A stretch of 64,000 nucleotides of DNA from positions 1,364,001-1,428,000 of the forward strand of contig NZ_JNLL01000001.1 of NCBI RefSeq assembly GCF_000703085.1, read 5' to 3'. The notes under the pieces were generated by a model. That model was not told the origin of the DNA and made no database searches. It saw only the letters and a list, made by a program, of their open reading frames with translations. How positions within the stretch are numbered: position 1 is the first letter of the stretch; the number at the start of each line of letters is the position of its first letter. Source of the stretch: Persephonella sp. KM09-Lau-8 (GTDB lineage: Bacteria; Aquificota; Aquificia; Aquificales; Hydrogenothermaceae). A program made the position numbers and the translations under genes. Shown here piece after piece: positions 1-64,000 of the stretch.

Positions 1-1
1 A

Positions 2-346
2 GTTTATAGACCCTGGGGAAGTTATACAGAATTAGAAAAAGGAGAAAGATACAGGATAAAAAGGATAACTGTTCAGCCAGGACAGGCTTTAAGTTTACAG
101 ATGCATTATCATAGAAGTGAACACTGGGTTGTTATTAAAGGAACTGCAAAAGTTATATTGGAAAATGAAAATGGAGAACTGAAAGAATATTTTGTCCATG
201 AAAACGAAAGTATATATGTTCCTAAAACTACCAAGCACAGATTGATTAACCCTGGTAAAGTTCCCCTTGAGATAATAGAAGTTCAGGTAGGAGAATATGT
301 GGAAGAGGATGATATAGTTAGATTTGACGATGTTTATGATAGATAA
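2..346 (+). CDS. Mannose-1-phosphate guanylyltransferase / mannose-6-phosphate isomerase, C-terminal part
   Basis: The reading frame is open from the window edge, so only the last ~114 residues are present. It begins with the YRPWGSYT motif that joins the nucleotidyltransferase domain to the cupin isomerase domain of type II bifunctional ManC/AlgA enzymes. The cupin core with [11 protein letters not shown] and VIKGTAKV follows. These enzymes make GDP-mannose for surface polysaccharide, and the N-terminal GTP-binding domain would lie upstream of the window. The stop codon abuts the stop of the convergent Wzz-like gene, which also belongs to surface-polysaccharide metabolism. The cupin assignment is firm. 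Bifunctionality is inferred from the PWG linker. Confidence 0.85.
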
Positions 347-1237
347 TTAACCAATATTTTCCTCATGTCTTTTGCGGGCGTTTTCTATCCATTCTTTGAA
401 GAAGGCAAAGAATATACCTAAAAATAGACCTGATACCGAAGCAACAGCAATTATTAAAGCTTTTTTAGGTTTTGATGGTTTTTTGGGAATTGTCGGGGAC
501 ACGGATAATTCAAAGCCTTTAAGCTCCTGTAGTTTTAACTGGAGTTGTGTTATCCGCTGGGAAATCTCCAGAATTTTCGCATCAATATCAGCAGGATTAA
601 AGCTGAAATTTCGAATTTTGCCTTCCTGAATATTTTTTAATATCAAATCTTTTGTCTTTTTCATGTTTTCAAGTTCAGACTGGCTAATGTTAATTAGTTG
701 TGCAAGTTTTTCTTTTTCTAATTTTAATTTTTCTTTTATGTATGGGTAGTTATTTAAATAATCTAATATCTTAGATGATATGACAGGAATAAGATTTGAT
801 TGGTTTGTTTCAATACGAATTTTTATTATTTCTTTGTTATTTCTTAGCTTTTCTGGATTTATATCTTTAATTTTTTTTATTTTACTTTCAGATAAATTTA
901 ATGCTTTAGATAAGTCTGAATAGTTTTCCTCTTTCAATTTATCCTGTAGTTTCTTGATTAAGCTTGACGTTTCTTCTACTGTTAAAATATTTTCTTTTTT
1001 CAGAGAATTTCCTTCTTTTACATAAACCGATGGAATTTTTATATAAAACTCTGTTGAATAAACAGGTTTTGCTGTCAGAATATATCCTATTGCTATGAGT
1101 AAAAATAATAAAAATGTTAGGAAAACGGATTTCCATCTTTTTTTGAGAATCAGATATAATTCGTAAAGGTCAATTTCGTCTTCCTGATAGTAAACTATGT
1201 TTTGATTTTCTACAGGAACAGGTTTATTTTTTTCCAT
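347..1237 (-). CDS. Wzz-family polysaccharide chain-length determinant protein
   Basis: An inner-membrane protein of 296 residues with the Wzz/PCP layout: a short cytoplasmic N-terminus (EIDLYELYLILKKRWK), TM1 at about residues 36-56, a long periplasmic coiled-coil-rich region, a proline-rich stretch (PTIPKKPSKPKK) and TM2 at about 257-280. The family sets the modal length of O-antigen or exopolysaccharide chains. It has no C-terminal tyrosine kinase domain, so it resembles LPS-type Wzz rather than fused BY-kinases. It is the last gene of a minus-strand series and ends on the base next to the convergent mannose-metabolism gene. The polymer it controls cannot be told from the sequence. Confidence 0.8.
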   Translation of the reverse strand: MEKNKPVPVENQNIVYYQEDEIDLYELYLILKKRWKSVFLTFLLFLLIAIGYILTAKPVYSTEFYIKIPSVYVKEGNSLKKENILTVEETSSLIKKLQDKLKEENYSDLSKALNLSESKIKKIKDINPEKLRNNKEIIKIRIETNQSNLIPVISSKILDYLNNYPYIKEKLKLEKEKLAQLINISQSELENMKKTKDLILKNIQEGKIRNFSFNPADIDAKILEISQRITQLQLKLQELKGFELSVSPTIPKKPSKPKKALIIAVASVSGLFLGIFFAFFKEWIENARKRHEENIG

Positions 1238-1283
1238 TAGACTCCATATATTAATATTTTCCGATTGGTATTATTATACCACT

Positions 1284-2126
1284 TTAAGATAAGAAATCCC
1301 TAAGATGTTTTTTAATTGCAAGGGTTCTTAGCTTTTTCAGTGCTCTTTGTTCAAGCTGTCTGACCCTTTCCCTTGATATACCTAAAATTTCTCCTACTTC
1401 TGTTAGTGTTTTGGGTTCTTCTCCTTTTAAACCAAATCTGTATTCTATGATTGCTCTTTCCCTTTCATCAAGGGCATTAAGGAGCTTATTTAATTCCTTA
1501 TGTAAGGATTCTTCAACTATATCTTTTTCTACGTCTTCTGTTCCTTTTTTGGAAATAAGGTCTAATAATGTTAAATCCTCCTCTTCTCCAAGAGGTTTAT
1601 CAAGGGAGTAAGGCATTCTAACCACTTGCAGGGCATTTCTGACTTTTTTGGGAGATGCATCCACTTCTTTGGCTATTTCTTCTATGGTAGGTTCCCTTTT
1701 GAGCTGTTCTTTTAGTTTTTCGTATGTTTCTTTTACCTTGCTAATAAATAGCGACTCTTTTACTGGAATTCTAACTGCCCCTGTTTGCTGGAATATGGTC
1801 TGCATAATAGCCTGCCTAATCCACCATACCGCATAGGAGATAAATTTAACATCTCTGTCTGGGTCAAATCTTTTAGCTGCTTCTATTAGACCGAGATTTC
1901 CAGCAGCTATCAGGTCTGTAAGTGGGACACCCCAGCCCATAAAGTTTTTGGCTACATTTACAACAAATCTGAGATTGCCTTCAACTAATTTTTTTAGGGC
2001 TTCTTTATCCCCTTTCTTAGCCCTTCTGGCAAGTTCTTTTTCTTCTTCAGGGCTGAGAAGGGGATGCTCTGCCATTTTTTGTATGTATAAGTTTAAAGTG
2101 GTTTGTTCTTTATCTGAATCAGCCAT
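1284..2126 (-). CDS. RNA polymerase sigma factor, sigma-70 family (group 1/2, RpoS-like)
   Basis: A 280-residue sigma factor. Region 1.2 is near residues 10-40 (LNLYIQKMAEHPLLSPEEE). Regions 2.1-2.4 include NLRFVVNVAKNF, the LIAAGNLGLIEAAKRFDP segment and AVWWIRQAIMQTIF. Region 3 follows, then region 4.2 with ISRERVRQLEQRALKKLR. It lacks region 1.1 and the long non-conserved spacer of primary RpoD, and its size matches RpoS/SigB-type group 2 factors. It could direct stationary-phase or stress genes; the regulon cannot be read from the sequence. It sits downstream of aspS on the same strand with a 76-base gap and its own ribosome-binding site. Confidence 0.9.
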   Translation of the reverse strand: MADSDKEQTTLNLYIQKMAEHPLLSPEEEKELARRAKKGDKEALKKLVEGNLRFVVNVAKNFMGWGVPLTDLIAAGNLGLIEAAKRFDPDRDVKFISYAVWWIRQAIMQTIFQQTGAVRIPVKESLFISKVKETYEKLKEQLKREPTIEEIAKEVDASPKKVRNALQVVRMPYSLDKPLGEEEDLTLLDLISKKGTEDVEKDIVEESLHKELNKLLNALDERERAIIEYRFGLKGEEPKTLTEVGEILGISRERVRQLEQRALKKLRTLAIKKHLRDFLS

Positions 2127-2202
2127 AATATCCCCTCAGCTTTTTTAATACAAGTTAGGAATAATTATTAATAAAAACTATGATATATCTCAATTAATAA
2201 AA

Positions 2203-4020
2203 TTAAGTTTCTTCTTCAGGTATTTCAACTTCTATGCCAAGTTCTTCAAGCTGCTCTGGTCTTACATAATCTGGGGCTCCGGTAAGAGGACATATACCTT
2301 TTTGTGTTTTTGGGAAAGCAATAACTTCCCTGATACTATCGGAGCCTGTCATGAGGGCAACAAGCCTATCCAAACCAAATGCAAGACCGCCATGTGGAGG
2401 TGCACCGTATTTGAGGGCTGTAACTAAGAAACCAAATCTTTCCTCTGCCTCTTCATCTGAGATGCCTATTAATTCAAATATTTTTTTCTGGACATCTGGC
2501 CTGTGGATACGGATAGAGCCTCCGGCGATTTCCTCTCCATTTAGAACAAGGTCATAAGCTCTTGATTTAAATGAAAGTGCTATCTCTTTATTCTGGATAG
2601 CTTCGTCTAATTTTTCTATATCTTCCTCTTTAGGAGATGTAAATGGGTGGTGAAGGGCAACAAGCCTGTTTTCTTCTTCGTCCCATTCAAGCAGTGGGAA
2701 ATCCACTATCCATACAAACTCCCATTTGCCTTCCGGGATAAGGTTCATCTTTTCTGCGATATGCTTTCTTAAAAATCCCAAAACCCTGTGGGTTGTTTCC
2801 GGCGTATCCGCTATAAATACAAGCAGGTCTCCGTTTTCTGCTTCCATTATATTTTTAAGTTTGTCTAACTGCTCTTCTGTGAAAAATTTGACTATGGGAG
2901 ATTGTAATGAGCCATCTTCATTTATTTTTATCCATGCCATTCCTTTTGCGCCGAATTTTTGGGCATATTCTGTAAGTTCATCTATTTCTTTTCTGGACAG
3001 TTTTGCACCACCTTTTATATTAATTCCCTTTACCAGTCCACCACTTTGGGCAACTGTTCTAAATACTTTAAACTCAACTTCTTTTGCCAGCTCTGTTAAA
3101 TCCTTTAGCTCAAGCCCGTATCTAAGGTCTGGCTTGTCTGTGCCGTATTTGTTTATTGCTTCTTCATAACTCATTCTTCTGATAGGAAGTTTAACTTCAA
3201 TTCCAAGAAGCTTTTTGAATAAAAAGTGAACCAGACCTTCTGTTAAAGTCATAACATCTTCTTCTGTAACAAAGGACATCTCATAGTCTATCTGGGTAAA
3301 TTCTGGCTGTCTGTCTTTTCTCAGGTCTTCATCCCTGAAGCATTTTACTATTTGAAAGTATCTTTCTATACCTGCGACCATTAATATCTGTTTAAAAAGC
3401 TGTGGGGATTGGGGAAGTGCATAGAATTTGCCATGTTCCAGTCTGGAAGGAACCAGAAAGTCCCTTGCTCCCTCTGGAGTTGATTTGGTAAGCATAGGAG
3501 TTTCAACTTCCATAAATCCATGTCCAACCAGATATTCCCTTGTTGCCTGATAGACCTCATGCCTTAGCATGAGTTTTTTTAGCATTTCAGGTCTTCTAAG
3601 GTCTAAGTATCTGTATTTAAGCCTTACTTCTTCATGGACATTTATATTGTCTTCTATTGGGAATGGTAATATATCGCAGGTGTTTAGTATTCTCAGCTCT
3701 TCCACAGCAACTTCTATTGTTCCTGTGGATATTTTAGGGTTTTCTGTGCCGGCAGGTCTTCTGTTTACTCTACCTCTGACGGCAAGAACATATTCAGACC
3801 TCACTTTTTTTGCCTTTTCATAGGCTTCTTTAGGACTTTTTGAAGGGTCTATTACAATCTGGACTATCCCTTCTTTATCCCTGAGATTTATAAAAATAAC
3901 TCCTCCGTGGTCTCTAACGCTATCAGCCCACCCAAGAAGTCTAACTTCATCCCCTATATTGTTTTCTGTAAGCTCACCACAAAAATAATCCCTTTTAAAA
4001 TCACCAAGCTGGTCTAACAT
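2203..4020 (-). CDS. aspS: Aspartyl-tRNA synthetase, probably non-discriminating
   Basis: A 605-residue class IIb synthetase of the bacterial type. It has an N-terminal OB-fold anticodon-binding domain (about 1-110), motif 2 (QIVKCFRDEDLRKDRQPEFT), an inserted GAD domain (about 300-420) and motif 3 (GGLAFGLDRLVALMTG). The OB-fold carries RDHGGVIF and, later, RPAGTENP. In the well-studied Pseudomonas enzyme, His and Gly at these two places mark a non-discriminating AspRS that also charges tRNA-Asn. The sequence therefore suggests Asp-tRNA(Asn) formation followed by GatCAB transamidation. ATG at 4020 has a close AGAGGAAG ribosome-binding site. Identity is certain; specificity is inferred. Confidence 0.97.
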   Translation of the reverse strand: MLDQLGDFKRDYFCGELTENNIGDEVRLLGWADSVRDHGGVIFINLRDKEGIVQIVIDPSKSPKEAYEKAKKVRSEYVLAVRGRVNRRPAGTENPKISTGTIEVAVEELRILNTCDILPFPIEDNINVHEEVRLKYRYLDLRRPEMLKKLMLRHEVYQATREYLVGHGFMEVETPMLTKSTPEGARDFLVPSRLEHGKFYALPQSPQLFKQILMVAGIERYFQIVKCFRDEDLRKDRQPEFTQIDYEMSFVTEEDVMTLTEGLVHFLFKKLLGIEVKLPIRRMSYEEAINKYGTDKPDLRYGLELKDLTELAKEVEFKVFRTVAQSGGLVKGINIKGGAKLSRKEIDELTEYAQKFGAKGMAWIKINEDGSLQSPIVKFFTEEQLDKLKNIMEAENGDLLVFIADTPETTHRVLGFLRKHIAEKMNLIPEGKWEFVWIVDFPLLEWDEEENRLVALHHPFTSPKEEDIEKLDEAIQNKEIALSFKSRAYDLVLNGEEIAGGSIRIHRPDVQKKIFELIGISDEEAEERFGFLVTALKYGAPPHGGLAFGLDRLVALMTGSDSIREVIAFPKTQKGICPLTGAPDYVRPEQLEELGIEVEIPEEET

Positions 4021-4072
4021 TTACTTCCTCTCTTTGTTATTTTTTTGAGAATAATTATTATACCACTGGCAG

Positions 4073-5983
4073 TTATGCCAGTTTTTCGTTTAGATTCTGG
4101 ATTGTCCAGCAGAATGCTGCGTGAGACCATGTGAGTGGCATAACTGATAGGGGTTCCCCTGTAAGTGGATTATATTGCTCTGCCAGTAATCCTGCAGGAG
4201 ATTGTCTTTCCACAGCCCATTTTATTAATTCAAGAGCTTCTTCCACCTGATTCATAGCCAATAGCCAGTCTGCATACCACATTGTTGTTATTATCCATGG
4301 ATTTCCGGGGTAGTCTGCATCTATTCTGTGGTATTGGTCTCCTTCAAATCTGGCTATACCGCCAATCCCAATATTTACCCATAATTTTTCTTTTATAGCA
4401 CTGAATGTGTTTATTACTCTGTAATCGGTAGGTGGCAGCATACCTGTAAAATAAACAGCTGCAAGGGATGCATCAACAGTTGTGTCGTAAATTCTGTTTC
4501 CATTTTTATCTGTGGTTATCATTTTTATAAATTTGTTTAATTTATGGTCATACATATTTTTTAAAGTTGCTTCTTTTACTTTTCTGGCTGCTTTTTCATA
4601 CTTTTGAGCTTCTTCTGTGTTTCCAGTTAAATGGGCAAGTTTTGAGGCAGAGTTCAAACCTGCGTAAACAGTGGCACAGGTATATGTAAGAATTCCCCGT
4701 CTTTCTTCCCATGGGTCGTAGCTTTCCCTTGGTAAACCTTCTTCATTTGTGTATTCAATCATAAACTCTGCTGCTGGTCTAACCAGTTTGTTGTAAATTC
4801 TGTCTATAAACTCAATATCTTTTGTAATTTTATAATGGTGGTAAAGCGCCCATATTGTAAGGGCTGTTTCATCTTCCTGAATAGGTAATTGTGGAGAACC
4901 GTTCTCATCAATCCATGGATGCCATGATGAACCAAATGAACCATCAGGAAGATATTTTTGCAGGAAATAACCTTTTTTTGTTATTGTTCTGGCGGCAAAC
5001 TCAAAAAATTTTTTTGTTGTATTTCCATATCCTGCTCTATCCATTGCCATTACGATAAAAGCATTATCCCGTGGCCATGAATAGCTGTAATGGTCTTTAT
5101 TAAAGCGATTAAAAATACTGGAATCAGAAGAGGCTATTATTGCACCATTTCTGTCCACATGGGCTTTTATTATGTGTAAACTCTGGTTGTAGAGTTTCTG
5201 AATTCTTGTATCCATTGAGATTTTTAATGGATTTTTTTCGTTTAGCCATGCTTTATGAAATATCTCTGTTTCCTCAATGATATGCTCAATAGTATCAGTC
5301 AAAATTCTATTTTGTTTCTCCTCCAAATCATCAAAGTTATGTCCTGCGATTATGTAATAGTAAAAAGTATGACTATCTTCAAGCTCAAATTCACAGGCAA
5401 TAGCAGTATCTATATCACCCCTGGCTATTGGATTTTTATCCAGTTTTCCTTTTTTTATCTGATTTAAAGAGGAATCTTTTTTGTGGGAAATTGTGTATTC
5501 TGTAATTTCAGGAAAAATACCTGTCAGAAGGTATGTTTTTTCTCTGTAGTGAACCAGTCCTTTAAGGGTTGGGTGATAAAGGGCTGTGTTGCCGATAGGG
5601 GTTTCGTATAGCTGAAAATCGTGGTAAAAGTAAAATTTTATCTTCTTAGAAGTCTTTTCTAAATTTTTCACATTTATTTTTCTGATAAAAACAGGTAGAT
5701 ATTTGTGAATTACATCGTTCATTGTTATTTTTATGGAATGTTCTGTATTTGCAGCCTCAATATCTGTAATCAGTGTATTTTCTTTGTAAGAAAATTTAAT
5801 CTCAAATTTATCCATAGAAAGTAGATGTCCATCAATCTCTACAAATATATGGTTTTTATTACCACCTGAATGGTTATACTGCCCTACGTATGGGAAATAT
5901 AAATCCCTGATTGACAGATATTTATCTATGTTGATAAAAAAATAACCGTTTGAAAGAACTGCTTCCCTATACATCCTATCCAC
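4073..5983 (-). CDS. Glycoside hydrolase family 15 (glucoamylase-like) protein
   Basis: A 636-residue protein with an N-terminal beta-sandwich domain (about 1-260) and a C-terminal (alpha/alpha)6 barrel typical of bacterial and archaeal GH15. Family motifs seen are YSYSWPRDNAF, PIQEDETALTIWALY, the acid-bearing SYDPWEERRG, and LLAEQ followed by PLTWSHAAF near the end. The family releases glucose from alpha-1,4-glucans, or trehalose in some members. No signal peptide is visible, so it probably acts on intracellular glycogen. Its start overlaps the end of the MoaD-like gene by 8 bases, implying co-transcription. The exact substrate is unknown. Confidence 0.9.
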   Translation of the reverse strand: MDRMYREAVLSNGYFFINIDKYLSIRDLYFPYVGQYNHSGGNKNHIFVEIDGHLLSMDKFEIKFSYKENTLITDIEAANTEHSIKITMNDVIHKYLPVFIRKINVKNLEKTSKKIKFYFYHDFQLYETPIGNTALYHPTLKGLVHYREKTYLLTGIFPEITEYTISHKKDSSLNQIKKGKLDKNPIARGDIDTAIACEFELEDSHTFYYYIIAGHNFDDLEEKQNRILTDTIEHIIEETEIFHKAWLNEKNPLKISMDTRIQKLYNQSLHIIKAHVDRNGAIIASSDSSIFNRFNKDHYSYSWPRDNAFIVMAMDRAGYGNTTKKFFEFAARTITKKGYFLQKYLPDGSFGSSWHPWIDENGSPQLPIQEDETALTIWALYHHYKITKDIEFIDRIYNKLVRPAAEFMIEYTNEEGLPRESYDPWEERRGILTYTCATVYAGLNSASKLAHLTGNTEEAQKYEKAARKVKEATLKNMYDHKLNKFIKMITTDKNGNRIYDTTVDASLAAVYFTGMLPPTDYRVINTFSAIKEKLWVNIGIGGIARFEGDQYHRIDADYPGNPWIITTMWYADWLLAMNQVEEALELIKWAVERQSPAGLLAEQYNPLTGEPLSVMPLTWSHAAFCWTIQNLNEKLA

Positions 5984-6221
5984 CGCTAACAGGTGGTATT
6001 ATTGCCACAGTATCTCCTTCTTTAAGTTTCTGGTCTGTGGAAGCATACTCTTCATTAACGGCAAACATAGAGTTTTGAAGGGTATCTTTTATTTGTGGAT
6101 ACTTTTCGGATAGAAGTTTTACAAGGTCGTTGACGGTAGAATTTTCCGTTAGTTCAATATCTTCTGAAGGCAGACCTATTTTATCTTTTACAGAGGAAAA
6201 GTATAAAACCTTAATCCTCAA
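5976..6221 (-). CDS. moaD: MoaD/ThiS-family sulfur carrier protein (small subunit of molybdopterin synthase)
   Basis: A small beta-grasp protein of 81 residues ending in PPVSGG. The C-terminal Gly-Gly is the thiocarboxylation site of MoaD and ThiS carriers. The N-terminus (MRIKVLYFSSVKDKIG) and VAIIPPVSGG fit MoaD better than ThiS. It would pass sulfur to precursor Z in molybdopterin synthesis together with MoaE, which is not in this window. It overlaps the upstream RibD-like gene by 11 bases and the downstream glucoamylase gene by 8 bases, so translation is probably coupled. Confidence 0.85.
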   Translation of the reverse strand: MRIKVLYFSSVKDKIGLPSEDIELTENSTVNDLVKLLSEKYPQIKDTLQNSMFAVNEEYASTDQKLKEGDTVAIIPPVSGG

Positions 6222-6876
6222 ATTTAATCTCCCATTCTGTAATCAGATGTGAACCCCTTAGGAAATGGGCCCTTAGTTTGAGTTTCACCACCTCATCAAA
6301 TGAGTAAAACCCTTCTCCACCTACAAGTGTTGGAGTATCGGAACCACCAACTATAAATGGAATATGTATCAGCCTAACCTCGTCAACAAGTCCAAGCCTG
6401 ATTAAATTCCAGTTTAAAGTTGAACCACCTTCAACCATAAGTGATTTTATTCCTTTTTGGTAAAGCTGATTCATCATCTCTACAAGGTCTACACTCTCTT
6501 CACCAACTACCAGAACTTCTGCTTTTTCTCTTATGGCATTTACCTTTTCCTGTGGTGCCTGTTTAGAGGTTACTATTATTGTTGGTGCATCCTTTTTCAG
6601 TATATTTGCATCAAGGGGTATATCTGCCTTTGAAGTAGGAACTATTCTGGTTGGATTTTTACCTTCAACATATCTGACAGTTAAGAATGGATTATCTGTT
6701 CTTATTGTTTCTGCTCCCACCATTATTCCATCAACTTTTGCCCTGAGCTCATGGAGATATCTATTGGCCTCTTCATCCATAAACTGCATAATCTCTTTTG
6801 AAGATCTTCCTTTTCTAAGTGTAAGTTTTCCGTCAACTGTCACTTCAGAAACTATGATTGTATAAGGTCTTGGCAT
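6211..6876 (-). CDS. RibD C-terminal-domain reductase, archaeal type (2,5-diamino-6-ribosylamino-pyrimidinone 5'-phosphate reductase)
   Basis: A 221-residue stand-alone RibD_C/dihydrofolate-reductase-fold protein. Visible motifs are MPRPYTIIVSEVTVDGKL at the start, KVDGIMVGAETIRTDNP, SLMVEGGSTLNWNLI and the C-terminal LRGSHLITEWEI. There is no N-terminal zinc deaminase domain, so it resembles the archaeal and fungal reductase (Rib7/MJ0671 type) rather than bifunctional bacterial RibD. It probably performs an NADPH-dependent reduction in riboflavin synthesis. RibE is encoded at 38115-38741. A bacterial RibD elsewhere in the genome cannot be excluded. Confidence 0.82.
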   Translation of the reverse strand: MPRPYTIIVSEVTVDGKLTLRKGRSSKEIMQFMDEEANRYLHELRAKVDGIMVGAETIRTDNPFLTVRYVEGKNPTRIVPTSKADIPLDANILKKDAPTIIVTSKQAPQEKVNAIREKAEVLVVGEESVDLVEMMNQLYQKGIKSLMVEGGSTLNWNLIRLGLVDEVRLIHIPFIVGGSDTPTLVGGEGFYSFDEVVKLKLRAHFLRGSHLITEWEIKFED

Positions 6877-6887
6877 CCTTTTCCCCT

Positions 6888-7511
6888 TTAGTCATAATCT
6901 TTGTTGTATTTTATGTAGAGGTAAATAATTCTCTGTGCTAAGGAAAGTGTCATAAGGGCTGTAATTATTTTGAACCCTGTTTCCAGACCTCCAAACAGGT
7001 GGAAATGCTCAAGGATAGAGAAAATAATTATGGAGATTAATGTCTCCGGTCTTCCGAAAAATCCTATTCCTTCAAGGGGGTCATCAATTTTTCCTTTCTG
7101 TCTATTTGCAAAACCTATTTCTGCATAGGCAACAGGTTTTATAAATGTATGAAGCATATTAACAACTATAGCCAGAGCGGTAAGCAAAGGGGTTGAGTAT
7201 GTTATCCCAATGAAAAATAGAACAAATCCGTCAACAAATTTATCTGCCAGCCAGTCTAAGACTGCACCGAATTTTGAGGATTTTTCTGTTTCCCTTGCTA
7301 CGATACCATCCATAAGGTCAAAAAATCCGCTTAAAAATAGGAAAAAGGCAGCGGTTAAAGGTTTTTCTTTGTAATAGGAAAATGCTGCCAGTAAACCCAT
7401 AGCTATAGATATAAGGGTAATAACGTTCGGGGTAATATGCGCCTTTATAAAAATGAGCCCGAAGGGCTCATAAAGTTTCTTTAAAGACTTTCTTTTTGAT
7501 GTTAAATTCAT
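6888..7511 (-). CDS. CDP-alcohol phosphatidyltransferase family membrane protein
   Basis: A 207-residue polytopic protein with the CDP-alcohol phosphotransferase signature D-x2-DG-x2-AR-x8-G-x3-D-x3-D (DLMDGIVARETEKSSKFGAV, then LDWLAD). Enzymes of this family transfer a phosphatidyl group from CDP-diacylglycerol to an alcohol such as glycerol-phosphate, serine or inositol-phosphate. The acceptor cannot be decided here. Archaetidylinositol-phosphate-synthase-like members have a similar size and the GFFGRPET segment seen near residue 147. It is 12 bases from ilvC and 11 bases from the RibD-like gene, within a single-strand run. Confidence 0.82.
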   Translation of the reverse strand: MNLTSKRKSLKKLYEPFGLIFIKAHITPNVITLISIAMGLLAAFSYYKEKPLTAAFFLFLSGFFDLMDGIVARETEKSSKFGAVLDWLADKFVDGFVLFFIGITYSTPLLTALAIVVNMLHTFIKPVAYAEIGFANRQKGKIDDPLEGIGFFGRPETLISIIIFSILEHFHLFGGLETGFKIITALMTLSLAQRIIYLYIKYNKDYD

Positions 7512-7523
7512 TGTTTTACCTTC

Positions 7524-8522
7524 TTACAGACCTTTACCTTCCAGCCATGGCATCATTTTTCTAAGCTCTTTACCGACTTCCTCTACAGGATGTTTTTCGT
7601 CTCTTTGAACCATAGCATTAAAGTGTGGTCTGTTTGCAACATTTTCAAGTATCCATTCTTTGGCAAATTCGCCTCTCTGGATTTCCTCAAGGATTTTCTG
7701 GTGGATTGGTTTTACAGCTTTATAAATTCTATCTCCCCTTGTAACATCCCCATATCTTGCTGTATCAGAAATTGAGTATCTCATTCCTGAAATTCCATAT
7801 TGATAAATAAGGTCAACAATCAGTTTAAGCTCATGGAGACACTCAAAATATGCAACTTCCGGCTGATAGCCAGCTTCCACAAGGGTTTCAAAACCTGCTT
7901 TTATTAATGCTGTCGCACCACCACAGAGAACTGCCTGCTCACCGAACAGGTCTGTTTCAGTTTCTTCTGCAAATGTTGTTTCTATAAGTCCTGCCCTTGT
8001 GCAGCCAATTCCTTTTGCGTAGGCAAGGGCTACATCTTTTGCTTTTCCTGTGAAATCTTGATGAACTGCCACCAGTCCTGGAACTCCTTTTCCTTCTTCA
8101 TACTGCCATCTAACAAGGTGTCCTGGTCCCTTTGGAGCTACAAGGAATACATCTACGTATTCAGGTGGAACAATTTGCCCAAAATGTATGTTAAATCCGT
8201 GGGCAAATGCCAGTGCATTACCTTCATCAAGATTTGGCAGTATTGCTGTTTTATAAACTTCAGGCTGAATTGTATCAGGGATAAGCATCATAATTACATC
8301 AGCTTTTTTAGCTGCCTCATCGGGAATAAGTACTTCAAATCCTTCTGCTTTGGCTTTTTCTGCAGACCTGCTTCCTGAATAAAGACCTATTACAACATTA
8401 ATTCCGCTATCTCTAAGGTTTAATGCATGTGCATGTCCCTGACTACCGTATCCAATTATTGCAACTGTTTTTCCCTTTAATACCTCAAGAGATGCATCTT
8501 CATCATAATAAATTTTTGCCAT
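7524..8522 (-). CDS. ilvC: Ketol-acid reductoisomerase (NADP+)
   Basis: A 332-residue class I (short) KARI, the second step of valine/isoleucine synthesis. It has an N-terminal Rossmann domain with [19 protein letters not shown] and a C-terminal knotted helical domain. The latter carries the Mg-binding region around [31 protein letters not shown] and [11 protein letters not shown]. It lies downstream of ilvB and ilvN on the same strand, with one unrelated small gene in between. The start has a GGAGGTTAAG ribosome-binding site. Length and motifs are normal. Confidence 0.97.
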
Positions 8523-8563
8523 CTTAACCTCCTGCTATATTTAACTTAATTTAACATATTACA

Positions 8564-9184
8564 CTATTCAGTTTTTTTAATCAAAATACCCTGAATTCTA
8601 TAACCTTTTAGCACGAAATCCATAAGTTTTGCTGCCTGTCTGTTGTCTAAGAGAGCTGTATCTATATTTATTATAACTTTATCAAAAGTTATGGTATTTT
8701 CTGCAGATGAAGGGATTACTTTTTTATAATCAACAATAGTATCTCCATTATGGGAAGATATTTTTATTTCCTTTCCATAGTTATGGGAAGATGTGGTAAG
8801 CCGGAGATTAACCTTTTTAATAAGGATTTCTCTTTTCAGATGTAGAAAATTTATTTTTTCAGGAATATTAGAGATCAGTTTATCGGCAAGCTGTTCCCCA
8901 CTTTCTGCAGATACACAAACTATGTGGGCAAGTTTTTGGGCTTTAAGAATATCAATACACAGATTATAACTACCTGCAATTGAAGATATATAAGGTTTCA
9001 TAATGTAATCAAAATTTTTTTCAGGATTATATTTTTGAACTCCCTCAAAATTATTGATAAAAAAATCAAGGAAAATCTGTTTATAGCTTTGTGGTAAATT
9101 TCTTACCACTGGAGTTTTAATAGCTATATCCTGCCCATAGGAGAAAAAAAATACTGAAAAAAATAACAAAAAAACTTTTTTCAT
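8564..9184 (-). CDS. Hypothetical secreted protein
   Basis: I do not recognise this 206-residue protein. It has a clear Sec signal peptide (MKKVFLLFFSVFFFSYGQDI) with likely cleavage near residue 17, and two cysteines (NLCIDI and AHIVCVSAE). The mature part is a mix of alpha and beta segments. Motifs such as EQLADKLISNIP and a GYRIQGILIKK ending recall periplasmic or outer-membrane assembly proteins, but no family can be named. The ATG overlaps the ilvN stop by one base, so it is co-translated with the branched-chain amino-acid genes although it is exported. Confidence 0.75.
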   Translation of the reverse strand: MKKVFLLFFSVFFFSYGQDIAIKTPVVRNLPQSYKQIFLDFFINNFEGVQKYNPEKNFDYIMKPYISSIAGSYNLCIDILKAQKLAHIVCVSAESGEQLADKLISNIPEKINFLHLKREILIKKVNLRLTTSSHNYGKEIKISSHNGDTIVDYKKVIPSSAENTITFDKVIINIDTALLDNRQAAKLMDFVLKGYRIQGILIKKTE

Positions 9185-9750
9185 TACTCTATTTTATGTT
9201 CCTGTAATTCCTCTTTTGCTGACTCCCTTGTTAATGCCAATACACCTGTTCTCGCTATATCCTTAAGGCCAAACGGCCTCAAAAGATTTATAAAAGCCTG
9301 TATTTTATCTGATGTTCCTGTTATTTCTATTGTATAGGTATCAGTTGATACATCAACAACCTTTGCCCTGAATATATTAACAAGTCTCATTATTTCGTCC
9401 CTTGCCGTTGCTTCACCGGCATGGACTTTTATGAGGGTTAACTCCCTTTCTATATGTGGTGCATCTGTTATATCCCTTACTCTGAGGGTTTCAACAAGTT
9501 TTCTTAGCTGTTTTATGATTTGTTCAACAACTCTTTCGCTACCTTCCACAACTATTGTTATTCTTGCTACGTTTGGCTCGTGTGTTTTACCTACAGTCAG
9601 GCTTTCTATGTTATATCCTCTGCCTGCAAAAAGACTGGTTATTCTGGTTAAGACACCAAAATTATGCTGGGCTCTAACCACTATTATATGTTTTCTTACT
9701 TCACTTTTAGGTTGTGGTCTTAGTTTTATTGTTTTAATCTCTTCTGACAT
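9184..9750 (-). CDS. ilvN: Acetolactate synthase small (regulatory) subunit
   Basis: A 188-residue regulatory subunit with an N-terminal ACT domain (about 17-92, HIIVVRAQHNFGVLTRITSL and GRGYNIESLTVG) and the C-terminal ALS_ss domain (ELTLIKVHA through the end). It binds valine for feedback inhibition and activates the IlvB catalytic subunit. It is 11 bases downstream of ilvB. An N-terminal extension of about 15 residues (TIKLRPQPKSEVRK) precedes the ACT domain. Confidence 0.95.
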   Translation of the reverse strand: MSEEIKTIKLRPQPKSEVRKHIIVVRAQHNFGVLTRITSLFAGRGYNIESLTVGKTHEPNVARITIVVEGSERVVEQIIKQLRKLVETLRVRDITDAPHIERELTLIKVHAGEATARDEIMRLVNIFRAKVVDVSTDTYTIEITGTSDKIQAFINLLRPFGLKDIARTGVLALTRESAKEELQEHKIE

Positions 9751-9761
9751 TTCCCGCTCCT

Positions 9762-11507
9762 TTATCCTACTAAATACATAGTTTCTGCTTCACCTTTCTG
9801 TTTTGGTGTAAGTATCATTTCTCTGTAGCTTTTTCCTGCAGGAACCATTGGTAAAACGTTTTCTTCTCTATCAACAACAAAGTCCATTATTACAGGTCTG
9901 TCATTGATTTCCATTGCTTTTTGGAGAACTTCCCTTACTTCTGATGGTTTTGTGGCTCTGAGACCTACAGCTCCCATTGCCTCTGCAAGTTTAACAAAAT
10001 CTGGATGAACTGCAAGACATACAGAAGAGTATCTGCTGTCATAGAAAAATTGCTGCCACTGTCTAACCATTCCTAAAAACTCATTGTTTATTATTGCTAT
10101 TTTTATAGGAATTCTATACTGGACTGCTGTTATAACATCCTGCATATTCATAACAAATGAACCATCTCCTTCTATGGCAAAAACTGTTTTTTCAGGTCTT
10201 CCCAGTTTTGCTCCTACTGCTGCAGGAAATCCGTATCCCATTGTTCCCAGACCACCTGAGTTAAGGAACTGCCTTGGGTATCTGTATTTATAAAACATTG
10301 CAGCCCACATCTGGTGCTGACCAACTCCTGCAGAGATAATAGCTTCCCCGTTTGTTATATTATAGATTTCCTCTATTACATACTGGGGTTTTATAATTTT
10401 GTCTGATTTTTGATATGTTAAGGGGTGTTTTTCTTTCCATTTCTCAATCTGTTTAAGCCAGCTTTCTCTGGCTTTTACCCATTCTATTGGTTTTTTCTTC
10501 AGTTCTTTTAGGAGTTTCTGGAGAACAATTTTAACATCACCAACGATTGGAACATCAACATGAATATTTTTACTGATTGAAGCAGGATCTATATCTATAT
10601 GGATAATTTTTGCTTCAGGGGCGAATTCATCTATCTTTCCTGTAACTCTGTCGTCAAATCTGGCACCTACAGCAATAAGAAGATCTGCGTTATAAACTGC
10701 CATATTGGCGTAATAAGTTCCATGCATACCAAGCATGTGGAGGGCTAAAGGATGGGTTTCATCAAAAGCACCCTTACCCATATTTGTGGTTGTAACTGGA
10801 ATTCTGGTAAGCTCTGCCAGTTCTCTCAGCTCTTCTGAGGCATTTCCTATTATTACTCCACCACCAACGTATAAAACCGGTCTTTTTGCCTTTCTGATAA
10901 GTTCTGCGGCTCTTTTTATCTGGACTGGATTTCCCTCGTAATGAGGTTTATACCCAGGTAAAGCATCCTCAACATCTTTCAAGGTAGGCATTTTATAATC
11001 ATATTCCTGCTGGGTTATATCCTTTGGTATATCAACAAGAACAGGTCCGGGTCTTCCTGTCCTTGCAAGATAAAATGCTTCTCTAAGTATAAGTGCAAGG
11101 TCTTTTATATCAGTAACCAGAAAGTTATGTTTTGTTATTGGTCTTGTGATACCTACAACATCAGCTTCCTGAAAAGCATCTGTCCCGATATAGTGTCTTG
11201 GAACCTGCCCTGTGATAGCAACCATTGGAACAGAGTCCATATGAGCTGTTGCAAGGCCTGTTACAAGGTTGGTGGCTCCAGGCCCAGAGGTTGCAAGGAC
11301 AACCCCAACTTTTCCTGTAGCCCTTGCATAACCATCAGCCATGTGGGCGGCAGCCTGTTCGTGTCTTGCCAGGATATTCCTTAGCGGTGCTCCATAGAGA
11401 GCATCATAAACTTCCATTATTGCACCACCGGGAAGTCCAAAAACAGTGTTCACTCCTTCCTCAAGAAGGACATCTATGACAATATCGGCACCTCTTTTCT
11501 TTGGCAT
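9762..11507 (-). CDS. ilvB: Acetolactate synthase large (catalytic) subunit
   Basis: A 581-residue thiamine-diphosphate enzyme that condenses pyruvate with pyruvate or 2-oxobutyrate. The PYR domain has the activating Glu in [18 protein letters not shown]. The central domain has [10 protein letters not shown]. The PP domain has the TDP/Mg motif region [19 protein letters not shown] with [19 protein letters not shown]. It heads the ilvB-ilvN-ilvC run. The start is supported by AGGAGATAACAAC before the ATG. Confidence 0.97.
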
Positions 11508-11589
11508 GTTGTTATCTCCTAATGGTTTATGAAAGATTGTATATTATTATAAGCCTTATTTCTGTATTTGTATAATAATAATCATAATT

Positions 11590-12336
11590 TTAGGGGGTCT
11601 GGGAATCTTTTTTCTCTTCTTTTGATAATTTCAGGTAAGCTTCTTTTGCTGCCATAGTTTCAGCTTCTTTTTTTGATTTTCCTTTACCTGTTGTTTTTAA
11701 TTCTTCTATCCTGCACTCCACTGTGAAAATTTTGTCATGTTCAGGACCAACGGCTGATATAGTTTTATACCGTGGCGTTTTACCAAAAATTTTCTGGGTA
11801 AGTATCTGGAGAAGGGATTTATAATCCCGGGGAATATTTCCGGATTTTATATCCTGAATAAGTTTTTCCTTAAAAAATTTGTTAAATATTTCACGGGGAA
11901 CATCTATTCTATAATCAGCATCTACATATATTGCCCCAAAAACACTTTCAAAAACATCACACAAAAGGGATTCCCTTTCCATTCCTTTCTGGGCTATTTC
12001 TCCTTTACTTAAAAGAACCAGCTCCCCAAGGCCTAAAATTCTGGCAAGCTTTGATAAATAGGCTTCGCTGATTACTGCTGACCTGATTTGTGATAGTTCT
12101 CCTTCCCGTGCTTTTGGAAAGGTTTTCATTAGTATTTCACTGACTATCAGAGCAAGAACAGCATCCCCTAAGAACTCAAGGACTTCGTAATCTGGAATTT
12201 CACGATGATATTCAACTGCATAAGAGCGATGGGTAAGTGCTGTTAAAGGCAGAGATTTATCTTTAAATGTGTAACCTAATATCTTCTCAAGTTTTTCAAC
12301 TCTATCAATAAACTCTTTTTCAAGTTTAATGCTCAT
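11590..12336 (-). CDS. rnc: Ribonuclease III
   Basis: A 248-residue double-strand-specific endoribonuclease. The signature motif [14 protein letters not shown] is near residue 45 and the second acidic site [14 protein letters not shown] near 125. A C-terminal dsRNA-binding domain ends in [20 protein letters not shown]. It matures rRNA and other structured RNAs. It overlaps the end of fabF by 11 bases, keeping the common fab-rnc order. Confidence 0.96.
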
Positions 12337-13570
12337 AAGCTTTAAATGCTAAACAGGCGTTTGTGCCTCCAAATCCAAAAGAGTTTGATATTGCAGCTTT
12401 TACCTGTTTTTCAACAGCTTTATTTGGTGTGTAATCAAGGTCACAGTCTGGGTCTGGGTGTTCGTAGTTTATTGTTGGTGGGATTATTCCTGTCTCAATA
12501 GTTTTTACTGTTGCAACTGCTTCTACCGCTCCTGCAGCTCCAAGAAGATGTCCTATCATTGATTTTATAGAGCTTATTTTTACTTTGTAAGCATAGTCAC
12601 CAAATACTTTTTTGATTCCAAGGGTTTCTACTTTGTCGTTAAGAGGTGTTGATGTTCCGTGTGCATTTATGTAATCAATTTCGTCTGGGTTTAGTCTGGC
12701 ATCATTCAATGCCATTTCCATAACTCTAACGGCACCATCAGCATCTGAACATGGGGCTGTGATATGGTGAGCATCCCCTGTCATACCGTATCCAACTATT
12801 TCTGCATATATTTTTGCACCTCTTTTAAGGGCATGTTCAAGTTCTTCCAGAACAAGTATTCCGGCTCCTTCTCCCATAACAAAGCCATCTCTTTCTGCAT
12901 CAAAAGGTCTTGATGCCTTTTGTGGTTCATTATTTCTGGTTGATAGGGCTTTCATGTTGGCAAAACCAGCTATTCCCAGAGGTGTTATTGCTGATTCTGT
13001 TCCCCCTGCAATCATAATATCAGCATCACCACGCTGTATAACTTTGAATGCATCTCCTATTGAGTGGGTTCCTGTGGCACAGGCTGTAACCACACAGGAG
13101 TTAGGTCCTTTAAAGCCAAACTCAATTGAGATATACCCAGAGGCCATATTTGAAATACCAGAAGGGATAAAGAAAGGAGAAACCCTTCTGGCACCTTTCT
13201 CTAATAATAAAGTTTGTTGCTCTTCAATATCCCTCAGGCCGCCGATACCTGTTCCAACTATAACACCTGCCCTTGTCAGGTCTATTTTATCAAGTTCTAA
13301 ACCTGAATCTGCTATAGCTTCTTTAGCAGCGACCATAGCAAACTTAACAAAATCGCTCATTCTTTTAGCATCTTTCGGGTTTAGATACTTTTTAGGGTCA
13401 AAATCCTTTACCTCACCTGCAATAACAACAGGCAGGTTGTAGGAGTAAGGGTCAAAACGTTTAATAACGTCTATACCACTTACTCCATTAATAAGATTTT
13501 CCCATGTTTCTTTAACGTTATGTCCTACAGGTGTTATAGCTCCAAGACCGGTAACGACGACCCTTCTCAT
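12326..13570 (-). CDS. fabF: 3-oxoacyl-[acyl-carrier-protein] synthase II
   Basis: A 414-residue thiolase-fold condensing enzyme for fatty-acid elongation. The nucleophile is the Cys in [15 protein letters not shown]. The two catalytic histidines are in [11 protein letters not shown] and [15 protein letters not shown]. The C-terminus has [14 protein letters not shown]. The length is normal for FabF, and it follows acpP by 7 bases. Confidence 0.97.
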
Positions 13571-13577
13571 CGCTTAA

Positions 13578-13808
13578 TTACGCTCCTTTTTTCTCTTTGA
13601 TGTAGTTAATTACATCACCAACAGTTTGTATTTTTTCTGCGTCTTCATCTGGAATTTCAACATCAAACTCTTCTTCAAATGCCATGATAAGCTCAACAAC
13701 ATCGAGGGAGTCAGCTCCAAGGTCATCAACAAATTTTGACTCAGGCTTTATCTGGTCAACGTCGATTCCAAGCTGGTCTGCGATGATTTCTTTAATTCTT
13801 TCTTCCAT
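13578..13808 (-). CDS. acpP: Acyl carrier protein
   Basis: A 76-residue acidic carrier. The phosphopantetheine serine is in [20 protein letters not shown]. The chosen start ([14 protein letters not shown]) has GGAGGTTATAAAAG directly before the ATG. A longer in-frame form beginning at 13853 would add 15 residues that do not fit the family and would overlap the end of fabG. It lies between fabG and fabF. Confidence 0.96.
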
Positions 13809-13839
13809 TCTTTTATAACCTCCAAAAATTTTATTTTTC

Positions 13840-14574
13840 TTAATACATTCCACCGTTTACGTGGATGGTTTCTCCTGTTATATATGAAGCCATATCTGAT
13901 GCGAGGAATAAAACTGCGTTTGCCACATCCTCAGGTTTTCCAAATCTTCCAAGTGGTATCTGCTCAAGATATTTCTCTTTTATTTCAGCAGGTAGTTCCT
14001 GAGTCATGTCTGTTTCTATAAATCCGGGAGCAACGGCATTAACAGTTATATTTCTTGAAGCCAGTTCTTTTGCAAGGGATTTGGTAAATCCAATAAGACC
14101 GGCTTTTGTTGTGGCATAATTAACCTGACCTACATTACCTATAAATCCTATGATTGAGGAAATATTGATAATTCTTCCCCATCTTTTTTTCATCATACCT
14201 TTTACAACAAGCTGGGTTATTTTGAATGTTCCTGTCAAATTGGCCTGTAATACTGTATTCCAGTCTTCATCTTTCATTCTGATGAAAAGTGTATCCCTTG
14301 TGAGACCGGCATTATTCACAAGAATATCAACACTCCCTGCAACCTTTTCTATTTCTTTCCACTGGGCTGGAATATCCTCTGAAAAGTCCAGTTTAAATCC
14401 GTAGGCATTAACACCAAACTCATTTTTCAGGTTTTCGGCTACTACTTCAGCTGTTCCTTTGTTCCTGCCGGTAATTATTACATCAGCCCCGTGTTCTGCA
14501 AACTTTGCAGCTATTGCTTTACCTATTCCTCTTGTTGAACCTGTTACAAGAACTGTTTTTCCTTTAAAGTCCAA
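13840..14574 (-). CDS. fabG: 3-oxoacyl-[acyl-carrier-protein] reductase
   Basis: A 244-residue short-chain dehydrogenase. It has the cofactor motif [12 protein letters not shown], the NNAGLTRD motif, the catalytic Ser in [12 protein letters not shown] and the YATTK Tyr-Lys pair. The C-terminal [11 protein letters not shown] is typical of FabG. It starts with TTG at 14574 behind a GAGAGGAGTA site. It is the first gene of fabG-acpP-fabF-rnc. Confidence 0.96.
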
Positions 14575-14657
14575 TACTCCTCTCCCAGAGGTTTATCAAA
14601 AATATCTGATATTATACCATAAAACTTATAGATTTCAGAGATTTCCAGCTTTTATCC

Positions 14658-15671
14658 TTATGGCACAGGAGTTAGAGGTTTTCCTTCTTTGATAAAGTTT
14701 TCTAAATTATCAACTGTCATATCAAGTATTCTTTCTGATGCGTCTTTTGTGTAATAGGCAAGGTGGGGAGATACGATTACATTTTCCTGATTAAGTAAGT
14801 ATTGTGCTTCTGCTGCTTTTTTGAGTTTGAAGGCTGTAAGTCCTGTTTTTTTAATTAATTCTTCTTCAACAGTTATTTCTGCCTCAATTGTATCCAGTCC
14901 AACTCCCCCAGCAAGTCTTCCCTCTTTGAGAGCTTCAATAATAGCATCCAGTTCAACAACCTCACCCCTTGAAGTATTTATAAGCATGGCATCCATTTTC
15001 ATAAGTTTGATATTAAATCTATTGATTAGGTAGTGGGTTGCCTTGTTGTAGGGAAGATGCACTGTTACTATATCTGACCTTGATAGAAGTTCTTCAAGAC
15101 CTACATACTCAACACCATAATTTTCCACAAGTTCCTTATTTTTTGACCTATCATAAGCCAGAATTTTCATTCCAAATCCATAGGCTATTTTTGCGACATG
15201 ACTGCCTATTCTTCCGGTTCCAACTATACCAATGGTTTTCCCCATTATGTCTATGCCCATTAATCCTTCACGGGAGAGGATACCTTGTGTTGTTCTTTCA
15301 ATCATAGGTTTAAATTTTCTGGCAAGGGCAAGGATTAAGGCAAATGTGTATTCAGCAACAGTGTTATTTCCATATCCCGGGATATATGCCACCTGAATAC
15401 CTTTTTGTTTTGCATATTCAACATCAATATGGTCGTAACCGGATGAACGGGTGATAATCAGCTTTAGATTAGGCATACGGTCTATTACTTCTTTATTCAG
15501 TTTGGAGTATATAAAAACACTTACCACCTCAGCATCTTTTGCTTTTTCCACAGTATTTTCATCCAGAGCTTCTTTGAAAAATAAAAACTCTCCATTTATA
15601 TTTTTTTCTTTTAATCTTCTTTGAATATGCAACTTTTCCCACTCTTCTATCCCAAAGAAATATACCTTCAT
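14658..15671 (-). CDS. D-isomer-specific 2-hydroxyacid dehydrogenase
   Basis: A 337-residue NAD-dependent dehydrogenase. It has the flavodoxin-like N-terminal half, the Rossmann motif GIVGTGRIGSHVAKIA, the catalytic Arg in INTSRGEVVELDA, and His in VIVSPHLAYYTKDA. The substrate-binding segment RSSGYDHID resembles D-lactate dehydrogenases. The start MKVYFFG at 15671 has GGAGGTTTTT before it; an in-frame start 6 codons earlier would bury that site. It is divergent from leuD. D-lactate or another D-2-hydroxyacid is possible. Confidence 0.85.
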   Translation of the reverse strand: MKVYFFGIEEWEKLHIQRRLKEKNINGEFLFFKEALDENTVEKAKDAEVVSVFIYSKLNKEVIDRMPNLKLIITRSSGYDHIDVEYAKQKGIQVAYIPGYGNNTVAEYTFALILALARKFKPMIERTTQGILSREGLMGIDIMGKTIGIVGTGRIGSHVAKIAYGFGMKILAYDRSKNKELVENYGVEYVGLEELLSRSDIVTVHLPYNKATHYLINRFNIKLMKMDAMLINTSRGEVVELDAIIEALKEGRLAGGVGLDTIEAEITVEEELIKKTGLTAFKLKKAAEAQYLLNQENVIVSPHLAYYTKDASERILDMTVDNLENFIKEGKPLTPVP

Positions 15672-15772
15672 AAAAACCTCCAGAAACAACTTTTATCATT
15701 ATCTTACATCGAAAATGCCTTTTATGGTATTATTTGAAGTAATTTCAAAATTATTTTCAGGAGGTTTTTCTG

Positions 15773-16270
15773 TTGAAAATAGAAGGTAGAGTCTGGAAGT
15801 TTGGTGATGATATTAATACTGATGAAATAATTCCTGCAAGATATCTTGTTACAACTGACCCAAAAGAACTTGCAAAACATGTTATGGAAGACGCTGATCC
15901 TGAATTCCCAAATAAAGTCCAGCCAGGAGATATAATCGTTGCAGGCAAAAACTTCGGTTGTGGTTCTTCGAGGGAACATGCACCACTGGCCTTGAAAGGT
16001 GCTGAGATAGGTGCCATTATCGCAGAAAGTTTTGCAAGAATTTTCTACAGAAATGCGATAAATCTGGGTCTTCCTATTATAGAATCCCCTGAAGCTGCAA
16101 GAGAAATAGAAGAAGGGGATATTGTTGAAATTGATTTTGATGAAGGAAAAATAATAAACAAAACAAAAGGCAAAGAATATACATTCAAGCCTTTACCTGA
16201 AAGTCTTAAAAAAGTTTTTGAAGCAGGTGGATTAATGGAGTATGCCAAAGATAAGTTAAAAGGAGAATAA
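15773..16270 (+). CDS. leuD: 3-isopropylmalate dehydratase small subunit
   Basis: A 165-residue aconitase-swivel-domain protein. It begins [19 protein letters not shown] and contains the substrate-loop motif [19 protein letters not shown]. With LeuC it isomerises isopropylmalate in leucine synthesis; LeuC is not in this window. The small size and the YLVTTDP segment fit the LeuD2 / archaeal-type subfamily. It starts with TTG behind GGAGGTTTTTC, and is the first gene of a plus-strand run. Confidence 0.93.
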
Positions 16271-16271
16271 G

Positions 16272-17159
16272 ATGCAATTTAAAAAAATCCTTGTGGGGGT
16301 TGATTTTTCCGAAGACAGTAGAAAAGTTATCGACTCGGCGGTATTTCTTGCAAAGCTTTTTGACAGTGAATTAAAGCTTATTCATATTGTTGAAAATTTA
16401 ATTTTTCCTGCAGCTCTTGACGACCTTGAGCCTATGGTAGACCCTGAAGAATTTGCAAGAATAGTAAAAACCGTTGAGGAAATAGTTGAAAAAGCATCTC
16501 AGGAGTTGGAAAAAATAGCAGAGGAGATAAAAGAAAAAGAAGGTTTAAAGGTTAAATTTCTGGTAAAAACAGGGGATATTGCTGAGGAAATTCTTGAAAC
16601 CTGCGAAAGCGGAAATTTTGACCTGCTTGTTATAGGGGCCCACAAGGAAACATTTACAGGTAGCTTACTTTTAGGGAATGAAGCTGAAAAAATAGTTAAC
16701 AAAGCCAGAAATTCTGTTCTTGTTGTAAAAGGTAAGCCACTTACACAGATTAATAAAATACTGTGCGGATATGATTTCTTACCTAACTCTATAGAGGCTT
16801 TTGAAACTGCAAAAGAAATAGCCAAAAAAGTTGGTGCAGAAATAGATATAGTTCATGCAGACAATGAAGAGATATTCGCCCATTTAGCCCACATATATGA
16901 GAGTGTATTCAATAAAAAAGTTCAGATGCTTAAACAATTAAAAGAAAACACTGAAAAAGAAGGAATTAAAGTTGATTTTGAAATAATAAAAGCTTCTCCA
17001 GATAAGGCAATTTTAGAAGCGATTAAGGATTTCAATCCAGATATGGTAGTGGTAGGAAAAAGACAGAGAAAAGATATTAAAAGATTTTTCCTTGGAACTA
17101 TTGCAATGAAAGTTGTTAAAGGTTCTCCTGTGCCTGTATTAATAGTAAGAAGAAGGTAG
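16272..17159 (+). CDS. Universal stress protein with two UspA domains
   Basis: A 295-residue cytoplasmic protein with two tandem Usp folds (about 1-150 and 155-295). Domain 1 starts KKILVGVDFSEDS and ends LLVIGAHKETFTGSLLLG with a G-x2-G-x9-G-like ATP loop. Domain 2 starts KILCGYDFLPNS and ends VVVGKRQRKDIKRFFLGTIA. Such tandem Usps are linked with stress survival and nucleotide binding. It starts two bases after leuD stops. The precise role is unknown. Confidence 0.88.
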   Translation: MQFKKILVGVDFSEDSRKVIDSAVFLAKLFDSELKLIHIVENLIFPAALDDLEPMVDPEEFARIVKTVEEIVEKASQELEKIAEEIKEKEGLKVKFLVKTGDIAEEILETCESGNFDLLVIGAHKETFTGSLLLGNEAEKIVNKARNSVLVVKGKPLTQINKILCGYDFLPNSIEAFETAKEIAKKVGAEIDIVHADNEEIFAHLAHIYESVFNKKVQMLKQLKENTEKEGIKVDFEIIKASPDKAILEAIKDFNPDMVVVGKRQRKDIKRFFLGTIAMKVVKGSPVPVLIVRRR

Positions 17160-17164
17160 AAATA

Positions 17165-18859
17165 ATGCTTAAAAAAATATTTGCCCTGTTCTCCTTAAGT
17201 GCAGTAGCCTTCTCATGTGCAGCTGTAAAAGGGAAAGAAACCTCTGGAAATGTATATTTTTACTATACTGCCTGTAAATATGCCGCAGAAAGTAATGATT
17301 ATAGGGATGCCCTTTATTTTTGTGAAAAAGCCTTAAAAATAGCACCTGAGGAAGAGGAACTCTATAAAGAAGCCATAAGAACAGCAATAAGAGCAAAAAA
17401 CAGAGAAAAAGCCCTTTATTTTTTAGATAAATATGTAAAAAATTTCGTATCTAAGAAAAATAAACCAGAGTTTTATACTTATGCTGCTTCAATATATTTA
17501 CATTTAGGAGAAAATGAAAGGGCTGAAAACCTGCTAAAACAGGCAATAAAGAACTTTCCAGATAATGAAAGATTACTCCAAGTCCTTGTTGATATTTATC
17601 TTAAACAAGGGAAGATTGATGAGGCTGAAAAAGTTTTAAAAAAACTGATAGCCTTACATCCTGATAATCCTAAAATTCATTATATCCTTGCAAGGATATA
17701 TTTATTCAAACAGGAAGAGGACAAAGCAATAAAAGAACTGGAAAAAGTTATTGAAATAGACCCATTACATACGCCAGCATTTACTTTGTTAGGAACTATA
17801 TATTCCCAGCAGAGAAAATGGAAAGAGGCAGAAAGAGTATATAAAAAGGTTTTAGAAAAAGACCCTAAAAATCTTGAAGCTCTTAATAGACTATTCCAGA
17901 TATATGTTCAGACAGACCAGGATGAAAAAGCAGAAAAAATTATAAACAAAATTGTTGAACTTTACCCAAATGCCAAAGATGCACTGCTTAAAAAGTTTTT
18001 GCTGTATTTAAAAGAGAATAAGGCAAAAGAAGTTGTAAAAGACCTGGAAAGATTATATGCAAAAGACCCAAATAATCTTACTGTAGCAATGATTCTGGGA
18101 ATGGCTTATGAAAGTATTGGGGAATATAGACTTGCAGAAGAGTTATACCTGAAAGTTTTACAACAAAATCCAGAAAATATTGATGTTTTAGAAAGACTTG
18201 CAGAAGTTTATGTGAAACAGAAAAAATATGACCTGGCTATAGATGTTCTCCAAAAAATGTTTAAACTCCAACCTACAGACCATCATATTTTACTTATGAT
18301 TGCAGATTTAGAAGATAAAAAGGGAGATATAGAAAAAGCCCTTGAATATGTGAAAAAAGCTGAAGAAATAAATCCTTCAGACCCTGTTGTCTATTTTTAT
18401 AAAGGTATCTACTACGACAAATTAGGTGATTGGGAAAATGCAGAAAAGGCATTTTTAAAAGCTCTAAAACTCAGACCTGCATTTCCAGATGCCCTGAACT
18501 ATCTGGGTTATTCCTACATAGTAAGGGGCATAGCTATAGATAAAGGAATTGAGCTTGTGAAGAAAGCCCTCCAGTATGTGCCTGATAATCCAGCTTATCT
18601 TGATAGTCTTGGATGGGGATATTTTAAGAAAGGTGATTATCAAAAGGCGTATGAGTATATCAAAAAAGCTTATGAAAAAATGTCAGATGACCCTGTCCTG
18701 ACTGAGCATATGGCAGAGGTATTAGAAGCTCTTGGTAAAAAAGAAGAGGCTTTAAAACTTTACAAAAAAGCACTTTCTATAATTGAAAAAACAGGGGAAG
18801 AAGGGGAACCTGGACTGAAAAAAAGAATTATTGAAAAACTTAAGAAACTTCAAAAATGA
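17165..18859 (+). CDS. TPR-repeat lipoprotein
   Basis: A 564-residue protein with a lipoprotein signal (AVAFSC lipobox, Cys at residue 18) followed by about a dozen tetratricopeptide repeats up to the end. Many repeats show the A-x-Y/F and P-pattern (for example NAEKAFLKALKLRPAFPDA). Outer-membrane TPR proteins of this size act as scaffolds for envelope assembly or secretion. The next gene overlaps its stop by 4 bases and encodes a LolB-like lipoprotein. The same pairing of a long TPR protein with LolB is known in proteobacteria, suggesting an envelope lipoprotein role. Confidence 0.85.
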   Translation: MLKKIFALFSLSAVAFSCAAVKGKETSGNVYFYYTACKYAAESNDYRDALYFCEKALKIAPEEEELYKEAIRTAIRAKNREKALYFLDKYVKNFVSKKNKPEFYTYAASIYLHLGENERAENLLKQAIKNFPDNERLLQVLVDIYLKQGKIDEAEKVLKKLIALHPDNPKIHYILARIYLFKQEEDKAIKELEKVIEIDPLHTPAFTLLGTIYSQQRKWKEAERVYKKVLEKDPKNLEALNRLFQIYVQTDQDEKAEKIINKIVELYPNAKDALLKKFLLYLKENKAKEVVKDLERLYAKDPNNLTVAMILGMAYESIGEYRLAEELYLKVLQQNPENIDVLERLAEVYVKQKKYDLAIDVLQKMFKLQPTDHHILLMIADLEDKKGDIEKALEYVKKAEEINPSDPVVYFYKGIYYDKLGDWENAEKAFLKALKLRPAFPDALNYLGYSYIVRGIAIDKGIELVKKALQYVPDNPAYLDSLGWGYFKKGDYQKAYEYIKKAYEKMSDDPVLTEHMAEVLEALGKKEEALKLYKKALSIIEKTGEEGEPGLKKRIIEKLKKLQK

Positions 18860-19458
18860 AAAAAATAATATCCTTGTCTTTAGTCTTCCTTATAGGTTTT
18901 ATCTGGAGTTGTGCACCTTTAAAAAGAACCAGTTGTGAAGTTGAGTTTAATAGAATATTAAAATCATCTACTACAAATAAAGACAGATTTATCAGAGGAA
19001 ATCTTTTTATCCACGGAGTTTATACAGTTTTTTACGGTAATCTGGGAGATAAAAGCCAGCTTACTTTCAGAACTCCTTTTGGGAACAAACTGTTTTCCCT
19101 TAAATACTCAAAGGAAAAAATCTGTGTAGAAACACCACAGGGAGAAAATCTTTGTGGTAAAGACCTTGATATGTATTGGGATTATTTTAATCTGAAAATC
19201 CCTTTTGATATAAAAGAACTACTTACAGGACAGTTTAAATTATCTCCTAAAGATAAACATTATTGTAAAGATGGCTTTCTTGTAATAGAAAATAATGGAG
19301 CAGTTCTAAAATACAAAAACCTAAAACCTGTAGAAATCAGTTATAAAGGTTTTAAAGCTATTTATAGATATAATCAGGATAAACCTGAAAAAATAACCCT
19401 TTATCAGGATGGGGAAGAGCTTTTAAGAATATACATAAGAGAGCTCAGGGAAAAATGA
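18856..19458 (+). CDS. LolB-like outer-membrane lipoprotein (putative)
   Basis: A 200-residue protein with lipobox IWSC (Cys 19). Short beta segments follow: GNLFIHGVYTVFYGNL, QLTFRTPFGNKLFSLKY and VEISYKGFKAIYRY. These resemble the half-barrel of LolB/LolA lipoprotein receptors. A four-base ATGA overlap joins it to the TPR lipoprotein gene. Assignment is by layout and context; sequence similarity is weak. A DUF4292-type protein is an alternative. Confidence 0.55.
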   Translation: MKKIISLSLVFLIGFIWSCAPLKRTSCEVEFNRILKSSTTNKDRFIRGNLFIHGVYTVFYGNLGDKSQLTFRTPFGNKLFSLKYSKEKICVETPQGENLCGKDLDMYWDYFNLKIPFDIKELLTGQFKLSPKDKHYCKDGFLVIENNGAVLKYKNLKPVEISYKGFKAIYRYNQDKPEKITLYQDGEELLRIYIRELREK

Positions 19459-20093
19459 GGGATTACGTTATAAAAATCTGTGGTATTAGACATATTCCAC
19501 AGGCGATTAAGATTGCAGATTTTGGGGCAACCCATATTGGTATGATTTATTTTCCCAAAAGCCCAAGGCATATAGAAATTCCACAGATACAGAGTATTGC
19601 CAGTGCAATAAAAGGTAAAGCAAAATCTGTTGCAGTTGTTGTAAATCCTGAACTATCGGAAGTTAGGAGATTGCTGAATATTGTAGATATTATTCAGTTC
19701 CATGGGGATGAGGATATAGAGTTTGTTAAAAATTTTCCAAAGGAAAGGGTCTTTAAAGCTTTTAGAATAAAAGATGAAAAAGATATCAATAAAATGGAAC
19801 CATTCTTTAAGGAAAGATACACAGTGCTGATAGATGCATTTTCAGAAAAGGCTTACGGTGGCACAGGTAAACAGATAGATAGAGATATTGCTAAAAAAGT
19901 TATAGATATGTATGACAGGGTTATTCTTTCAGGGGGGCTTTCACCTGAAAATCTTGAAGAACTCTTAAAAGAACTAAAACCCTATGGTGTTGATGCCTCA
20001 TCAAAGCTTGAAAAAGAACCAGGAATAAAAGACCTGGAAAAAACCAGAAGATTTATTGAGATAGCAAGGAAATATTATGAGTCAGCTGATTAA
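19455..20093 (+). CDS. trpF: Phosphoribosylanthranilate isomerase
   Basis: A 212-residue (beta/alpha)8 barrel. The N-terminus has VIKICGIRHIPQA with the catalytic Cys. FGATHIGMIYFPKSPRHI, VVVNPELSEV, DIIQFHGDE, the catalytic Asp in LIDAFS, YGGTGKQID and LSGGLSPENLEE are all present. It catalyses the third step of tryptophan synthesis. It overlaps the preceding lipoprotein gene by 4 bases and the next gene by 17 bases. Other trp genes are not nearby. Confidence 0.95.
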   Translation: MRDYVIKICGIRHIPQAIKIADFGATHIGMIYFPKSPRHIEIPQIQSIASAIKGKAKSVAVVVNPELSEVRRLLNIVDIIQFHGDEDIEFVKNFPKERVFKAFRIKDEKDINKMEPFFKERYTVLIDAFSEKAYGGTGKQIDRDIAKKVIDMYDRVILSGGLSPENLEELLKELKPYGVDASSKLEKEPGIKDLEKTRRFIEIARKYYESAD

Positions 20094-20649
20094 ACAGATA
20101 AAACCAGTTCTTGAGGAAAAGATATCTCCTATCATAGAACTATTTTATAAGATTGGAATTTCACCTAATTTTTTAACAATCACAGGGCTTATTTTGATTA
20201 TTGCAGGTAGCTATTTTCTTGCTGTTCAAAATTTTATAGTTGCTGGAATTTTACTTACCCTTGGAAACATATGTGATGCCCTTGATGGCGCACTTGCAAG
20301 GCGTTTCAATCAAACCTCCAGATTTGGAGCATTCCTTGATTCAGTAATAGATAGACTTTCTGATGCTTTTCCTTTAATGGCTATTGTCTATATTTTTAGG
20401 AATGATGATATTCTTTTGGGTATATCCCTTGTTGCAATTGTTTTCTCATTTCTGGTTAGCTACACAAGAGCAAGGGCTGAAGGTCTCGGAATTGAATGTA
20501 AGGTTGGTTTTTTTGAAAGACCAGAAAGGTCTATTATTCTGATTGTCTCTGTTTTCCTTTCCAGAGTGGATATAGGAATTATCTTGATTGCTATCGGTGC
20601 AGTTATAACATCTCTCCAGAGGATATATTGTATGTATCAAAAGGCATAA
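20077..20649 (+). CDS. CDP-alcohol phosphatidyltransferase (PgsA/PIS-like)
   Basis: A 190-residue membrane enzyme with the full family motif D-x2-DG-x2-AR-x8-G-x3-D-x3-D (DALDGALARRFNQTSRFGAF, then LDSVIDRLSD) and about five hydrophobic segments. It overlaps trpF by 17 bases. The same family occurs at 6888-7511, so the window holds two paralogues with different partners. The GFFERPERSI segment matches that at GFFGRPETLI in the paralogue. Phosphatidylglycerophosphate or (archaetidyl)inositol-phosphate synthase are both possible. Confidence 0.82.
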   Translation: MSQLIKQIKPVLEEKISPIIELFYKIGISPNFLTITGLILIIAGSYFLAVQNFIVAGILLTLGNICDALDGALARRFNQTSRFGAFLDSVIDRLSDAFPLMAIVYIFRNDDILLGISLVAIVFSFLVSYTRARAEGLGIECKVGFFERPERSIILIVSVFLSRVDIGIILIAIGAVITSLQRIYCMYQKA

Positions 20650-20662
20650 GATTTATGTTTCT

Positions 20663-21450
20663 TTATTCTCCTGTTTCTTTGATTACTTTTTTAACAAAAT
20701 CTATCGATACATCTAAAATATCTGCTATTTTCTCAGGAGGTAGATTTAATTTTTCATATAGTTTTTTTATATATTCCCTTGTTGCTTCCTCTTGCCCTTT
20801 CTTATAGCCTAAATCATAAAAAGGGTCTTCTTTTGCCATCTCTTCTGTTATGGTTAAGGGCATTTTTCTTTCCTCCATAAGTGCCTTTAATTTCAGTTTT
20901 AATTTAGGTCTGTAGTTTAATGCTATCAATAGCTTTCTTATATAGTCTGCTCTTTGTTTCTCCGATAGCTTTAATAGCTCATCAATGAGTGAAAATATAT
21001 ATGTCTCAAAATCCTCAACTTTGCATAAAACTGCAAGTATTTTATCCTCTAAACTATCACTTTCTAAAAGCTCTCTGCACTCTATATCTTTTATATCCCT
21101 TATCTCATAGCTGAATTTTAGTTTATCTGTTTCTAAATAATTTTGCATGTTTGGTTTTCTATCTCCAACATATAAAACCATCTGTTTTATAGTTTTATCG
21201 GGATACCTTTGTTTTAGAAGTAGATAATACTCAAGCATTCTAAAGGGCATATTTTTGTCGTTTTGTGTTTGCAGCTCAAGGTGAAAAACAGAACCATCTT
21301 CAAGCTCTAAAACTAAATCGGCTAATCTTTCTTTGGTGGAGGGAAAGGTATTATCAAGAATTTTAGAGCTTTTTTTCCTGTTAGAATGCTTATAAACTTT
21401 TGGGGGATATTTTGGATTATATCCCTTAAGGTCTTATCAAATTTTGCCAT
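20663..21450 (-). pseudogene. Rpn-family PD-(D/E)XK nuclease / putative transposase, frameshifted
   Basis: The N-terminus opens at ATG 21450 (MAKFDKTLRDIIQNIP). It runs in frame to an A7 tract (21371-21377) and then stops at about 21321. The frame one base back continues as SSKILDNTFPSTKERLADLV, LELEDGSVFHLELQTQND, KNMPFRMLEYY and on to 20663. LELEDG..HLELQ is the PD-(D/E)XK catalytic core. The C-terminal EEATREYIKKLYEKLNLPPE plus a helix-turn-helix-like tail is typical of Rpn/YhgA-like recombination-promoting nucleases. The switch sits exactly on an A AAA AAA heptamer, so it may be a mutation, a homopolymer read error or genuine -1 slippage. The later ATG at 21250 is internal. Confidence 0.8.
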
Positions 21451-21468
21451 TTATCTATCGTAAAACTC

Positions 21469-21490
21469 TGCCCTGACATTTGTCAGGGCA
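21469..21490 (-). terminator. Palindrome after infC, probable terminator
   Basis: TGCCCTGACA TT TGTCAGGGCA is a perfect 10-bp inverted repeat directly after the infC stop and before the nuclease gene. In the minus direction it is followed only by a short T-rich stretch, so termination may be partial. Confidence 0.55.
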
Positions 21491-21498
21491 ATCTATGT

Positions 21499-22017
21499 TT
21501 ATTTATTTGTTTTTGGGACAAGGGTAAACAGCATATTTCTTCCTTCTTTTTTAGGTGGCTTTTCAACTTTTGCTATGTCAGAAACATCCTCAATAATTCT
21601 GTTGGCAAGTTTTTCTCCTAATTCTGGATGGACATTCTCCCTTCCTCTGAACCATATCCAGACCTTGACCTTGTCCCCATGTTCAATAAATTCTCTAATA
21701 TGTCTCACTTTTGTTTGATAATCATGGTCTTCAATTTTTATTCTGAATTTAATCTCTTTGACATTTTGCATTTTAGCTTTTTGTTTTTTCTTGGCTTCCT
21801 TTTCCTTCTTTTTCTGCTCAAACTTATATTTTCCGTAATCCATTATTTTGCATACAGGTGGGTTAGCATTTGGAGATACTTCAACAAGGTCAAGGTCTCT
21901 TTCTTCTGCCAGTCTGAGTGCTTCCTCAATAGGAACAATCCCTAAGTTCTGCCCTTTCTCATCAATGAGCCTTACTTCTTTTGCTCTAATCTGATTATTA
22001 ATTCTTAACTCCTGAAT
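21499..22017 (-). CDS. infC: Translation initiation factor IF-3 (AUU start)
   Basis: 172 residues. The N-domain reads (M)QELRINNQIRAKEVRLIDE with VPIEEALRLAEERDLDLVEV. The linker carries PPVCKIMDYGKYKFEQKKK. The C-domain includes VKEIKFRIKIEDHDYQTK and ends LVPKTNK. The frame has no ATG, GTG or TTG between the upstream in-frame stop at 22050 and ATG 21843, which lies inside the linker. ATT at 22017 follows GGAGGT by 9 bases and gives a normal-length IF-3. An AUU start is known for infC of Escherichia coli and supports autoregulation by IF-3. The ribosome-binding site lies within the 3' end of nadB, whose stop is 2 bases upstream. Confidence 0.92.
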   Translation of the reverse strand: MQELRINNQIRAKEVRLIDEKGQNLGIVPIEEALRLAEERDLDLVEVSPNANPPVCKIMDYGKYKFEQKKKEKEAKKKQKAKMQNVKEIKFRIKIEDHDYQTKVRHIREFIEHGDKVKVWIWFRGRENVHPELGEKLANRIIEDVSDIAKVEKPPKKEGRNMLFTLVPKTNK

Positions 22018-22019
22018 GA

Positions 22020-23588
22020 CTAATATACCTCCAGTTTTATTTTTAAATTATTATAAATCGTTGTGTGTTTTCTGTATTCATCTTTTTCTTCAGGAAAATC
22101 AGTTCTGTAATGGGTTCCTCTGCTTTCTTTTCTGCTTAATGCTGATAATATTATACCCTCTGATAAATATGTCAAATCAAGTAAATACCTAACATTTGAA
22201 AAACTTTTTAGCTGTTCTTGTATTTCTTTGATTTCCTCATAAGCTTTCTTCAAAGTGTCTTCAGACCTTTCAAGACCTACATTTTCCCACATTATTTCTT
22301 TTATTTTTTGTAAAAACTTGAGTTTTTGGTTATGGGACATTTCCTTATTTAATCTTATGCTGTTTTTAATATGAATATCTTTTATCTCAGAATATAGATT
22401 ATAAGTATAAACTGAATATGCTGTTTTGTATCCAAATGTTACACATTCAAGGAGGGAGTTGCTTGCCAGTCTGTTTGCACCGTGAATACCTGTGCAGGAT
22501 ACTTCCCCAACAGCAAAAAGTCCCTGAATATTTGTTTTCCCGTTTGCTGTAGCTTTTATTCCACCTATTGAGTAATGGGCTGCTGGGCTAACAGGAATTT
22601 TTAAACTGTCCTGAAAACCAAATTCTGTAATAAGAGCATATATTGTTGGAAATCTTTTTGCTATATCTATCTCTTTTTCTTTGAGAGGATTAAGGTCTAA
22701 AAATACTTTATGCCCCTGCTTATACTGGTCAAAAATCGCCCTTGAAACTTCATCACGGGGTTTCATCTCATTTATAAATCTTTCCCCCTTTTCATTGATA
22801 AGGAGAGCTCCTTCTCCTCTAAGGGCTTCTGTCAGGAGATATGCTGGATGTCCTTCAACATAAAGTGCTGTAGGATGGAATTGAACAAACTCAAGGTCTC
22901 TCAGGATACATCCTGCTCTATAAGCAACAGATATGCTATCTCCTGATATGTTATATGCAGAGGTGTTTCTTTTGTATATAGGACTATAGCCTCCTGTTGC
23001 AAGGACTAAGGATTTGCTCCTTATTAGTTTTTTTTCTTTTCCATTGCTGATTATTATTCCTGTATATATATCATCTACTGTAAGAATTTCTTCAAGATAA
23101 TAGCCGGTATAGAAATCAATCTGGTCTTTAACAAAGCTATATATTGTAGAGCTTATCTGTGCACCTGTTTTATCCTTTATATGTAAAACCCGTCTATGGG
23201 AATGGGCTCCTTCTCTGGTAAGAAGTATTTTCCCGTTGTATTTATCAAAGGGAACACCAAGATTAATAAGGTCTATAACCCTTTCCAGCCCTTCTTCAAC
23301 CAGCACCCTTACATTTTTTTCTATACACAATCCTTTGCCTGCTTGAATTGTATCCAGATAATGATATTCAGGGTCATCATCCTTGCCGATAGCGGCTGCT
23401 ATTCCGCCCTGTGCAAGAAATGAGTTTGATATATCTGGAGGTTTTTTGGTTATAATTAAGGGTTTAATACCGAGGCGTAAAAGCTGGTATGCAACTGTAA
23501 GCCCTGCCAGACCAGCTCCAACTATTACTGTATCTGTCTTTATTTCTGGTAGAGTTTCCGTATCAAATTCTAAAAGATATCTTTCCAT
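22020..23588 (-). CDS. nadB: L-aspartate oxidase
   Basis: A 522-residue flavoprotein of the succinate dehydrogenase/fumarate reductase family that makes iminoaspartate for NAD synthesis. The FAD-binding start is IVGAGLAGLTVAYQLLRLG. NSFLAQGGIAAAI, the active-site region TREGAHSHRRVLHI, LEFVQFHPTALYVEG, ALRGEGALLINEKGERF and GEVSCTGIHGANRLASNSLL match NadB rather than SdhA. Its ATG overlaps the yvcK stop by one base (taATG). Confidence 0.94.
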   Translation of the reverse strand: MERYLLEFDTETLPEIKTDTVIVGAGLAGLTVAYQLLRLGIKPLIITKKPPDISNSFLAQGGIAAAIGKDDDPEYHYLDTIQAGKGLCIEKNVRVLVEEGLERVIDLINLGVPFDKYNGKILLTREGAHSHRRVLHIKDKTGAQISSTIYSFVKDQIDFYTGYYLEEILTVDDIYTGIIISNGKEKKLIRSKSLVLATGGYSPIYKRNTSAYNISGDSISVAYRAGCILRDLEFVQFHPTALYVEGHPAYLLTEALRGEGALLINEKGERFINEMKPRDEVSRAIFDQYKQGHKVFLDLNPLKEKEIDIAKRFPTIYALITEFGFQDSLKIPVSPAAHYSIGGIKATANGKTNIQGLFAVGEVSCTGIHGANRLASNSLLECVTFGYKTAYSVYTYNLYSEIKDIHIKNSIRLNKEMSHNQKLKFLQKIKEIMWENVGLERSEDTLKKAYEEIKEIQEQLKSFSNVRYLLDLTYLSEGIILSALSRKESRGTHYRTDFPEEKDEYRKHTTIYNNLKIKLEVY

Positions 23589-24571
23589 TAAACAGTGCTT
23601 TTATGTTTTATCTGATTAAATATCTTAACAAGAACGGAAGTTAGTTTCTCAGGGTCGTGTCTTACATAATCTCCAACTTTTAGTAAGTCTTCTGCATAAA
23701 CAGTAATTCCCATTCTTGATATATTACCTGCATCAGCTGTAACAGGTTCGGCATTTTCTTTTAGATATTTTTTAAGCAGGTTGTCTGGAGGAATTTTTGT
23801 GTTTATTATTGCCGCATTTATAAAAGGTTTTCCTACTACTTCATGGATTGCTTTTATATGGTCTGAAGCTGTAAACTGGTCTGTTTCCCCATACTGGGTC
23901 ATTACATTACAGATATAAATTTTGTAAGCCTTGCTTTCAAGTATTGCATCTCTAATATCCTTCACCAGTAGATTTGGAATTATACTTGTGAACAAACTAC
24001 CAGGTCCCAGAATTATCACATCGGCATTTTTGATTTCTTTAATTGCTTCTTCAGGAGCTTTTACGTCGGAAGGTTCCATCCAGATTTTTTTGATTTTGCC
24101 TTTCAACTTTTTACCGTATTCAGTGATCTGGGTTTCTCCTTTTATAACAGTCCCATCAGTAAACTCTGCAACTATATCAACAATCTGGTCTGTAGAAGGG
24201 ATAATTTTACCTTTAATCTTAAGGATGTCTGATGTTATTTCAACGGCTTCAAGGAAATCTCCTGTTATCTTGGTTAAAACAGATAAAAACAGATTTCCAA
24301 AACTATGCCCTTTTAGACCTTCTCCTTCAGAAAATCTATATTGAAAAACCTTTGCCAGAATATCTTCATCTTCAGCAAGGGCTACAATGCAATTTCTAAT
24401 ATCTCCAGGGGCAGGTATTTGCATCTCCTCCCTGAGTCTTCCGGAGCTTCCACCGTTGTCTGCCACTGTTACTATTGCAGAAAGCTCCTGTATTGTATCC
24501 GGAACCAAATGTTTTATTCCTCTAAGTAATGATGATAATCCTGTCCCACCACCTATGGCTACTACTTTCAT
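23588..24571 (-). CDS. yvcK: YvcK/CofD-family gluconeogenesis factor
   Basis: About 327 residues with the Rossmann start MKVVAIGGGTGLSSLLRGI, AIVTVADNGGSSGRLREE, PGDIRNCIVALAED and ILGPGSLFTSIIPNLLV, all hallmarks of the YvcK branch of the CofD-like family. In Bacillus, YvcK binds UDP-sugars and is needed for growth on gluconeogenic carbon and for cell shape. The ATG at 24571 has AGAGGTTGAAT before it and follows the mtnA stop by 2 bases. A TTG two codons earlier is less likely. Confidence 0.9.
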   Translation of the reverse strand: MKVVAIGGGTGLSSLLRGIKHLVPDTIQELSAIVTVADNGGSSGRLREEMQIPAPGDIRNCIVALAEDEDILAKVFQYRFSEGEGLKGHSFGNLFLSVLTKITGDFLEAVEITSDILKIKGKIIPSTDQIVDIVAEFTDGTVIKGETQITEYGKKLKGKIKKIWMEPSDVKAPEEAIKEIKNADVIILGPGSLFTSIIPNLLVKDIRDAILESKAYKIYICNVMTQYGETDQFTASDHIKAIHEVVGKPFINAAIINTKIPPDNLLKKYLKENAEPVTADAGNISRMGITVYAEDLLKVGDYVRHDPEKLTSVLVKIFNQIKHKSTV

Positions 24572-24573
24572 AT

Positions 24574-25632
24574 TCAACCTCTAAACTTTAAGAATTTTGT
24601 AATATGCTCTTCATCTATGTGGGATATTATTCCTTTTTCGGTAATTATCGCAGAAATGTTAGCTGCAGGAGTGATATCAAAGGAGTAATTAATGGCTTTT
24701 GTTTCTTCTGGAGCTATATCACATCCCCCACATTTTTTGACCTCATCTTCTGATCTCTCTTCTATAACTATATCCTTTCCTGAGGCTGTTTCAAGGTCAA
24801 ATGTGGAAGTTGGAGCAGCAACATAAAATGGAATGTTGTGTTCCTTCGCTAAAACGGAAAGTGAGTATGTTCCAATTTTATTAGCAACATCTCCATTTCT
24901 GGTTATCCTGTCTGCACCTACAATAATCGCATCTATTTTTCCCATTGCCATTAAAAAACCGGCGGAGTTGTCAGTAATCAGATAATGGGGAATTCCTTCA
25001 TAAACTAATTCCCATGCTGTTAGCCTTGCACCCTGTAGATAAGGTCTTGTTTCATCAACAAAAACGGTAATATCTTTTCCTTCTTCGTAGGCACTTCTTA
25101 TTACCCCCAGTGCTGTTCCCCAGCCGGATGTGGCAAGTGCACCTGTGTTGCAGTGGGTCAGAATATTTGCCTTTTGGGGAAGTAAAACCTGTCCGTAGCC
25201 TCCTATAGACTTGTTGGCATGGTAATCTTCAAGCTCTATCCTGTTAGCTTCTTTAAATAATAGTTTTACAATTTCTTCTGGGGATTTATTCTGGCTTAAA
25301 TATTTCTCAAATTTATTCCATATTCTATCCAGTGCCCAGAAAAGATTTACAGCTGTTGGACGTGTGTTTTTTAGGGTATCAAGGATTTTTTGAGCCTCTG
25401 AAAAATCTTTTCCTTCATCCACTAATTGCTTTATTCCAATTGCAAAACCATAAGCCCCAACTATTCCAATTAGTGGAGCTCCTCTTATAATCATATCTTT
25501 TATTGCTTTTGCAACATCCTGATAGGTTCTGAGCGCTTCCCATTTGAGCTCTTTTGGAAGAAGTAGCTGATTTATTGCATAAAGGGTTTCATTTTCAAAC
25601 TTTATAGGTCTAAGGTCTTTTATTCTTCTCAA
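24574..25632 (-). CDS. mtnA: S-methyl-5-thioribose-1-phosphate isomerase
   Basis: A 352-residue eIF2B-related isomerase of methionine salvage. Motifs: [38 protein letters not shown] (catalytic Cys), [20 protein letters not shown] with the catalytic Asp of GADRI, and [20 protein letters not shown]. It begins with TTG at 25632 behind AGGAGTTA. It heads a tight mtnA-yvcK-nadB-infC run. Confidence 0.94.
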
Positions 25633-25691
25633 TAACTCCTCCTGAAATATCTAAAATCCGCTGAAAATTTTACATTTTTTGAAGTTGGATA

Positions 25692-26990
25692 TCAATCTAT
25701 AACCTCTCCTACAGTATCAACGATATCCACAACATCTTTTATTTTTATTTTTGTGAACTCCCCAGGTTTTAGAGGCTCTGTGGTTTCAATATATGTAATT
25801 CCATCAATATCAAATGCTGACCTGTAGGTTCTACCTACAGGAAGGGTTTCCCATTCTTCAGAAAATCCGTCAATAAGGACTTCCATCTCTTTTCCGATAA
25901 GTTGTCTATTTTTTTCTTCTGTTATTTTTTCCTGCACAAGATTTATCTCATTTTTTCTTCTTATTTTTTCTTCTTCAGGGACTATATCCTCAAATTGTTT
26001 ATAAGCAGGCGTTCCCTCTTCATGTGAATATGTGAAGACCCCAAGCCAGTCAAATTTAGCTTCCTGTATAAATCTTTTCATATTTTCAAAATCTTTTTCT
26101 GTTTCTGTTGGAAATCCAACTATAACAGCAGTTCGTATGGCTGCTTCTGGTATATATTTTTCCTTCCATTCAAGGATTTTTTCTATTCTGTTTTTTCTGT
26201 ATCCTCTCATCATGTCTTTCAGGATTTTGTCCTCTGTATGCTGGATAGGCATTTCAAGATATTTAACAACTTTCTCACTATCAGCCATTCTTTTGAAAAA
26301 CTCTTCATTTACTGTTGTAGGATATAGATAATAAAGCCTTATCCACTTTATATCTTCTATTTTCTCAAGTTGTGATATAAGCTCCCATAGCATTGGTTTT
26401 CCATACAGGTCAATACCGTAGAAGCTTGTATCCTGAGACACGATATTAAGCTCTTTTACTCCTCTATCTGCTAAAGCCTTGGCTTCATTAACTATGCTTT
26501 CTATTGAACGGCTTCTATGTTTTCCCCTTATTGAAGGAATTGCACAGAAAGCACATGTATGGTCACATCCTTCTGATATTTTCAGATAGGCTGTGTGGGG
26601 CGGAGTGGTTATAACTCTGTTCTGGTAGAGGTCTATATTTTTCTCAGGTTTTAATCCTAATTTTTCAGGTATAAGTAATTCTTCTTTAAGGTCTATAAAC
26701 ATATCAACTTCTGGAATTTCCTTTTCCAGCTCTTTTTTATATCTTTCCACAAGGCAGCCTGTAACTACTATTTTTTTGTTTCCTTTTTCTTTTAGCTGTG
26801 CTACTTCAAGAATTGTGTTTATAGATTCTTCCTTGGCAGCATCTATAAATCCACAGGTATTTATAAGAATTACATCTGCTTCTTCTAAATCAGGCGTTAT
26901 TTCAACTTTAGATGCGTTTAACTTACCTAAAACAAGCTCCGTATCAACAAGATTTTTAGGACAGCCAAGACTGATTACTCCTATTTTCAA
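25692..26990 (-). CDS. rimO: Ribosomal protein uS12 methylthiotransferase
   Basis: A radical-SAM methylthiotransferase of about 432 residues. The UPF0004 domain starts IGVISLGCPKNLVDTE and has three cluster cysteines (GCPKN, NTCGF, TGCLVERY). The radical SAM core has CDHTCAFCAIPSIRG. A C-terminal TRAM domain ends near IKIKDVVDIVDTVGEVID. SLGCPKN is characteristic of RimO rather than MiaB. TTG at 26990 lies 6 bases after GGAG and gives the usual MKIGVIS start. A GTG at 27002 is the alternative. Confidence 0.94.
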   Translation of the reverse strand: MKIGVISLGCPKNLVDTELVLGKLNASKVEITPDLEEADVILINTCGFIDAAKEESINTILEVAQLKEKGNKKIVVTGCLVERYKKELEKEIPEVDMFIDLKEELLIPEKLGLKPEKNIDLYQNRVITTPPHTAYLKISEGCDHTCAFCAIPSIRGKHRSRSIESIVNEAKALADRGVKELNIVSQDTSFYGIDLYGKPMLWELISQLEKIEDIKWIRLYYLYPTTVNEEFFKRMADSEKVVKYLEMPIQHTEDKILKDMMRGYRKNRIEKILEWKEKYIPEAAIRTAVIVGFPTETEKDFENMKRFIQEAKFDWLGVFTYSHEEGTPAYKQFEDIVPEEEKIRRKNEINLVQEKITEEKNRQLIGKEMEVLIDGFSEEWETLPVGRTYRSAFDIDGITYIETTEPLKPGEFTKIKIKDVVDIVDTVGEVID

Positions 26991-27071
26991 AACACACTCC
27001 ACCCTGCTTTTGGTGTAAATATTATAATTTACTTTTCAAATATGACAATGGGATAAAAATTGATATTGCTG

Positions 27072-27098
27072 AAAATGAGGGCTATACGCCCTCATTTT
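27072..27098 (-). terminator. Rho-independent terminator
   Basis: AAAATGAGGGC - 5-base loop - GCCCTCATTTT forms an 11-bp perfect stem directly after the stop of the lipoprotein gene at 27103. A-rich and T-rich arms on both sides would also allow use in the other direction. Confidence 0.75.
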
Positions 27099-27102
27099 TA
27101 TC

Positions 27103-28359
27103 TTAGAAAAATACAAGATATTGAAGAATTCTTTCCTGTGGAAGTAGACCATTAATACTATATCCAGGTTCTGTATGGTATGAGGTATAAAGGACTTTCC
27201 CTTTACCGACAGAAAAACTCACCGTAAGAGGTTTTACTCCACTACCCGAAGACCATGAGACTTCTCCTTTTACCCATATTTTCACATCGGAAACATGGGA
27301 AGGATGGGGTCCATTTATCACGACCCAGCCACTAAGAAATCCTTCTATATGAACTTTTTTAGTAGAGGTATCTATACAATCCACAGAATTATCGCTGCTA
27401 TCCACACAGGATACTGTTACAAGCCAATCTGCCATGGTATTATCGAGAACATCTGCTTCAGTAGTAATTCCACCATTTCCTACTTCTGCTTCATTTCGGT
27501 TTTCAGGATTATTTTCGGGAACAGAATCACTACCATAAAAATCAATAAATTCAGGAAAAACCTGTTCTACGAAATCATAAGATAAATCCGTTACATATAA
27601 TCTACCGCCTTGTTCAACATAATCTCTGATTATAGAAATTTTCGAACTATCTGTCAGTATAGAATCCTCATAATCATTCCCACAATTTATAAATACAATA
27701 TCATAGTTATAAATATCCGGTTTTCCATTTCCATCGTTATCTACAAAAAGAGTATCAAAATTTGGATATTTTGCATCATCCAGATAGCCATTTCCATCGT
27801 AAAGATCAAACTTTTCTGTTCCCAAGTCAAGTTGTCCTGAACTTACAGAACCAAAACCAAGCTTTGCAAGAACATTTTGAATAGCATCATACCATCCTGT
27901 TACTACTGCCATTTTAGGTGCTCCCTGGTCTGGATCTGAAGGAAGATTTACATTACCTAAATTTAGTTTTGAAGATTTTAGATCAACAGAAAGTACCTTT
28001 TTGAAAGCCCCTTTTTTAAATTTCAATGTTAGTTTATTACCAGTCACATTAACTTTTAGAGAAAATGATCCATCTGCTGCTGTACAGGTAGCTGCAATGT
28101 ATTGCTCAGGGGGTGATTCACACTGGGTAGAACTCTGTATAAAAATTGGAGAGGAATCTTGTTGTGAGGTGACTTTTGGAACATAAACTACTGCACCGGC
28201 AATTGGAGTCTGACCATCTGGAGCCAGTAATTTTCCAGAGATATCCACAGAACCATTGAAATTTCCTTCTGCACTACCTCCACCATCTCCACATGAACTT
28301 AAAATAAAAATAAAAGAAACTACCATAAGAAAAGTTGATATTAATTTTTTGTACTTCAT
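27103..28359 (-). CDS. Large lipoprotein with carboxypeptidase-like and ThuA/GATase-like regions (putative)
   Basis: 418 residues. It has a lipoprotein signal (FILSSCGDGGG, Cys about 23) and then a region like a carboxypeptidase regulatory beta-sandwich (VDISGKLLAPDG, AGAVVYVP, GSFSLKVNV; about 35-130). An Asp/Asn-rich piece with calcium-loop-like DLYDGNGYLDD and VDNDGNGKPDIYNYD comes next. The C-terminal part (DIVFINCGNDYEDS, YVEQGGRLYVTDLSYDF, VLYTSYHTEPGYS) resembles the ThuA / class-I-GATase-like fold found in exported proteins. Function unknown. ATG 28359 has GGAGGGGATTATC before it. Transcription probably ends at the hairpin at 27072. Confidence 0.8.
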   Translation of the reverse strand: MKYKKLISTFLMVVSFIFILSSCGDGGGSAEGNFNGSVDISGKLLAPDGQTPIAGAVVYVPKVTSQQDSSPIFIQSSTQCESPPEQYIAATCTAADGSFSLKVNVTGNKLTLKFKKGAFKKVLSVDLKSSKLNLGNVNLPSDPDQGAPKMAVVTGWYDAIQNVLAKLGFGSVSSGQLDLGTEKFDLYDGNGYLDDAKYPNFDTLFVDNDGNGKPDIYNYDIVFINCGNDYEDSILTDSSKISIIRDYVEQGGRLYVTDLSYDFVEQVFPEFIDFYGSDSVPENNPENRNEAEVGNGGITTEADVLDNTMADWLVTVSCVDSSDNSVDCIDTSTKKVHIEGFLSGWVVINGPHPSHVSDVKIWVKGEVSWSSGSGVKPLTVSFSVGKGKVLYTSYHTEPGYSINGLLPQERILQYLVFF

Positions 28360-28445
28360 GATAATCCCCTCCATTAGATGAATAGATGAAAGGCTACACT
28401 AATAAATTTATGAATTATTTCTTATTTGTAAAGGGAAAATTACTA

Positions 28446-28509
28446 ATAGAAATATTTTTATAATGGAGTTTCATGTTTATTTCTCAGAGATAGAAATATT
28501 TTTTATAAT
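28446..28509 (+). promoter_or_regulatory. Direct repeats with two TATAAT boxes upstream of the cpoB-like gene
   Basis: A 19-20 base near-identical sequence (ATAGAAATATTTTTATAAT) occurs at 28446-28464 and again at 28490-28509 with one extra T. The start-to-start distance is 44 bases. Each copy ends in TATAAT, so they may be tandem -10 boxes or operator copies in the divergent region between the lipoprotein gene and the cpoB-uppS-cdsA run. The -35 matches are weak. Confidence 0.4.
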
Positions 28510-28562
28510 ATACCTTCAATAGTCGAAAAGTTATATATATTGTATTTCAGAGGGAGGTAAAA

Positions 28563-29255
28563 ATGAGAAAATATTTAATCTTACTGCCTGCTGCAGTTGT
28601 AATTGTTGCAGGATGTGCAAATAAGGAAGAGATAGACACTCTTCAAAGGGAGTTAATAGAAGTAAAACAAGAAGTTGCTCAGCTTAAAGAAAAGCAATCA
28701 AAAATGGAATCTGATATTTCAAATCTTTCCAGAAGAGTGGACGAGGTTTCTAAAGTAGCGTCTCAGAATGCTATAGAAATACAAAAGATGAAGACATTTG
28801 AAAAACCAACAGGTGCTCCTGTTGAAAATTTACCAGTAGAAGGTGAAGAGAAAGTAAAACTCCCACAAACCCCAGAGGAGTTGTATAAATACGGACTGGA
28901 TAATTATTACAAAGGAAAAATAAAAGAAGCCAGAGAGGCATTTCAGGAATTTGTTAAAAAATATAAAGATTCAGAGCTTTATGATAATGCACTTTTCTGG
29001 GTTGGTCAGACTTACTATATAGAAGGGAAGTATGAAGAAGCTATCAAAAATTTTGACCAGCTAATTAAAGGATGTGAAACAGGAGAGATAAAAGATTGTA
29101 ATAAACTTCCTGCAGCAATGCTCAAAAAAGGATTTTCCCTTGAAAAATTAGGAGAGATAGACAAAGCTATTGAGCTTTATAGACAGGTTATCCAGAAATT
29201 CCCCGACACAGAGGAAGCAGAACTGGCACGTAAAAAATTAGAGGTAGTTCAATAA
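28563..29255 (+). CDS. CpoB/YbgF-like lipoprotein (coiled coil plus TPR)
   Basis: 230 residues. It has a lipobox (VAGC, Cys 18), a coiled coil at about 22-80 (EEIDTLQRELIEVKQEVAQL), a Pro-rich linker, and then C-terminal TPRs (ELYKYGLDNYYKGKIKEARE, DNALFWVGQTYYIEGKYEEA, AAMLKKGFSLEKLG). This matches CpoB/YbgF, which coordinates peptidoglycan synthesis with the Tol-Pal system. Escherichia CpoB is periplasmic, not lipidated, so the Cys here is a difference. It is followed by uppS after 1 base. The tol genes are not in the window. Confidence 0.82.
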   Translation: MRKYLILLPAAVVIVAGCANKEEIDTLQRELIEVKQEVAQLKEKQSKMESDISNLSRRVDEVSKVASQNAIEIQKMKTFEKPTGAPVENLPVEGEEKVKLPQTPEELYKYGLDNYYKGKIKEAREAFQEFVKKYKDSELYDNALFWVGQTYYIEGKYEEAIKNFDQLIKGCETGEIKDCNKLPAAMLKKGFSLEKLGEIDKAIELYRQVIQKFPDTEEAELARKKLEVVQ

Positions 29256-29256
29256 A

Positions 29257-29955
29257 ATGGAAAATCTGTATAAAATTCCTGAGCATGTTGCCATTATAAT
29301 GGACGGAAATGGGAGATGGGCAAAAAGAAGGGGATTACCACGGGTTTTTGGACACAGGGAAGGTGCTAAACGGGTTGAAGAAGTTATAGAATTTGCCAGA
29401 GATGTTGGAATAAAATGGCTAACAGTCTTTGCATTTTCTACAGAAAACTGGGGCAGGCCTAAAGAGGAAGTAGAGGCGATAATGTCCCTGCTTGTTGAGT
29501 ATATAAATAAAAAAGTTCCAGAACTAATAAAAAGGGATATAAGACTTCGCTTTATGGGGAGAATTCATGAACTTCCAGAGATGATTAGAAAATCCGTTGA
29601 GGAAGGGGAAGAAGCCACAAAAGAATGTAACTCAATGAATTTTGTTGTTGCCCTGAATTACAGCGGGAAAGCAGAAATAATTGATGCAGTAAACAAGGCG
29701 ATTAAGAGCGGAAAGCAAAATATAACAGAAGAGGATTTCAGGCAGTTTTTATATATCCCTGAAATGCCAGAACCGGATTTATTAATCAGAACAAGTGGAG
29801 AAGAAAGAATATCCAATTTTATGCTATGGCAGACTGCATATACAGAGTTTTACTTTACAGAAACACTCTGGCCTGATTTTAATAGTGAAGAATTCCTAAA
29901 AGCACTTTACGAGTATCAAAGCAGAGAGAGAAGATTTGGAAAGGTTCTGACTTAA
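29257..29955 (+). CDS. uppS: Isoprenyl (undecaprenyl) diphosphate synthase
   Basis: A 232-residue cis-prenyltransferase. HVAIIMDGNGRWAKRRGLPR contains the catalytic Asp and substrate motif. TVFAFSTENWGRP, ALNYSGKAEIIDA, DLLIRTSGEERISNFMLWQT and the C-terminal EFYFTETLWPDF are all present. It makes the C55 lipid carrier for cell-wall and polysaccharide synthesis. It shares one base with the start of cdsA, the usual bacterial order. Confidence 0.97.
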   Translation: MENLYKIPEHVAIIMDGNGRWAKRRGLPRVFGHREGAKRVEEVIEFARDVGIKWLTVFAFSTENWGRPKEEVEAIMSLLVEYINKKVPELIKRDIRLRFMGRIHELPEMIRKSVEEGEEATKECNSMNFVVALNYSGKAEIIDAVNKAIKSGKQNITEEDFRQFLYIPEMPEPDLLIRTSGEERISNFMLWQTAYTEFYFTETLWPDFNSEEFLKALYEYQSRERRFGKVLT

Positions 29956-30722
29956 TGGGTGATTTAACTGTAAGAACCATATCCGGTATAGTTCTGGCTG
30001 CAATTGCAATTGCAGCCGTTTTATATCTGCCTGTCTGGGCTTTTAAGATAGCTATTTCTGTGATTGCCTTAATTGGCACATGGGAGGTTTTTCATCTTTT
30101 ATCAAAGAAATATTCTGAATTAAATCCTGTTGAAGCTGCTGTTGTTGGATTTTTATCATCAATTACTTTACTTTTTGTTTCTGTTTATCTGTCCTTATTT
30201 ATCATTTTTCTTTATGGGTTTTATGTGGCAAATAAGGTCTATAAGCTGGAAACCCTTGGAGCTTCTATAACAGGTCTTATATATGCTGTTTTTTTTATCT
30301 CTTCCATAGCAATGCTCCATCAAGAAAACAGATATTTGATATTTGTTTTATTTGCAACGGTGTGGGCTGGAGATACAATGGCCTATTTTGTGGGAAAAGC
30401 TATTGGAAAACATAAACTTGCCCCAAGACTTTCTCCTAAAAAGACATGGGAAGGGGCTATAGGTAGCTTTATAGGCTCGGTTGTTGCCGGTGGATTGGTA
30501 GCCTACTTTTTTGGGTTAATAGGCTTTATTATTCCTGTTGTTCTGGCAGCTATTTTTATGCAGATAGGAGACCTGTTTGAAAGTTTTATAAAAAGACAGG
30601 TTGGGGAAAAGGATTCATCACATCTTATTCCCGGACATGGGGGGATTTTAGACAGAATAGATGCCCTTATATTTGCTTCTGTTATCTTTGTTTCTTATAT
30701 AGAAATTGTTAGAAATATTTAA
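29955..30722 (+). CDS. cdsA: Phosphatidate cytidylyltransferase
   Basis: A 255-residue multi-spanning enzyme forming CDP-diacylglycerol. It has about seven hydrophobic segments and the C-terminal family signature SxxKRxxxxKDxxxxxPGHGGxxDRxD, seen here as ESFIKRQVGEKDSSHLIPGH followed by GGILDRIDALIF. AGDTMAYFVGKAIGKHKLAP and LSPKKTWEGAIG are also conserved. Its product feeds the two CDP-alcohol phosphatidyltransferases in the window. The 3' end overlaps convergent mqnC by 14 bases. Confidence 0.95.
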   Translation: MGDLTVRTISGIVLAAIAIAAVLYLPVWAFKIAISVIALIGTWEVFHLLSKKYSELNPVEAAVVGFLSSITLLFVSVYLSLFIIFLYGFYVANKVYKLETLGASITGLIYAVFFISSIAMLHQENRYLIFVLFATVWAGDTMAYFVGKAIGKHKLAPRLSPKKTWEGAIGSFIGSVVAGGLVAYFFGLIGFIIPVVLAAIFMQIGDLFESFIKRQVGEKDSSHLIPGHGGILDRIDALIFASVIFVSYIEIVRNI

Positions 30723-31812
30723 CAATGTTGTAATAAGTGTCCCTCTGAGCAGGTCTGAAACCGGCTTTTTTTATTATATCCGCCATTTTTTCAGGTCTCG
30801 GTGCTGCAACCTTCCATCCAGTAGAGGCCACCACATTTTCTTCAATCATTGTGCTACCTAAATCATTTGCACCAAAGTGGAGTCCTACAGGTCCTACTTT
30901 CATTGTTTGTGTTACATGTGATGACTGGATGTTTTCAAAATTATCCAGATATATTCTTGAAACTGCCAGAACCTTTAGATAATAAACTGTAGTAGCTGTG
31001 TCTATATGGTCAAGCTGTGTTCCACCTTTCTGGAACGTCCAGGGTATAAATGCTGTGAAATAGCCTTTGTTATTTTTCAAAGATTCATCCTGTAGTTTTC
31101 TTATATGGCTTAAATGCTCAATTATATGCTCAGGTTTCTCTATATGTCCAAACATCATTGTTGCTGTGGTTTTCATTCCAAGTTCATGGGCTTCTCTGTG
31201 AACCTGAAGCCACTGTTTTGCAGATACTTTGCCGTATGATATCTGCTGTCTTATTTCATCAGAAAGTATTTCTGCACCGCCTCCGGGGAGACTATCAAGA
31301 CCAGCTTCATGTAAAATTTTTAAGACTTCTTTTGTGGTTATCTTTTCAAGTTTTGAGATATATAAAATCTCAGCTGCAGATAAGGAGTGAACCTGTATTT
31401 GCGGAAATCTTTCTTTAATTCTGCTGAACATTTCCACATAAAAATCCAATTTTAAATCTGGATTAAGTCCTCCCTGCATCAGTAGGGTCGTCCCGCCCCA
31501 ATCCACAAGCTCCTGTATCTTTGCAAAAATCTCATCTAAGTCCAGAGTATAGGCATCGGGAGCATTTCTCTTTGTCTGGAATGCACAGAATTTACATCCT
31601 GCAACACATACATTTGTATAGTTAACATTCCTATCAACAACAAATGTAACAATATCATCAGGATGTTTTTCTTTACGAATATAGTTTGCCAGTCTTCCCA
31701 GAGTGAGTAAATCTGCTTCTTTTAGCAGGAAAAGGGCATCTTCCTCAGAAACTCTTTCTTTATTTAAAACTTTTTCAAAAATTTCATCTATCCGATAAGA
31801 TATTGTAGCCAT
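30709..31812 (-). CDS. mqnC: Cyclic dehypoxanthinyl futalosine synthase
   Basis: A 367-residue radical-SAM enzyme of the futalosine pathway to menaquinone. The CxxxCxxC cluster motif is in VAGCKFCAFQTKR. TTLLMQGGLNP, the SLPGGGAEILSDEIR motif, TTATMMFGHIE and LHFGANDLGSTMIEENV are typical of MqnC, as opposed to MqnE or CofH. The start MATISY at 31812 has GGTGAGGTTTAAA before it. The presence of mqnC fits Aquificota, which use methionaquinone-type quinones made by this route. Confidence 0.93.
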   Translation of the reverse strand: MATISYRIDEIFEKVLNKERVSEEDALFLLKEADLLTLGRLANYIRKEKHPDDIVTFVVDRNVNYTNVCVAGCKFCAFQTKRNAPDAYTLDLDEIFAKIQELVDWGGTTLLMQGGLNPDLKLDFYVEMFSRIKERFPQIQVHSLSAAEILYISKLEKITTKEVLKILHEAGLDSLPGGGAEILSDEIRQQISYGKVSAKQWLQVHREAHELGMKTTATMMFGHIEKPEHIIEHLSHIRKLQDESLKNNKGYFTAFIPWTFQKGGTQLDHIDTATTVYYLKVLAVSRIYLDNFENIQSSHVTQTMKVGPVGLHFGANDLGSTMIEENVVASTGWKVAAPRPEKMADIIKKAGFRPAQRDTYYNIVKYF

Positions 31813-31916
31813 TTTAAACCTCACCTTTGTTTTGAGGATGTTAAATAATTATATAATTTAATTTTTGTAAAACAATTTTTTATAATTATAGAATTAAAGG
31901 GAGGTTTCTGTAGTTT

Positions 31917-32216
31917 ATGGATCCACTTGATATCTATGGGGATAAAAAGCATCTGAAAAAGGCCTTCAGTGGCTTTATAGAAGAAAAGAAAAAGGATCTT
32001 AAAGAGTATGTAAAAAAGATACTTCCTCCACCTGCAAGCAAAATGGTGGATACTCCGGAAGGTAGCTACACTTTAATAGCAATTGCAATAATGATATTCA
32101 TTTTATTTCTCAAATTTGCAGGGATGACTTTAAGGTTTTTTTCCAGGTTAATATTTGTTCTGGCTTTAATAGCAGCGATATACTTTGGATATTTATACTT
32201 TACTACTTATCATTAA
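31917..32216 (+). CDS. Small membrane protein, hypothetical
   Basis: A 99-residue protein with an amphipathic, charged N-terminal half (DKKHLKKAFSGFIEEKKKDL) and two adjacent hydrophobic segments near residues 52-92 (YTLIAIAIMIFILFLKF and LIFVLALIAAIYFGYLYF). Family not recognised. A strong GGGAGG site supports translation. It is flanked by divergent mqnC and convergent comEC, whose ends overlap it by 14 bases. Confidence 0.7.
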   Translation: MDPLDIYGDKKHLKKAFSGFIEEKKKDLKEYVKKILPPPASKMVDTPEGSYTLIAIAIMIFILFLKFAGMTLRFFSRLIFVLALIAAIYFGYLYFTTYH

Positions 32217-33879
32217 ACTGAATTTTGACCGAATAATTCTCATTTTTCAGCTTTATTAATTTGCCATTTATCTCTATTATATTTTTAAGCACTTTTATAT
32301 CTGTGGTAGTTTCAGCAAATTTTAAAAATCTGTAGGAATATACCTTTTTGCAACCATTTTTATTGGCAACAGAAAGAATGGCTCTGGATTTTTTGCTTAC
32401 GAAACATTCACCATAAGGAGAAACAACTATCCAGTCAGGCTTTTTTAGTTTTTTAAAAACAAAAATTCTGTAGGAGTTTTCTTTTATATAGCTTAGGTCT
32501 ACGAATATGAAAAACGAAAAAACCAATAATAAGGCTTTAATAAAAGCTGGAATTTTCACAAATCTTATTCCTGCTATAAAAATGAGAAAAATAATTACCA
32601 TCCACAGAGATGGAGCAAAACCATTTTGTGCAAGTCCCAGTTCCGCAAAGAAATCATTAGTCTTTAGAAATAAATACCCAATTAAATCCATTATTTTTAC
32701 AAGGGGAGCAATGCTAAAAAAAGTAAAAAGGTTTATGATTGAGAAAAATAAGTATGGAAACAAAATCAGTATCAGCACAGGTGTTGCCAGAATTGTTGCA
32801 ATAGAAAATTGACCGAAATGATACATAACCATGGGGGCAGTAAAAATCGTAGCAATAATAGAAAGCATAATGGACTGATAAATCCATGTGATATATCTGT
32901 TTTTAAAATTTTTAAGTATCAACTCCAGATAAAGGATAATTCCTAAAACAGCAATAAAAGAAAGCTGAAAACCCGGCTGGTATATGGCATCTGGGGAGAA
33001 TATCAGAACCAGAAAGCCAACAAAAAATAAGATATTAATTGGTTCCACCTTAAGATATTTAACCTTAGATATCAGATAAAGCACACCCATAATTGATGCT
33101 CTGATTACTGGAATATGAAGACCTGTAAAAAACGGATATACTGAGAGCAAACCAATTCCTATACCATAGGATAATCGCCGATTAAATGAAAATAAAAAAA
33201 GTATTAGAGACAAAATAATCCCAATATGCATTCCTGAGATGGCAAGTAAATGAGACGTCCCTGCATTTATAAATCTGCTTTTTTCTTTGTAACTTAGATA
33301 TCCCTTTTCTCCAAATATCAGAGCAAGTCCCAGATTATAAGTTCTGTTATTCAAGGAAGATAAGCTGTATCTATCTATTAGAAAATTTTTTAGTTTTGCA
33401 AAAAGATAAAAGTTGTTATTTCTAACTTGAATAAAATCTTTATAGGCAATGGCTTTGATTTTGTTATTCTCAATCAGAACTTTACCAAAAAAGCTAATCT
33501 GTGAAAAAAGAAAAATCTGCCTGTTTTCTTCCCTTAGATAGACAGTGATTTTTTTATTTTTTAGAAATTCTTTATCACTGTTAAAGATAAAACACGGAAA
33601 AACACTGAATTTATCAGACACATAAGGAATTGATGAAACTTTACACTGGATAAACACAGGTTTTAGATATTTATCCTGCAGTTTAACAGGTTTGCTCAAC
33701 GAAATACCCAACAAAAATATTGAAATAAAAGTAATAATCTGTCCAATTCTCAGGCTTACAAAAATAGATAAAATTAGCAAAGCAACAGGTGTGTAAAAAG
33801 GAATATAGACAGGACTAAAGGGAGAAAAGATAATACCTGCAGCTAAAAACCAAAAAGCAAAAATAAAAAAATAATACAT
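32203..33879 (-). CDS. ComEC/Rec2-family membrane protein, lacking the beta-lactamase domain
   Basis: A 558-residue integral membrane protein. The N-terminal DUF4131/OB region has VFIQCKVSSIP. The Competence domain core TSHLLAISGMHIGIILSLIL is followed by many TM helices to about residue 470. A short C-terminal soluble tail (about 90 residues) replaces the usual metallo-beta-lactamase domain of ComEC. It would form the DNA channel for natural transformation. The C-terminal Zn motif HxHxDH is absent. Its start is downstream of the OmpA gene, separated by a hairpin. Confidence 0.85.
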   Translation of the reverse strand: MYYFFIFAFWFLAAGIIFSPFSPVYIPFYTPVALLILSIFVSLRIGQIITFISIFLLGISLSKPVKLQDKYLKPVFIQCKVSSIPYVSDKFSVFPCFIFNSDKEFLKNKKITVYLREENRQIFLFSQISFFGKVLIENNKIKAIAYKDFIQVRNNNFYLFAKLKNFLIDRYSLSSLNNRTYNLGLALIFGEKGYLSYKEKSRFINAGTSHLLAISGMHIGIILSLILFLFSFNRRLSYGIGIGLLSVYPFFTGLHIPVIRASIMGVLYLISKVKYLKVEPINILFFVGFLVLIFSPDAIYQPGFQLSFIAVLGIILYLELILKNFKNRYITWIYQSIMLSIIATIFTAPMVMYHFGQFSIATILATPVLILILFPYLFFSIINLFTFFSIAPLVKIMDLIGYLFLKTNDFFAELGLAQNGFAPSLWMVIIFLIFIAGIRFVKIPAFIKALLLVFSFFIFVDLSYIKENSYRIFVFKKLKKPDWIVVSPYGECFVSKKSRAILSVANKNGCKKVYSYRFLKFAETTTDIKVLKNIIEINGKLIKLKNENYSVKIQFNDK

Positions 33880-33883
33880 AGAA

Positions 33884-33905
33884 GAAAAGGGGACAGACAG
33901 TCCCC
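33884..33905 (-). terminator. Terminator after the OmpA-like gene
   Basis: On the minus strand GGGGAC - 5-base loop - GTCCCC is followed by TTTTCTTC. It lies between the stop of the OmpA-like gene (33914) and the start of comEC (33879), so comEC may depend on readthrough or its own promoter. Confidence 0.65.
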
Positions 33906-33913
33906 TAAATAGA

Positions 33914-34915
33914 TTATTTTATGATTTTAACAATTACCCTTCTATTTTTAGCTCTTCCTTCAGGTGTATTATTTGGAGCTATAGGCATAGCTTCTCCGTA
34001 TCCTTTTGCAATTATTCTGTCAGGGGAAATACCATATTTCTTAACGAGAATTTCCTTAACAGCTTCTGCTCTTCTCTGGGAAAGTCTGAGGTTGTATTTA
34101 GCTGAACCTGTACTGTCTGTGTGCCCTTGAATCTCAATTTTTACATCTGGATGTTCTTTTAGATACTCTGCAACCTTTTCAATTTCTGGATAATAAACCG
34201 GTTTTACTATAGCTTTGTCTGTGTCAAAGTATATTTCCAGCCTTACTTCCATCATACAACCGTTTGCATCTACTTTAGCACCTGCTGGTGTGTTTGGACA
34301 TTTGTCCATGTAATCGGCAACACCATCATGGTCACTATCAAGTGGACATCCTGAAGCATCAACTTTAACACCGGCTGGTGTATCTGGGCATTTATCCTGT
34401 GCATCAATAACACCATCACCATCACTATCTAATGGGCAACCATTAGCGTCAACTTTTACTCCTGCAGGAGTATCAGGACATTTGTCTTTGTAATCAGCAA
34501 CACCATCATGGTCACTGTCTAAAGCACATCCGTTTGCATCAACTTTGACACCTGCAGGTGTATTTGGACATTTATCCAGTGCATCTGGAACACCGTCTTT
34601 ATCGCTGTCAGGAGCACATCCGTTTGCATCAACTTTCAGACCCTTAGGTGTATGGGGACATTTATCTCTGTAATCTGGAACCCCATCTTTATCACTGTCC
34701 TTTGGACATCCATAAGCATCAACAGGTGTTCCTTCAGGTGTTCCTGGACAGAGGTCTCCATAATCATCAACACCGTCTTTGTCTAAATCGCCATCACAGC
34801 AGTTCATAAGAGCAACTTTTTCATAATGAGAAATCTCCTGAGCACTGGCACTATTTCCCAGGAAAAGTAAACTTCCCCCCAGCAAAATAGCACCTACTAA
34901 CTTCCTTTTTTTCAT
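33914..34915 (-). CDS. OmpA-family protein with six thrombospondin type 3 repeats
   Basis: 333 residues. A signal peptide ends at NSASA (about 25). Six 30-residue repeats (about 42-221) of pattern DSDxDGVxDxxDKCPxTPxG then VDANGC bind calcium in TSP3 families. A C-terminal OmpA domain (about 225-333) has IYFDTDKAIVKP, IQGHTDSTGSAKYNLRLSQR and GYGEAMPIAPNNTPEGRAKN for peptidoglycan binding. It probably links the outer membrane or a surface structure to the cell wall. No N-terminal beta-barrel is present. It is divergent from the next gene across 172 bases. Confidence 0.93.
   Translation of the reverse strand: MKKRKLVGAILLGGSLLFLGNSASAQEISHYEKVALMNCCDGDLDKDGVDDYGDLCPGTPEGTPVDAYGCPKDSDKDGVPDYRDKCPHTPKGLKVDANGCAPDSDKDGVPDALDKCPNTPAGVKVDANGCALDSDHDGVADYKDKCPDTPAGVKVDANGCPLDSDGDGVIDAQDKCPDTPAGVKVDASGCPLDSDHDGVADYMDKCPNTPAGAKVDANGCMMEVRLEIYFDTDKAIVKPVYYPEIEKVAEYLKEHPDVKIEIQGHTDSTGSAKYNLRLSQRRAEAVKEILVKKYGISPDRIIAKGYGEAMPIAPNNTPEGRAKNRRVIVKIIK
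34253..34792 (-). repeat. Six tandem 90-bp units encoding TSP3 calcium-binding repeats
   Basis: Six in-frame units of 30 codons follow each other inside the OmpA-family gene. The central units are nearly identical (CPDTPAGVKVDANGCP), so the repeat number could vary by recombination. Confidence 0.85.
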
Positions 34916-35087
34916 TTTGACTTACCCCCAATTGATAATTTATTTATTACTAATTTTTTATTAACAACTTTGAGCAATAATTTTAAAACTAAAATCTGAA
35001 AATAACAATGACAATCTATTTTTTTCTTGATATAGTTGTGCGTTTTCAGTATAAATAAGCTTATACAAAAGTTTTAAGAGGTGGACT

Positions 35088-35321
35088 ATGAAGAAGATAT
35101 TAGCTGGAATTTTACTGATAGCTTTACCGGTAATGGCTGGGGAAAAAACAGTAAAACTAAGTTCCATAAAAGACAAGAAAATGATCAAATGCCTTGCAGA
35201 ATATGTCAAAACCCACAAAACCCATATAAGAATGGTTATTAAAAATGGTAAGCAGGAACTTTATATTCCAGAAAGTTATGTGAAATACTGTGAAAAAACT
35301 TTGTTGAAACAGAAAAAATAA
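35088..35321 (+). CDS. Small secreted protein, hypothetical
   Basis: 77 residues beginning with a signal peptide (MKKILAGILLIALPVMAGEK). The mature ~60 residues are very basic and have two cysteines (MIKCLAEYVKT and VKYCEKTLL) that could form a disulfide. AGAGGTGGACT precedes the ATG. Family not recognised. It lies between the OmpA gene and a DUF2905 gene. Confidence 0.68.
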   Translation: MKKILAGILLIALPVMAGEKTVKLSSIKDKKMIKCLAEYVKTHKTHIRMVIKNGKQELYIPESYVKYCEKTLLKQKK

Positions 35322-35365
35322 AGTATATTTTGTTAATTCACTATAAAAACAAGCATAAGGAAAAA

Positions 35366-35590
35366 ATGGAAGGTATAGGAAAGACACTTATTATCATAGG
35401 GCTTTTTATAGTTGTTTTAGGCCTAATCATTATGTTTTTTGAAAAACTGCCCTTTGGACTTGGGAAACTACCAGGGGATATCTATATAAAACGGGATAAT
35501 TTTGTGTTTTACTTCCCGATTACCACATCAATTTTAATCAGCGTTGTTTTATCCCTAATATTCATACTACTATCAAAGATATCACGATGA
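35366..35590 (+). CDS. DUF2905-family small membrane protein
   Basis: 74 residues with two TM helices (GKTLIIIGLFIVVLGLIIMF and TTSILISVVLSLIFILL) and the family motif FGLGKLPGDIYIKRDNFVFY between them. Function unknown. The ATG at 35366 follows AAGGAAAAA. A TTG start at 35330 would add 12 residues without a good site. Its stop overlaps queA by 4 bases. Confidence 0.85.
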   Translation: MEGIGKTLIIIGLFIVVLGLIIMFFEKLPFGLGKLPGDIYIKRDNFVFYFPITTSILISVVLSLIFILLSKISR

Positions 35591-36600
35591 TAAAACTATC
35601 AGAATTTGATTACCATCTTCCTGAAGAGCTTATAGCAAAGTATCCTGTAGAGCCGAGGGATAGCTGCAGGCTTATGGTTCTGGACAGGAGAAACCAGAAA
35701 ATAGAACATCGGATATTCAGGGATATTGTAGATTATCTAAAAGAGGGGGATTTACTGGTTCTAAATGATACAAAGGTTATACCTGCAAGGCTTATAGGCA
35801 GAAAAACCACAGGGGCAAAAATAGAGGTTTTGCTTTTAAGACCCTACACAGATAATGAGTGGGAAGTTTTAATCAAAAATATCAAAAGATTAAAGCCGGG
35901 ACAGGAAGTTATATTTGGGGAGGATTTTAAAGCTGTTCTACTGGAAAAATATCAGGAAGGAAAAGCCAGAGTAAAGCTGATCGGGGATAATATAAAAGAG
36001 CTTATCAACAAATACGGCCATATACCTCTGCCTCCTTATATAGAAAGGGAGGACGAGGACAGAGATAAAGAAGCCTATCAAACAGTTTTTGCCAGAAAGG
36101 AAGGGGCTGTGGCATCTCCAACAGCTGGACTACATTTTACACAGGAGCTTTTGAAAAAACTTGAAGAAAAAGGAATAAAGAAAGCCTTTTGCACTCTTCA
36201 TGTAGGGCTGGGAACATTCAGACCTATACAGACAGAAGATATAACAAAACATAAGATGCATGAGGAGTATTACCAGATTCCAGATGAAACATTACAGGCC
36301 ATAAGGAAAACAAAAGAAAAAGGCAAAAAAGTTATAGCTGTCGGAACAACAGTTGTTAGAACTCTGGAAACTTATGCCCAAACAGGAAAAAAAGAGGGTT
36401 TCAGTGATATATTCATATATCCTCCATATCAATTTAAAATGGTTGATGCTTTAATAACCAACTTTCATCTTCCTAAATCCACATTAATACTTCTTGTGTC
36501 TGCCTTTGCAGGCAAAGATTTTATTTTTAAAGCTTACAATGAAGCAATCCAGCAAAAATACCGCTTTTTCTCATATGGAGACGCAATGCTAATACTCTGA
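35587..36600 (+). CDS. queA: S-adenosylmethionine:tRNA ribosyltransferase-isomerase
   Basis: A 337-residue enzyme that makes epoxyqueuosine in tRNA wobble position 34. Motifs: FDYHLPEELIAKYPVEPRD, LLVLNDTKVIPARLIG, the PTAGLHFTQELLKKLEEKG region, LHVGLGTFRPI and NFHLPKSTLILLVSAFAG. tgt of the same pathway is at 55959. Its stop abuts the stop of the convergent membrane gene at 36601. Confidence 0.96.
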   Translation: MIKLSEFDYHLPEELIAKYPVEPRDSCRLMVLDRRNQKIEHRIFRDIVDYLKEGDLLVLNDTKVIPARLIGRKTTGAKIEVLLLRPYTDNEWEVLIKNIKRLKPGQEVIFGEDFKAVLLEKYQEGKARVKLIGDNIKELINKYGHIPLPPYIEREDEDRDKEAYQTVFARKEGAVASPTAGLHFTQELLKKLEEKGIKKAFCTLHVGLGTFRPIQTEDITKHKMHEEYYQIPDETLQAIRKTKEKGKKVIAVGTTVVRTLETYAQTGKKEGFSDIFIYPPYQFKMVDALITNFHLPKSTLILLVSAFAGKDFIFKAYNEAIQQKYRFFSYGDAMLIL

Positions 36601-36951
36601 TTATTCCTCTTCTTCTTTTCTATACTCAAAAATGATTTCTATTACCAGCATAATTATAGAAATTACATTTGCTACAGCAGCACCTATTGCAAGACCAATA
36701 GCCAGTGGAACATGAGTTCCTGTGAAGTAAAGAATAGTTGCAGGTATAAGATGTAGATCCGCAACTAACGCAGTCGCCAGTAGCTCTGCTGCAAGTATTT
36801 TTTTAGCTCCAAATTTAAGAACCGTTGCCAGCAGGTTAACACCTATCGCAATTATTAGCTGATAAGGATCATGACTGAATATAAAACCCACATTACTGGT
36901 AAGAGCAAGGAATATAAAAAAGTCTGACCATACTTTTCCCCAGTTAATCAT
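36601..36951 (-). CDS. Small membrane protein (DUF6394-like)
   Basis: 116 residues with about three to four hydrophobic helices (FFIFLALTSNVGFIF, LIIAIGVNLLATVLKF, LAIGLAIGAAVANVISIIML) and an acidic C-terminus. The INWGKVWSDFFIFLALTSNV start resembles a small family found beside potassium channel/TrkA genes in epsilonproteobacteria and Aquificota, which I recall as DUF6394. It overlaps the channel gene by 8 bases and may be an accessory subunit. Confidence 0.65.
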   Translation of the reverse strand: MINWGKVWSDFFIFLALTSNVGFIFSHDPYQLIIAIGVNLLATVLKFGAKKILAAELLATALVADLHLIPATILYFTGTHVPLAIGLAIGAAVANVISIIMLVIEIIFEYRKEEEE

Positions 36952-38113
36952 TTGCCTTTACCTCTTCTTTTTCTTCCTGTTTTATATGTTCCTCAAAGAA
37001 AACCTCAGCTCTTTTGAGGGCTTTTGGATGTCCCAAAACTATTAGAGAATCTCCTTCTTTTATTTCTGTATCGCCGGAAGGGGCTATCTTCATTTTTCCG
37101 TCTTCTCTAATAATTGCCACTATTGTTGCCCCTGTTTCCTGTCTCATATGAATATCTTTGAGTTTTTTGCCTATCAGGTCAGAGTTTGGTTCAACCCTTA
37201 TTTCCATAATATCAATATCCGTTCTTTCTCCATAGGCAATCTTTTCAAGGAAACCAGAAAGCACAGGAGAAGGTGGATGGAGAACAAAAGAGGTTAACCT
37301 TCTTCCTACAGCCACATCTGGAACTATAACCTCATTGGCACCAAGAAGTTTCATCTTTTCTGCAGCTCCTTCGGTTGTCGCTGTTGCAAATACATAAAAA
37401 TTATCTTTGTCCGGTCTAATCAGCCTTGCTGTAACTATAACTGATATATCCTGTGTGTTTTCCTCAAATGCTGTTACCAATCCCTTTGCCTTTTCTATAC
37501 CAACTCCAAGAAGGACTGACCTTTTATGTGGCTCATCAATAACGTAAAATTCCACACCAAAATCAATTATCTCCTGCTCTTTCGCAGGGTCAGGCTCAAT
37601 CAGGACAAACTTGATTTTTCTTTTTTTCAGATTTTTCATTACTTCTCTGGTAATGCCATTAAAACGACAGATTATATAGTGGTCTTTTAGTTGCTCCATC
37701 CTTCTATACATCCTCCAGTATCTAAAGATTTCATTTATATTGCTGGATAAAAATACATTAACGGTCATAACAAGACCATACATATAAACAAGGGGTATTG
37801 TTATTATGATAAAGACAGTTGCAAAAAATCTATTTATCATAAGATGCTCAGGGTCAACATCATACCCTTCTGTATAGCCAACAGTGGAGAATGTGATTAC
37901 TGTATGGAAAAAGTAATTAAGAACACTTCTTCCATCACTTTTGTTGTTTATAATCATGAGCATTAATACGCCCAGTGTGGTAAAGAAAATAACAGTCATT
38001 AAAGGATATCTTAGCTGGAAAAGGATGTTGTAGAACTTTTCCTCATATATAGCTCTGTAATTTTTAGGTTTTACATTACCGTATGGTTTTTGTTTTTTCT
38101 TTTTTTTAGCCAT
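36944..38113 (-). CDS. Two-TM potassium channel with RCK (TrkA-N/TrkA-C) domains
   Basis: 389 residues. TM1 is at about 35-57. A pore helix and filter HTVITFSTVGYTEGY come next, then TM2 at about 90-115, a TrkA-N domain (HYIICRFNGITREVMKNLKK, about 145-260) and a C-terminal TrkA-C domain (ATIVAIIREDGKMKIAPSGD). It is MthK/Kch-like. The filter reads TVGYTEG instead of TVGYGD, and the RCK nucleotide loop is RFNGITREV rather than GxGxxG, so ion or ligand preference may differ. Two bases separate it from ribE. Confidence 0.9.
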   Translation of the reverse strand: MAKKKKKQKPYGNVKPKNYRAIYEEKFYNILFQLRYPLMTVIFFTTLGVLMLMIINNKSDGRSVLNYFFHTVITFSTVGYTEGYDVDPEHLMINRFFATVFIIITIPLVYMYGLVMTVNVFLSSNINEIFRYWRMYRRMEQLKDHYIICRFNGITREVMKNLKKRKIKFVLIEPDPAKEQEIIDFGVEFYVIDEPHKRSVLLGVGIEKAKGLVTAFEENTQDISVIVTARLIRPDKDNFYVFATATTEGAAEKMKLLGANEVIVPDVAVGRRLTSFVLHPPSPVLSGFLEKIAYGERTDIDIMEIRVEPNSDLIGKKLKDIHMRQETGATIVAIIREDGKMKIAPSGDTEIKEGDSLIVLGHPKALKRAEVFFEEHIKQEEKEEVKAND

Positions 38114-38114
38114 T

Positions 38115-38741
38115 TTAGAAGTTCTCTAAGAGTTTTTCTAAGTTGCTCTGTCTAATTTTCCCTAAAATTCTGTTTACATACTTTCCGAGAATATCAAACT
38201 CAATATTTACCTTATCTCCTATTTTTTTATACTGAAGAGTTGTGCTTTGTAATGTGTGGGGAATTATATTTATGGAGAAACTATTCTCGCTGATTTCATT
38301 TATAGTAAGACTGATACCGTCTATTGCTATTGAGCCTTTTTCCACAATTAGATTGGAATATTCAGAAGGAAATGAAAAAATAAACTCTGTATGCTCTCCT
38401 CTGGGGGTAATATTTCTGATTTCTCCTACAGTATCTACATGACCCTGAACTATATGCCCTCCAAGTCTGTCTGAAGGTCTTAACGCCCTTTCCAGATTTA
38501 CATAATCGCCTATTTTCAGATATCGGAATGTTGACCTGTTCAGAGTTTCTGGGGATACATCAAATTTGAAATAATTATCTCCCAGTTCTGTTATTGTTAA
38601 GCAGACTCCGTTTATTGCAATACTATCTCCTATCTGGGAATCTTCAAGGATTTTCTTTGCAGAAACTTTTATTTCTATACCATTGACTTGTGGTTTTATT
38701 TCCTGTATTTTACCAATTTCCTCAATCAGTCCGGTAAACAT
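38115..38741 (-). CDS. ribE: Riboflavin synthase alpha chain
   Basis: A 208-residue protein of two lumazine-binding barrels. It begins MFTGLIEEIGKI, with IAINGVCLTI in barrel 1 and IAIDGISLTINEI in barrel 2. LGGHIVQGHVDTVG is conserved. It dismutates dimethylribityllumazine to riboflavin. It overlaps the lytic transglycosylase gene by one base. The archaeal-type reductase at 6211 is the only other riboflavin gene seen in the window. Confidence 0.96.
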   Translation of the reverse strand: MFTGLIEEIGKIQEIKPQVNGIEIKVSAKKILEDSQIGDSIAINGVCLTITELGDNYFKFDVSPETLNRSTFRYLKIGDYVNLERALRPSDRLGGHIVQGHVDTVGEIRNITPRGEHTEFIFSFPSEYSNLIVEKGSIAIDGISLTINEISENSFSINIIPHTLQSTTLQYKKIGDKVNIEFDILGKYVNRILGKIRQSNLEKLLENF

Positions 38742-40513
38742 TATTTTCTTCCATATATTGTCTGGTATGCTTTGTAGTTTGTATAAACATATTTTACATA
38801 ATACCTTGTTTCTCTGTAAGGTAAAAGTTCAACAAATTCTTCAATATTTTTTATTTCGTATCTTTTTAGAGTTCTTCTTACTGTCCCATCACCACCATTA
38901 TATCCACCTGCAATATAAAATATATTGCCTTTAAACATTCTGTCTAAGTATTTTAAATACCATCTGCCATATTCTATATTTTTGGAAGGTTCAAAAAGCT
39001 GGACAATATCAAAATTTCTGTCTTTTTTCTGCTGAGCTATCCATCTGGCAGTAGGAGGAATTATCTGCATAAGCCCAACAGCATTAGCAAAGGAAACAAC
39101 ATAAGGGTCAAAAAAGCTTTCTCTTCTCATAATGGCATAGGTTAAATTGTCGGTGGCATATTTTAAGAATGGTTTTGGATATGCATAACGGACAAGATAT
39201 TTCCTGTCTGATAATTTTCTGGCAGCAAGTTCAGGGAAAACCGCAGCAATAGATTCTACTCCGTGTTTTTTCATAAAATATCTGGCTTCTATATAAGCAG
39301 CTTTGTAATCTATAGGTTTAAGCTTTGCAATCATATCAAGGGTTTTGCTCTGATAGAATTTCAGGAACATAGGTTTTCCTTCAAATAATGGTAGTCCTAA
39401 TTTTTCTCTGGCTCTGATTACATAGAAATCTATTTTTTTGATTGAAGCAGCTTTTTTTAAATATTTATAGGCTTTTGTTCTGTTTATGTCTTTGTAGGAT
39501 AAATATAGCCAGTAATAGACTTTGGGCTTTTCTGAGAAATATCTTATATTTTTTTCCAAAATTTCTGCTGCTTTGTTTTTCTTCCCATGTATATAGTAAT
39601 AAAGGGACAAAAACCATAGCTTATTTGAGTAATATCTGCTTTTTTCCGGAATAAATTGTGAATAGTAGAAAAAATCTTTATATTTTTGGAGATAAAAACT
39701 TTTTTTCATCAGATAGTTTGCTGCCTTCCAGATTAACTTTTTGTCATTGTATTTCAATAGCTCTTTAAAATACTTTTTTTTCTCTGACATTTTTCTCTGG
39801 AAGAAAATATATGAATAGACTGCAGAAGCTCTATACTTACCTTTTAGCAGAGAAATAAAATATTCAGCCTTCTGGTATTCCCTATTTTTCATATACAAAA
39901 GAGCACTATAAAGATATTTTTTCTGCCCATCTTTAATATATGGAAGCAGATATATTGCCTTTGTGAACATCCTTTTTGCTGCAAGTCTGTCTAAAACATT
40001 AAATTTTTCTTCTTCAGATAAAATATTGATATTCTCAAAAACCACAGGATATCCATAAAACCTATCGTAAGGGAAATAAAGAGATATTTTTTTAGCTTCT
40101 TTTATAGGGTCTTTTTTTAAAGACTTATCAATCTGGTATTTTAAATAGTAGTAAAAGGGAATATCATCCTTAAAAAGTGCCTCTTTGTCTATTTTTGACC
40201 AGTATTCAAGGGCAAGCTTAGGGTTTTTAAACCTGTTTATAGAAGCAAGATATAGATAAAAATAGCTATAAACAGCTGTATTCTTAAATTTTTCCATTTC
40301 AGGTAATAAATCTGAATAGTCTTCTTCTGCATAAACTCTGGTTCGAAGCAAATAATAAAGTGCATAAGGATATAAAGGGTCTGTCTGATTTATCTGAGAA
40401 AAGCACTGTTTAGCCTGTAAATATCTCTCTTTCTTGAAAAAATCAATACAATCCTCAAAGGCAAGGGATATTTTTGTAATTATAAGCAGTAAAATAATTA
40501 TTTTTTTCATCAT
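38741..40513 (-). CDS. Soluble lytic murein transglycosylase (SLT family)
   Basis: A 590-residue exported protein. It has a signal peptide (MMKKIIILLLIITKISLAFE), a long helical superhelix of TPR-like units (about 20-430) and a C-terminal SLT domain (about 440-590). The catalytic Glu is in IMRRESFFDPYVVS, followed by AVGLMQIIPPTARWIA and YNGGDGTVRRTLKRY. It cleaves peptidoglycan to anhydromuropeptides. Its ATG overlaps the kinase stop by 4 bases, so it is cotranscribed with the sensor genes. Confidence 0.93.
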   Translation of the reverse strand: MMKKIIILLLIITKISLAFEDCIDFFKKERYLQAKQCFSQINQTDPLYPYALYYLLRTRVYAEEDYSDLLPEMEKFKNTAVYSYFYLYLASINRFKNPKLALEYWSKIDKEALFKDDIPFYYYLKYQIDKSLKKDPIKEAKKISLYFPYDRFYGYPVVFENINILSEEEKFNVLDRLAAKRMFTKAIYLLPYIKDGQKKYLYSALLYMKNREYQKAEYFISLLKGKYRASAVYSYIFFQRKMSEKKKYFKELLKYNDKKLIWKAANYLMKKSFYLQKYKDFFYYSQFIPEKSRYYSNKLWFLSLYYYIHGKKNKAAEILEKNIRYFSEKPKVYYWLYLSYKDINRTKAYKYLKKAASIKKIDFYVIRAREKLGLPLFEGKPMFLKFYQSKTLDMIAKLKPIDYKAAYIEARYFMKKHGVESIAAVFPELAARKLSDRKYLVRYAYPKPFLKYATDNLTYAIMRRESFFDPYVVSFANAVGLMQIIPPTARWIAQQKKDRNFDIVQLFEPSKNIEYGRWYLKYLDRMFKGNIFYIAGGYNGGDGTVRRTLKRYEIKNIEEFVELLPYRETRYYVKYVYTNYKAYQTIYGRK

Positions 40514-42093
40514 ATCCTGAAATCAATGATAAATGCTGTTCCTTTTCCTTTTTCTGATTCCATACTTATCGCTCCATTATGGCTAAAAACAATTTTATAA
40601 ACCATAGGTAATCCTAAACCTGTGCCCTTTTGTTTCGTTGTAAAGAAAGGTTTAAAAATCTTATCCTTATTTTCTGGTTCTATTCCCTCGCCATTATCTT
40701 CGATTATTAACCTTGCTATATCTTTATCCTTTAGTTTTATATATTCGGTTTTTATTCTTATAAATTTATCACCTTTTTTATCTTTCAGGGCATCGATACT
40801 GTTCAAAATCAGATTGAAAATCATCTGTTTTATTAGATTTTTATCAAATTCAAATTCGGGCATATCTGGATCTGTTTCAATGATAAGCCTGATCCCTTCA
40901 TCATCCATATCGGGTTTTAGAAGCATAACAGAATTCTTTATTTCTTCATTTATATCTCCTTTTTGAAATTTAGGTTCTATAAGTTTTGAAAAATTCAAAA
41001 AGGATACAGTCATTTTATTGAGTCTATTAACTTCATCTTTTATTATCCCTGAAAATTCTTTAACCAGTTCATTGTCTATATTCTGCCTTAAGTAGTTTGC
41101 TGCATTTCCGATTGCATAAAGAGCATTCTTTATCTCATGGGCTATTTTTGCACTCATTTCTCCCATTGTTGCCATACAGTTTAAAGTTTCTCTTTCTCTA
41201 TGGGCCTCATCTAATTTTCTTAAATATTCTTTCAGAGAAGCTACCATCATATAAAAGGAGTAATTTAACTGTCTTATTTCGTCTCCAGAAAGCTGTTTAA
41301 ACTTTTCACAGGAAGAACATTCCTTTAAAGCAGTATCTCCTATATTAAGAAGGATCTCTCCCCCTTTTTCAGAAGTGAGCCAGCATTCTGATGTTAATGA
41401 TTTGATACAATCTTTATCATTTTGGGGCACAGGCTCCACATCCAACTTAGAACTATCTATGTATGAACCTGTAATTTCTGTAATCTTATTTTTCAGATCT
41501 ATTAAAGGTTTAACCATATGTCCTGAAATAAGAAACACTCCTAAAAATGATGCAATAATTACCATAGATGCTATAGCAAAGGTTTGAACTAAAATCTTAA
41601 ATATCTCTCTATCTATTGATTCTTTGAGGGTTTTCAGGTCATGTCTTGTAATTACATACCCTATCGTATCAGAGTCAATTTTTACCGGATAATAGAATGA
41701 GATAATATTTTTATCTTTTTTGATATAAGGTTTATCGGGAATCTTTTTTAAAAAATCTTTTTCTGTTTTGCCTAAATTAGATAAATCTATATCTCCAATA
41801 ATTCTTCCTCCTGTATCAAATACTTTCACAAAAAATACAGAAGGTAAATTGTCTATCTTTCTGGTCATTTCATCTATTTTTTCAAGATTTTTCAGGACAA
41901 AACTGTCTTTATAACTTTCAATTATATTTTTTATGTTTTCGATGATATTTTGATTTTTTTCTTTAAGTAGTTTCTGTTCAAAGCTATAAGCAGTATAAAA
42001 AATAGCTCCAACAAGAACAAGAAGTATATAAAATGAAGTGGCCAGAGCAACTTTCCATCGTATAGATAAATTTCTAAAAGGATTTATTCTCAT
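40510..42093 (-). CDS. Membrane sensor histidine kinase with Cys-rich insert in the HAMP region
   Basis: 527 residues. TM1 is at about 14-34, then a periplasmic PAS-like/dCache-like sensor (about 35-165), TM2 at about 168-190 and HAMP. An insert with C229, C237 (ECW), C259 and C262 (CSSC) follows, then HisKA with His319 in AKIAHEIKNALYAIGNAANY. The HATPase_c domain has NLILNSIDALKD, EDNGEGIEPENKDKIFKPFF and GTGLGLPM. The Cys cluster could bind metal or sense redox. Similar CxnCW..CxxC inserts occur in deltaproteobacterial sensors. It is 3 bases after the PhnD-like gene. It probably phosphorylates the regulator at 44007. Confidence 0.9.
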   Translation of the reverse strand: MRINPFRNLSIRWKVALATSFYILLVLVGAIFYTAYSFEQKLLKEKNQNIIENIKNIIESYKDSFVLKNLEKIDEMTRKIDNLPSVFFVKVFDTGGRIIGDIDLSNLGKTEKDFLKKIPDKPYIKKDKNIISFYYPVKIDSDTIGYVITRHDLKTLKESIDREIFKILVQTFAIASMVIIASFLGVFLISGHMVKPLIDLKNKITEITGSYIDSSKLDVEPVPQNDKDCIKSLTSECWLTSEKGGEILLNIGDTALKECSSCEKFKQLSGDEIRQLNYSFYMMVASLKEYLRKLDEAHRERETLNCMATMGEMSAKIAHEIKNALYAIGNAANYLRQNIDNELVKEFSGIIKDEVNRLNKMTVSFLNFSKLIEPKFQKGDINEEIKNSVMLLKPDMDDEGIRLIIETDPDMPEFEFDKNLIKQMIFNLILNSIDALKDKKGDKFIRIKTEYIKLKDKDIARLIIEDNGEGIEPENKDKIFKPFFTTKQKGTGLGLPMVYKIVFSHNGAISMESEKGKGTAFIIDFRI

Positions 42094-42096
42094 AAT

Positions 42097-42915
42097 CTAC
42101 TGTATTAATGGATATTGGGATAGTATATCATTATAGTCCTTTACTATCCGAAACATCTCAGGTTTTGGTTTTTCAAAACCATCAATCCCTATTTTCTTAA
42201 GAAGTTCTTGATCTTTTAGGGAAAACAATGCTGTTCTTATCTGTTTTTGTAGTTTTTGTGGTAAAGATTCATTTATCACAACTATATATCTTGGAACATA
42301 TGGAGAGCGAGCAATAATTTTAATTCCATGATCTAAAAATCCAAAAGCACTTTCTTCCTTAACCCCTGCCGCATCTGCAAGACCGGATAATACTGATAGT
42401 ATTGCAGCTCTATCACTTCCAGAACTCCACATATCAGATATATCCGTGTATTTAATGCCATTTTTACTGAGAACATAAAGGGGCATTATACAATTACTGG
42501 CACATATACTACTGCCAAGGGTTATCTTTTTACCCTTAAGGTCATTAACAGAATTTATTTCTCCGTCCTTCCTGACAACAATAACTCCAGCTTCTAAAAC
42601 ATGACCTCGAATTTTTATAACTGCTGAAGCATCAACCTTATGTTTTTCCAATATTTTGTAATAAACAACTGGACAGACTATAGATATATCAACAAAATGT
42701 TCATCATAATACCTTAGTAAATTTTCATATCTACCAAATATTTTAAGCTCTATTTTTTTGTTTAATCTTTTCTCCAAATACTGAGATAGATTCTTAAATC
42801 TTTTATATTCTTCAACAGGGTTACCAGAAGAAAGAACGGCCAGAAGTAGCCGTTCAGAAGCTAAGGAGGAAAAAACCATAAAGAAAAATAATAAGAAAAC
42901 TGTAGCAAATCTCAT
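42097..42915 (-). CDS. PhnD-type periplasmic binding protein (putative sensor partner)
   Basis: 272 residues with a signal peptide (FATVFLLFFFMVFSSLASE) and the phosphate/phosphite/phosphonate-binding family layout: AVLSSGNPVEEYKRFKNLSQ, KIELKIFGRYENLLRY, VDISIVCPVVYYKILEK, GVIVVRKDGEINSVNDLKGK and LSVLSGLADAAGVKEESAF. Two Cys in SSICASNCIMPLY are unusual. No ABC permease or ATPase gene accompanies it, and it sits between DsrE-like genes and a kinase, so it probably presents a ligand to the kinase. It overlaps the DsrE-like gene by 4 bases. Confidence 0.85.
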   Translation of the reverse strand: MRFATVFLLFFFMVFSSLASERLLLAVLSSGNPVEEYKRFKNLSQYLEKRLNKKIELKIFGRYENLLRYYDEHFVDISIVCPVVYYKILEKHKVDASAVIKIRGHVLEAGVIVVRKDGEINSVNDLKGKKITLGSSICASNCIMPLYVLSKNGIKYTDISDMWSSGSDRAAILSVLSGLADAAGVKEESAFGFLDHGIKIIARSPYVPRYIVVINESLPQKLQKQIRTALFSLKDQELLKKIGIDGFEKPKPEMFRIVKDYNDILSQYPLIQ

Positions 42916-43424
42916 TTTTGCTTACCATATTTCTTTTTTACAGGTTCAAAATCATTAACTACAGCCGGAACAAGACGATATCCTTCTTCCTGTAGTGCTG
43001 CCAGTTTTGCAACCCCTGCTGGTGTGAGTATCACAAAGGAAGGGAAATCTTCTTTATCAAAACCGAAAGCCTTTGCAGCGTTATAACAGATGTAGAACTT
43101 AACACCATAGGAACCATGAAAGTTTTTAATCCTCTCAACTATTTTTTTGAAATATTTTTCATTCTGTTTGGCGAAAACAGGGATTTCTGCACCATGACTG
43201 ACAACAACTATCTCAATCTCTTCCAATGGCGCATACTGGTTATATGCTTTTATATGGTTACTGATAAAATTTAAGGCCTTATCCACATCTTCAGGTTTGG
43301 ATAGATTCCAGTCATATACAACCTTTATTGAAGGATATGTGCTGTCAGACACTTCCAGATTTGCACCCTTTTCTGCTGCAAATACCATTGAAACAAAAAC
43401 CATAAAAGCAATTAATACTCTCAT
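42912..43424 (-). CDS. Secreted DsrE-fold protein
   Basis: 170 residues. A signal peptide (MRVLIAFMVFVSMVFA) is followed by a DsrE/DsrF-like domain. It contains IKVVYDWNLSKPEDVDKAL, IEIVVVSHGAEIPVFA, the conserved Cys113 in GVKFYICYNAAKAFG, and TPAGVAKLAALQEEGYRLV. The single Cys lies where DsrE-family proteins bind sulfur. An exported form next to a sensor kinase and near sox suggests binding of a periplasmic sulfur compound. It is 12 bases from its paralogue at 43437. Confidence 0.8.
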   Translation of the reverse strand: MRVLIAFMVFVSMVFAAEKGANLEVSDSTYPSIKVVYDWNLSKPEDVDKALNFISNHIKAYNQYAPLEEIEIVVVSHGAEIPVFAKQNEKYFKKIVERIKNFHGSYGVKFYICYNAAKAFGFDKEDFPSFVILTPAGVAKLAALQEEGYRLVPAVVNDFEPVKKKYGKQK

Positions 43425-43436
43425 TTCAAACCCTCC

Positions 43437-43904
43437 TTACTGGAAAACCATGTATGCATATCCTTTGTTTTGCCAGTTAACAAGACCAACAAGTGCGGAA
43501 TAAACAGGTTTCACAAATGAATAGATATTATCCTCAGATATTCCTCTTGCTTTCATCCCTGCCTTACACATCTCAAATCTTACCCCGTAAAATTTCACCA
43601 GATTTTCCAATCTTTCTTTTAACTCCTTCTGTTTTTTCTTAAGCTGAATATCATCCTTATAAGGTGATTTATCTAAATTTTTTATGAAAAATTTATACCC
43701 ATCTCCATGCACCACTACCACGACTTTTAACTCCTTAAGGTTGTCCCTGTAATACTGGATATTGTTTGCAAGACCATTTATCAGATAGTTTTCAAAGATA
43801 TGTAGATCACCTGAACGAAAGTCAATAACTACTTTTGCTACCTCATCTTCTCCACGGGATAAAGAAGTAATAAAAAGAAAAATCAACAAAATAAACTTTT
43901 TCAT
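43437..43904 (-). CDS. Secreted DsrE-fold protein, paralogue
   Basis: 155 residues. It has a signal peptide (MKKFILLIFLFITSLSRGED) and the same domain plan as its neighbour: AKVVIDFRSGDLHIFENYLI, LKVVVVVHGDGYKFFI, Cys113 in GVRFEMCKAGMKARGI, and YSALVGLVNWQNKGYAYM. The Cys falls at the same residue number in both proteins. It is the first gene of the DsrE-DsrE-PhnD-kinase operon, with GGAGGATGCT before the ATG. The two may work as a pair, like DsrE/DsrF. Confidence 0.8.
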   Translation of the reverse strand: MKKFILLIFLFITSLSRGEDEVAKVVIDFRSGDLHIFENYLINGLANNIQYYRDNLKELKVVVVVHGDGYKFFIKNLDKSPYKDDIQLKKKQKELKERLENLVKFYGVRFEMCKAGMKARGISEDNIYSFVKPVYSALVGLVNWQNKGYAYMVFQ

Positions 43905-43939
43905 AGCATCCTCCTTGAAATTGGATTATATTTAATATA

Positions 43940-43975
43940 AAAGATATATTTACATATTGTAGTGTCAATTTTTAT
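43940..43975 (-). promoter_or_regulatory. Possible sigma-70 promoter of the DsrE-PhnD-kinase operon
   Basis: On the minus strand a perfect TTGACA (43965-43970) is followed after about 16 bases by TATCTT, about 40 bases upstream of the first DsrE-like start. No -24/-12 motif is seen on this side, so the sensor operon appears to have ordinary housekeeping transcription. Confidence 0.4.
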
Positions 43976-44006
43976 AATAATTATAAAAACTATTAAGGAG
44001 CAGACC

Positions 44007-45338
44007 ATGGGTTACAGAGTTTTATTAATTGATGATGAAAAAAGTATCCTTAAGGTAATTAAAAAGTTCCTTGAAGACCAGAATTTTCAGGTAACAACTG
44101 CTGAAAACAAAAAAGAGGCTTTAAAACAGATTACAGCAAAGAGATTTGATATTATCTTGAGCGATTACAGACTCCCAGATGGAACAGGAATGGAAATTCT
44201 TCAGTATTTTAGGGAAAGGGACAAAGAAACTCCCTTTGTTATGATAACCGCCTATGGCTCAATAGATGGTGCCGTTGAAGCTATGAGAAAAGGAGCATCC
44301 CATTACGTATCAAAGCCTATTGATGCAGAGAATCTCCTTAAGATTATTCATTTTCTTATTGAAAAAAATGAAAAAAATGGTTTTGAGAATATGGAAGAGT
44401 TTGCAGGAATAATAGGAAAATCTCCACTAATGAGAGAACTTTTTAAAGAGATAGATATTGTAAGTAAAAGCGAATCAACAGTGCTAATAGAAGGAGAAAG
44501 CGGAACAGGAAAAGAACTTGTAGCAAAGGCAATACATAAACTATCCTCCAGAAAGGACAAACCATTTGTTGCCCTGAACTGTTCTGCAATTCCGGTGGAA
44601 CTTTTTGAAAATGAACTGTTTGGTCATGAAAAAGGAGCTTATACCGGTGCAACAGGTAATGCAAAAGGAAAAATAGAACTGGCTGCAGATGGAACATTAT
44701 TTTTAGATGAAGTTGGAGAGTTAGATACCATATCACAGGCTAAGCTTTTGAGGGTTTTGCAGGAAAAAGAATTTTACAGACTTGGAGGAACAAATACTGT
44801 TCCTGTAAGATGTAGAGTTATTGCAGCTACTAACAGAGACCTTGAAAAAATGGTCTCTGAAGGAAAATTTAGAGAGGATTTATTTTACAGAATTAATGTG
44901 GTTCATCTAAAAGTCCCTCCCCTCAGAGAAAGGAAAGAGGACATTCCATTGCTGGCAAAACATTTTCTAAAAAAATACAGCCAGATAAACAGGAAAAATA
45001 TTGTTGATATTGATAAAGATGCAATGGAAGTCCTTATGAATTATGAATGGAAAGGCAATGTCAGGGAGCTTGAAAATGCCATAGAAAGAGCAGTTGTGAT
45101 GTGTCAGTATGATGTAATTACCACAGAACATCTTCCTCCGAGAATAACTAAAAATAAAGCAAACAGTTCAACTCCAGAAATATCCGGAGAACTAAATCTC
45201 TTTGAACTTGAAAAAAGGGTGATACTAAAAGTTCTTGAAGAAACAAACTGGAATCAGACAAAAGCAGCACAAAAACTGGGGATATCAAGAAAACAACTTA
45301 GAACAAAGATGAAAAATTTCGGTCTGCTCCAGGCCTGA
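44007..45338 (+). CDS. Sigma-54-dependent response regulator (NtrC family)
   Basis: 443 residues. The receiver domain (about 1-120) has IDDE, the phospho-Asp in LSDYRLPDGTG, and Lys in VSKPID. The AAA+ domain (about 140-370) has Walker A GESGTGKE, the sigma-54 contact loop GAYTGA, and Walker B GTLFLDEVGEL. A C-terminal Fis-type helix-turn-helix (NWNQTKAAQKLGISRKQLR) follows. ATG 44007 has AAGGAGCAGACC before it. Its gene ends one base before a palindrome pair and a sigma-54 promoter upstream of soxX, so it is very probably the activator of the sox operon, paired with the kinase at 40510. Confidence 0.95.
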   Translation: MGYRVLLIDDEKSILKVIKKFLEDQNFQVTTAENKKEALKQITAKRFDIILSDYRLPDGTGMEILQYFRERDKETPFVMITAYGSIDGAVEAMRKGASHYVSKPIDAENLLKIIHFLIEKNEKNGFENMEEFAGIIGKSPLMRELFKEIDIVSKSESTVLIEGESGTGKELVAKAIHKLSSRKDKPFVALNCSAIPVELFENELFGHEKGAYTGATGNAKGKIELAADGTLFLDEVGELDTISQAKLLRVLQEKEFYRLGGTNTVPVRCRVIAATNRDLEKMVSEGKFREDLFYRINVVHLKVPPLRERKEDIPLLAKHFLKKYSQINRKNIVDIDKDAMEVLMNYEWKGNVRELENAIERAVVMCQYDVITTEHLPPRITKNKANSSTPEISGELNLFELEKRVILKVLEETNWNQTKAAQKLGISRKQLRTKMKNFGLLQA

Positions 45339-45339
45339 T

Positions 45340-45355
45340 TGTCCCATTTGGGACA
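45340..45355 (+). promoter_or_regulatory. Upstream activator site 1 (palindrome)
   Basis: TGTCCCATTTGGGACA is a near-perfect 16-bp dyad just after the regulator's stop codon. It is about 120 bases upstream of the -24/-12 promoter, as expected for an NtrC-type enhancer. With the following AGTCCCTTTTTT it might also act as a weak terminator of the regulator gene. Confidence 0.75.
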
Positions 45356-45372
45356 GTCCCTTTTTTATAAAT

Positions 45373-45388
45373 TGTTCCGTTTGGGACA
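45373..45388 (+). promoter_or_regulatory. Upstream activator site 2 (palindrome)
   Basis: TGTTCCGTTTGGGACA matches site 1 at 14 of 16 positions and begins exactly 33 bases later, about three helical turns. Both sites would face the same side of the DNA for cooperative regulator binding. Confidence 0.75.
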
Positions 45389-45459
45389 GAAATCTATCAG
45401 TCTATGATCCATATATAAAAATCTCTTTAAATATCAATAACTTATCTGTCAAATCATTT

Positions 45460-45478
45460 TTGGCACATCTGTTGCTAT
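45460..45478 (+). promoter_or_regulatory. Sigma-54 (-24/-12) promoter of the sox operon
   Basis: TTGGCAC-ATCTG-TTGCT matches the RpoN consensus, with the GG and GC dinucleotides 12 bases apart. It lies about 30 bases upstream of the soxX start and downstream of two enhancer-like palindromes, completing a classical sigma-54 architecture. Confidence 0.88.
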
Positions 45479-45508
45479 TTAAAAAACGAAAAAGAGGAGG
45501 TTGTGCAG

Positions 45509-46027
45509 ATGAAGTATCTATACCTGCTTTTATCAGGTATCCTGATGATATCTGTCTTTTCTACAAATTCAAAAGCCGGACAGATTCAGTTTGAGCATCC
45601 TGATGCAAAAGAAATCATGCTCAAAGATATTCCGCCGGGACCAAGGCATTATGCAATTCCGTCTAACTGCAAACTGGACAATCCAGAATTTATTAAAAAG
45701 ATGGCACCTATCGGCAAAAAGCTATTTAACAACAAAAAAGCTGCAAACTGTGTTGCATGCCACTGTGCTCCCGGTTCTGTAGGTTGTGGGAATATAGGAC
45801 CAAATCTTGCCCATTACAAAAACACCCTTATGAAAGCACCTTATCTGGGAGGTCAGAAAAAGACAATTTCATGGCTTTACCAGAGAATTGCAGATTACAG
45901 GGTTCAGATTCCACCTAAGTATAAAAAAGAACCTTATTTCAACATAATGACAGTTAATCTCACAACTGGAAAGCTTACATACGACGATGTATGTGCCCTA
46001 ACTGCATTTCTTCTCTCTCTGGAGTAA
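45509..46027 (+). CDS. soxX: SoxX, monohaem cytochrome c of the SoxAX complex
   Basis: 172 residues with a Sec signal peptide (YLYLLLSGILMISVFSTNSK). One c-type haem motif CVACH is at about residue 82, then GNIGPNLAHYK, a WLYQRIADYR region and a C-terminal LTYDDVCALTAFLLSL. Spacing fits SoxX, which with SoxA attaches thiosulfate to SoxY. Two extra Cys (CHCAPGSVGC) follow the haem motif, and another is near the end. ATG 45509 lies 8 bases after GAGGAGG; GTG at 45503 is too close to that site. It is the first gene under the -24/-12 promoter. Confidence 0.92.
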   Translation: MKYLYLLLSGILMISVFSTNSKAGQIQFEHPDAKEIMLKDIPPGPRHYAIPSNCKLDNPEFIKKMAPIGKKLFNNKKAANCVACHCAPGSVGCGNIGPNLAHYKNTLMKAPYLGGQKKTISWLYQRIADYRVQIPPKYKKEPYFNIMTVNLTTGKLTYDDVCALTAFLLSLE

Positions 46028-46030
46028 AAG

Positions 46031-46468
46031 ATGAGAAAAGTGGTTCTTCTATTTTTCTTAATGGCAGGAATTTCTTACGCAGATATTAAGTGGCTATCTC
46101 TGGAAGATGGATTTTCCAGAGCTCAAAAAGAAAAAAAGATAGTTCTGATTTATATCTACTCCCCAAAATGCCATTACTGTAAAAAAATGGAAGCAACCAC
46201 ATTTAAATCCCCACAGGTACAGGAAATAGTAAATAAATATTTCATTCCTGTAAAAGTCCGTAAATGTAGTGAAGATGGGGCATTTGTAAAAGAAGAATAC
46301 GGATATCTGGGAACACCTACATTCCATTTTGTTAAACCTGACGGCACAAAAATAAAGAGTCTTTTTGGAGCGTGGAGTAAAGAAGAGTTTCTGAAAATAC
46401 TCAGATATTTCTACGCCGGAGCATACAAACAAAAATCCATGAATGAATTTTTTACAGAAGAAAAATAA
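46031..46468 (+). CDS. Exported thioredoxin-fold protein (SoxW-like)
   Basis: 145 residues. A signal peptide (VVLLFFLMAGISYA) is followed by a thioredoxin domain with the redox motif CHYC in IYSPKCHYCKKMEATTF, the cis-Pro segment YLGTPTFHFVKPDG, and FGAWSKEEFLKILRYF. It resembles SoxW and related DUF255-like thioredoxins. It probably keeps the SoxY Cys or SoxA persulfide in the right state. It is 3 bases from soxX and 12 bases from soxY. Confidence 0.85.
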   Translation: MRKVVLLFFLMAGISYADIKWLSLEDGFSRAQKEKKIVLIYIYSPKCHYCKKMEATTFKSPQVQEIVNKYFIPVKVRKCSEDGAFVKEEYGYLGTPTFHFVKPDGTKIKSLFGAWSKEEFLKILRYFYAGAYKQKSMNEFFTEEK

Positions 46469-46480
46469 AGGAGGTCAAAG

Positions 46481-46939
46481 ATGAAAAGGAGAGATTTTCT
46501 TAAAGTAGCCGCTGCCACAGGAGCAGTGATGCTGGTAAGTCCTTCGGTGATGGTAGATAGCTTTCAGGCCAGAGCTGAGCTGAGGAAAAGAAGTTTTGAG
46601 GAAGCTTTAAAGGAAATCACAAAAGGTAAAACACCTGTAGAATCCAAAGAAGTAAAGCTCATAGCACCATCAATTGCAGAAAATGGTGCAGTAGTTCCAA
46701 TTAAAGTTGAGGTGGCAAAACCAATAGAAGATGTAAAGGCAATTCATATCTTCGCAGACAAGAACCATGACCCCTGGTCGTGTAGCATCCATTTTACGCC
46801 GCAAAATGGAAGACCTTATTTTGCAACAAGGATAAGACTGGCTAAGACAATGAATGTTTATGCCGTTGCCGAGCTTAAAGATGGCTCATTTATCATGGCC
46901 AAAAAGCCAATCAAAGTAACAATCGGTGGATGTGGATAA
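46481..46939 (+). CDS. soxY: SoxY, sulfur-carrier subunit
   Basis: 152 residues. A Tat signal (MKRRDFLKVAAATGAVMLVS) exports it folded. The immunoglobulin-like SoxY domain follows, with NHDPWSCSIHFTPQNG and YFATRIRLAKTMNVYAVAEL. The C-terminus is VTIGGCG, carrying the substrate-binding Cys on the GGCGG swinging arm, here with the last Gly missing. With SoxZ it holds the sulfur intermediates of thiosulfate oxidation. Confidence 0.94.
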   Translation: MKRRDFLKVAAATGAVMLVSPSVMVDSFQARAELRKRSFEEALKEITKGKTPVESKEVKLIAPSIAENGAVVPIKVEVAKPIEDVKAIHIFADKNHDPWSCSIHFTPQNGRPYFATRIRLAKTMNVYAVAELKDGSFIMAKKPIKVTIGGCG

Positions 46940-46961
46940 AAAATGAAAGGAGGAAATAAAA

Positions 46962-47291
46962 ATGGGTAGAACAGCATTAATCAAAGTAAAACCAAGAAGA
47001 TATAAAAAAGGAGACATAATCAGGATAGATTCGGTGATTATGCATCCTATGCACACAGGTTTAGTAAAAGATAAGAAAACAGGGAAAATCATCCCTGCCC
47101 ACTATATAAACAAGGTAGAAGTTTATTACGGAAATGACCTTGTTACAACAATTGATGTTAATGCCTCTGTAAGTGCGAATCCATACTTTTCCTTTTATCT
47201 AAAGGCAGATAAAGCAGCTCCATTAAAAATGGTATGGAAGGACAATAAAGGAGAAGTTACAGAGAAGACTATTCAGATTAAACCACAATAG
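46962..47291 (+). CDS. soxZ: SoxZ, SoxY partner
   Basis: A 109-residue soluble protein without a signal peptide, expected to be co-exported with SoxY. It begins MGRTALIKVKPRRYKKGDII and has the family motifs HPMHTGLVKDKKTGKIIPAH, VYYGNDLVTTIDVNASVSAN and PYFSFYLKAD. Length and motifs are normal. AAAGGAGGAAATAAAA precedes the ATG. Confidence 0.95.
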   Translation: MGRTALIKVKPRRYKKGDIIRIDSVIMHPMHTGLVKDKKTGKIIPAHYINKVEVYYGNDLVTTIDVNASVSANPYFSFYLKADKAAPLKMVWKDNKGEVTEKTIQIKPQ

Positions 47292-47302
47292 GAGGTTTAA
47301 AG

Positions 47303-48103
47303 ATGAAACTCAAATATATTGGTATGCTTGGCTTATGTATAGGTCTTACCTCTGGTGTTATCGCAGAGGAGGCAGGTCAGGCAATATCTGAGGAAGACTG
47401 GAAGTTGTATCAGGAAGGAATCAATCCGGGAGAAGTTTTTGCAGAAGAGGTTGGAGGGAGTCTGTTTGAAAAACCAATGGGTCCTAAAAATATATCCTGT
47501 GCCTCATGCCATACGAAAAATGGTGCAGTTGAAGACCGAGTAGCAACGGCAGCGGCTTATTATCCTAAATATGATAAAGATGCAGGAATGATAATCAATC
47601 TGGAGCAGAGAATACAGATATGCCAGAGCAAACATATGGATATGAAACCTTTCTCCCTAAAAAGTAAAGAAAATACAGCCCTTACAACATATCTCTACTA
47701 TCTGGCACAGGGAACAAAAATTAATGTTGATACAAAATCTCCTATAGCAAAGGAATACCTGAAATACGGCAGATACATATTTACTTTGAAAAGAGGTGTA
47801 AGAAATCTATCCTGTCAGGTATGCCATGAATTTGCAGCAGGAAAAGTTCTTAGAATGCAACATCTAAAACCCCTTGGATTTGAATATAACGGAATAAAAG
47901 GAACCACTGCCGCAGACCACTGGCCTGCTTTCAGAATGACCAAAAACAAAGTTCAGACACTTCAACAGAGATTTCAGGGATGTCAGAAACAGGGAGGTCA
48001 GAAAAAACTGCCCCTTGGTTCAAAAGAGATGGTTGCCCTTGAACTATACGTAAAATCACTTTCCAACGGAGCAGAACTTAAAACTCCTGGGTTAAGGAGA
48101 TAG
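47303..48103 (+). CDS. soxA: SoxA, dihaem cytochrome c
   Basis: 266 residues with a signal peptide (YIGMLGLCIGLTSGVIAEE). There are two haem motifs, CASCH (about 66) and CQVCH (about 173), and the C-terminal Cys in RFQGCQKQGG at about 227, which in SoxA is the persulfide ligand of the active-site haem. It is the catalytic half of SoxAX, joining thiosulfate to SoxY. The presence of both haems puts it in the dihaem SoxA class. It is 11 bases after soxZ and 10 before soxB. Confidence 0.94.
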   Translation: MKLKYIGMLGLCIGLTSGVIAEEAGQAISEEDWKLYQEGINPGEVFAEEVGGSLFEKPMGPKNISCASCHTKNGAVEDRVATAAAYYPKYDKDAGMIINLEQRIQICQSKHMDMKPFSLKSKENTALTTYLYYLAQGTKINVDTKSPIAKEYLKYGRYIFTLKRGVRNLSCQVCHEFAAGKVLRMQHLKPLGFEYNGIKGTTAADHWPAFRMTKNKVQTLQQRFQGCQKQGGQKKLPLGSKEMVALELYVKSLSNGAELKTPGLRR

Positions 48104-48113
48104 GGAGGCAAAG

Positions 48114-49853
48114 ATGAATTTAACAAGAAGGGATTTTCTTGAGCTTGCGGCAATAGCCGGTTTATCGCTGGCAAGTGGTAATGCCCTTGCACAATTAAGC
48201 AAACTTTCACCTGAAAAATTAATGGAATTTAAACCTGTAGGTAATGTAACACTGCTGCATATATGCGACATGCATGCCCATCTCAAGCCATTATACTGGA
48301 GAGAACCATCAACCCTTTTATCTCATCCATCCCTTGTAGGAAATCCCGGATTTTTATGCGGTGAGGCTTATTTGAAATATTACGGTATAAAGCCAGGAAC
48401 ACTAAGAGCTTACTTTGATACCTATATTGATTTTCCTGAACTTGCCCATAAATACGGGAAAATGGGTGGTGTTGCTTATATGGCAACCCTTGTAAAACAG
48501 ATAATTGCAGAAAGAGGCAAAGATAAAGTTCTGTTTATGGATTCAGGGGATACATGGCAGGGCACAGCTGTTGCACTGTTTACAAAGGCAAAGGCAATAG
48601 TAGATGTCCAGAATGCTCTCGGAATAGATGTTATGGTGGGACACTGGGAGTTCACATACGGCAAAGAAAGGGTTCAGGAATTGGTTGAGAACCACCTTAA
48701 AGCTGATTTTATAGCCCAGAATATTTCTGACCAGATGTGGGAAGAATTAGTATTTTCTCCTTATGTAATAAAAGAGGTTGGCGGTGTAAAAATAGGAATT
48801 ATAGGAAATGCATTCCCATACACACCGATTGCAAATCCTAAACAGTTTACAGAAGGCTGGAGTTTTGGTATTCAGCCTGAAAGACTCCAGCAGTTTGTAG
48901 ATGAGCTTAGAAACCAGAAAAAAGTTGACCTTGTTGTTTTACTTTCCCATGATGGTTTCGCATTAGACCAGGCATTAGCAAAAATGGTAAAAGGAATAGA
49001 CATAATATTCAGTGGCCATACCCATGACCCATCTCCAAAACCGATTTTTGTCAATAACACTATGATTGTTATTGCTGGGTCACACGGTAAATATTTAGGC
49101 AGATTAGACCTTGATGTAAAAAACGGCAAGATTAGAAAGTGGAATTACAAACTGATACCAATAGCTTCCAACTTTATCAAACCTGACCCTGATATGCAAA
49201 AACTTGTTGAGTCTATATACAAACCTTATGAGAAAAAACTTTCACAAAAACTGGCTAAAACAGAACAGATCCTATACAAGAGGGACACATTCTACTCAAC
49301 ATTTGACAGGGTAATTAGCGAGGCAATCAAAGAAGAAACAGATGCAGAAATAGTATTCACTCCTGGATATCGCTGGGGAACAACAATCTTACCCGGTGAA
49401 GATATAACAGTTGATAATGTTTATGAGATGACAGCCATTACATATCCAGATGTTTACACATTTGAGATGACAGGTGAAAAACTGAAAATGATTCTGGAAG
49501 ATGTTGCAGACAACGTATTTAACAAAAATCCACTTTATCAACAAGGTGGAGATATGAGCAGACTATTAGGAGTTGAGTATGAGATTAAACTGGGGGCACC
49601 TGCAGGTAAAAGACTCAGGAATATTAAAGTAAACGGTAAAGATTTAGACCCAAAAAGGTCTTATGTGATATCAGCATGGGGTGGAAATCTCTACAAAGCA
49701 GGAACAAAGGTAAGACCAGAGCACAGACCTGTCTATGATATTGTAATTGACTATTTAAAAAGACATAAAACGGTTAATCCACCACTCCAGTCAAACGTTA
49801 AAGTGCTGGATGTGAAATGTGGATGTCCACGAAAAGGAGGTATATGCACTTGA
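48114..49853 (+). CDS. soxB: SoxB, Mn-dependent sulfate thiohydrolase
   Basis: 579 residues with a Tat signal (RRDFLELAAIAGLSLASGNA). The 5'-nucleotidase-like metallophosphoesterase domain has LHICDMHAHLKPLYW, MDSGDTWQGTA, VGHWEFTYG, LLSHDGFALD and FSGHTHDP. The C-terminal nucleotidase domain follows. It hydrolyses the SoxY-bound sulfone to release sulfate. No soxCD follows in this window, so the last sulfur atom may be handed to another route. Its stop overlaps the next gene. Confidence 0.96.
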   Translation: MNLTRRDFLELAAIAGLSLASGNALAQLSKLSPEKLMEFKPVGNVTLLHICDMHAHLKPLYWREPSTLLSHPSLVGNPGFLCGEAYLKYYGIKPGTLRAYFDTYIDFPELAHKYGKMGGVAYMATLVKQIIAERGKDKVLFMDSGDTWQGTAVALFTKAKAIVDVQNALGIDVMVGHWEFTYGKERVQELVENHLKADFIAQNISDQMWEELVFSPYVIKEVGGVKIGIIGNAFPYTPIANPKQFTEGWSFGIQPERLQQFVDELRNQKKVDLVVLLSHDGFALDQALAKMVKGIDIIFSGHTHDPSPKPIFVNNTMIVIAGSHGKYLGRLDLDVKNGKIRKWNYKLIPIASNFIKPDPDMQKLVESIYKPYEKKLSQKLAKTEQILYKRDTFYSTFDRVISEAIKEETDAEIVFTPGYRWGTTILPGEDITVDNVYEMTAITYPDVYTFEMTGEKLKMILEDVADNVFNKNPLYQQGGDMSRLLGVEYEIKLGAPAGKRLRNIKVNGKDLDPKRSYVISAWGGNLYKAGTKVRPEHRPVYDIVIDYLKRHKTVNPPLQSNVKVLDVKCGCPRKGGICT

Positions 49854-50470
49854 TTAAAAAAGTATTCTCTATGGTTTTGTTAATAGGACTGCTGTTAAAC
49901 CTTACTGGCTGCGTGACAGCTATGGAATGGTCTACCAGAGATGAGGATGATGATGAATATATACCACCTAAAAAAGTGGTTGCAACAAAAGAAAAACCTC
50001 AGAAAACATCTAAAAACCATAGGGGATACAACCCTGCTCCTGTTGATGAAGAGGAAGAAGAGATCCCTGACATATACGAATCAACAGTTAACATGAGCAT
50101 GGAAGAGGCAGATCTCCTGATAAAATCTGCCCTTGAAGAAGCAAATTTCAAAATTATTAAAGTTTCCCATGTAACAAAAGGTATGGAGGAGCAGGGAAGA
50201 AAGGATTTCTGGAAAGATATGAATATATATCTGATATGCAAATTATCAGATGGTTATTTTGTTCTCAGGCACAATCCCCAGCTTGTAGGATTTTGTCCAT
50301 ACAGGCTTTACACATACAGAAATAAAGATGGCCTTCTAATTATAGGAATGGTAAAGCCCTCAATAGCAATAAGATATATGGGAAATCCTGACCTTAAGGC
50401 TATTGAGATCCTTAAAAGACATGATATGCAGCTAAAAAAAATAATAGATGAGATTACTTCTAAATATTGA
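49844..50470 (+). CDS. DUF302-like lipoprotein in the sox operon
   Basis: About 206-208 residues. It has a lipoprotein signal (LLLNLTGC) and an acidic, low-complexity linker (DEDDDEYIPP, DEEEEEIPDI). The DUF302-like domain (about 90-205) has MSMEEADLLIKSALEEANF, IYLICKLSDGYFVL, GFCPYRLYTY and IAIRYMGNPDLKAIEILKRH. The start is ATG 49844 or, with better 9-base spacing from GGAGG, TTG 49850. The TTG overlaps the soxB stop as TTGA. Function unknown, but it is locked into the sox transcript. Confidence 0.8.
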   Translation: MHLIKKVFSMVLLIGLLLNLTGCVTAMEWSTRDEDDDEYIPPKKVVATKEKPQKTSKNHRGYNPAPVDEEEEEIPDIYESTVNMSMEEADLLIKSALEEANFKIIKVSHVTKGMEEQGRKDFWKDMNIYLICKLSDGYFVLRHNPQLVGFCPYRLYTYRNKDGLLIIGMVKPSIAIRYMGNPDLKAIEILKRHDMQLKKIIDEITSKY

Positions 50471-50484
50471 GGAGGTTTAGAGAG

Positions 50485-51738
50485 ATGAAAAAAGTTGGTT
50501 TAACAGTGGCATCATTAACAGCAGTGGCATTAATAACAGGGACAGCAAATGCCGGTCCTAAGTTCTACTTTGGAGAAGGTAAAGACCTGGAGATTTTCCT
50601 TATGGGACAGATATGGGGCATTTACGGAACAAATGTTGATGTACCCGGTGCAACAGGACTGAAGGAGAACAAAGGAGATATATACATCAGAAGAGGTAGA
50701 TTTGGATTTAAAGGACATCTTATGAAAAATCTGTCTTGGAAGATTTGGTTTGCCCACGACAACCTTGGTAGAGATGACCTAAACCCTGTTGATATTGCAA
50801 GGGGTGCTGTAAAAACTACGGGACTTACATACTCAAAATTTGAGGTCTGGGATGCCTATTTCACATGGTCTTATGATAAAACATGGGCAAACTTCTCTTT
50901 AGGATACTTTAGACCACAAATAGGAAAAGAAAGTATCACATCAGGTTTTGCAGTCTTATCCTTTGAAAAAGGACTTCCAAACTTCTATGTAAGAAGACAT
51001 ATTATTGGGAAACCAGATAAAGGAGATAATGAAGTCCTTGGAAGATCTTCAGTAAACGGAAGAATATTCCTTATAAACTGGGGTGGTCTTTATAAATCGC
51101 AGGGCTGGAGCCTTAACTGGAACCTTGGTGTAGGTGACAATCAGAATTACACAGATTCTAAAAACTGGTCTCCTTTAGTGTCTGCAAGAGTTGCCGTTTC
51201 AATCGGGGACCCGGAAATGAAAAAATACAAATTAGGCTATAAGCAAACATATTTTGGAAAAAGGCATGGTATCACTTTAGGCTTAAACTATGCTCATCAG
51301 GGAGAAGGTATTGATAGAAAGGCTGGTAGCAGCGGAAAGGAATTTGACAAAAATGAAATGTATGGTGCAGATATACTTGCAAACTACGGTCCTGTAGATT
51401 TTGTGGCTGAATATGATATTCTCAAAAGAGACTGGTCTGATGGCACAGATTATACAGATAAAGTCTGGCAAATAAAAGCAGCCTATAACTTTAAACTTGG
51501 GAATGGTCAGATAGTTCAACCTGCAGTATCTTACGGTGTATTTGATCCTGACAACAATGGAAATTCCATTTATAAGAAAAAGAAAAATACAAACTGGGAT
51601 GTTGGTATAAACTGGTATATCCAAAAACAAAGGGCAAAAGTAATTCTCCATTATACTTCCGGAAAAGTTGAAAACTATAGAAATGGACAGGATGCAAAAG
51701 CTTCTTATGTAGGCCTTGGATTCCAGTTCAAAATTTAA
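50485..51738 (+). CDS. Outer-membrane porin (phosphate-selective porin O/P-like)
   Basis: 417 residues with a signal peptide (VALITGTANA, cut near 26) and alternating beta strands of a 16- to 18-strand barrel (FYFGEGKDLEIFLMGQIWGI start, ASYVGLGFQFKI end with terminal aromatic strand). Basic residues are frequent in the loops. It could admit anionic sulfur compounds such as thiosulfate; this is inferred from its place in the sox operon. ATG 50485 follows GGAGGTTTAGAGAG. An in-frame start at 50467 would precede that site. Confidence 0.88.
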   Translation: MKKVGLTVASLTAVALITGTANAGPKFYFGEGKDLEIFLMGQIWGIYGTNVDVPGATGLKENKGDIYIRRGRFGFKGHLMKNLSWKIWFAHDNLGRDDLNPVDIARGAVKTTGLTYSKFEVWDAYFTWSYDKTWANFSLGYFRPQIGKESITSGFAVLSFEKGLPNFYVRRHIIGKPDKGDNEVLGRSSVNGRIFLINWGGLYKSQGWSLNWNLGVGDNQNYTDSKNWSPLVSARVAVSIGDPEMKKYKLGYKQTYFGKRHGITLGLNYAHQGEGIDRKAGSSGKEFDKNEMYGADILANYGPVDFVAEYDILKRDWSDGTDYTDKVWQIKAAYNFKLGNGQIVQPAVSYGVFDPDNNGNSIYKKKKNTNWDVGINWYIQKQRAKVILHYTSGKVENYRNGQDAKASYVGLGFQFKI

Positions 51739-51757
51739 AATTTCTGGAGGCTAAAAG

Positions 51758-52276
51758 ATGAGAAAATTTCTTACTGTTTTTTTGCTTTTGATAAGTTTAA
51801 ACCTGATAACTTTAGCAGAAGAAAAAAATACAAAAAAATCCCCTCCCCAGAAACTCAGTTCCGGGGAAGGATTCATAATCTATAAGGTAGAGATGGATGC
51901 AGATGAGGCCGTCCAGATTTTAATGGAAAATCTAAAAGCCCACCAGTTGACTGTAGTGGATATAACAGACCCATCTGCCCCATTAAGTAATAATATTAAG
52001 ATATTTCCTGATTTTGACAAACTAAAGGTGTCTTATATTCAGAACATACTTGTAACCAGTATAACAACCCTTTATAAGATTTTTACCGTTGACCCTAACG
52101 CTATGGTTTTATCTCCATGGGTTGTGTCCATATACCAGTATGAAGATGATGATTATAGCTATATTGTCAGAACAAAATCTCATCTTCTCCTAAAAGGCAC
52201 ATCTCACCCTGAAGTGATAAAAGCTGTAAAAGAATTGGAATCACGAATAGATGCGGCAATTGCCGACCTGCTGTAA
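51758..52276 (+). CDS. DUF302-like secreted protein, last gene of the sox operon
   Basis: 172 residues with a signal peptide (FLTVFLLLISLNLITLAEE). A domain like DUF302 follows, with FIIYKVEMDADEAVQILMEN, ILVTSITTLYKIFTVDPN and MVLSPWVVSIYQYEDDD. It is probably related to the lipoprotein at 49844, with the porin between them, so the two may be envelope partners in sulfur oxidation. Function unknown. Transcription meets murE head-on 8 bases later. Confidence 0.8.
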   Translation: MRKFLTVFLLLISLNLITLAEEKNTKKSPPQKLSSGEGFIIYKVEMDADEAVQILMENLKAHQLTVVDITDPSAPLSNNIKIFPDFDKLKVSYIQNILVTSITTLYKIFTVDPNAMVLSPWVVSIYQYEDDDYSYIVRTKSHLLLKGTSHPEVIKAVKELESRIDAAIADLL

Positions 52277-52284
52277 GCCTGAGC

Positions 52285-53778
52285 TTAGCACTTTTCCTGT
52301 GCAGTGGCCTGTGCTGCTGCCTTTTTTAAATATTTCTCTGCAACTTCTTTATCATCAAAATGGACAGTCTTATTTCCGATTATCTGGTATGTTTCATGCC
52401 CTTTCCCTGCTATCAGAATAATATCCCCTTTTTCTGCCATATTAATTGCCTTTTCTATAGCCTTTTCCCTATCAATTTCAACAAAAATATTTTTTTCAGA
52501 AGTTAATCCTGTTTTTATATCCCTGATAATATCCATAGGGTCTTCTGAGCGGGGATTATCCGAGGTTATGATTACTATATCTGATAGTCTTTGTGCTACC
52601 TTCCCCATTAATGGTCTTTTTTCCCTGTCCCTGTCACCACCTGCACCAAATACTGTGATAACTCTTTTTTCTTTTATTTTGTTTATGCTTTTTAAAACAT
52701 TTTCCAGTGCATCAGGAGTATGAGCATAATCAATAATAACTTTAATGCCATTTTCTTCTACAACCTCAAACCTACCCCTTACAGGCTTTATAGAAAGTGC
52801 TTTTTCAATAAAAAACTCAATAGGCATTCCTAATTTTATAAGCGTTAGCAGTGCAGCTGCCATGTTGTAGACATTAAAATCTCCAAGTAGCGATGTTTTT
52901 ATACTAAATCTTTTTCCTTTATACTCAAAATCTATACAGGTCTGGCTCTGACATTGCTTATAATCCAATATTTTTAGGTCGGCCTGAGGGTTTTTACCAT
53001 AGGAAACGGTATTTGGGAATTCTTTTATCAGTCTTTTTCCGTGGTTATCATCTGCATTGATAACGGCTGGTTTTTCTGGAGATAACTGTTCAAACAGCCT
53101 TCTCTTAGCCAGAAAATATTCCTCCAGTGTTTTGTGGTAATCCAGATGGTCATGGGAAAGATTTGTAAAAACTGCAGCATCAAATTCAGTACCATATACT
53201 CTATACTGGTCTAAGGCATGGGAGGAAATTTCTGCAACCACAAACTCTGCACCCTCTTTCCTGAATCTGTCCAGTAAACTAAACCACTGAATAGCATCTG
53301 GGGTGGTTCTACCTTCTGAGATAACCTTGTCCCCAATCTTATAGCCGGTTGTGCCGATAATCCCGGTTTTTTTGCCATAAGCTTCTAAAAACTGGGCTAT
53401 TATATGGGAAGTTGTTGTTTTTCCGTTTGTTCCTGTTATTCCGATGATTTTTAGTTTTTTATCCGGATAACCATAAAATTTCCGTGCAGTTTCGGCCTGA
53501 GTTATTCTTGTATTTTCCACCAGGATAATGTTTATCTGTGGATACTCGTTTTTAAGGCTTTGTGCAATATTTTTATCCTGAACAACAATTGTGGTGGCTC
53601 CTTTTTTTATAGCATCAGAGATAAATTTATGTCCATCGGCAGTTGTTCCTTTAATGGCAAAAAATACAGAGCCTTCCTTTACATTCCGGGAATTATTTTC
53701 CAGAGATAAAACAGGTTTATCATTTCCCTTATGAAAAATCTGTTTTTCTTCAAAAATTTCTTTTAGTTTCTTTTCCAT
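52285..53778 (-). CDS. murE: UDP-N-acetylmuramoylalanyl-D-glutamate--2,6-diaminopimelate ligase
   Basis: A 497-residue Mur ligase. The ATP loop is IIGITGTNGKTTTSHIIAQF. The Mur central and C-terminal domains have FTNLSHDHLDYHKT, VIIDYAHTPDALENVL and GAGGDRDREKRPLMG. The SDNPRSEDP motif has the Arg that recognises meso-diaminopimelate, so the peptidoglycan is probably mDAP-type. It adds the third residue of the stem peptide. Other mur genes are not adjacent. Confidence 0.96.
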   Translation of the reverse strand: MEKKLKEIFEEKQIFHKGNDKPVLSLENNSRNVKEGSVFFAIKGTTADGHKFISDAIKKGATTIVVQDKNIAQSLKNEYPQINIILVENTRITQAETARKFYGYPDKKLKIIGITGTNGKTTTSHIIAQFLEAYGKKTGIIGTTGYKIGDKVISEGRTTPDAIQWFSLLDRFRKEGAEFVVAEISSHALDQYRVYGTEFDAAVFTNLSHDHLDYHKTLEEYFLAKRRLFEQLSPEKPAVINADDNHGKRLIKEFPNTVSYGKNPQADLKILDYKQCQSQTCIDFEYKGKRFSIKTSLLGDFNVYNMAAALLTLIKLGMPIEFFIEKALSIKPVRGRFEVVEENGIKVIIDYAHTPDALENVLKSINKIKEKRVITVFGAGGDRDREKRPLMGKVAQRLSDIVIITSDNPRSEDPMDIIRDIKTGLTSEKNIFVEIDREKAIEKAINMAEKGDIILIAGKGHETYQIIGNKTVHFDDKEVAEKYLKKAAAQATAQEKC

Positions 53779-53814
53779 GGCATAATTATCTTAAAAAATA
53801 TACAGGAAAAATTT

Positions 53815-54425
53815 ATGAACTTTCTTTTTCATATCTACCTTTCGAAAGATGACCCTGAAGAAATGATAGGAAATTTTCTTGGGGATTTTGTGAAAGCCGG
53901 TCAGGAAGATATTTTTCCGGAAAAAATTAAAAAAGGAATTCTGCTCCACAGAAAAATAGATGCTTTCTCAATGAGAAATAGCATTTTCAAAAACAGCAAA
54001 AACAGATTTCCCAAGGAAATAAAAAGATACTCAGGAATAGCCGTTGATGTGATATATGACCATTTTTTAGCAAAACATTTTTCTAAAGTGGCAGGTGAAG
54101 ATTTACTTGAATTTACCCAAAATTTTATGAGCTTCTTTCACCAATTGAGCCAAAACCAGGGCGTCTAAAGGATATATTTCCATTTTTAAAAAGTGAAAAC
54201 TGGCTTTACAGATACAGAGAGCCTGAATATATAGATTTTGTTTTCAAAAGAATATCAAACAGATTTAAAAGGGATAGCAATCTAAGCCACTGCTACCCGA
54301 TTTTCAGGCAAAACTATGACAAATTTGAACAAGATTTCTGGCAATTCCTACCACAAATAGAAGAATATGTTAAATCTCTAACAGTTTCTCAATCGTCAGT
54401 TTCACACTCTCACCTAAGGCTATAA
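53815..54425 (+). pseudogene. Acyl-carrier-protein phosphodiesterase-like gene (AcpH/DUF479), frameshifted
   Basis: The first frame gives MNFLFHIYLSKDDPEEMIGN, FLGDFVKAG, GILLHRKIDAFSMRN and YSGIAVDVIYDHFLAKHF, as in AcpH, then stops at 54168. The frame one base back continues as FYELLSPIEPKPGRLKDIFP, ENWLYRYREPE and YPIFRQNYDKFEQDFWQFLP up to TAA 54423, completing a normal ~200-residue protein. The crossover fits the A AAT TTT heptamer near 54119-54125. It could be a lost T, or -1 slippage. The last 56 bases overlap the convergent deacetylase-family gene. Confidence 0.78.
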
Positions 54426-55290
54426 TGTTGTATCCACCTTCCAACATAAATAAAAATGGAACATCTGCCGTTTTTAAAATATTCTCAACAATCTTTCCTA
54501 TTCCTTCTGTAGAAACTTCAAGAAGTGTCAATGGGTCGTCCATATGAAGGTCATATCCAGCAGAAACCAGTATTATATCTGGTTTAAACTTTTCTACCAG
54601 TGGGGGAAGCTCCTCCGAATATACTTTTAGATAAACATCATCCCCTGTCCCTGCTGGCAGAGGAACATTATATGTATATCCGTATCCTTTTCCTTTACCT
54701 TTTTCCTCTTTTGAGCCTGTTCCTGGATAAAATGGATATTGATGGGTTGAGAAATAAAAAACTGTATCATCTTCATAAAAAGCTTTCTGGGTTCCATTTC
54801 CATGGTGGGCATCAAAATCAATTATAAAAACCTTTTCAAATCCCTGTTTCTGTGCATATCTGGCGGCAATTGCTATATTGTTGAATATACAAAATCCCAT
54901 TGCCTTGGCATACTCGGCATGGTGTCCCGGTGGTCTAACAGCAGCAAAAACTCTTTCAACCTCTCCATTTTTTATTCTGTCTATTGCTTCCAGCCCTGCC
55001 CCTGCCGCATACATTGCAGCTTCATAGCTAAAAATTGAACATCTTGTATCAGGGTCTAAATAGGTTCCCCCTGCAGAGCATAAATCCATAATCTCCTGTG
55101 GATAATAAGGGTCATGAACCATTGCAATATCTTTTGCTGTGGCTTTTCTGGGTTTTATATGAATTAGCTTGTCCTTTATTAAATCCACATACTCATTAAT
55201 TGCCTCAAGTCTGTGGTGGTTTTCAGGATGTCCTTCCCCTGTATCATGCTTCAGATAAATAGGGTCGTATATATATCCTACCTTTCTCAT
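54370..55290 (-). CDS. Histone deacetylase / acetoin utilisation family protein
   Basis: A 306-residue arginase-deacetylase-fold Zn enzyme. Motifs: GHPENHHRLEAI, VRPPGHHAEYAKAMGFCIFN, VFIIDFDAHHGNGTQKAFYE, FFSTHQYPFYPGTG, LVSAGYDLHMDDPLTLLEV and MLEGGYNI. It is in the class II / AcuC / acetylpolyamine amidohydrolase group. It may deacetylate lysines or polyamines; thermophiles use many unusual polyamines, but the substrate cannot be read. Its stop codon lies within the end of the frameshifted AcpH-like gene. Confidence 0.92.
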   Translation of the reverse strand: MRKVGYIYDPIYLKHDTGEGHPENHHRLEAINEYVDLIKDKLIHIKPRKATAKDIAMVHDPYYPQEIMDLCSAGGTYLDPDTRCSIFSYEAAMYAAGAGLEAIDRIKNGEVERVFAAVRPPGHHAEYAKAMGFCIFNNIAIAARYAQKQGFEKVFIIDFDAHHGNGTQKAFYEDDTVFYFSTHQYPFYPGTGSKEEKGKGKGYGYTYNVPLPAGTGDDVYLKVYSEELPPLVEKFKPDIILVSAGYDLHMDDPLTLLEVSTEGIGKIVENILKTADVPFLFMLEGGYNIIALGESVKLTIEKLLEI

Positions 55291-55949
55291 TTTTTGCTCC
55301 TTTTGAAAAGCTTTTTAAAGAATTTTTTAAGTTTATCAATAAGTTTTTCAGGCTCCTGTTTTTTCTCCTGATATAAAGGCACAGAGAATTTATGTTTTAT
55401 ATTGTCCAGCAGTATAAATTCATCACTTACCTTTCTAAGTTCATAGGAACTTGTTTTTTTGAATGCTGCTGTTTCTACCCTTTTGCCAAGCTCCTGTATT
55501 TTTTCAACAACAGGGACAAAATCACTATCTCCGCTTACCAGAATAGCCGTATCATAACCATCCTTGAAAGCAAGACTTATCATATCTGTTGCAATTAAGA
55601 TATCTATTCCTTTTTCTATATATCCTTCTGGAGTTTTTTTAAGGGGAATAGTTTTTACCTTTATTCCCAGATTTTGTAGTTCATTTAAAAATCCCTGCTG
55701 TTTTTTTAGTTGTTCTCTAATTTCTTTAGGTAAATCTCCAGAAGGCACCCCTGTATAAAAATAAGCCCTTAGTAGCCATCTATCTTTTTTGAGGATATCA
55801 ATTAGCTTCTTATAATTTATCTTAATTTTCATTGCATTAATTGCATGGAACATATTCCCACCATCTATAAATATAGCAACCCGCTCGTTAGGATATCTGT
55901 AAACAATCTTTATATCTTTTTTCTTTTTCTTCTTAAACAGCCCTATCAT
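55287..55949 (-). CDS. NYN-domain (LabA/DUF88) protein
   Basis: 220 residues. A short basic N-terminus precedes the PIN-like NYN domain (about 20-185), with VAIFIDGGNMFHAINAMKIK, RAYFYTGVP, GIDILIATDMISLAFKDGYD and LVSGDSDFVPVVEKIQELGK. The acidic residues expected for a metal-dependent RNase are present. The lysine-rich C-terminal tail (LKKFFKKLFKRSKK) may bind nucleic acid or membrane. It overlaps the next gene by 4 bases. Substrate unknown. Confidence 0.85.
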   Translation of the reverse strand: MIGLFKKKKKKDIKIVYRYPNERVAIFIDGGNMFHAINAMKIKINYKKLIDILKKDRWLLRAYFYTGVPSGDLPKEIREQLKKQQGFLNELQNLGIKVKTIPLKKTPEGYIEKGIDILIATDMISLAFKDGYDTAILVSGDSDFVPVVEKIQELGKRVETAAFKKTSSYELRKVSDEFILLDNIKHKFSVPLYQEKKQEPEKLIDKLKKFFKKLFKRSKK

Positions 55950-55958
55950 CTTTCTGCT

Positions 55959-57155
<1,197 letters not shown>

Positions 57156-57248
57156 TTAGAAAAATTATGCTATATGACGAAAATGTAAGTATTGCATCTT
57201 TAATATATGGTTTTATTTTTATAACAAAAACAATTTAGGGGGATAGGG

Positions 57249-57662
57249 ATGGAAATACTTAAATGGGGAGAGGAATTTGAACTGGGAATTCCTGAGATTG
57301 ATGAACAACATAAAAAGCTGGTAGATATTTTAAATAGTTTTTACACAGAATTATCCTGCAATGTTGATAAAGATGAAGCAGTAAAACATTTTTTTGAAAA
57401 CTTAGAAAATTATCTTGTTTCACATCTAAGATTTGAAGAAGAGTTTATGCAACAGATAGGGTTTGAAGATTTAGAATCCCATAAAAAAATTCATAATATG
57501 TTTATAAAACTGTATCAGGAAGAAAAAGAAAGATATTTAAACGGGAATAAAAAAGCCCTTAACGAACTTGTAGCTTTATCTTTATCCTGGCTTTTAAACC
57601 ATATTGCAAAAACAGACAGAAAATATGCTGAGTTTTATAAAAAATTAAACAATCAGACCTGA
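57249..57662 (+). CDS. Bacteriohemerythrin
   Basis: A 137-residue four-helix bundle with the complete di-iron ligand set: IDEQHKKL (His), SHLRFEEEFM (His and Glu), HKKIHNMF (two His) and HIAKTDRKYAEFY (His and Asp). It reversibly binds O2 and may buffer or deliver oxygen to the respiratory chain in a microaerophile. It is a single-domain form with its own upstream region (57153-57248). It overlaps convergent hisS by 10 bases. Confidence 0.94.
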   Translation: MEILKWGEEFELGIPEIDEQHKKLVDILNSFYTELSCNVDKDEAVKHFFENLENYLVSHLRFEEEFMQQIGFEDLESHKKIHNMFIKLYQEEKERYLNGNKKALNELVALSLSWLLNHIAKTDRKYAEFYKKLNNQT

Positions 57663-58888
57663 GCCTTGTCTTTCAAAACATCTATAAGGTCATCTATATT
57701 TTCAAATATCTCCTGTTCTCCCGTTTCCATATCCTTTAGCTCAGGCTTTTCTGATACAAATACAACAAAACTTCCACCAAGTTTGTTTGCTGTTTTCATT
57801 TTTGATTTTAGGCTTCCTTCTTTAAGAAGTAGCTCTGTTTTCATTCCATTATTTCTTAGCTTTTCTGCTGCTTTTAATGCCTGAATATTGAATTCGGAAA
57901 CGACCGGTATCACAACCACAAGAGGTTTATCCTTTGGTAAGTTTTCCACCAGAAGCATTAATCTTTCTATCCCTGCTGCAAATCCCAGTGCAGGGGTGTC
58001 GGGACCTCCAAGCTGTTTCACAAGGGTATCGTATCTACCGCCTGCAGCAACAGTCCCCTGTGCTCCAATTTTGTCTGTGATAAACTCAAAGACTGTATCA
58101 GTGTAATAGTCCAAGCCTCTAACCAGTCTTGGATTTTCAACAAATTCTATGTTTAAGGCTTTTAAATACTCTTTTAGTTCATCATATCTTTTGAGGCTTT
58201 CTTCAGATAGAAAATCTATAAGAGCCGGTGCTTCCTTTGTGATTTCTTTGCAGCTTTCAACTTTGCAGTCTAAAACTCTAAGTGGATTTCTTTCTATTCT
58301 GCTCTGGCAATCTTCACATAAAAACTCCCTTTTACTTTCTAAAAATTCTTTAAGTACTTCCATATATTTTTTTCGGCTTTCAAAATCTCCCAGAGTATTT
58401 ATCTCAAGTCTTGCAGAAATCCCAAGGGCTTTCAGTATATCGCTTACCATCTTAATCAGCTCTGCATCCGCCATAGGGGAAGAAACCCCAAAAATCTCTG
58501 CACCTATCTGGTGGAACTGTCTGTATCTTCCTGCCTGAGGCCTTTCATATCTGAACATTGCACCTTCATAAAATAGTTTGTGGTATCCACCCTGTGCATA
58601 CATTCTTTCTTCAACATAGGCCCTGACTGCACTTGCTGTTCCTTCAGGTCTGAGGGCTACCTTTCTACCTCCTTTGTCTTCAAATACATACATTTCCTTC
58701 TGAACTATATCTGTAGCTTCCCCTACAGACCTTACAAACAGGGAAACGTCTTCAACATAAGGAAGAATAATCTCGCTGAAATTATATTTCTCAAATATTT
58801 TTCTGGCAGTATCAACAACGTATCTATATTTTTTTGCATTTTCCCCGTATATATCCTGAAATCCTCTAATTTTTTTTATCTCAGACAA
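57653..58888 (-). CDS. hisS: Histidyl-tRNA synthetase
   Basis: 411 residues of class II synthetase. Motifs: GFQDIYGENAKKYRYVVDTA, RPEGTASAVRAYVE, motif 2 FYEGAMFRYERPQAGRYRQF, HQIGAEIFG, LVRGLDYYTDTVFEF, AAGGRYDTLVKQLGG and GFAAGIERLML. A C-terminal anticodon-binding domain follows. TTG 58888 follows GGAGGAGAAAAC and gives the normal MSEIKKIRGFQD start. A longer frame up to 58993 runs over the upstream gene end and is unlikely. Confidence 0.95.
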   Translation of the reverse strand: MSEIKKIRGFQDIYGENAKKYRYVVDTARKIFEKYNFSEIILPYVEDVSLFVRSVGEATDIVQKEMYVFEDKGGRKVALRPEGTASAVRAYVEERMYAQGGYHKLFYEGAMFRYERPQAGRYRQFHQIGAEIFGVSSPMADAELIKMVSDILKALGISARLEINTLGDFESRKKYMEVLKEFLESKREFLCEDCQSRIERNPLRVLDCKVESCKEITKEAPALIDFLSEESLKRYDELKEYLKALNIEFVENPRLVRGLDYYTDTVFEFITDKIGAQGTVAAGGRYDTLVKQLGGPDTPALGFAAGIERLMLLVENLPKDKPLVVVIPVVSEFNIQALKAAEKLRNNGMKTELLLKEGSLKSKMKTANKLGGSFVVFVSEKPELKDMETGEQEIFENIDDLIDVLKDKAQV

Positions 58889-58919
58889 GTTTTCTCCTCC
58901 GGAGATGTTTTTAACAAAA

Positions 58920-59267
58920 TTATAAACCAATTGCTGCTTTGACTTTTTGATAACAGACTGGACAGAAGAAATAGCTCTTGCGGTCTGTATCAACTATTGA
59001 GTTTGAAAAATGCATCACACATTCAGGGTCAGGACAATGTCCAAGACCAAGGGTATGCCCTATTTCATGGACAGCCTCTTTAGTTATTCTATCAATAAAA
59101 ATCTGATTATCTTCCGGAAGTCCATAAAAAGTGTTATGTAAGCGATAAGTAGATATAACGGCTGTTTTTGTGATAGGAGATGCTACTCCAAATACAAAGT
59201 TCAGGTCAGGTTCGTATAAATCTGTAGAAACTATACCAAGGGCGATTTCTTTATAGAAAAATTTTTC
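58920..59267 (-). pseudogene. Archaemetzincin-like zinc protease, 3' part cut off by an IS element
   Basis: It contains IALGIVSTDLYEPDLNFVFG and the archaemetzincin motif HEIGHTLGLGHCPDPECVMH, followed by FCPVC. This is the HExxHxxGxxH zinc site with the four extra Cys that bind a second zinc. The 5' end is missing here because an IS200/IS605 element starts near 59268. A fragment that joins exactly in frame lies on the far side (61229-61282). The present frame starts inside the element and would encode a stub. Archaemetzincins are mostly archaeal, so transfer is plausible. Confidence 0.85.
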
Positions 59268-59320
59268 GCCTAAAACCCATTGCTTAAGCAATGGGATACA
59301 GGCGAAACGGCGTAAGCCGT
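59265..59320 (+). repeat. Left-end hairpins of the IS element
   Basis: TTCGCCT - CCCATTGC TTAA GCAATGGG - AGGCGAA forms a long stem with side bulges (59265-59306). ACGGC GTAA GCCGT forms a second hairpin (59307-59320). Structures of this type are the TnpA-binding sites of IS200/IS605 ends. The outer stem includes the three bases shared with the target. Confidence 0.75.
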
Positions 59321-59399
59321 AAAAACCCTTTGAGCGTTTAATTTTTCATTTTTTCTTAAAAGGCTTGCTTTTTTCGTTAAACTACCATACCATAATACT

Positions 59400-59801
59400 A
59401 TGGTTGAAATAAAGAGTAATAAACATTCTAAATGGCAAACAGCTTACCATATAGTCTGGATACCAAAATATAGAAAACCTGTTTTAAAAGGTAAGATTGA
59501 GGAAAGATTGAAAGAGTTGATTTTTGAAATAGCTGATGAATATGGATTTGACATATTAGCTTTAGAAATAATGCCAGACCATATACATTTGTTTGTATCA
59601 GCTCCACCTAAATATGCACCTGCAACTTTAGTTAAGCTGTTTAAAGGAATAACTGCAAGGAAACTGTTTAAAGAGTTTCCAGAACTCAAAAAGCAGTTTA
59701 GGAAAGGTCATCTATGGACACCATCTTACTATTTAGGAACTGCTGGTAATGTATCAGCAGATATAATCAAAAGGTATATAGAGGAATGTCAAGGAAAGTA
59801 A
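59400..59801 (+). CDS. tnpA: IS200/IS605 Y1 (HUH) transposase TnpA
   Basis: A complete 133-residue TnpA. It begins KHSKWQTAYHIVWIPKYRKP. The metal-binding HUH motif is in MPDHIHLFVSAPPKYAP. The catalytic Tyr is in the C-terminal helix (IIKRYIEECQGK, about residue 126). GHLWTPSYYLGTAGNVSADI is conserved. No frameshift is seen, so it may be active. It overlaps tnpB by 16 bases. Confidence 0.95.
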   Translation: MVEIKSNKHSKWQTAYHIVWIPKYRKPVLKGKIEERLKELIFEIADEYGFDILALEIMPDHIHLFVSAPPKYAPATLVKLFKGITARKLFKEFPELKKQFRKGHLWTPSYYLGTAGNVSADIIKRYIEECQGK

Positions 59802-61225
59802 AAAGAAACTTAAGAATAGAGCTTAACAATGCAGACCCAACCACAAACATAGTATTAGGCTATCTAACTTACCACGCAGGAAAACTATGGAATGAGGCAA
59901 ACTACCTTGTAAAAAACAAACTGGCAAAACCAAACAAGTTTGACCTATACAACAAACTAAAAGACACTTCCATACATAAAAAATCCCTACAAAGCAGAAC
60001 AGCACAGATTGTTTTAGATGAGCTTTCAAGAGGTTGGCAGAATTTCTTTAAATACTTGCAAAAACCAGAAAAATATCCATCACCAGTAAAACCACCCAAA
60101 TATAACAAGAAAAAATCACCACACAGACCAGTAATTTACGACAAAACAGGATTGACAATTGAAGGTAATACAATAAGGTTAAGTCTATCAAAAGAATTAA
60201 AACAACATCTAAAAGAAAAACACGGTATAGATATAGATTACTTGAGAATAGAAACAGGATTAGATTTAAGCCAGTTAAACATACTAAATATACAAATCAC
60301 ACCATACAAAGCATATGGAAATATAACATACAGGCTAAACATCGTATATGAGAAAGAGATAGACAAATCTCTGATTTGGGCGACTGAAAAGGAGCAAGAA
60401 ACCAAACCAAAAACAGATAAAGCATTAGCAACAGACTATGGAGTATCAAACTTTGCAACGATTGTAATAGAAAACCAACCAGTAAGCTATATTGTAGATG
60501 GCAAAGGGATACAATCAATATTAAGAAAATACCTAAAGAAATTGGCAAAATGGCAAAAGAAAAGAGACAATCTATTAAATAAAGGACTGCCAACAAGTAG
60601 AGTAGATAAGATACTCCACAGAATACAAAAAAGAATAAATAACCTGATACGAGACTTTAGCCATAAGGTTTCAAGTCTAATAGTAGAGCTTGCAAAGAGA
60701 TACAATGTTTCAACAATTGTGATAGGCAAACTCCAAGAGAGTAAAAACAAGGAAAGCAAGCTAACAAGTATAGTAGACCAGATGCTTAGTTTACTACCAC
60801 ACGGTAAAGTATCAAAGCAAATAGAATATAAAGCAGAGGAATACGGAATAAAAACAATCCTTGTAGATGAAAGCTATACTTCAGGTGTGGACAGTCTACT
60901 AAATCAGACTGTTTCAAAAGAAAACTACACACCTGAAGCAAGGAAACATAGAGGAATATTTAAAAGTATACTTGGGTTAATCAATGCAGATGTAAACGGA
61001 GCGAGAAATATACTAAAGAAGTTTAAAAAGAGATTTCACGATTACATTACAGGCTTAAAGAAAGTAATAAGAATTAGAGTATTTGGAAAGTTAGCAAGTA
61101 GCCCCAAGTTTGTCCGAGTATATGGGCAGATAGGGGTAGCAAGGTGTGGTGACCACCTGTCAGGGATAAGGCTATCTCAGGATAGCAAACTCCCTGTGAA
61201 GCCACCGACTTTAGTCGGTGTGTAG
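59786..61225 (+). CDS. tnpB: TnpB, RNA-guided RuvC-type nuclease lacking the usual zinc finger
   Basis: 479 residues. An N-terminal helical/WED-like half precedes the RuvC-like nuclease. Its acidic residues are Asp217 (ALATDYGVSNFA), a Glu near 310 (VIGKLQES) and an Asp near 400 (LINADVNGARNIL). Between the last two, the CxxC...CxxC zinc ribbon common in TnpB is absent; DESYTSGVDSLLNQT and PEARKHRGIFKS stand there instead. This is a known zinc-less variant. About 70 codons after NADVNG run through the right end to TAG 61223. That stretch probably doubles as template for the omega-RNA. Confidence 0.92.
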   Translation: MSRKVKRNLRIELNNADPTTNIVLGYLTYHAGKLWNEANYLVKNKLAKPNKFDLYNKLKDTSIHKKSLQSRTAQIVLDELSRGWQNFFKYLQKPEKYPSPVKPPKYNKKKSPHRPVIYDKTGLTIEGNTIRLSLSKELKQHLKEKHGIDIDYLRIETGLDLSQLNILNIQITPYKAYGNITYRLNIVYEKEIDKSLIWATEKEQETKPKTDKALATDYGVSNFATIVIENQPVSYIVDGKGIQSILRKYLKKLAKWQKKRDNLLNKGLPTSRVDKILHRIQKRINNLIRDFSHKVSSLIVELAKRYNVSTIVIGKLQESKNKESKLTSIVDQMLSLLPHGKVSKQIEYKAEEYGIKTILVDESYTSGVDSLLNQTVSKENYTPEARKHRGIFKSILGLINADVNGARNILKKFKKRFHDYITGLKKVIRIRVFGKLASSPKFVRVYGQIGVARCGDHLSGIRLSQDSKLPVKPPTLVGV

Positions 61226-61228
61226 TTC
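61030..61228 (+). ncRNA. Predicted omega-RNA (reRNA) at the right end of the IS element
   Basis: TnpB guides in characterised IS605 elements are transcribed from the tnpB 3' end through the right end into flanking DNA. Here the last ~200 bases overlap the C-terminal tail of tnpB and end with the hairpin at 61203-61220. The guide would start near 61229. The 5' boundary is a guess. Confidence 0.4.
61203..61220 (+). repeat. Right-end hairpin of the IS element
   Basis: CACCGACT TT AGTCGGTG is a perfect 8-bp stem with a 2-base loop, 8 bases before the inferred end of the element. It is the right TnpA recognition hairpin and part of the predicted omega-RNA scaffold. Confidence 0.8.
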
Positions 61229-61282
61229 ACCAAAACTATTCTCAGGATAATAAGGCTGTATAACGATACCTGTATAATTCAT
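61229..61282 (-). pseudogene. Archaemetzincin-like gene, 5' fragment
   Basis: ATG 61282 opens MNYTGIVIQPYYPENSFG, which joins without a gap or frameshift to EKFFYKEIALGIV at 59267 when the IS is removed. This gives a 133-residue protein. Family members are usually about 40 residues longer at the N-terminus. The frame stays open upstream (IHISHILKD) to a stop near 61310, so the original start may have been upstream or already lost. Confidence 0.7.
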
Positions 61283-61422
61283 ATCTTTTAAAATATGCGA
61301 TATATGTATCTATGCCACCCTTATATATAAAAATATATTTGATTATAAAAACTTTGATTTTTCCAGAAAAACCTTTTAAAATTAAACAATCAGTGCTTAT
61401 TTCAAAAGGAAGAGGTGGGACA

Positions 61423-62487
61423 ATGGAAAAGTTTAAACTTAGAGTTTTCAGATACGACCCTACAAAAGATTCAGAGCCCTACTACAAAACCTATGAGCTT
61501 CCTGTTGAGAAAGGAATGACTGTCCTTGCAGCACTCTTTAAAGCAAAAGAAGAACAAGACCCAACAATATCTTTCCGTTATAACTGCCGTGCTGCTATCT
61601 GTGGTTCCTGTGCAATGAGAATAAACGGTCATGCAACACTGGCGTGTAAAGTTCAGATAACACATCTCCTTGAAAAATATCAGACAGATACAATCACAGT
61701 TGAGCCTATAGGAAATGTAAAACCACTTAAAGACCTGATTTATGATATGGACTGGCTTGTGGACAAACTCAAAAAAGTTAAACCATGGTTTATCCCAAAA
61801 GAACCACCTCCAAAAGACGGAACAGAATACAGACAAGACCCTTATGACCACCACAGAATAGATTTTGCCTCAGATTGTATTCTATGTGCTTCATGTATGT
61901 CTGACTGTAATGCATTAAAAGCCAATAAAGATTTTTTAGGTCCTATGGTTCATTCAAAGGCTTACAGATTTATAGCAGATACAAGAGATGGTGAAAAAAA
62001 GGCAAGATTTGAAGCAATATTAGAAGATTTCAACCTTGAATGGTGCGTCAGATGTATGGAATGCACAACAAGATGTCCAAAAGAAGTTCAACCTTATGAA
62101 AACATAATCAGACTTAGAATAATGGCAGCAGAAGCTGGATACAAAACTCCAGGAGAAATCCACGCAGAGATATTTGAACAGGATATATATAACAGAGGTC
62201 TTTTAAATGAAATGCTGCTACCAATGAGACAGGAAGGAATTCTCGGTGCTATCAAAAGAGCACCATTTGGAATTAAAATGATGCTCAAAGGAAAAGTTAA
62301 TTATGCAGATTTCTTTGGTGGTCATAAAGTAAAAAGACTTGATGAAGTTCAGAAAATATATGAAGTGGCTAAGCAAAAGGAGAAAGAAGTCAAAATTAGA
62401 CTTCCACAGATTATGGGTGTTATTTATGAAGATAAAAGAAAAACAAGAAAAAGACTCAATTATGCAGAAACTGGAGGTAATGAGTAA
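61423..62487 (+). CDS. Succinate dehydrogenase/fumarate reductase iron-sulfur subunit (SdhB/TfrB-like)
   Basis: 354 residues. The [2Fe-2S] domain has RYNCRAAICGSCAMRINGHA with a later Cys. The C-terminal domain has two four-Cys motifs, CILCASCMSDCN and WCVRCMECTTRCPKE. Both are C-x2-C-x2-C-x3-C, unlike the C-x5-C [3Fe-4S] site of classical SdhB. A further ~110 residues follow. ATG 61423 has GAGGTGGGAC before it. The next gene encodes a HdrB-like CCG protein. Together they match the two halves of methanogen thiol:fumarate reductase TfrB. No flavoprotein subunit is in the window. Confidence 0.9.
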   Translation: MEKFKLRVFRYDPTKDSEPYYKTYELPVEKGMTVLAALFKAKEEQDPTISFRYNCRAAICGSCAMRINGHATLACKVQITHLLEKYQTDTITVEPIGNVKPLKDLIYDMDWLVDKLKKVKPWFIPKEPPPKDGTEYRQDPYDHHRIDFASDCILCASCMSDCNALKANKDFLGPMVHSKAYRFIADTRDGEKKARFEAILEDFNLEWCVRCMECTTRCPKEVQPYENIIRLRIMAAEAGYKTPGEIHAEIFEQDIYNRGLLNEMLLPMRQEGILGAIKRAPFGIKMMLKGKVNYADFFGGHKVKRLDEVQKIYEVAKQKEKEVKIRLPQIMGVIYEDKRKTRKRLNYAETGGNE

Positions 62488-63371
62488 TGGCTGAATTAAA
62501 ATATGCCTTTTATACAGGATGTTCTGCAAAAGGTGTAGCTCCTGAGCTTTACAATTCCACAAAACTTGTGGCAGAAAAACTTGGAATGGAGCTTATAGAA
62601 CTAGAAGCTGCTACATGCTGCGGTGCTGGAGCTGTTCAGGAAAAGGATGAATTCCTTGCACTTACAATAAATGCAAGAAACCTTGCCCTTGCTGAAGAGC
62701 TTGGTCTTGATATGCTTACTATCTGTAACACATGCACACTTATGCTTAGAGAAACAAAATTCAAACTGGACAATGACCCTGAACTAAAAGAAGCGGTTAA
62801 TGAAGTTCTCAGAGAAGCAGGACTTGAATACAAAGGAACTTCAGAAGTTACCCACTTTTTATGGGAAGTGATTGATGGAGTCGGTCTGGATAAACTCAAA
62901 GAGATGGTTATAAGGCCACTTAAAGACTTTAATATAGCACCATTTTATGGCTGCCATATCATAAGACCTCCGTATCTCATTGGGTATGAAGACCCAGATA
63001 ATCCAAAATCAATAGAAATGATAATAGAAGCTTTAGGTGGAAATCCTGTAGACCACACAGCAAGACTTGCCTGCTGTGGATTCCACTCATTCTGGTCAGC
63101 AGAAGACAAAGTAACCCTTAAACTTACAGCAATGGATGCAGAGTCTGCAAAAGAGGAAAAAGCAGACTTTATGGTAACACCTTGTCCGCTCTGCCATACA
63201 CAGCTTGATGCAATGCAGGAAGAAGCAGAAGAAAGAATTGGAGTTAATATAGGAATGCCTGTATTACACCTTCCTCAAATGATAGGGCTTGCAATAGGAT
63301 TTAAACCCCATGAACTTGGACTTGATAAACACGTTATTTCTACAAAAGAGATTATCAGAAAAGTAGCATAA
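62487..63371 (+). CDS. HdrB-like CCG-domain protein (SdhE-type subunit)
   Basis: 294 residues with two complete CCG domains. The first has Cys in YTGCSAKGVAPELY, then EAATCCGAGAVQEKD and ICNTCTLMLRE. The second has FYGCHIIRPPYLIGYEDPDN, RLACCGFHSFWSAEDK and TPCPLCHTQLDA. Such motifs bind the unusual [4Fe-4S] clusters of heterodisulfide reductase HdrB and of the SdhE subunit in type E succinate:quinone reductases. It starts by overlapping the preceding stop by one base, so the two proteins form one complex. A terminator follows. Confidence 0.92.
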   Translation: MAELKYAFYTGCSAKGVAPELYNSTKLVAEKLGMELIELEAATCCGAGAVQEKDEFLALTINARNLALAEELGLDMLTICNTCTLMLRETKFKLDNDPELKEAVNEVLREAGLEYKGTSEVTHFLWEVIDGVGLDKLKEMVIRPLKDFNIAPFYGCHIIRPPYLIGYEDPDNPKSIEMIIEALGGNPVDHTARLACCGFHSFWSAEDKVTLKLTAMDAESAKEEKADFMVTPCPLCHTQLDAMQEEAEERIGVNIGMPVLHLPQMIGLAIGFKPHELGLDKHVISTKEIIRKVA

Positions 63372-63375
63372 AATC

Positions 63376-63403
63376 AGAGGGCAGCAATGCCCTCCTTTTT
63401 TTA
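63376..63403 (+). terminator. Rho-independent terminator
   Basis: GAGGGCA GCAA TGCCCTC followed by CTTTTTTT. It is a 7-bp GC-rich stem with a tetraloop and a T tract five bases after the stop of the HdrB-like gene. Confidence 0.9.
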
Positions 63404-63446
63404 TTTAGTCAAACATATCAAAAACATCTTTATTTATACCATAAGT

Positions 63447-63470
63447 TGATATATAATTATTCTAATATCA
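63447..63470 (+). promoter_or_regulatory. Possible ArsR-type operator overlapping a -10 box
   Basis: TGATAT and ATATCA form a 6-6 inverted repeat with a 12-base spacer. Inside it lies a perfect TATAAT (63452-63457), with a weak -35 upstream. ArsR/SmtB repressors often bind AT-rich dyads of this layout over their own promoter. Confidence 0.4.
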
Positions 63471-63494
63471 TTACGTATATAGGTGGGGAATATC

Positions 63495-63806
63495 ATGGAA
63501 GAAATTGTTCATGATGAAAAAGAAAGATGGAAAGATGAAGAGTTTTTAGAGGAAAATGCAGAATTGTTAAAAGCCCTTGCACATCCAAACAGGCTTAAAA
63601 TCATAGGATTTTTAAGTTCTGGTAAGAAATGTGTAAAACATATTTGGGAGGCACTGGATTTACCACAGCCAAATGTATCTCAGCACTTGTCTGTTTTAAG
63701 AAATAAGGGTATATTAGGATATAAAAGACAGGGCTCTATCGTTTGTTATTACATAAAAAACAAAAAAGCTCTGGAAATATATAAGCTACTACTAAAGGAG
63801 GAATAA
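63495..63806 (+). CDS. ArsR-family winged-helix regulator
   Basis: 103 residues. An acidic N-terminus precedes the ArsR helix-turn-helix: LLKALAHPNRLKIIGFLSSG, KCVKHIWEALDLPQPNVSQH, LSVLRNKGILGYKRQGSIVC. Two Cys (KKCVKH and IVCYYIK) could sense metals, persulfides or redox, as in BigR/SqrR-type regulators. ATG 63495 follows AGGTGGGGAATATC. It precedes a thioredoxin gene by 3 bases and may be autoregulated through the dyad at 63447. Confidence 0.88.
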   Translation: MEEIVHDEKERWKDEEFLEENAELLKALAHPNRLKIIGFLSSGKKCVKHIWEALDLPQPNVSQHLSVLRNKGILGYKRQGSIVCYYIKNKKALEIYKLLLKEE

Positions 63807-63809
63807 AAT

Positions 63810-64000
63810 ATGGCAGGCAAAGTATGCATAGTGAACGAGTCAAACTGGGAACAGGAAGTTTTAAATTCTGATTTACCAGTGTTAGTTGATTTCTGGGCAC
63901 CATGGTGTGGACCATGTAGATTAATTGCACCTATAATTGAGGAGTTGGCTGAAGAGTTAGAAGGAAAAGCTAAGATATGTAAGCTCAATACAGATGAAAA
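63810..64000 (+). CDS. Thioredoxin, N-terminal part (cut by window end)
   Basis: The first 63 codons are present. They include [20 protein letters not shown] with the WCGPC redox site and [20 protein letters not shown]. No signal peptide is present, so it is cytoplasmic. AAAGGAGGAATAAAAT precedes the ATG. Co-transcription with an ArsR regulator suggests induction by sulfur or redox stress. The C-terminal half lies outside the window. Confidence 0.93.

Follow-up and report, generated by a model that had tools for sequence, protein, structure and literature searches.

A candidate three-component sigma-54 switch beside the sox operon of Persephonella and other Hydrogenothermaceae

We identified in Persephonella and related genera a putative three-component sigma-54 switch that probably controls the sox operon and that consists of a periplasmic PhnD-fold binding protein, a sensor histidine kinase and an NtrC-family response regulator. 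Two secreted DsrE-fold proteins, DsrE1 and DsrE2, are encoded together with the sensor in Persephonella but would be linked to sox and not obligatory for sensing. A sequence-only reading of this DNA had proposed a periplasmic sensor controlling sox, and this proposal is well supported by the conserved gene triad, by a UAS of published type together with a sigma-54 promoter at soxX, by the co-occurrence with soxB and by arsenite oxidase (AioA) not exceeding its model cut-off in this genome.

Gene organization and regulatory sites

The window, i.e., the whole 64,000 nt stretch analysed, belongs to a 2.07 Mb genome with Persephonella, family Hydrogenothermaceae, as its closest kin. According to the ORF listing, the genes of DsrE1, DsrE2, the PhnD-like protein and the kinase follow each other in this order on the minus strand, with gaps of 12, -4 and 3 bases; ORFs and Pfam assignments agree with the order, coordinates and spacings first claimed. 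That account had omitted the sigma-54 response regulator gene (44007-45338), which is divergent from DsrE1 and located directly upstream of the sensor operon, as well as the UAS and promoter and an overlap with slt. The features are the following (positions in the window):

38741-40513, slt (lytic transglycosylase), 4-base overlap with the kinase gene
40510-42093, minus strand, TspS-like sensor histidine kinase (S; Pfam HisKA, HATPase_c)
42097-42915, minus strand, PhnD-fold sensory binding protein (X; Pfam PF12974, PDB matches)
42912-43424, minus strand, DsrE2, secreted DsrE-fold protein, 4-base overlap with the PhnD start (Pfam DsrE)
43437-43904, minus strand, DsrE1, secreted DsrE-fold protein, heading the sensor operon here (Pfam DsrE)
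44007-45338, plus strand, TspR-like NtrC-family response regulator (R; Pfam receiver, sigma-54 AAA+ and HTH_8)
45340-45355, UAS1, palindrome TGTCCCATTTGGGACA, reverse complement of the Acidithiobacillus caldus TspR UAS TGTCCCAAATGGGACA
45373-45388, UAS2, palindrome TGTTCCGTTTGGGACA, 33 bp from UAS1
45461-45476, plus strand, perfect -24/-12 sigma-54 promoter TGGCACATCTGTTGCT, upstream of soxX
45509-46027, plus strand, soxX, first gene of the putatively controlled operon (TIGR04485 above cut-off)
46031-46468, plus strand, secreted thioredoxin-like protein within the sox operon (Pfam)
46481-46939, plus strand, soxY (TIGR04488 above cut-off)
46962-47291, plus strand, soxZ (TIGR04490 above cut-off)
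47303-48103, plus strand, soxA (Pfam SoxA-TsdA_cyt-c)
48114-49853, plus strand, soxB (TIGR04486, 859 bits)
49817-52276, plus strand, sox operon tail with a DUF302 lipoprotein-like protein, a Porin_O_P porin and a conserved secreted protein

Beyond the kinase gene, slt is followed by ribE (both within 38115-40513); this neighborhood and the 4-base overlap of slt indicate that the sensor operon may extend further, so that in Persephonella one transcript may cover the sensor together with cell-wall and riboflavin genes. The flanking genes that were scanned include neither an ABC permease nor an ATPase, in line with the initial description. Signal peptides had been assigned to all three small proteins; by inspection and hydropathy (threshold 1.6 mean hydropathy), a signal-peptide-like hydrophobic N-terminal stretch is present in each, that of DsrE1 lying below the threshold.

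Both UAS palindromes and the -24/-12 promoter are located between the regulator gene and soxX. Read on the other strand, UAS1 matches letter for letter the UAS TGTCCCAAATGGGACA reported for TspR, the sox regulator of A. caldus (PMC6335251), and the -24/-12 element at 45461-45476 is the sole site with 0 mismatches within the window. With at most one mismatch allowed for the UAS and likewise for the sigma-54-like site, 21 of the 22 Hydrogenothermaceae loci with enough upstream sequence have a UAS ahead of soxX, and a sigma-54-like site is positioned 56-145 bp past it. There was no UAS at the Aquificaceae soxX genes checked, and the UAS sites remote from sox yielded no clear second target.

Several Hydrogenothermaceae, one of them without sox, also have a UAS-like palindrome immediately past the 3′ end of a conserved methyltransferase gene (L037:5524-5595, L053:4813-4884, L040:5134-5217 and L051:4494). 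It is accompanied by a sigma-54-like site in three genomes, and two lack an obvious target gene.

Conservation across Aquificota

The search covered 136 Aquificota genomes for the kinase sensor region, soxB, PhnD, DsrE1 and the UAS; the regulator and DsrE2 were sought in the 41 Hydrogenothermaceae genomes. Among the 136 genomes, PhnD and the kinase sensor region had close orthologs in Hydrogenothermaceae only. Within this family, PhnD is present in 25/29 soxB-positive versus 1/12 soxB-negative genomes (Fisher p = 4.6e-6) and DsrE1 in 25/29 versus 0/12 (Fisher p 2.3e-7), p-values that are optimistic because shared ancestry of the sequences makes them overstate independence. A location mostly remote from sox, which would have refuted the sequence-only reading, does not apply to PhnD and the kinase. 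The PhnD and kinase genes are adjacent, and usually overlapping, in every genome with both, save where a contig breaks between them. The regulator gene is found near this pair, in divergent orientation in Persephonella-like genera and in Sulfurihydrogenibium within a single operon in the order PhnD-kinase-regulator; regulator orthologs (at least 65%) co-occur with sox in Hydrogenothermaceae.

Three genomes depart from this pattern. G069 (99% complete) has sox, the regulator and the UAS and no PhnD or kinase ortholog, and G073 (85% complete) has PhnD without soxB. In G101, sox is present, PhnD, kinase and regulator were all not found, and its locus is the lone exception to the UAS upstream of soxX among the 22 loci; the circuit seems to have been lost naturally in this genome, which is a draft assembly. 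A TnpB-like gene is located between soxX and the expected promoter region of G101 (L086:16386-18050), and a UAS pair is found on a different contig beside a second TnpB-like copy (L087:1-900).

The PhnD-fold protein and its pocket

The PhnD-like protein reaches 160.5 bits with the Pfam model Phosphonate-bd (PF12974, cut-off 27), and its sequence and predicted structure (pLDDT 89) match PtxB, ArrX, HtxB and AioX. In the predicted model, C81 caps helix 82-91 and C138 caps helix 139-151, which places both cysteines at the modeled anion-binding helix tips of this fold. C81 aligns with a Cys in ArrX and, in PtxB, with the Gly of the GP motif; as assigned through these two alignments, it takes the position of AioX Cys106, the residue that binds arsenite (PMC5908839). 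C138 stands where the S-T/N-S motif has its first Ser, i.e., a Cys in place of a ligand Ser. Among the orthologs whose sequence covers the respective columns, C81 is invariant in 25/25 and C138 in 26/26, and C142 is kept in 23/26; aligned PtxB-type transport proteins have no cysteines of the C81/C138 type.

The AioX pocket set Tyr88, Tyr131, Ser161, Ser163, His192 and Asp210 is mostly not kept in the ArrX alignment: Ser161 is exchanged for C138, His192 for D168 and Tyr131 for L107, and Ser163 (S140) is the only clearly retained residue besides the Cys. The Tyr at position 63 of the PhnD-like protein is variable within the family. With several of the AioX/PhnD ligand residues changed, the ligand may differ. 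It is therefore highly improbable that the triad is an AioXSR-type arsenite sensor that merely neighbors sox, even though the gene make-up is identical, a Cys occupies the Cys106 position and some Hydrogenothermaceae genomes have arsenite oxidase: the triad tracks soxB, the UAS is located at soxX, and AioA (TIGR02693) is over cut-off in 3/41 family genomes and not in the window genome, on which ground arsenite sensing was set aside.

A function in phosphonate or phosphite ABC transport was rejected, as the scanned neighbors include no partner genes and the scores remain under the NCBIfam cut-offs (TIGR01098, 90.8 versus 112.05; TIGR03431, 81.8 versus 261.1). Plasmid matches to the PhnD-like protein share 25-28% identity and are mostly annotated as PhnD/PtxB substrate-binding proteins. 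The PhnD profile matched solely Hydrogenothermaceae among the genome contigs, in a scan with strict motifs that leaves room for distant PhnD relatives.

The sensor kinase

The kinase contains HisKA and HATPase_c domains (Pfam) and two hydrophobic segments (residues 11-39 and 163-198), two TM segments flanking an extracytoplasmic domain. For this domain a PAS/cache fold is predicted, nearest to the extracytoplasmic domains of WalK and CitA; the Pfam model sCache_3_2 gave no score on the kinase, and the published TspS carries an sCache domain (PMC12194929). Comparison of the kinase sensor region with plasmids gave no match. Given an extracytoplasmic sensor fold of its own, the kinase might sense directly via its cache domain, as has been suggested for TspS of A. 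caldus, and the PhnD-like protein would then be a leftover of ABC transport. In line with this, the regulator is kept in G069 without PhnD, and published TspS works without any reported PhnD partner. Nevertheless, we consider such a leftover decidedly unlikely in view of the position of PhnD beside the kinase across genera, the lack of permease and ATPase genes among the neighbors, the scores short of the NCBIfam transport cut-offs and the lineage-specific invariant cysteines.

The cytoplasmic linker of the kinase holds the invariant pattern C229-x7-C237-W ... C259-x2-C262 (residues 229-262), and C306 is near the phosphorylated His (H-box). A metal, Fe-S or thiol role of the linker cysteines is only a guess, since the structure model is poor in that region. 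These residues would gain a function if the PhnD-like protein were a thiol-based sulfur sensor in which C81 and C138 trap sulfane sulfur or thiosulfate covalently (or as persulfide/trisulfide), with optional delivery by DsrE and with the Cx7CW...Cx2C region of the kinase as a second, redox- or metal-gated input, amounting to a two-compartment check before sox induction; we hold this scenario to be doubtful.

DsrE1 and DsrE2 are linked to sox

DsrE1 and DsrE2 score 64.4 and 47.1 bits, respectively, with Pfam DsrE (cut-off 22.7). The sequence-only reading had noted a single Cys at residue 113 in both; it is indeed the only Cys of each protein and is invariant in 24/24 orthologs of each. DsrE2 matches the PDB structure of MTH1491 with the Cys aligned. 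A weak fifth DsrE-family open frame of 178 aa is located elsewhere in the genome (L041, G000:C1:1335702-1335884).

The placement of the two genes shifts between genera (g2-g7 denote other Hydrogenothermaceae genera). The sensor operon starts with DsrE1-DsrE2 in Persephonella and g3 and with DsrE2 without DsrE1 in g4, g5, g7 and part of g2, and DsrE1 is far away and standalone in g2, g4 and g5. The sox operon tail is the site of DsrE1/DsrE2 in sister genera, both genes being located there in Sulfurihydrogenibium. In the tail of Sulfurihydrogenibium and g6, a gene for a secreted metallo-beta-lactamase-like protein parts porin/DsrE2 from DsrE1 (L079:4002-5949, L082:1645-2562, L083:12976-13908), and a cytochrome-peroxidase-like gene is also found between the DsrE genes in some cases (L079). 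The pairing of DsrE2 with PhnD recurs in most Hydrogenothermaceae genera, and this recurrence, like the adjacency of PhnD and the kinase, speaks against a chance arrangement.

The initial description had made the DsrE proteins part of the sensing relay. In such a relay, DsrE1/DsrE2 would load sulfane sulfur on Cys113 and pass it to the cysteines of the PhnD-like protein and on to the kinase, the four proteins forming one obligatory sensor, a reading to which the contiguous operon in Persephonella and g3, the invariant lone Cys of each DsrE protein together with the pocket Cys of PhnD, and the overlap of the DsrE2 and PhnD genes in several genera lend some appeal. However, the sensor is present without DsrE1 in G080 and without DsrE2 in G078 and G079; G101, in which the sensor genes were not found, keeps both DsrE genes; and the genes move to the sox tail in Sulfurihydrogenibium or, for DsrE1, to a distant site in g2, g4 and g5. 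The relay is thus unlikely, and the genome distribution contradicts DsrE as an obligatory sensor part. Because of this shifting placement and of a presence and absence decoupled from the sensor, DsrE1 and DsrE2 are best read from the genomic pattern as sox-linked accessory proteins that follow sox and not sensing. They probably carry sulfane sulfur or thiosulfate from one Sox protein to another and perhaps buffer the signal.

Proposed switch and its significance

In the three-component switch that we propose, the PhnD-fold protein would bind a periplasmic inorganic sulfur anion with the pocket cysteines taking part. From the comparative evidence, thiosulfate would be the likeliest ligand and our first choice, given the absence of arsenite oxidase from the window genome, the AioXSR precedent and the thiosulfate sensing by ThsS. 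By analogy to AioXSR, the loaded protein would dock on the PAS/cache domain of the kinase and stimulate autophosphorylation, and from genetic linkage and co-occurrence we infer that the kinase would phosphorylate the divergently encoded TspR-like regulator. By extension from A. caldus TspR, the regulator may then bind both UAS palindromes, upon which the -24/-12 promoter of soxX-trx-soxYZAB would open.

External sulfur compound sensing by sulfur oxidizers is described as poorly understood (PMC11582611). The candidate sensor is a small, soluble protein, separate from the kinase, from a thermophile, and the system has a defined promoter, and therefore ligand, docking and transcription are each assayable with purified proteins. 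The prediction is a thiol-dependent site that binds a sulfur anion. More generally, the arrangement suggests one exchangeable layout of binding protein, kinase and regulator for arsenic and sulfur lithotrophy.

Comparison with known systems

DsrE1 and DsrE2 share the fold, the conserved Cys and a score above the gathering cut-off with the DsrE/DsrF family (PF02635; MTH1491, DsrEFH). Unlike DsrEFH with its three cytoplasmic subunits DsrE, DsrF and DsrH, they are two secreted, separate single-Cys proteins, and no DsrH/TusB-type subunit is encoded nearby.

ThsS and TtrS are sensor kinases for thiosulfate and tetrathionate, respectively, with a PhnD-type sensing domain (PMC5408782). A PhnD-type domain serving a kinase is common to both cases, in ThsS/TtrS for a sulfur oxyanion. 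There the domain is fused to kinases that control reductases in Shewanella and Salmonella, whereas here the PhnD-like protein is separate, the kinase has a sensor domain of its own and the controlled process would be sox oxidation; since the domain is not fused to the kinase, we did not file the system as ThsS/TtrS.

In AioXSR, ArxXSR and ArrXSR, a PhnD-fold periplasmic sensor, a kinase and a response regulator are encoded by the enzyme that they control; the binding proteins of this type bind the substrate of that enzyme, and the Aio and Arx regulators are sigma-54 regulators of the AtoC type (PMC5908839). The X-S-R triad, the lack of transporter genes and the Cys at the AioX Cys106 position are shared. 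The system described here differs in its putative control of sox, its UAS of the TspR type and the lack of an AioA over cut-off in the genome, and its binding protein differs from AioX in a second invariant Cys for a ligand Ser and in further changed ligand residues. With mismatches in both the ligand residues and the arsenic enzyme, it was not filed as AioX.

TspS/TspR activates sox in A. caldus (Li et al. 2017, as summarized in PMC6335251 and PMC12194929). The shared features are a sigma-54 response regulator and a cache-type kinase beside a soxXYZA-B operon, and the identical UAS TGTCCCAAATGGGACA with a sigma-54 promoter at soxX; we found a receiver/sigma-54 AAA+/HTH_8 regulator by sox, UAS and -24/-12 elements at soxX and a cache-fold kinase with HisKA and HATPase_c. 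The letter-for-letter match of the UAS and its conservation before soxX assign the kinase-regulator-sox circuit to the known TspSR kind. Compared with TspS/TspR as reported in these two papers, the kinase operon here adds a separate PhnD-fold protein and two secreted DsrE proteins.

The open-access literature searched contained no description of the exact combination, the paired pocket cysteines or the DsrE companions. With TspS/TspR, AioXSR and ThsS/TtrS as close precedents, the earlier statement that no system of such make-up had been described was too strong. Since the DsrE proteins are sox helpers that belong to the sensor operon only sometimes, we regard the system as a new combination of known parts and not as a wholly new one.
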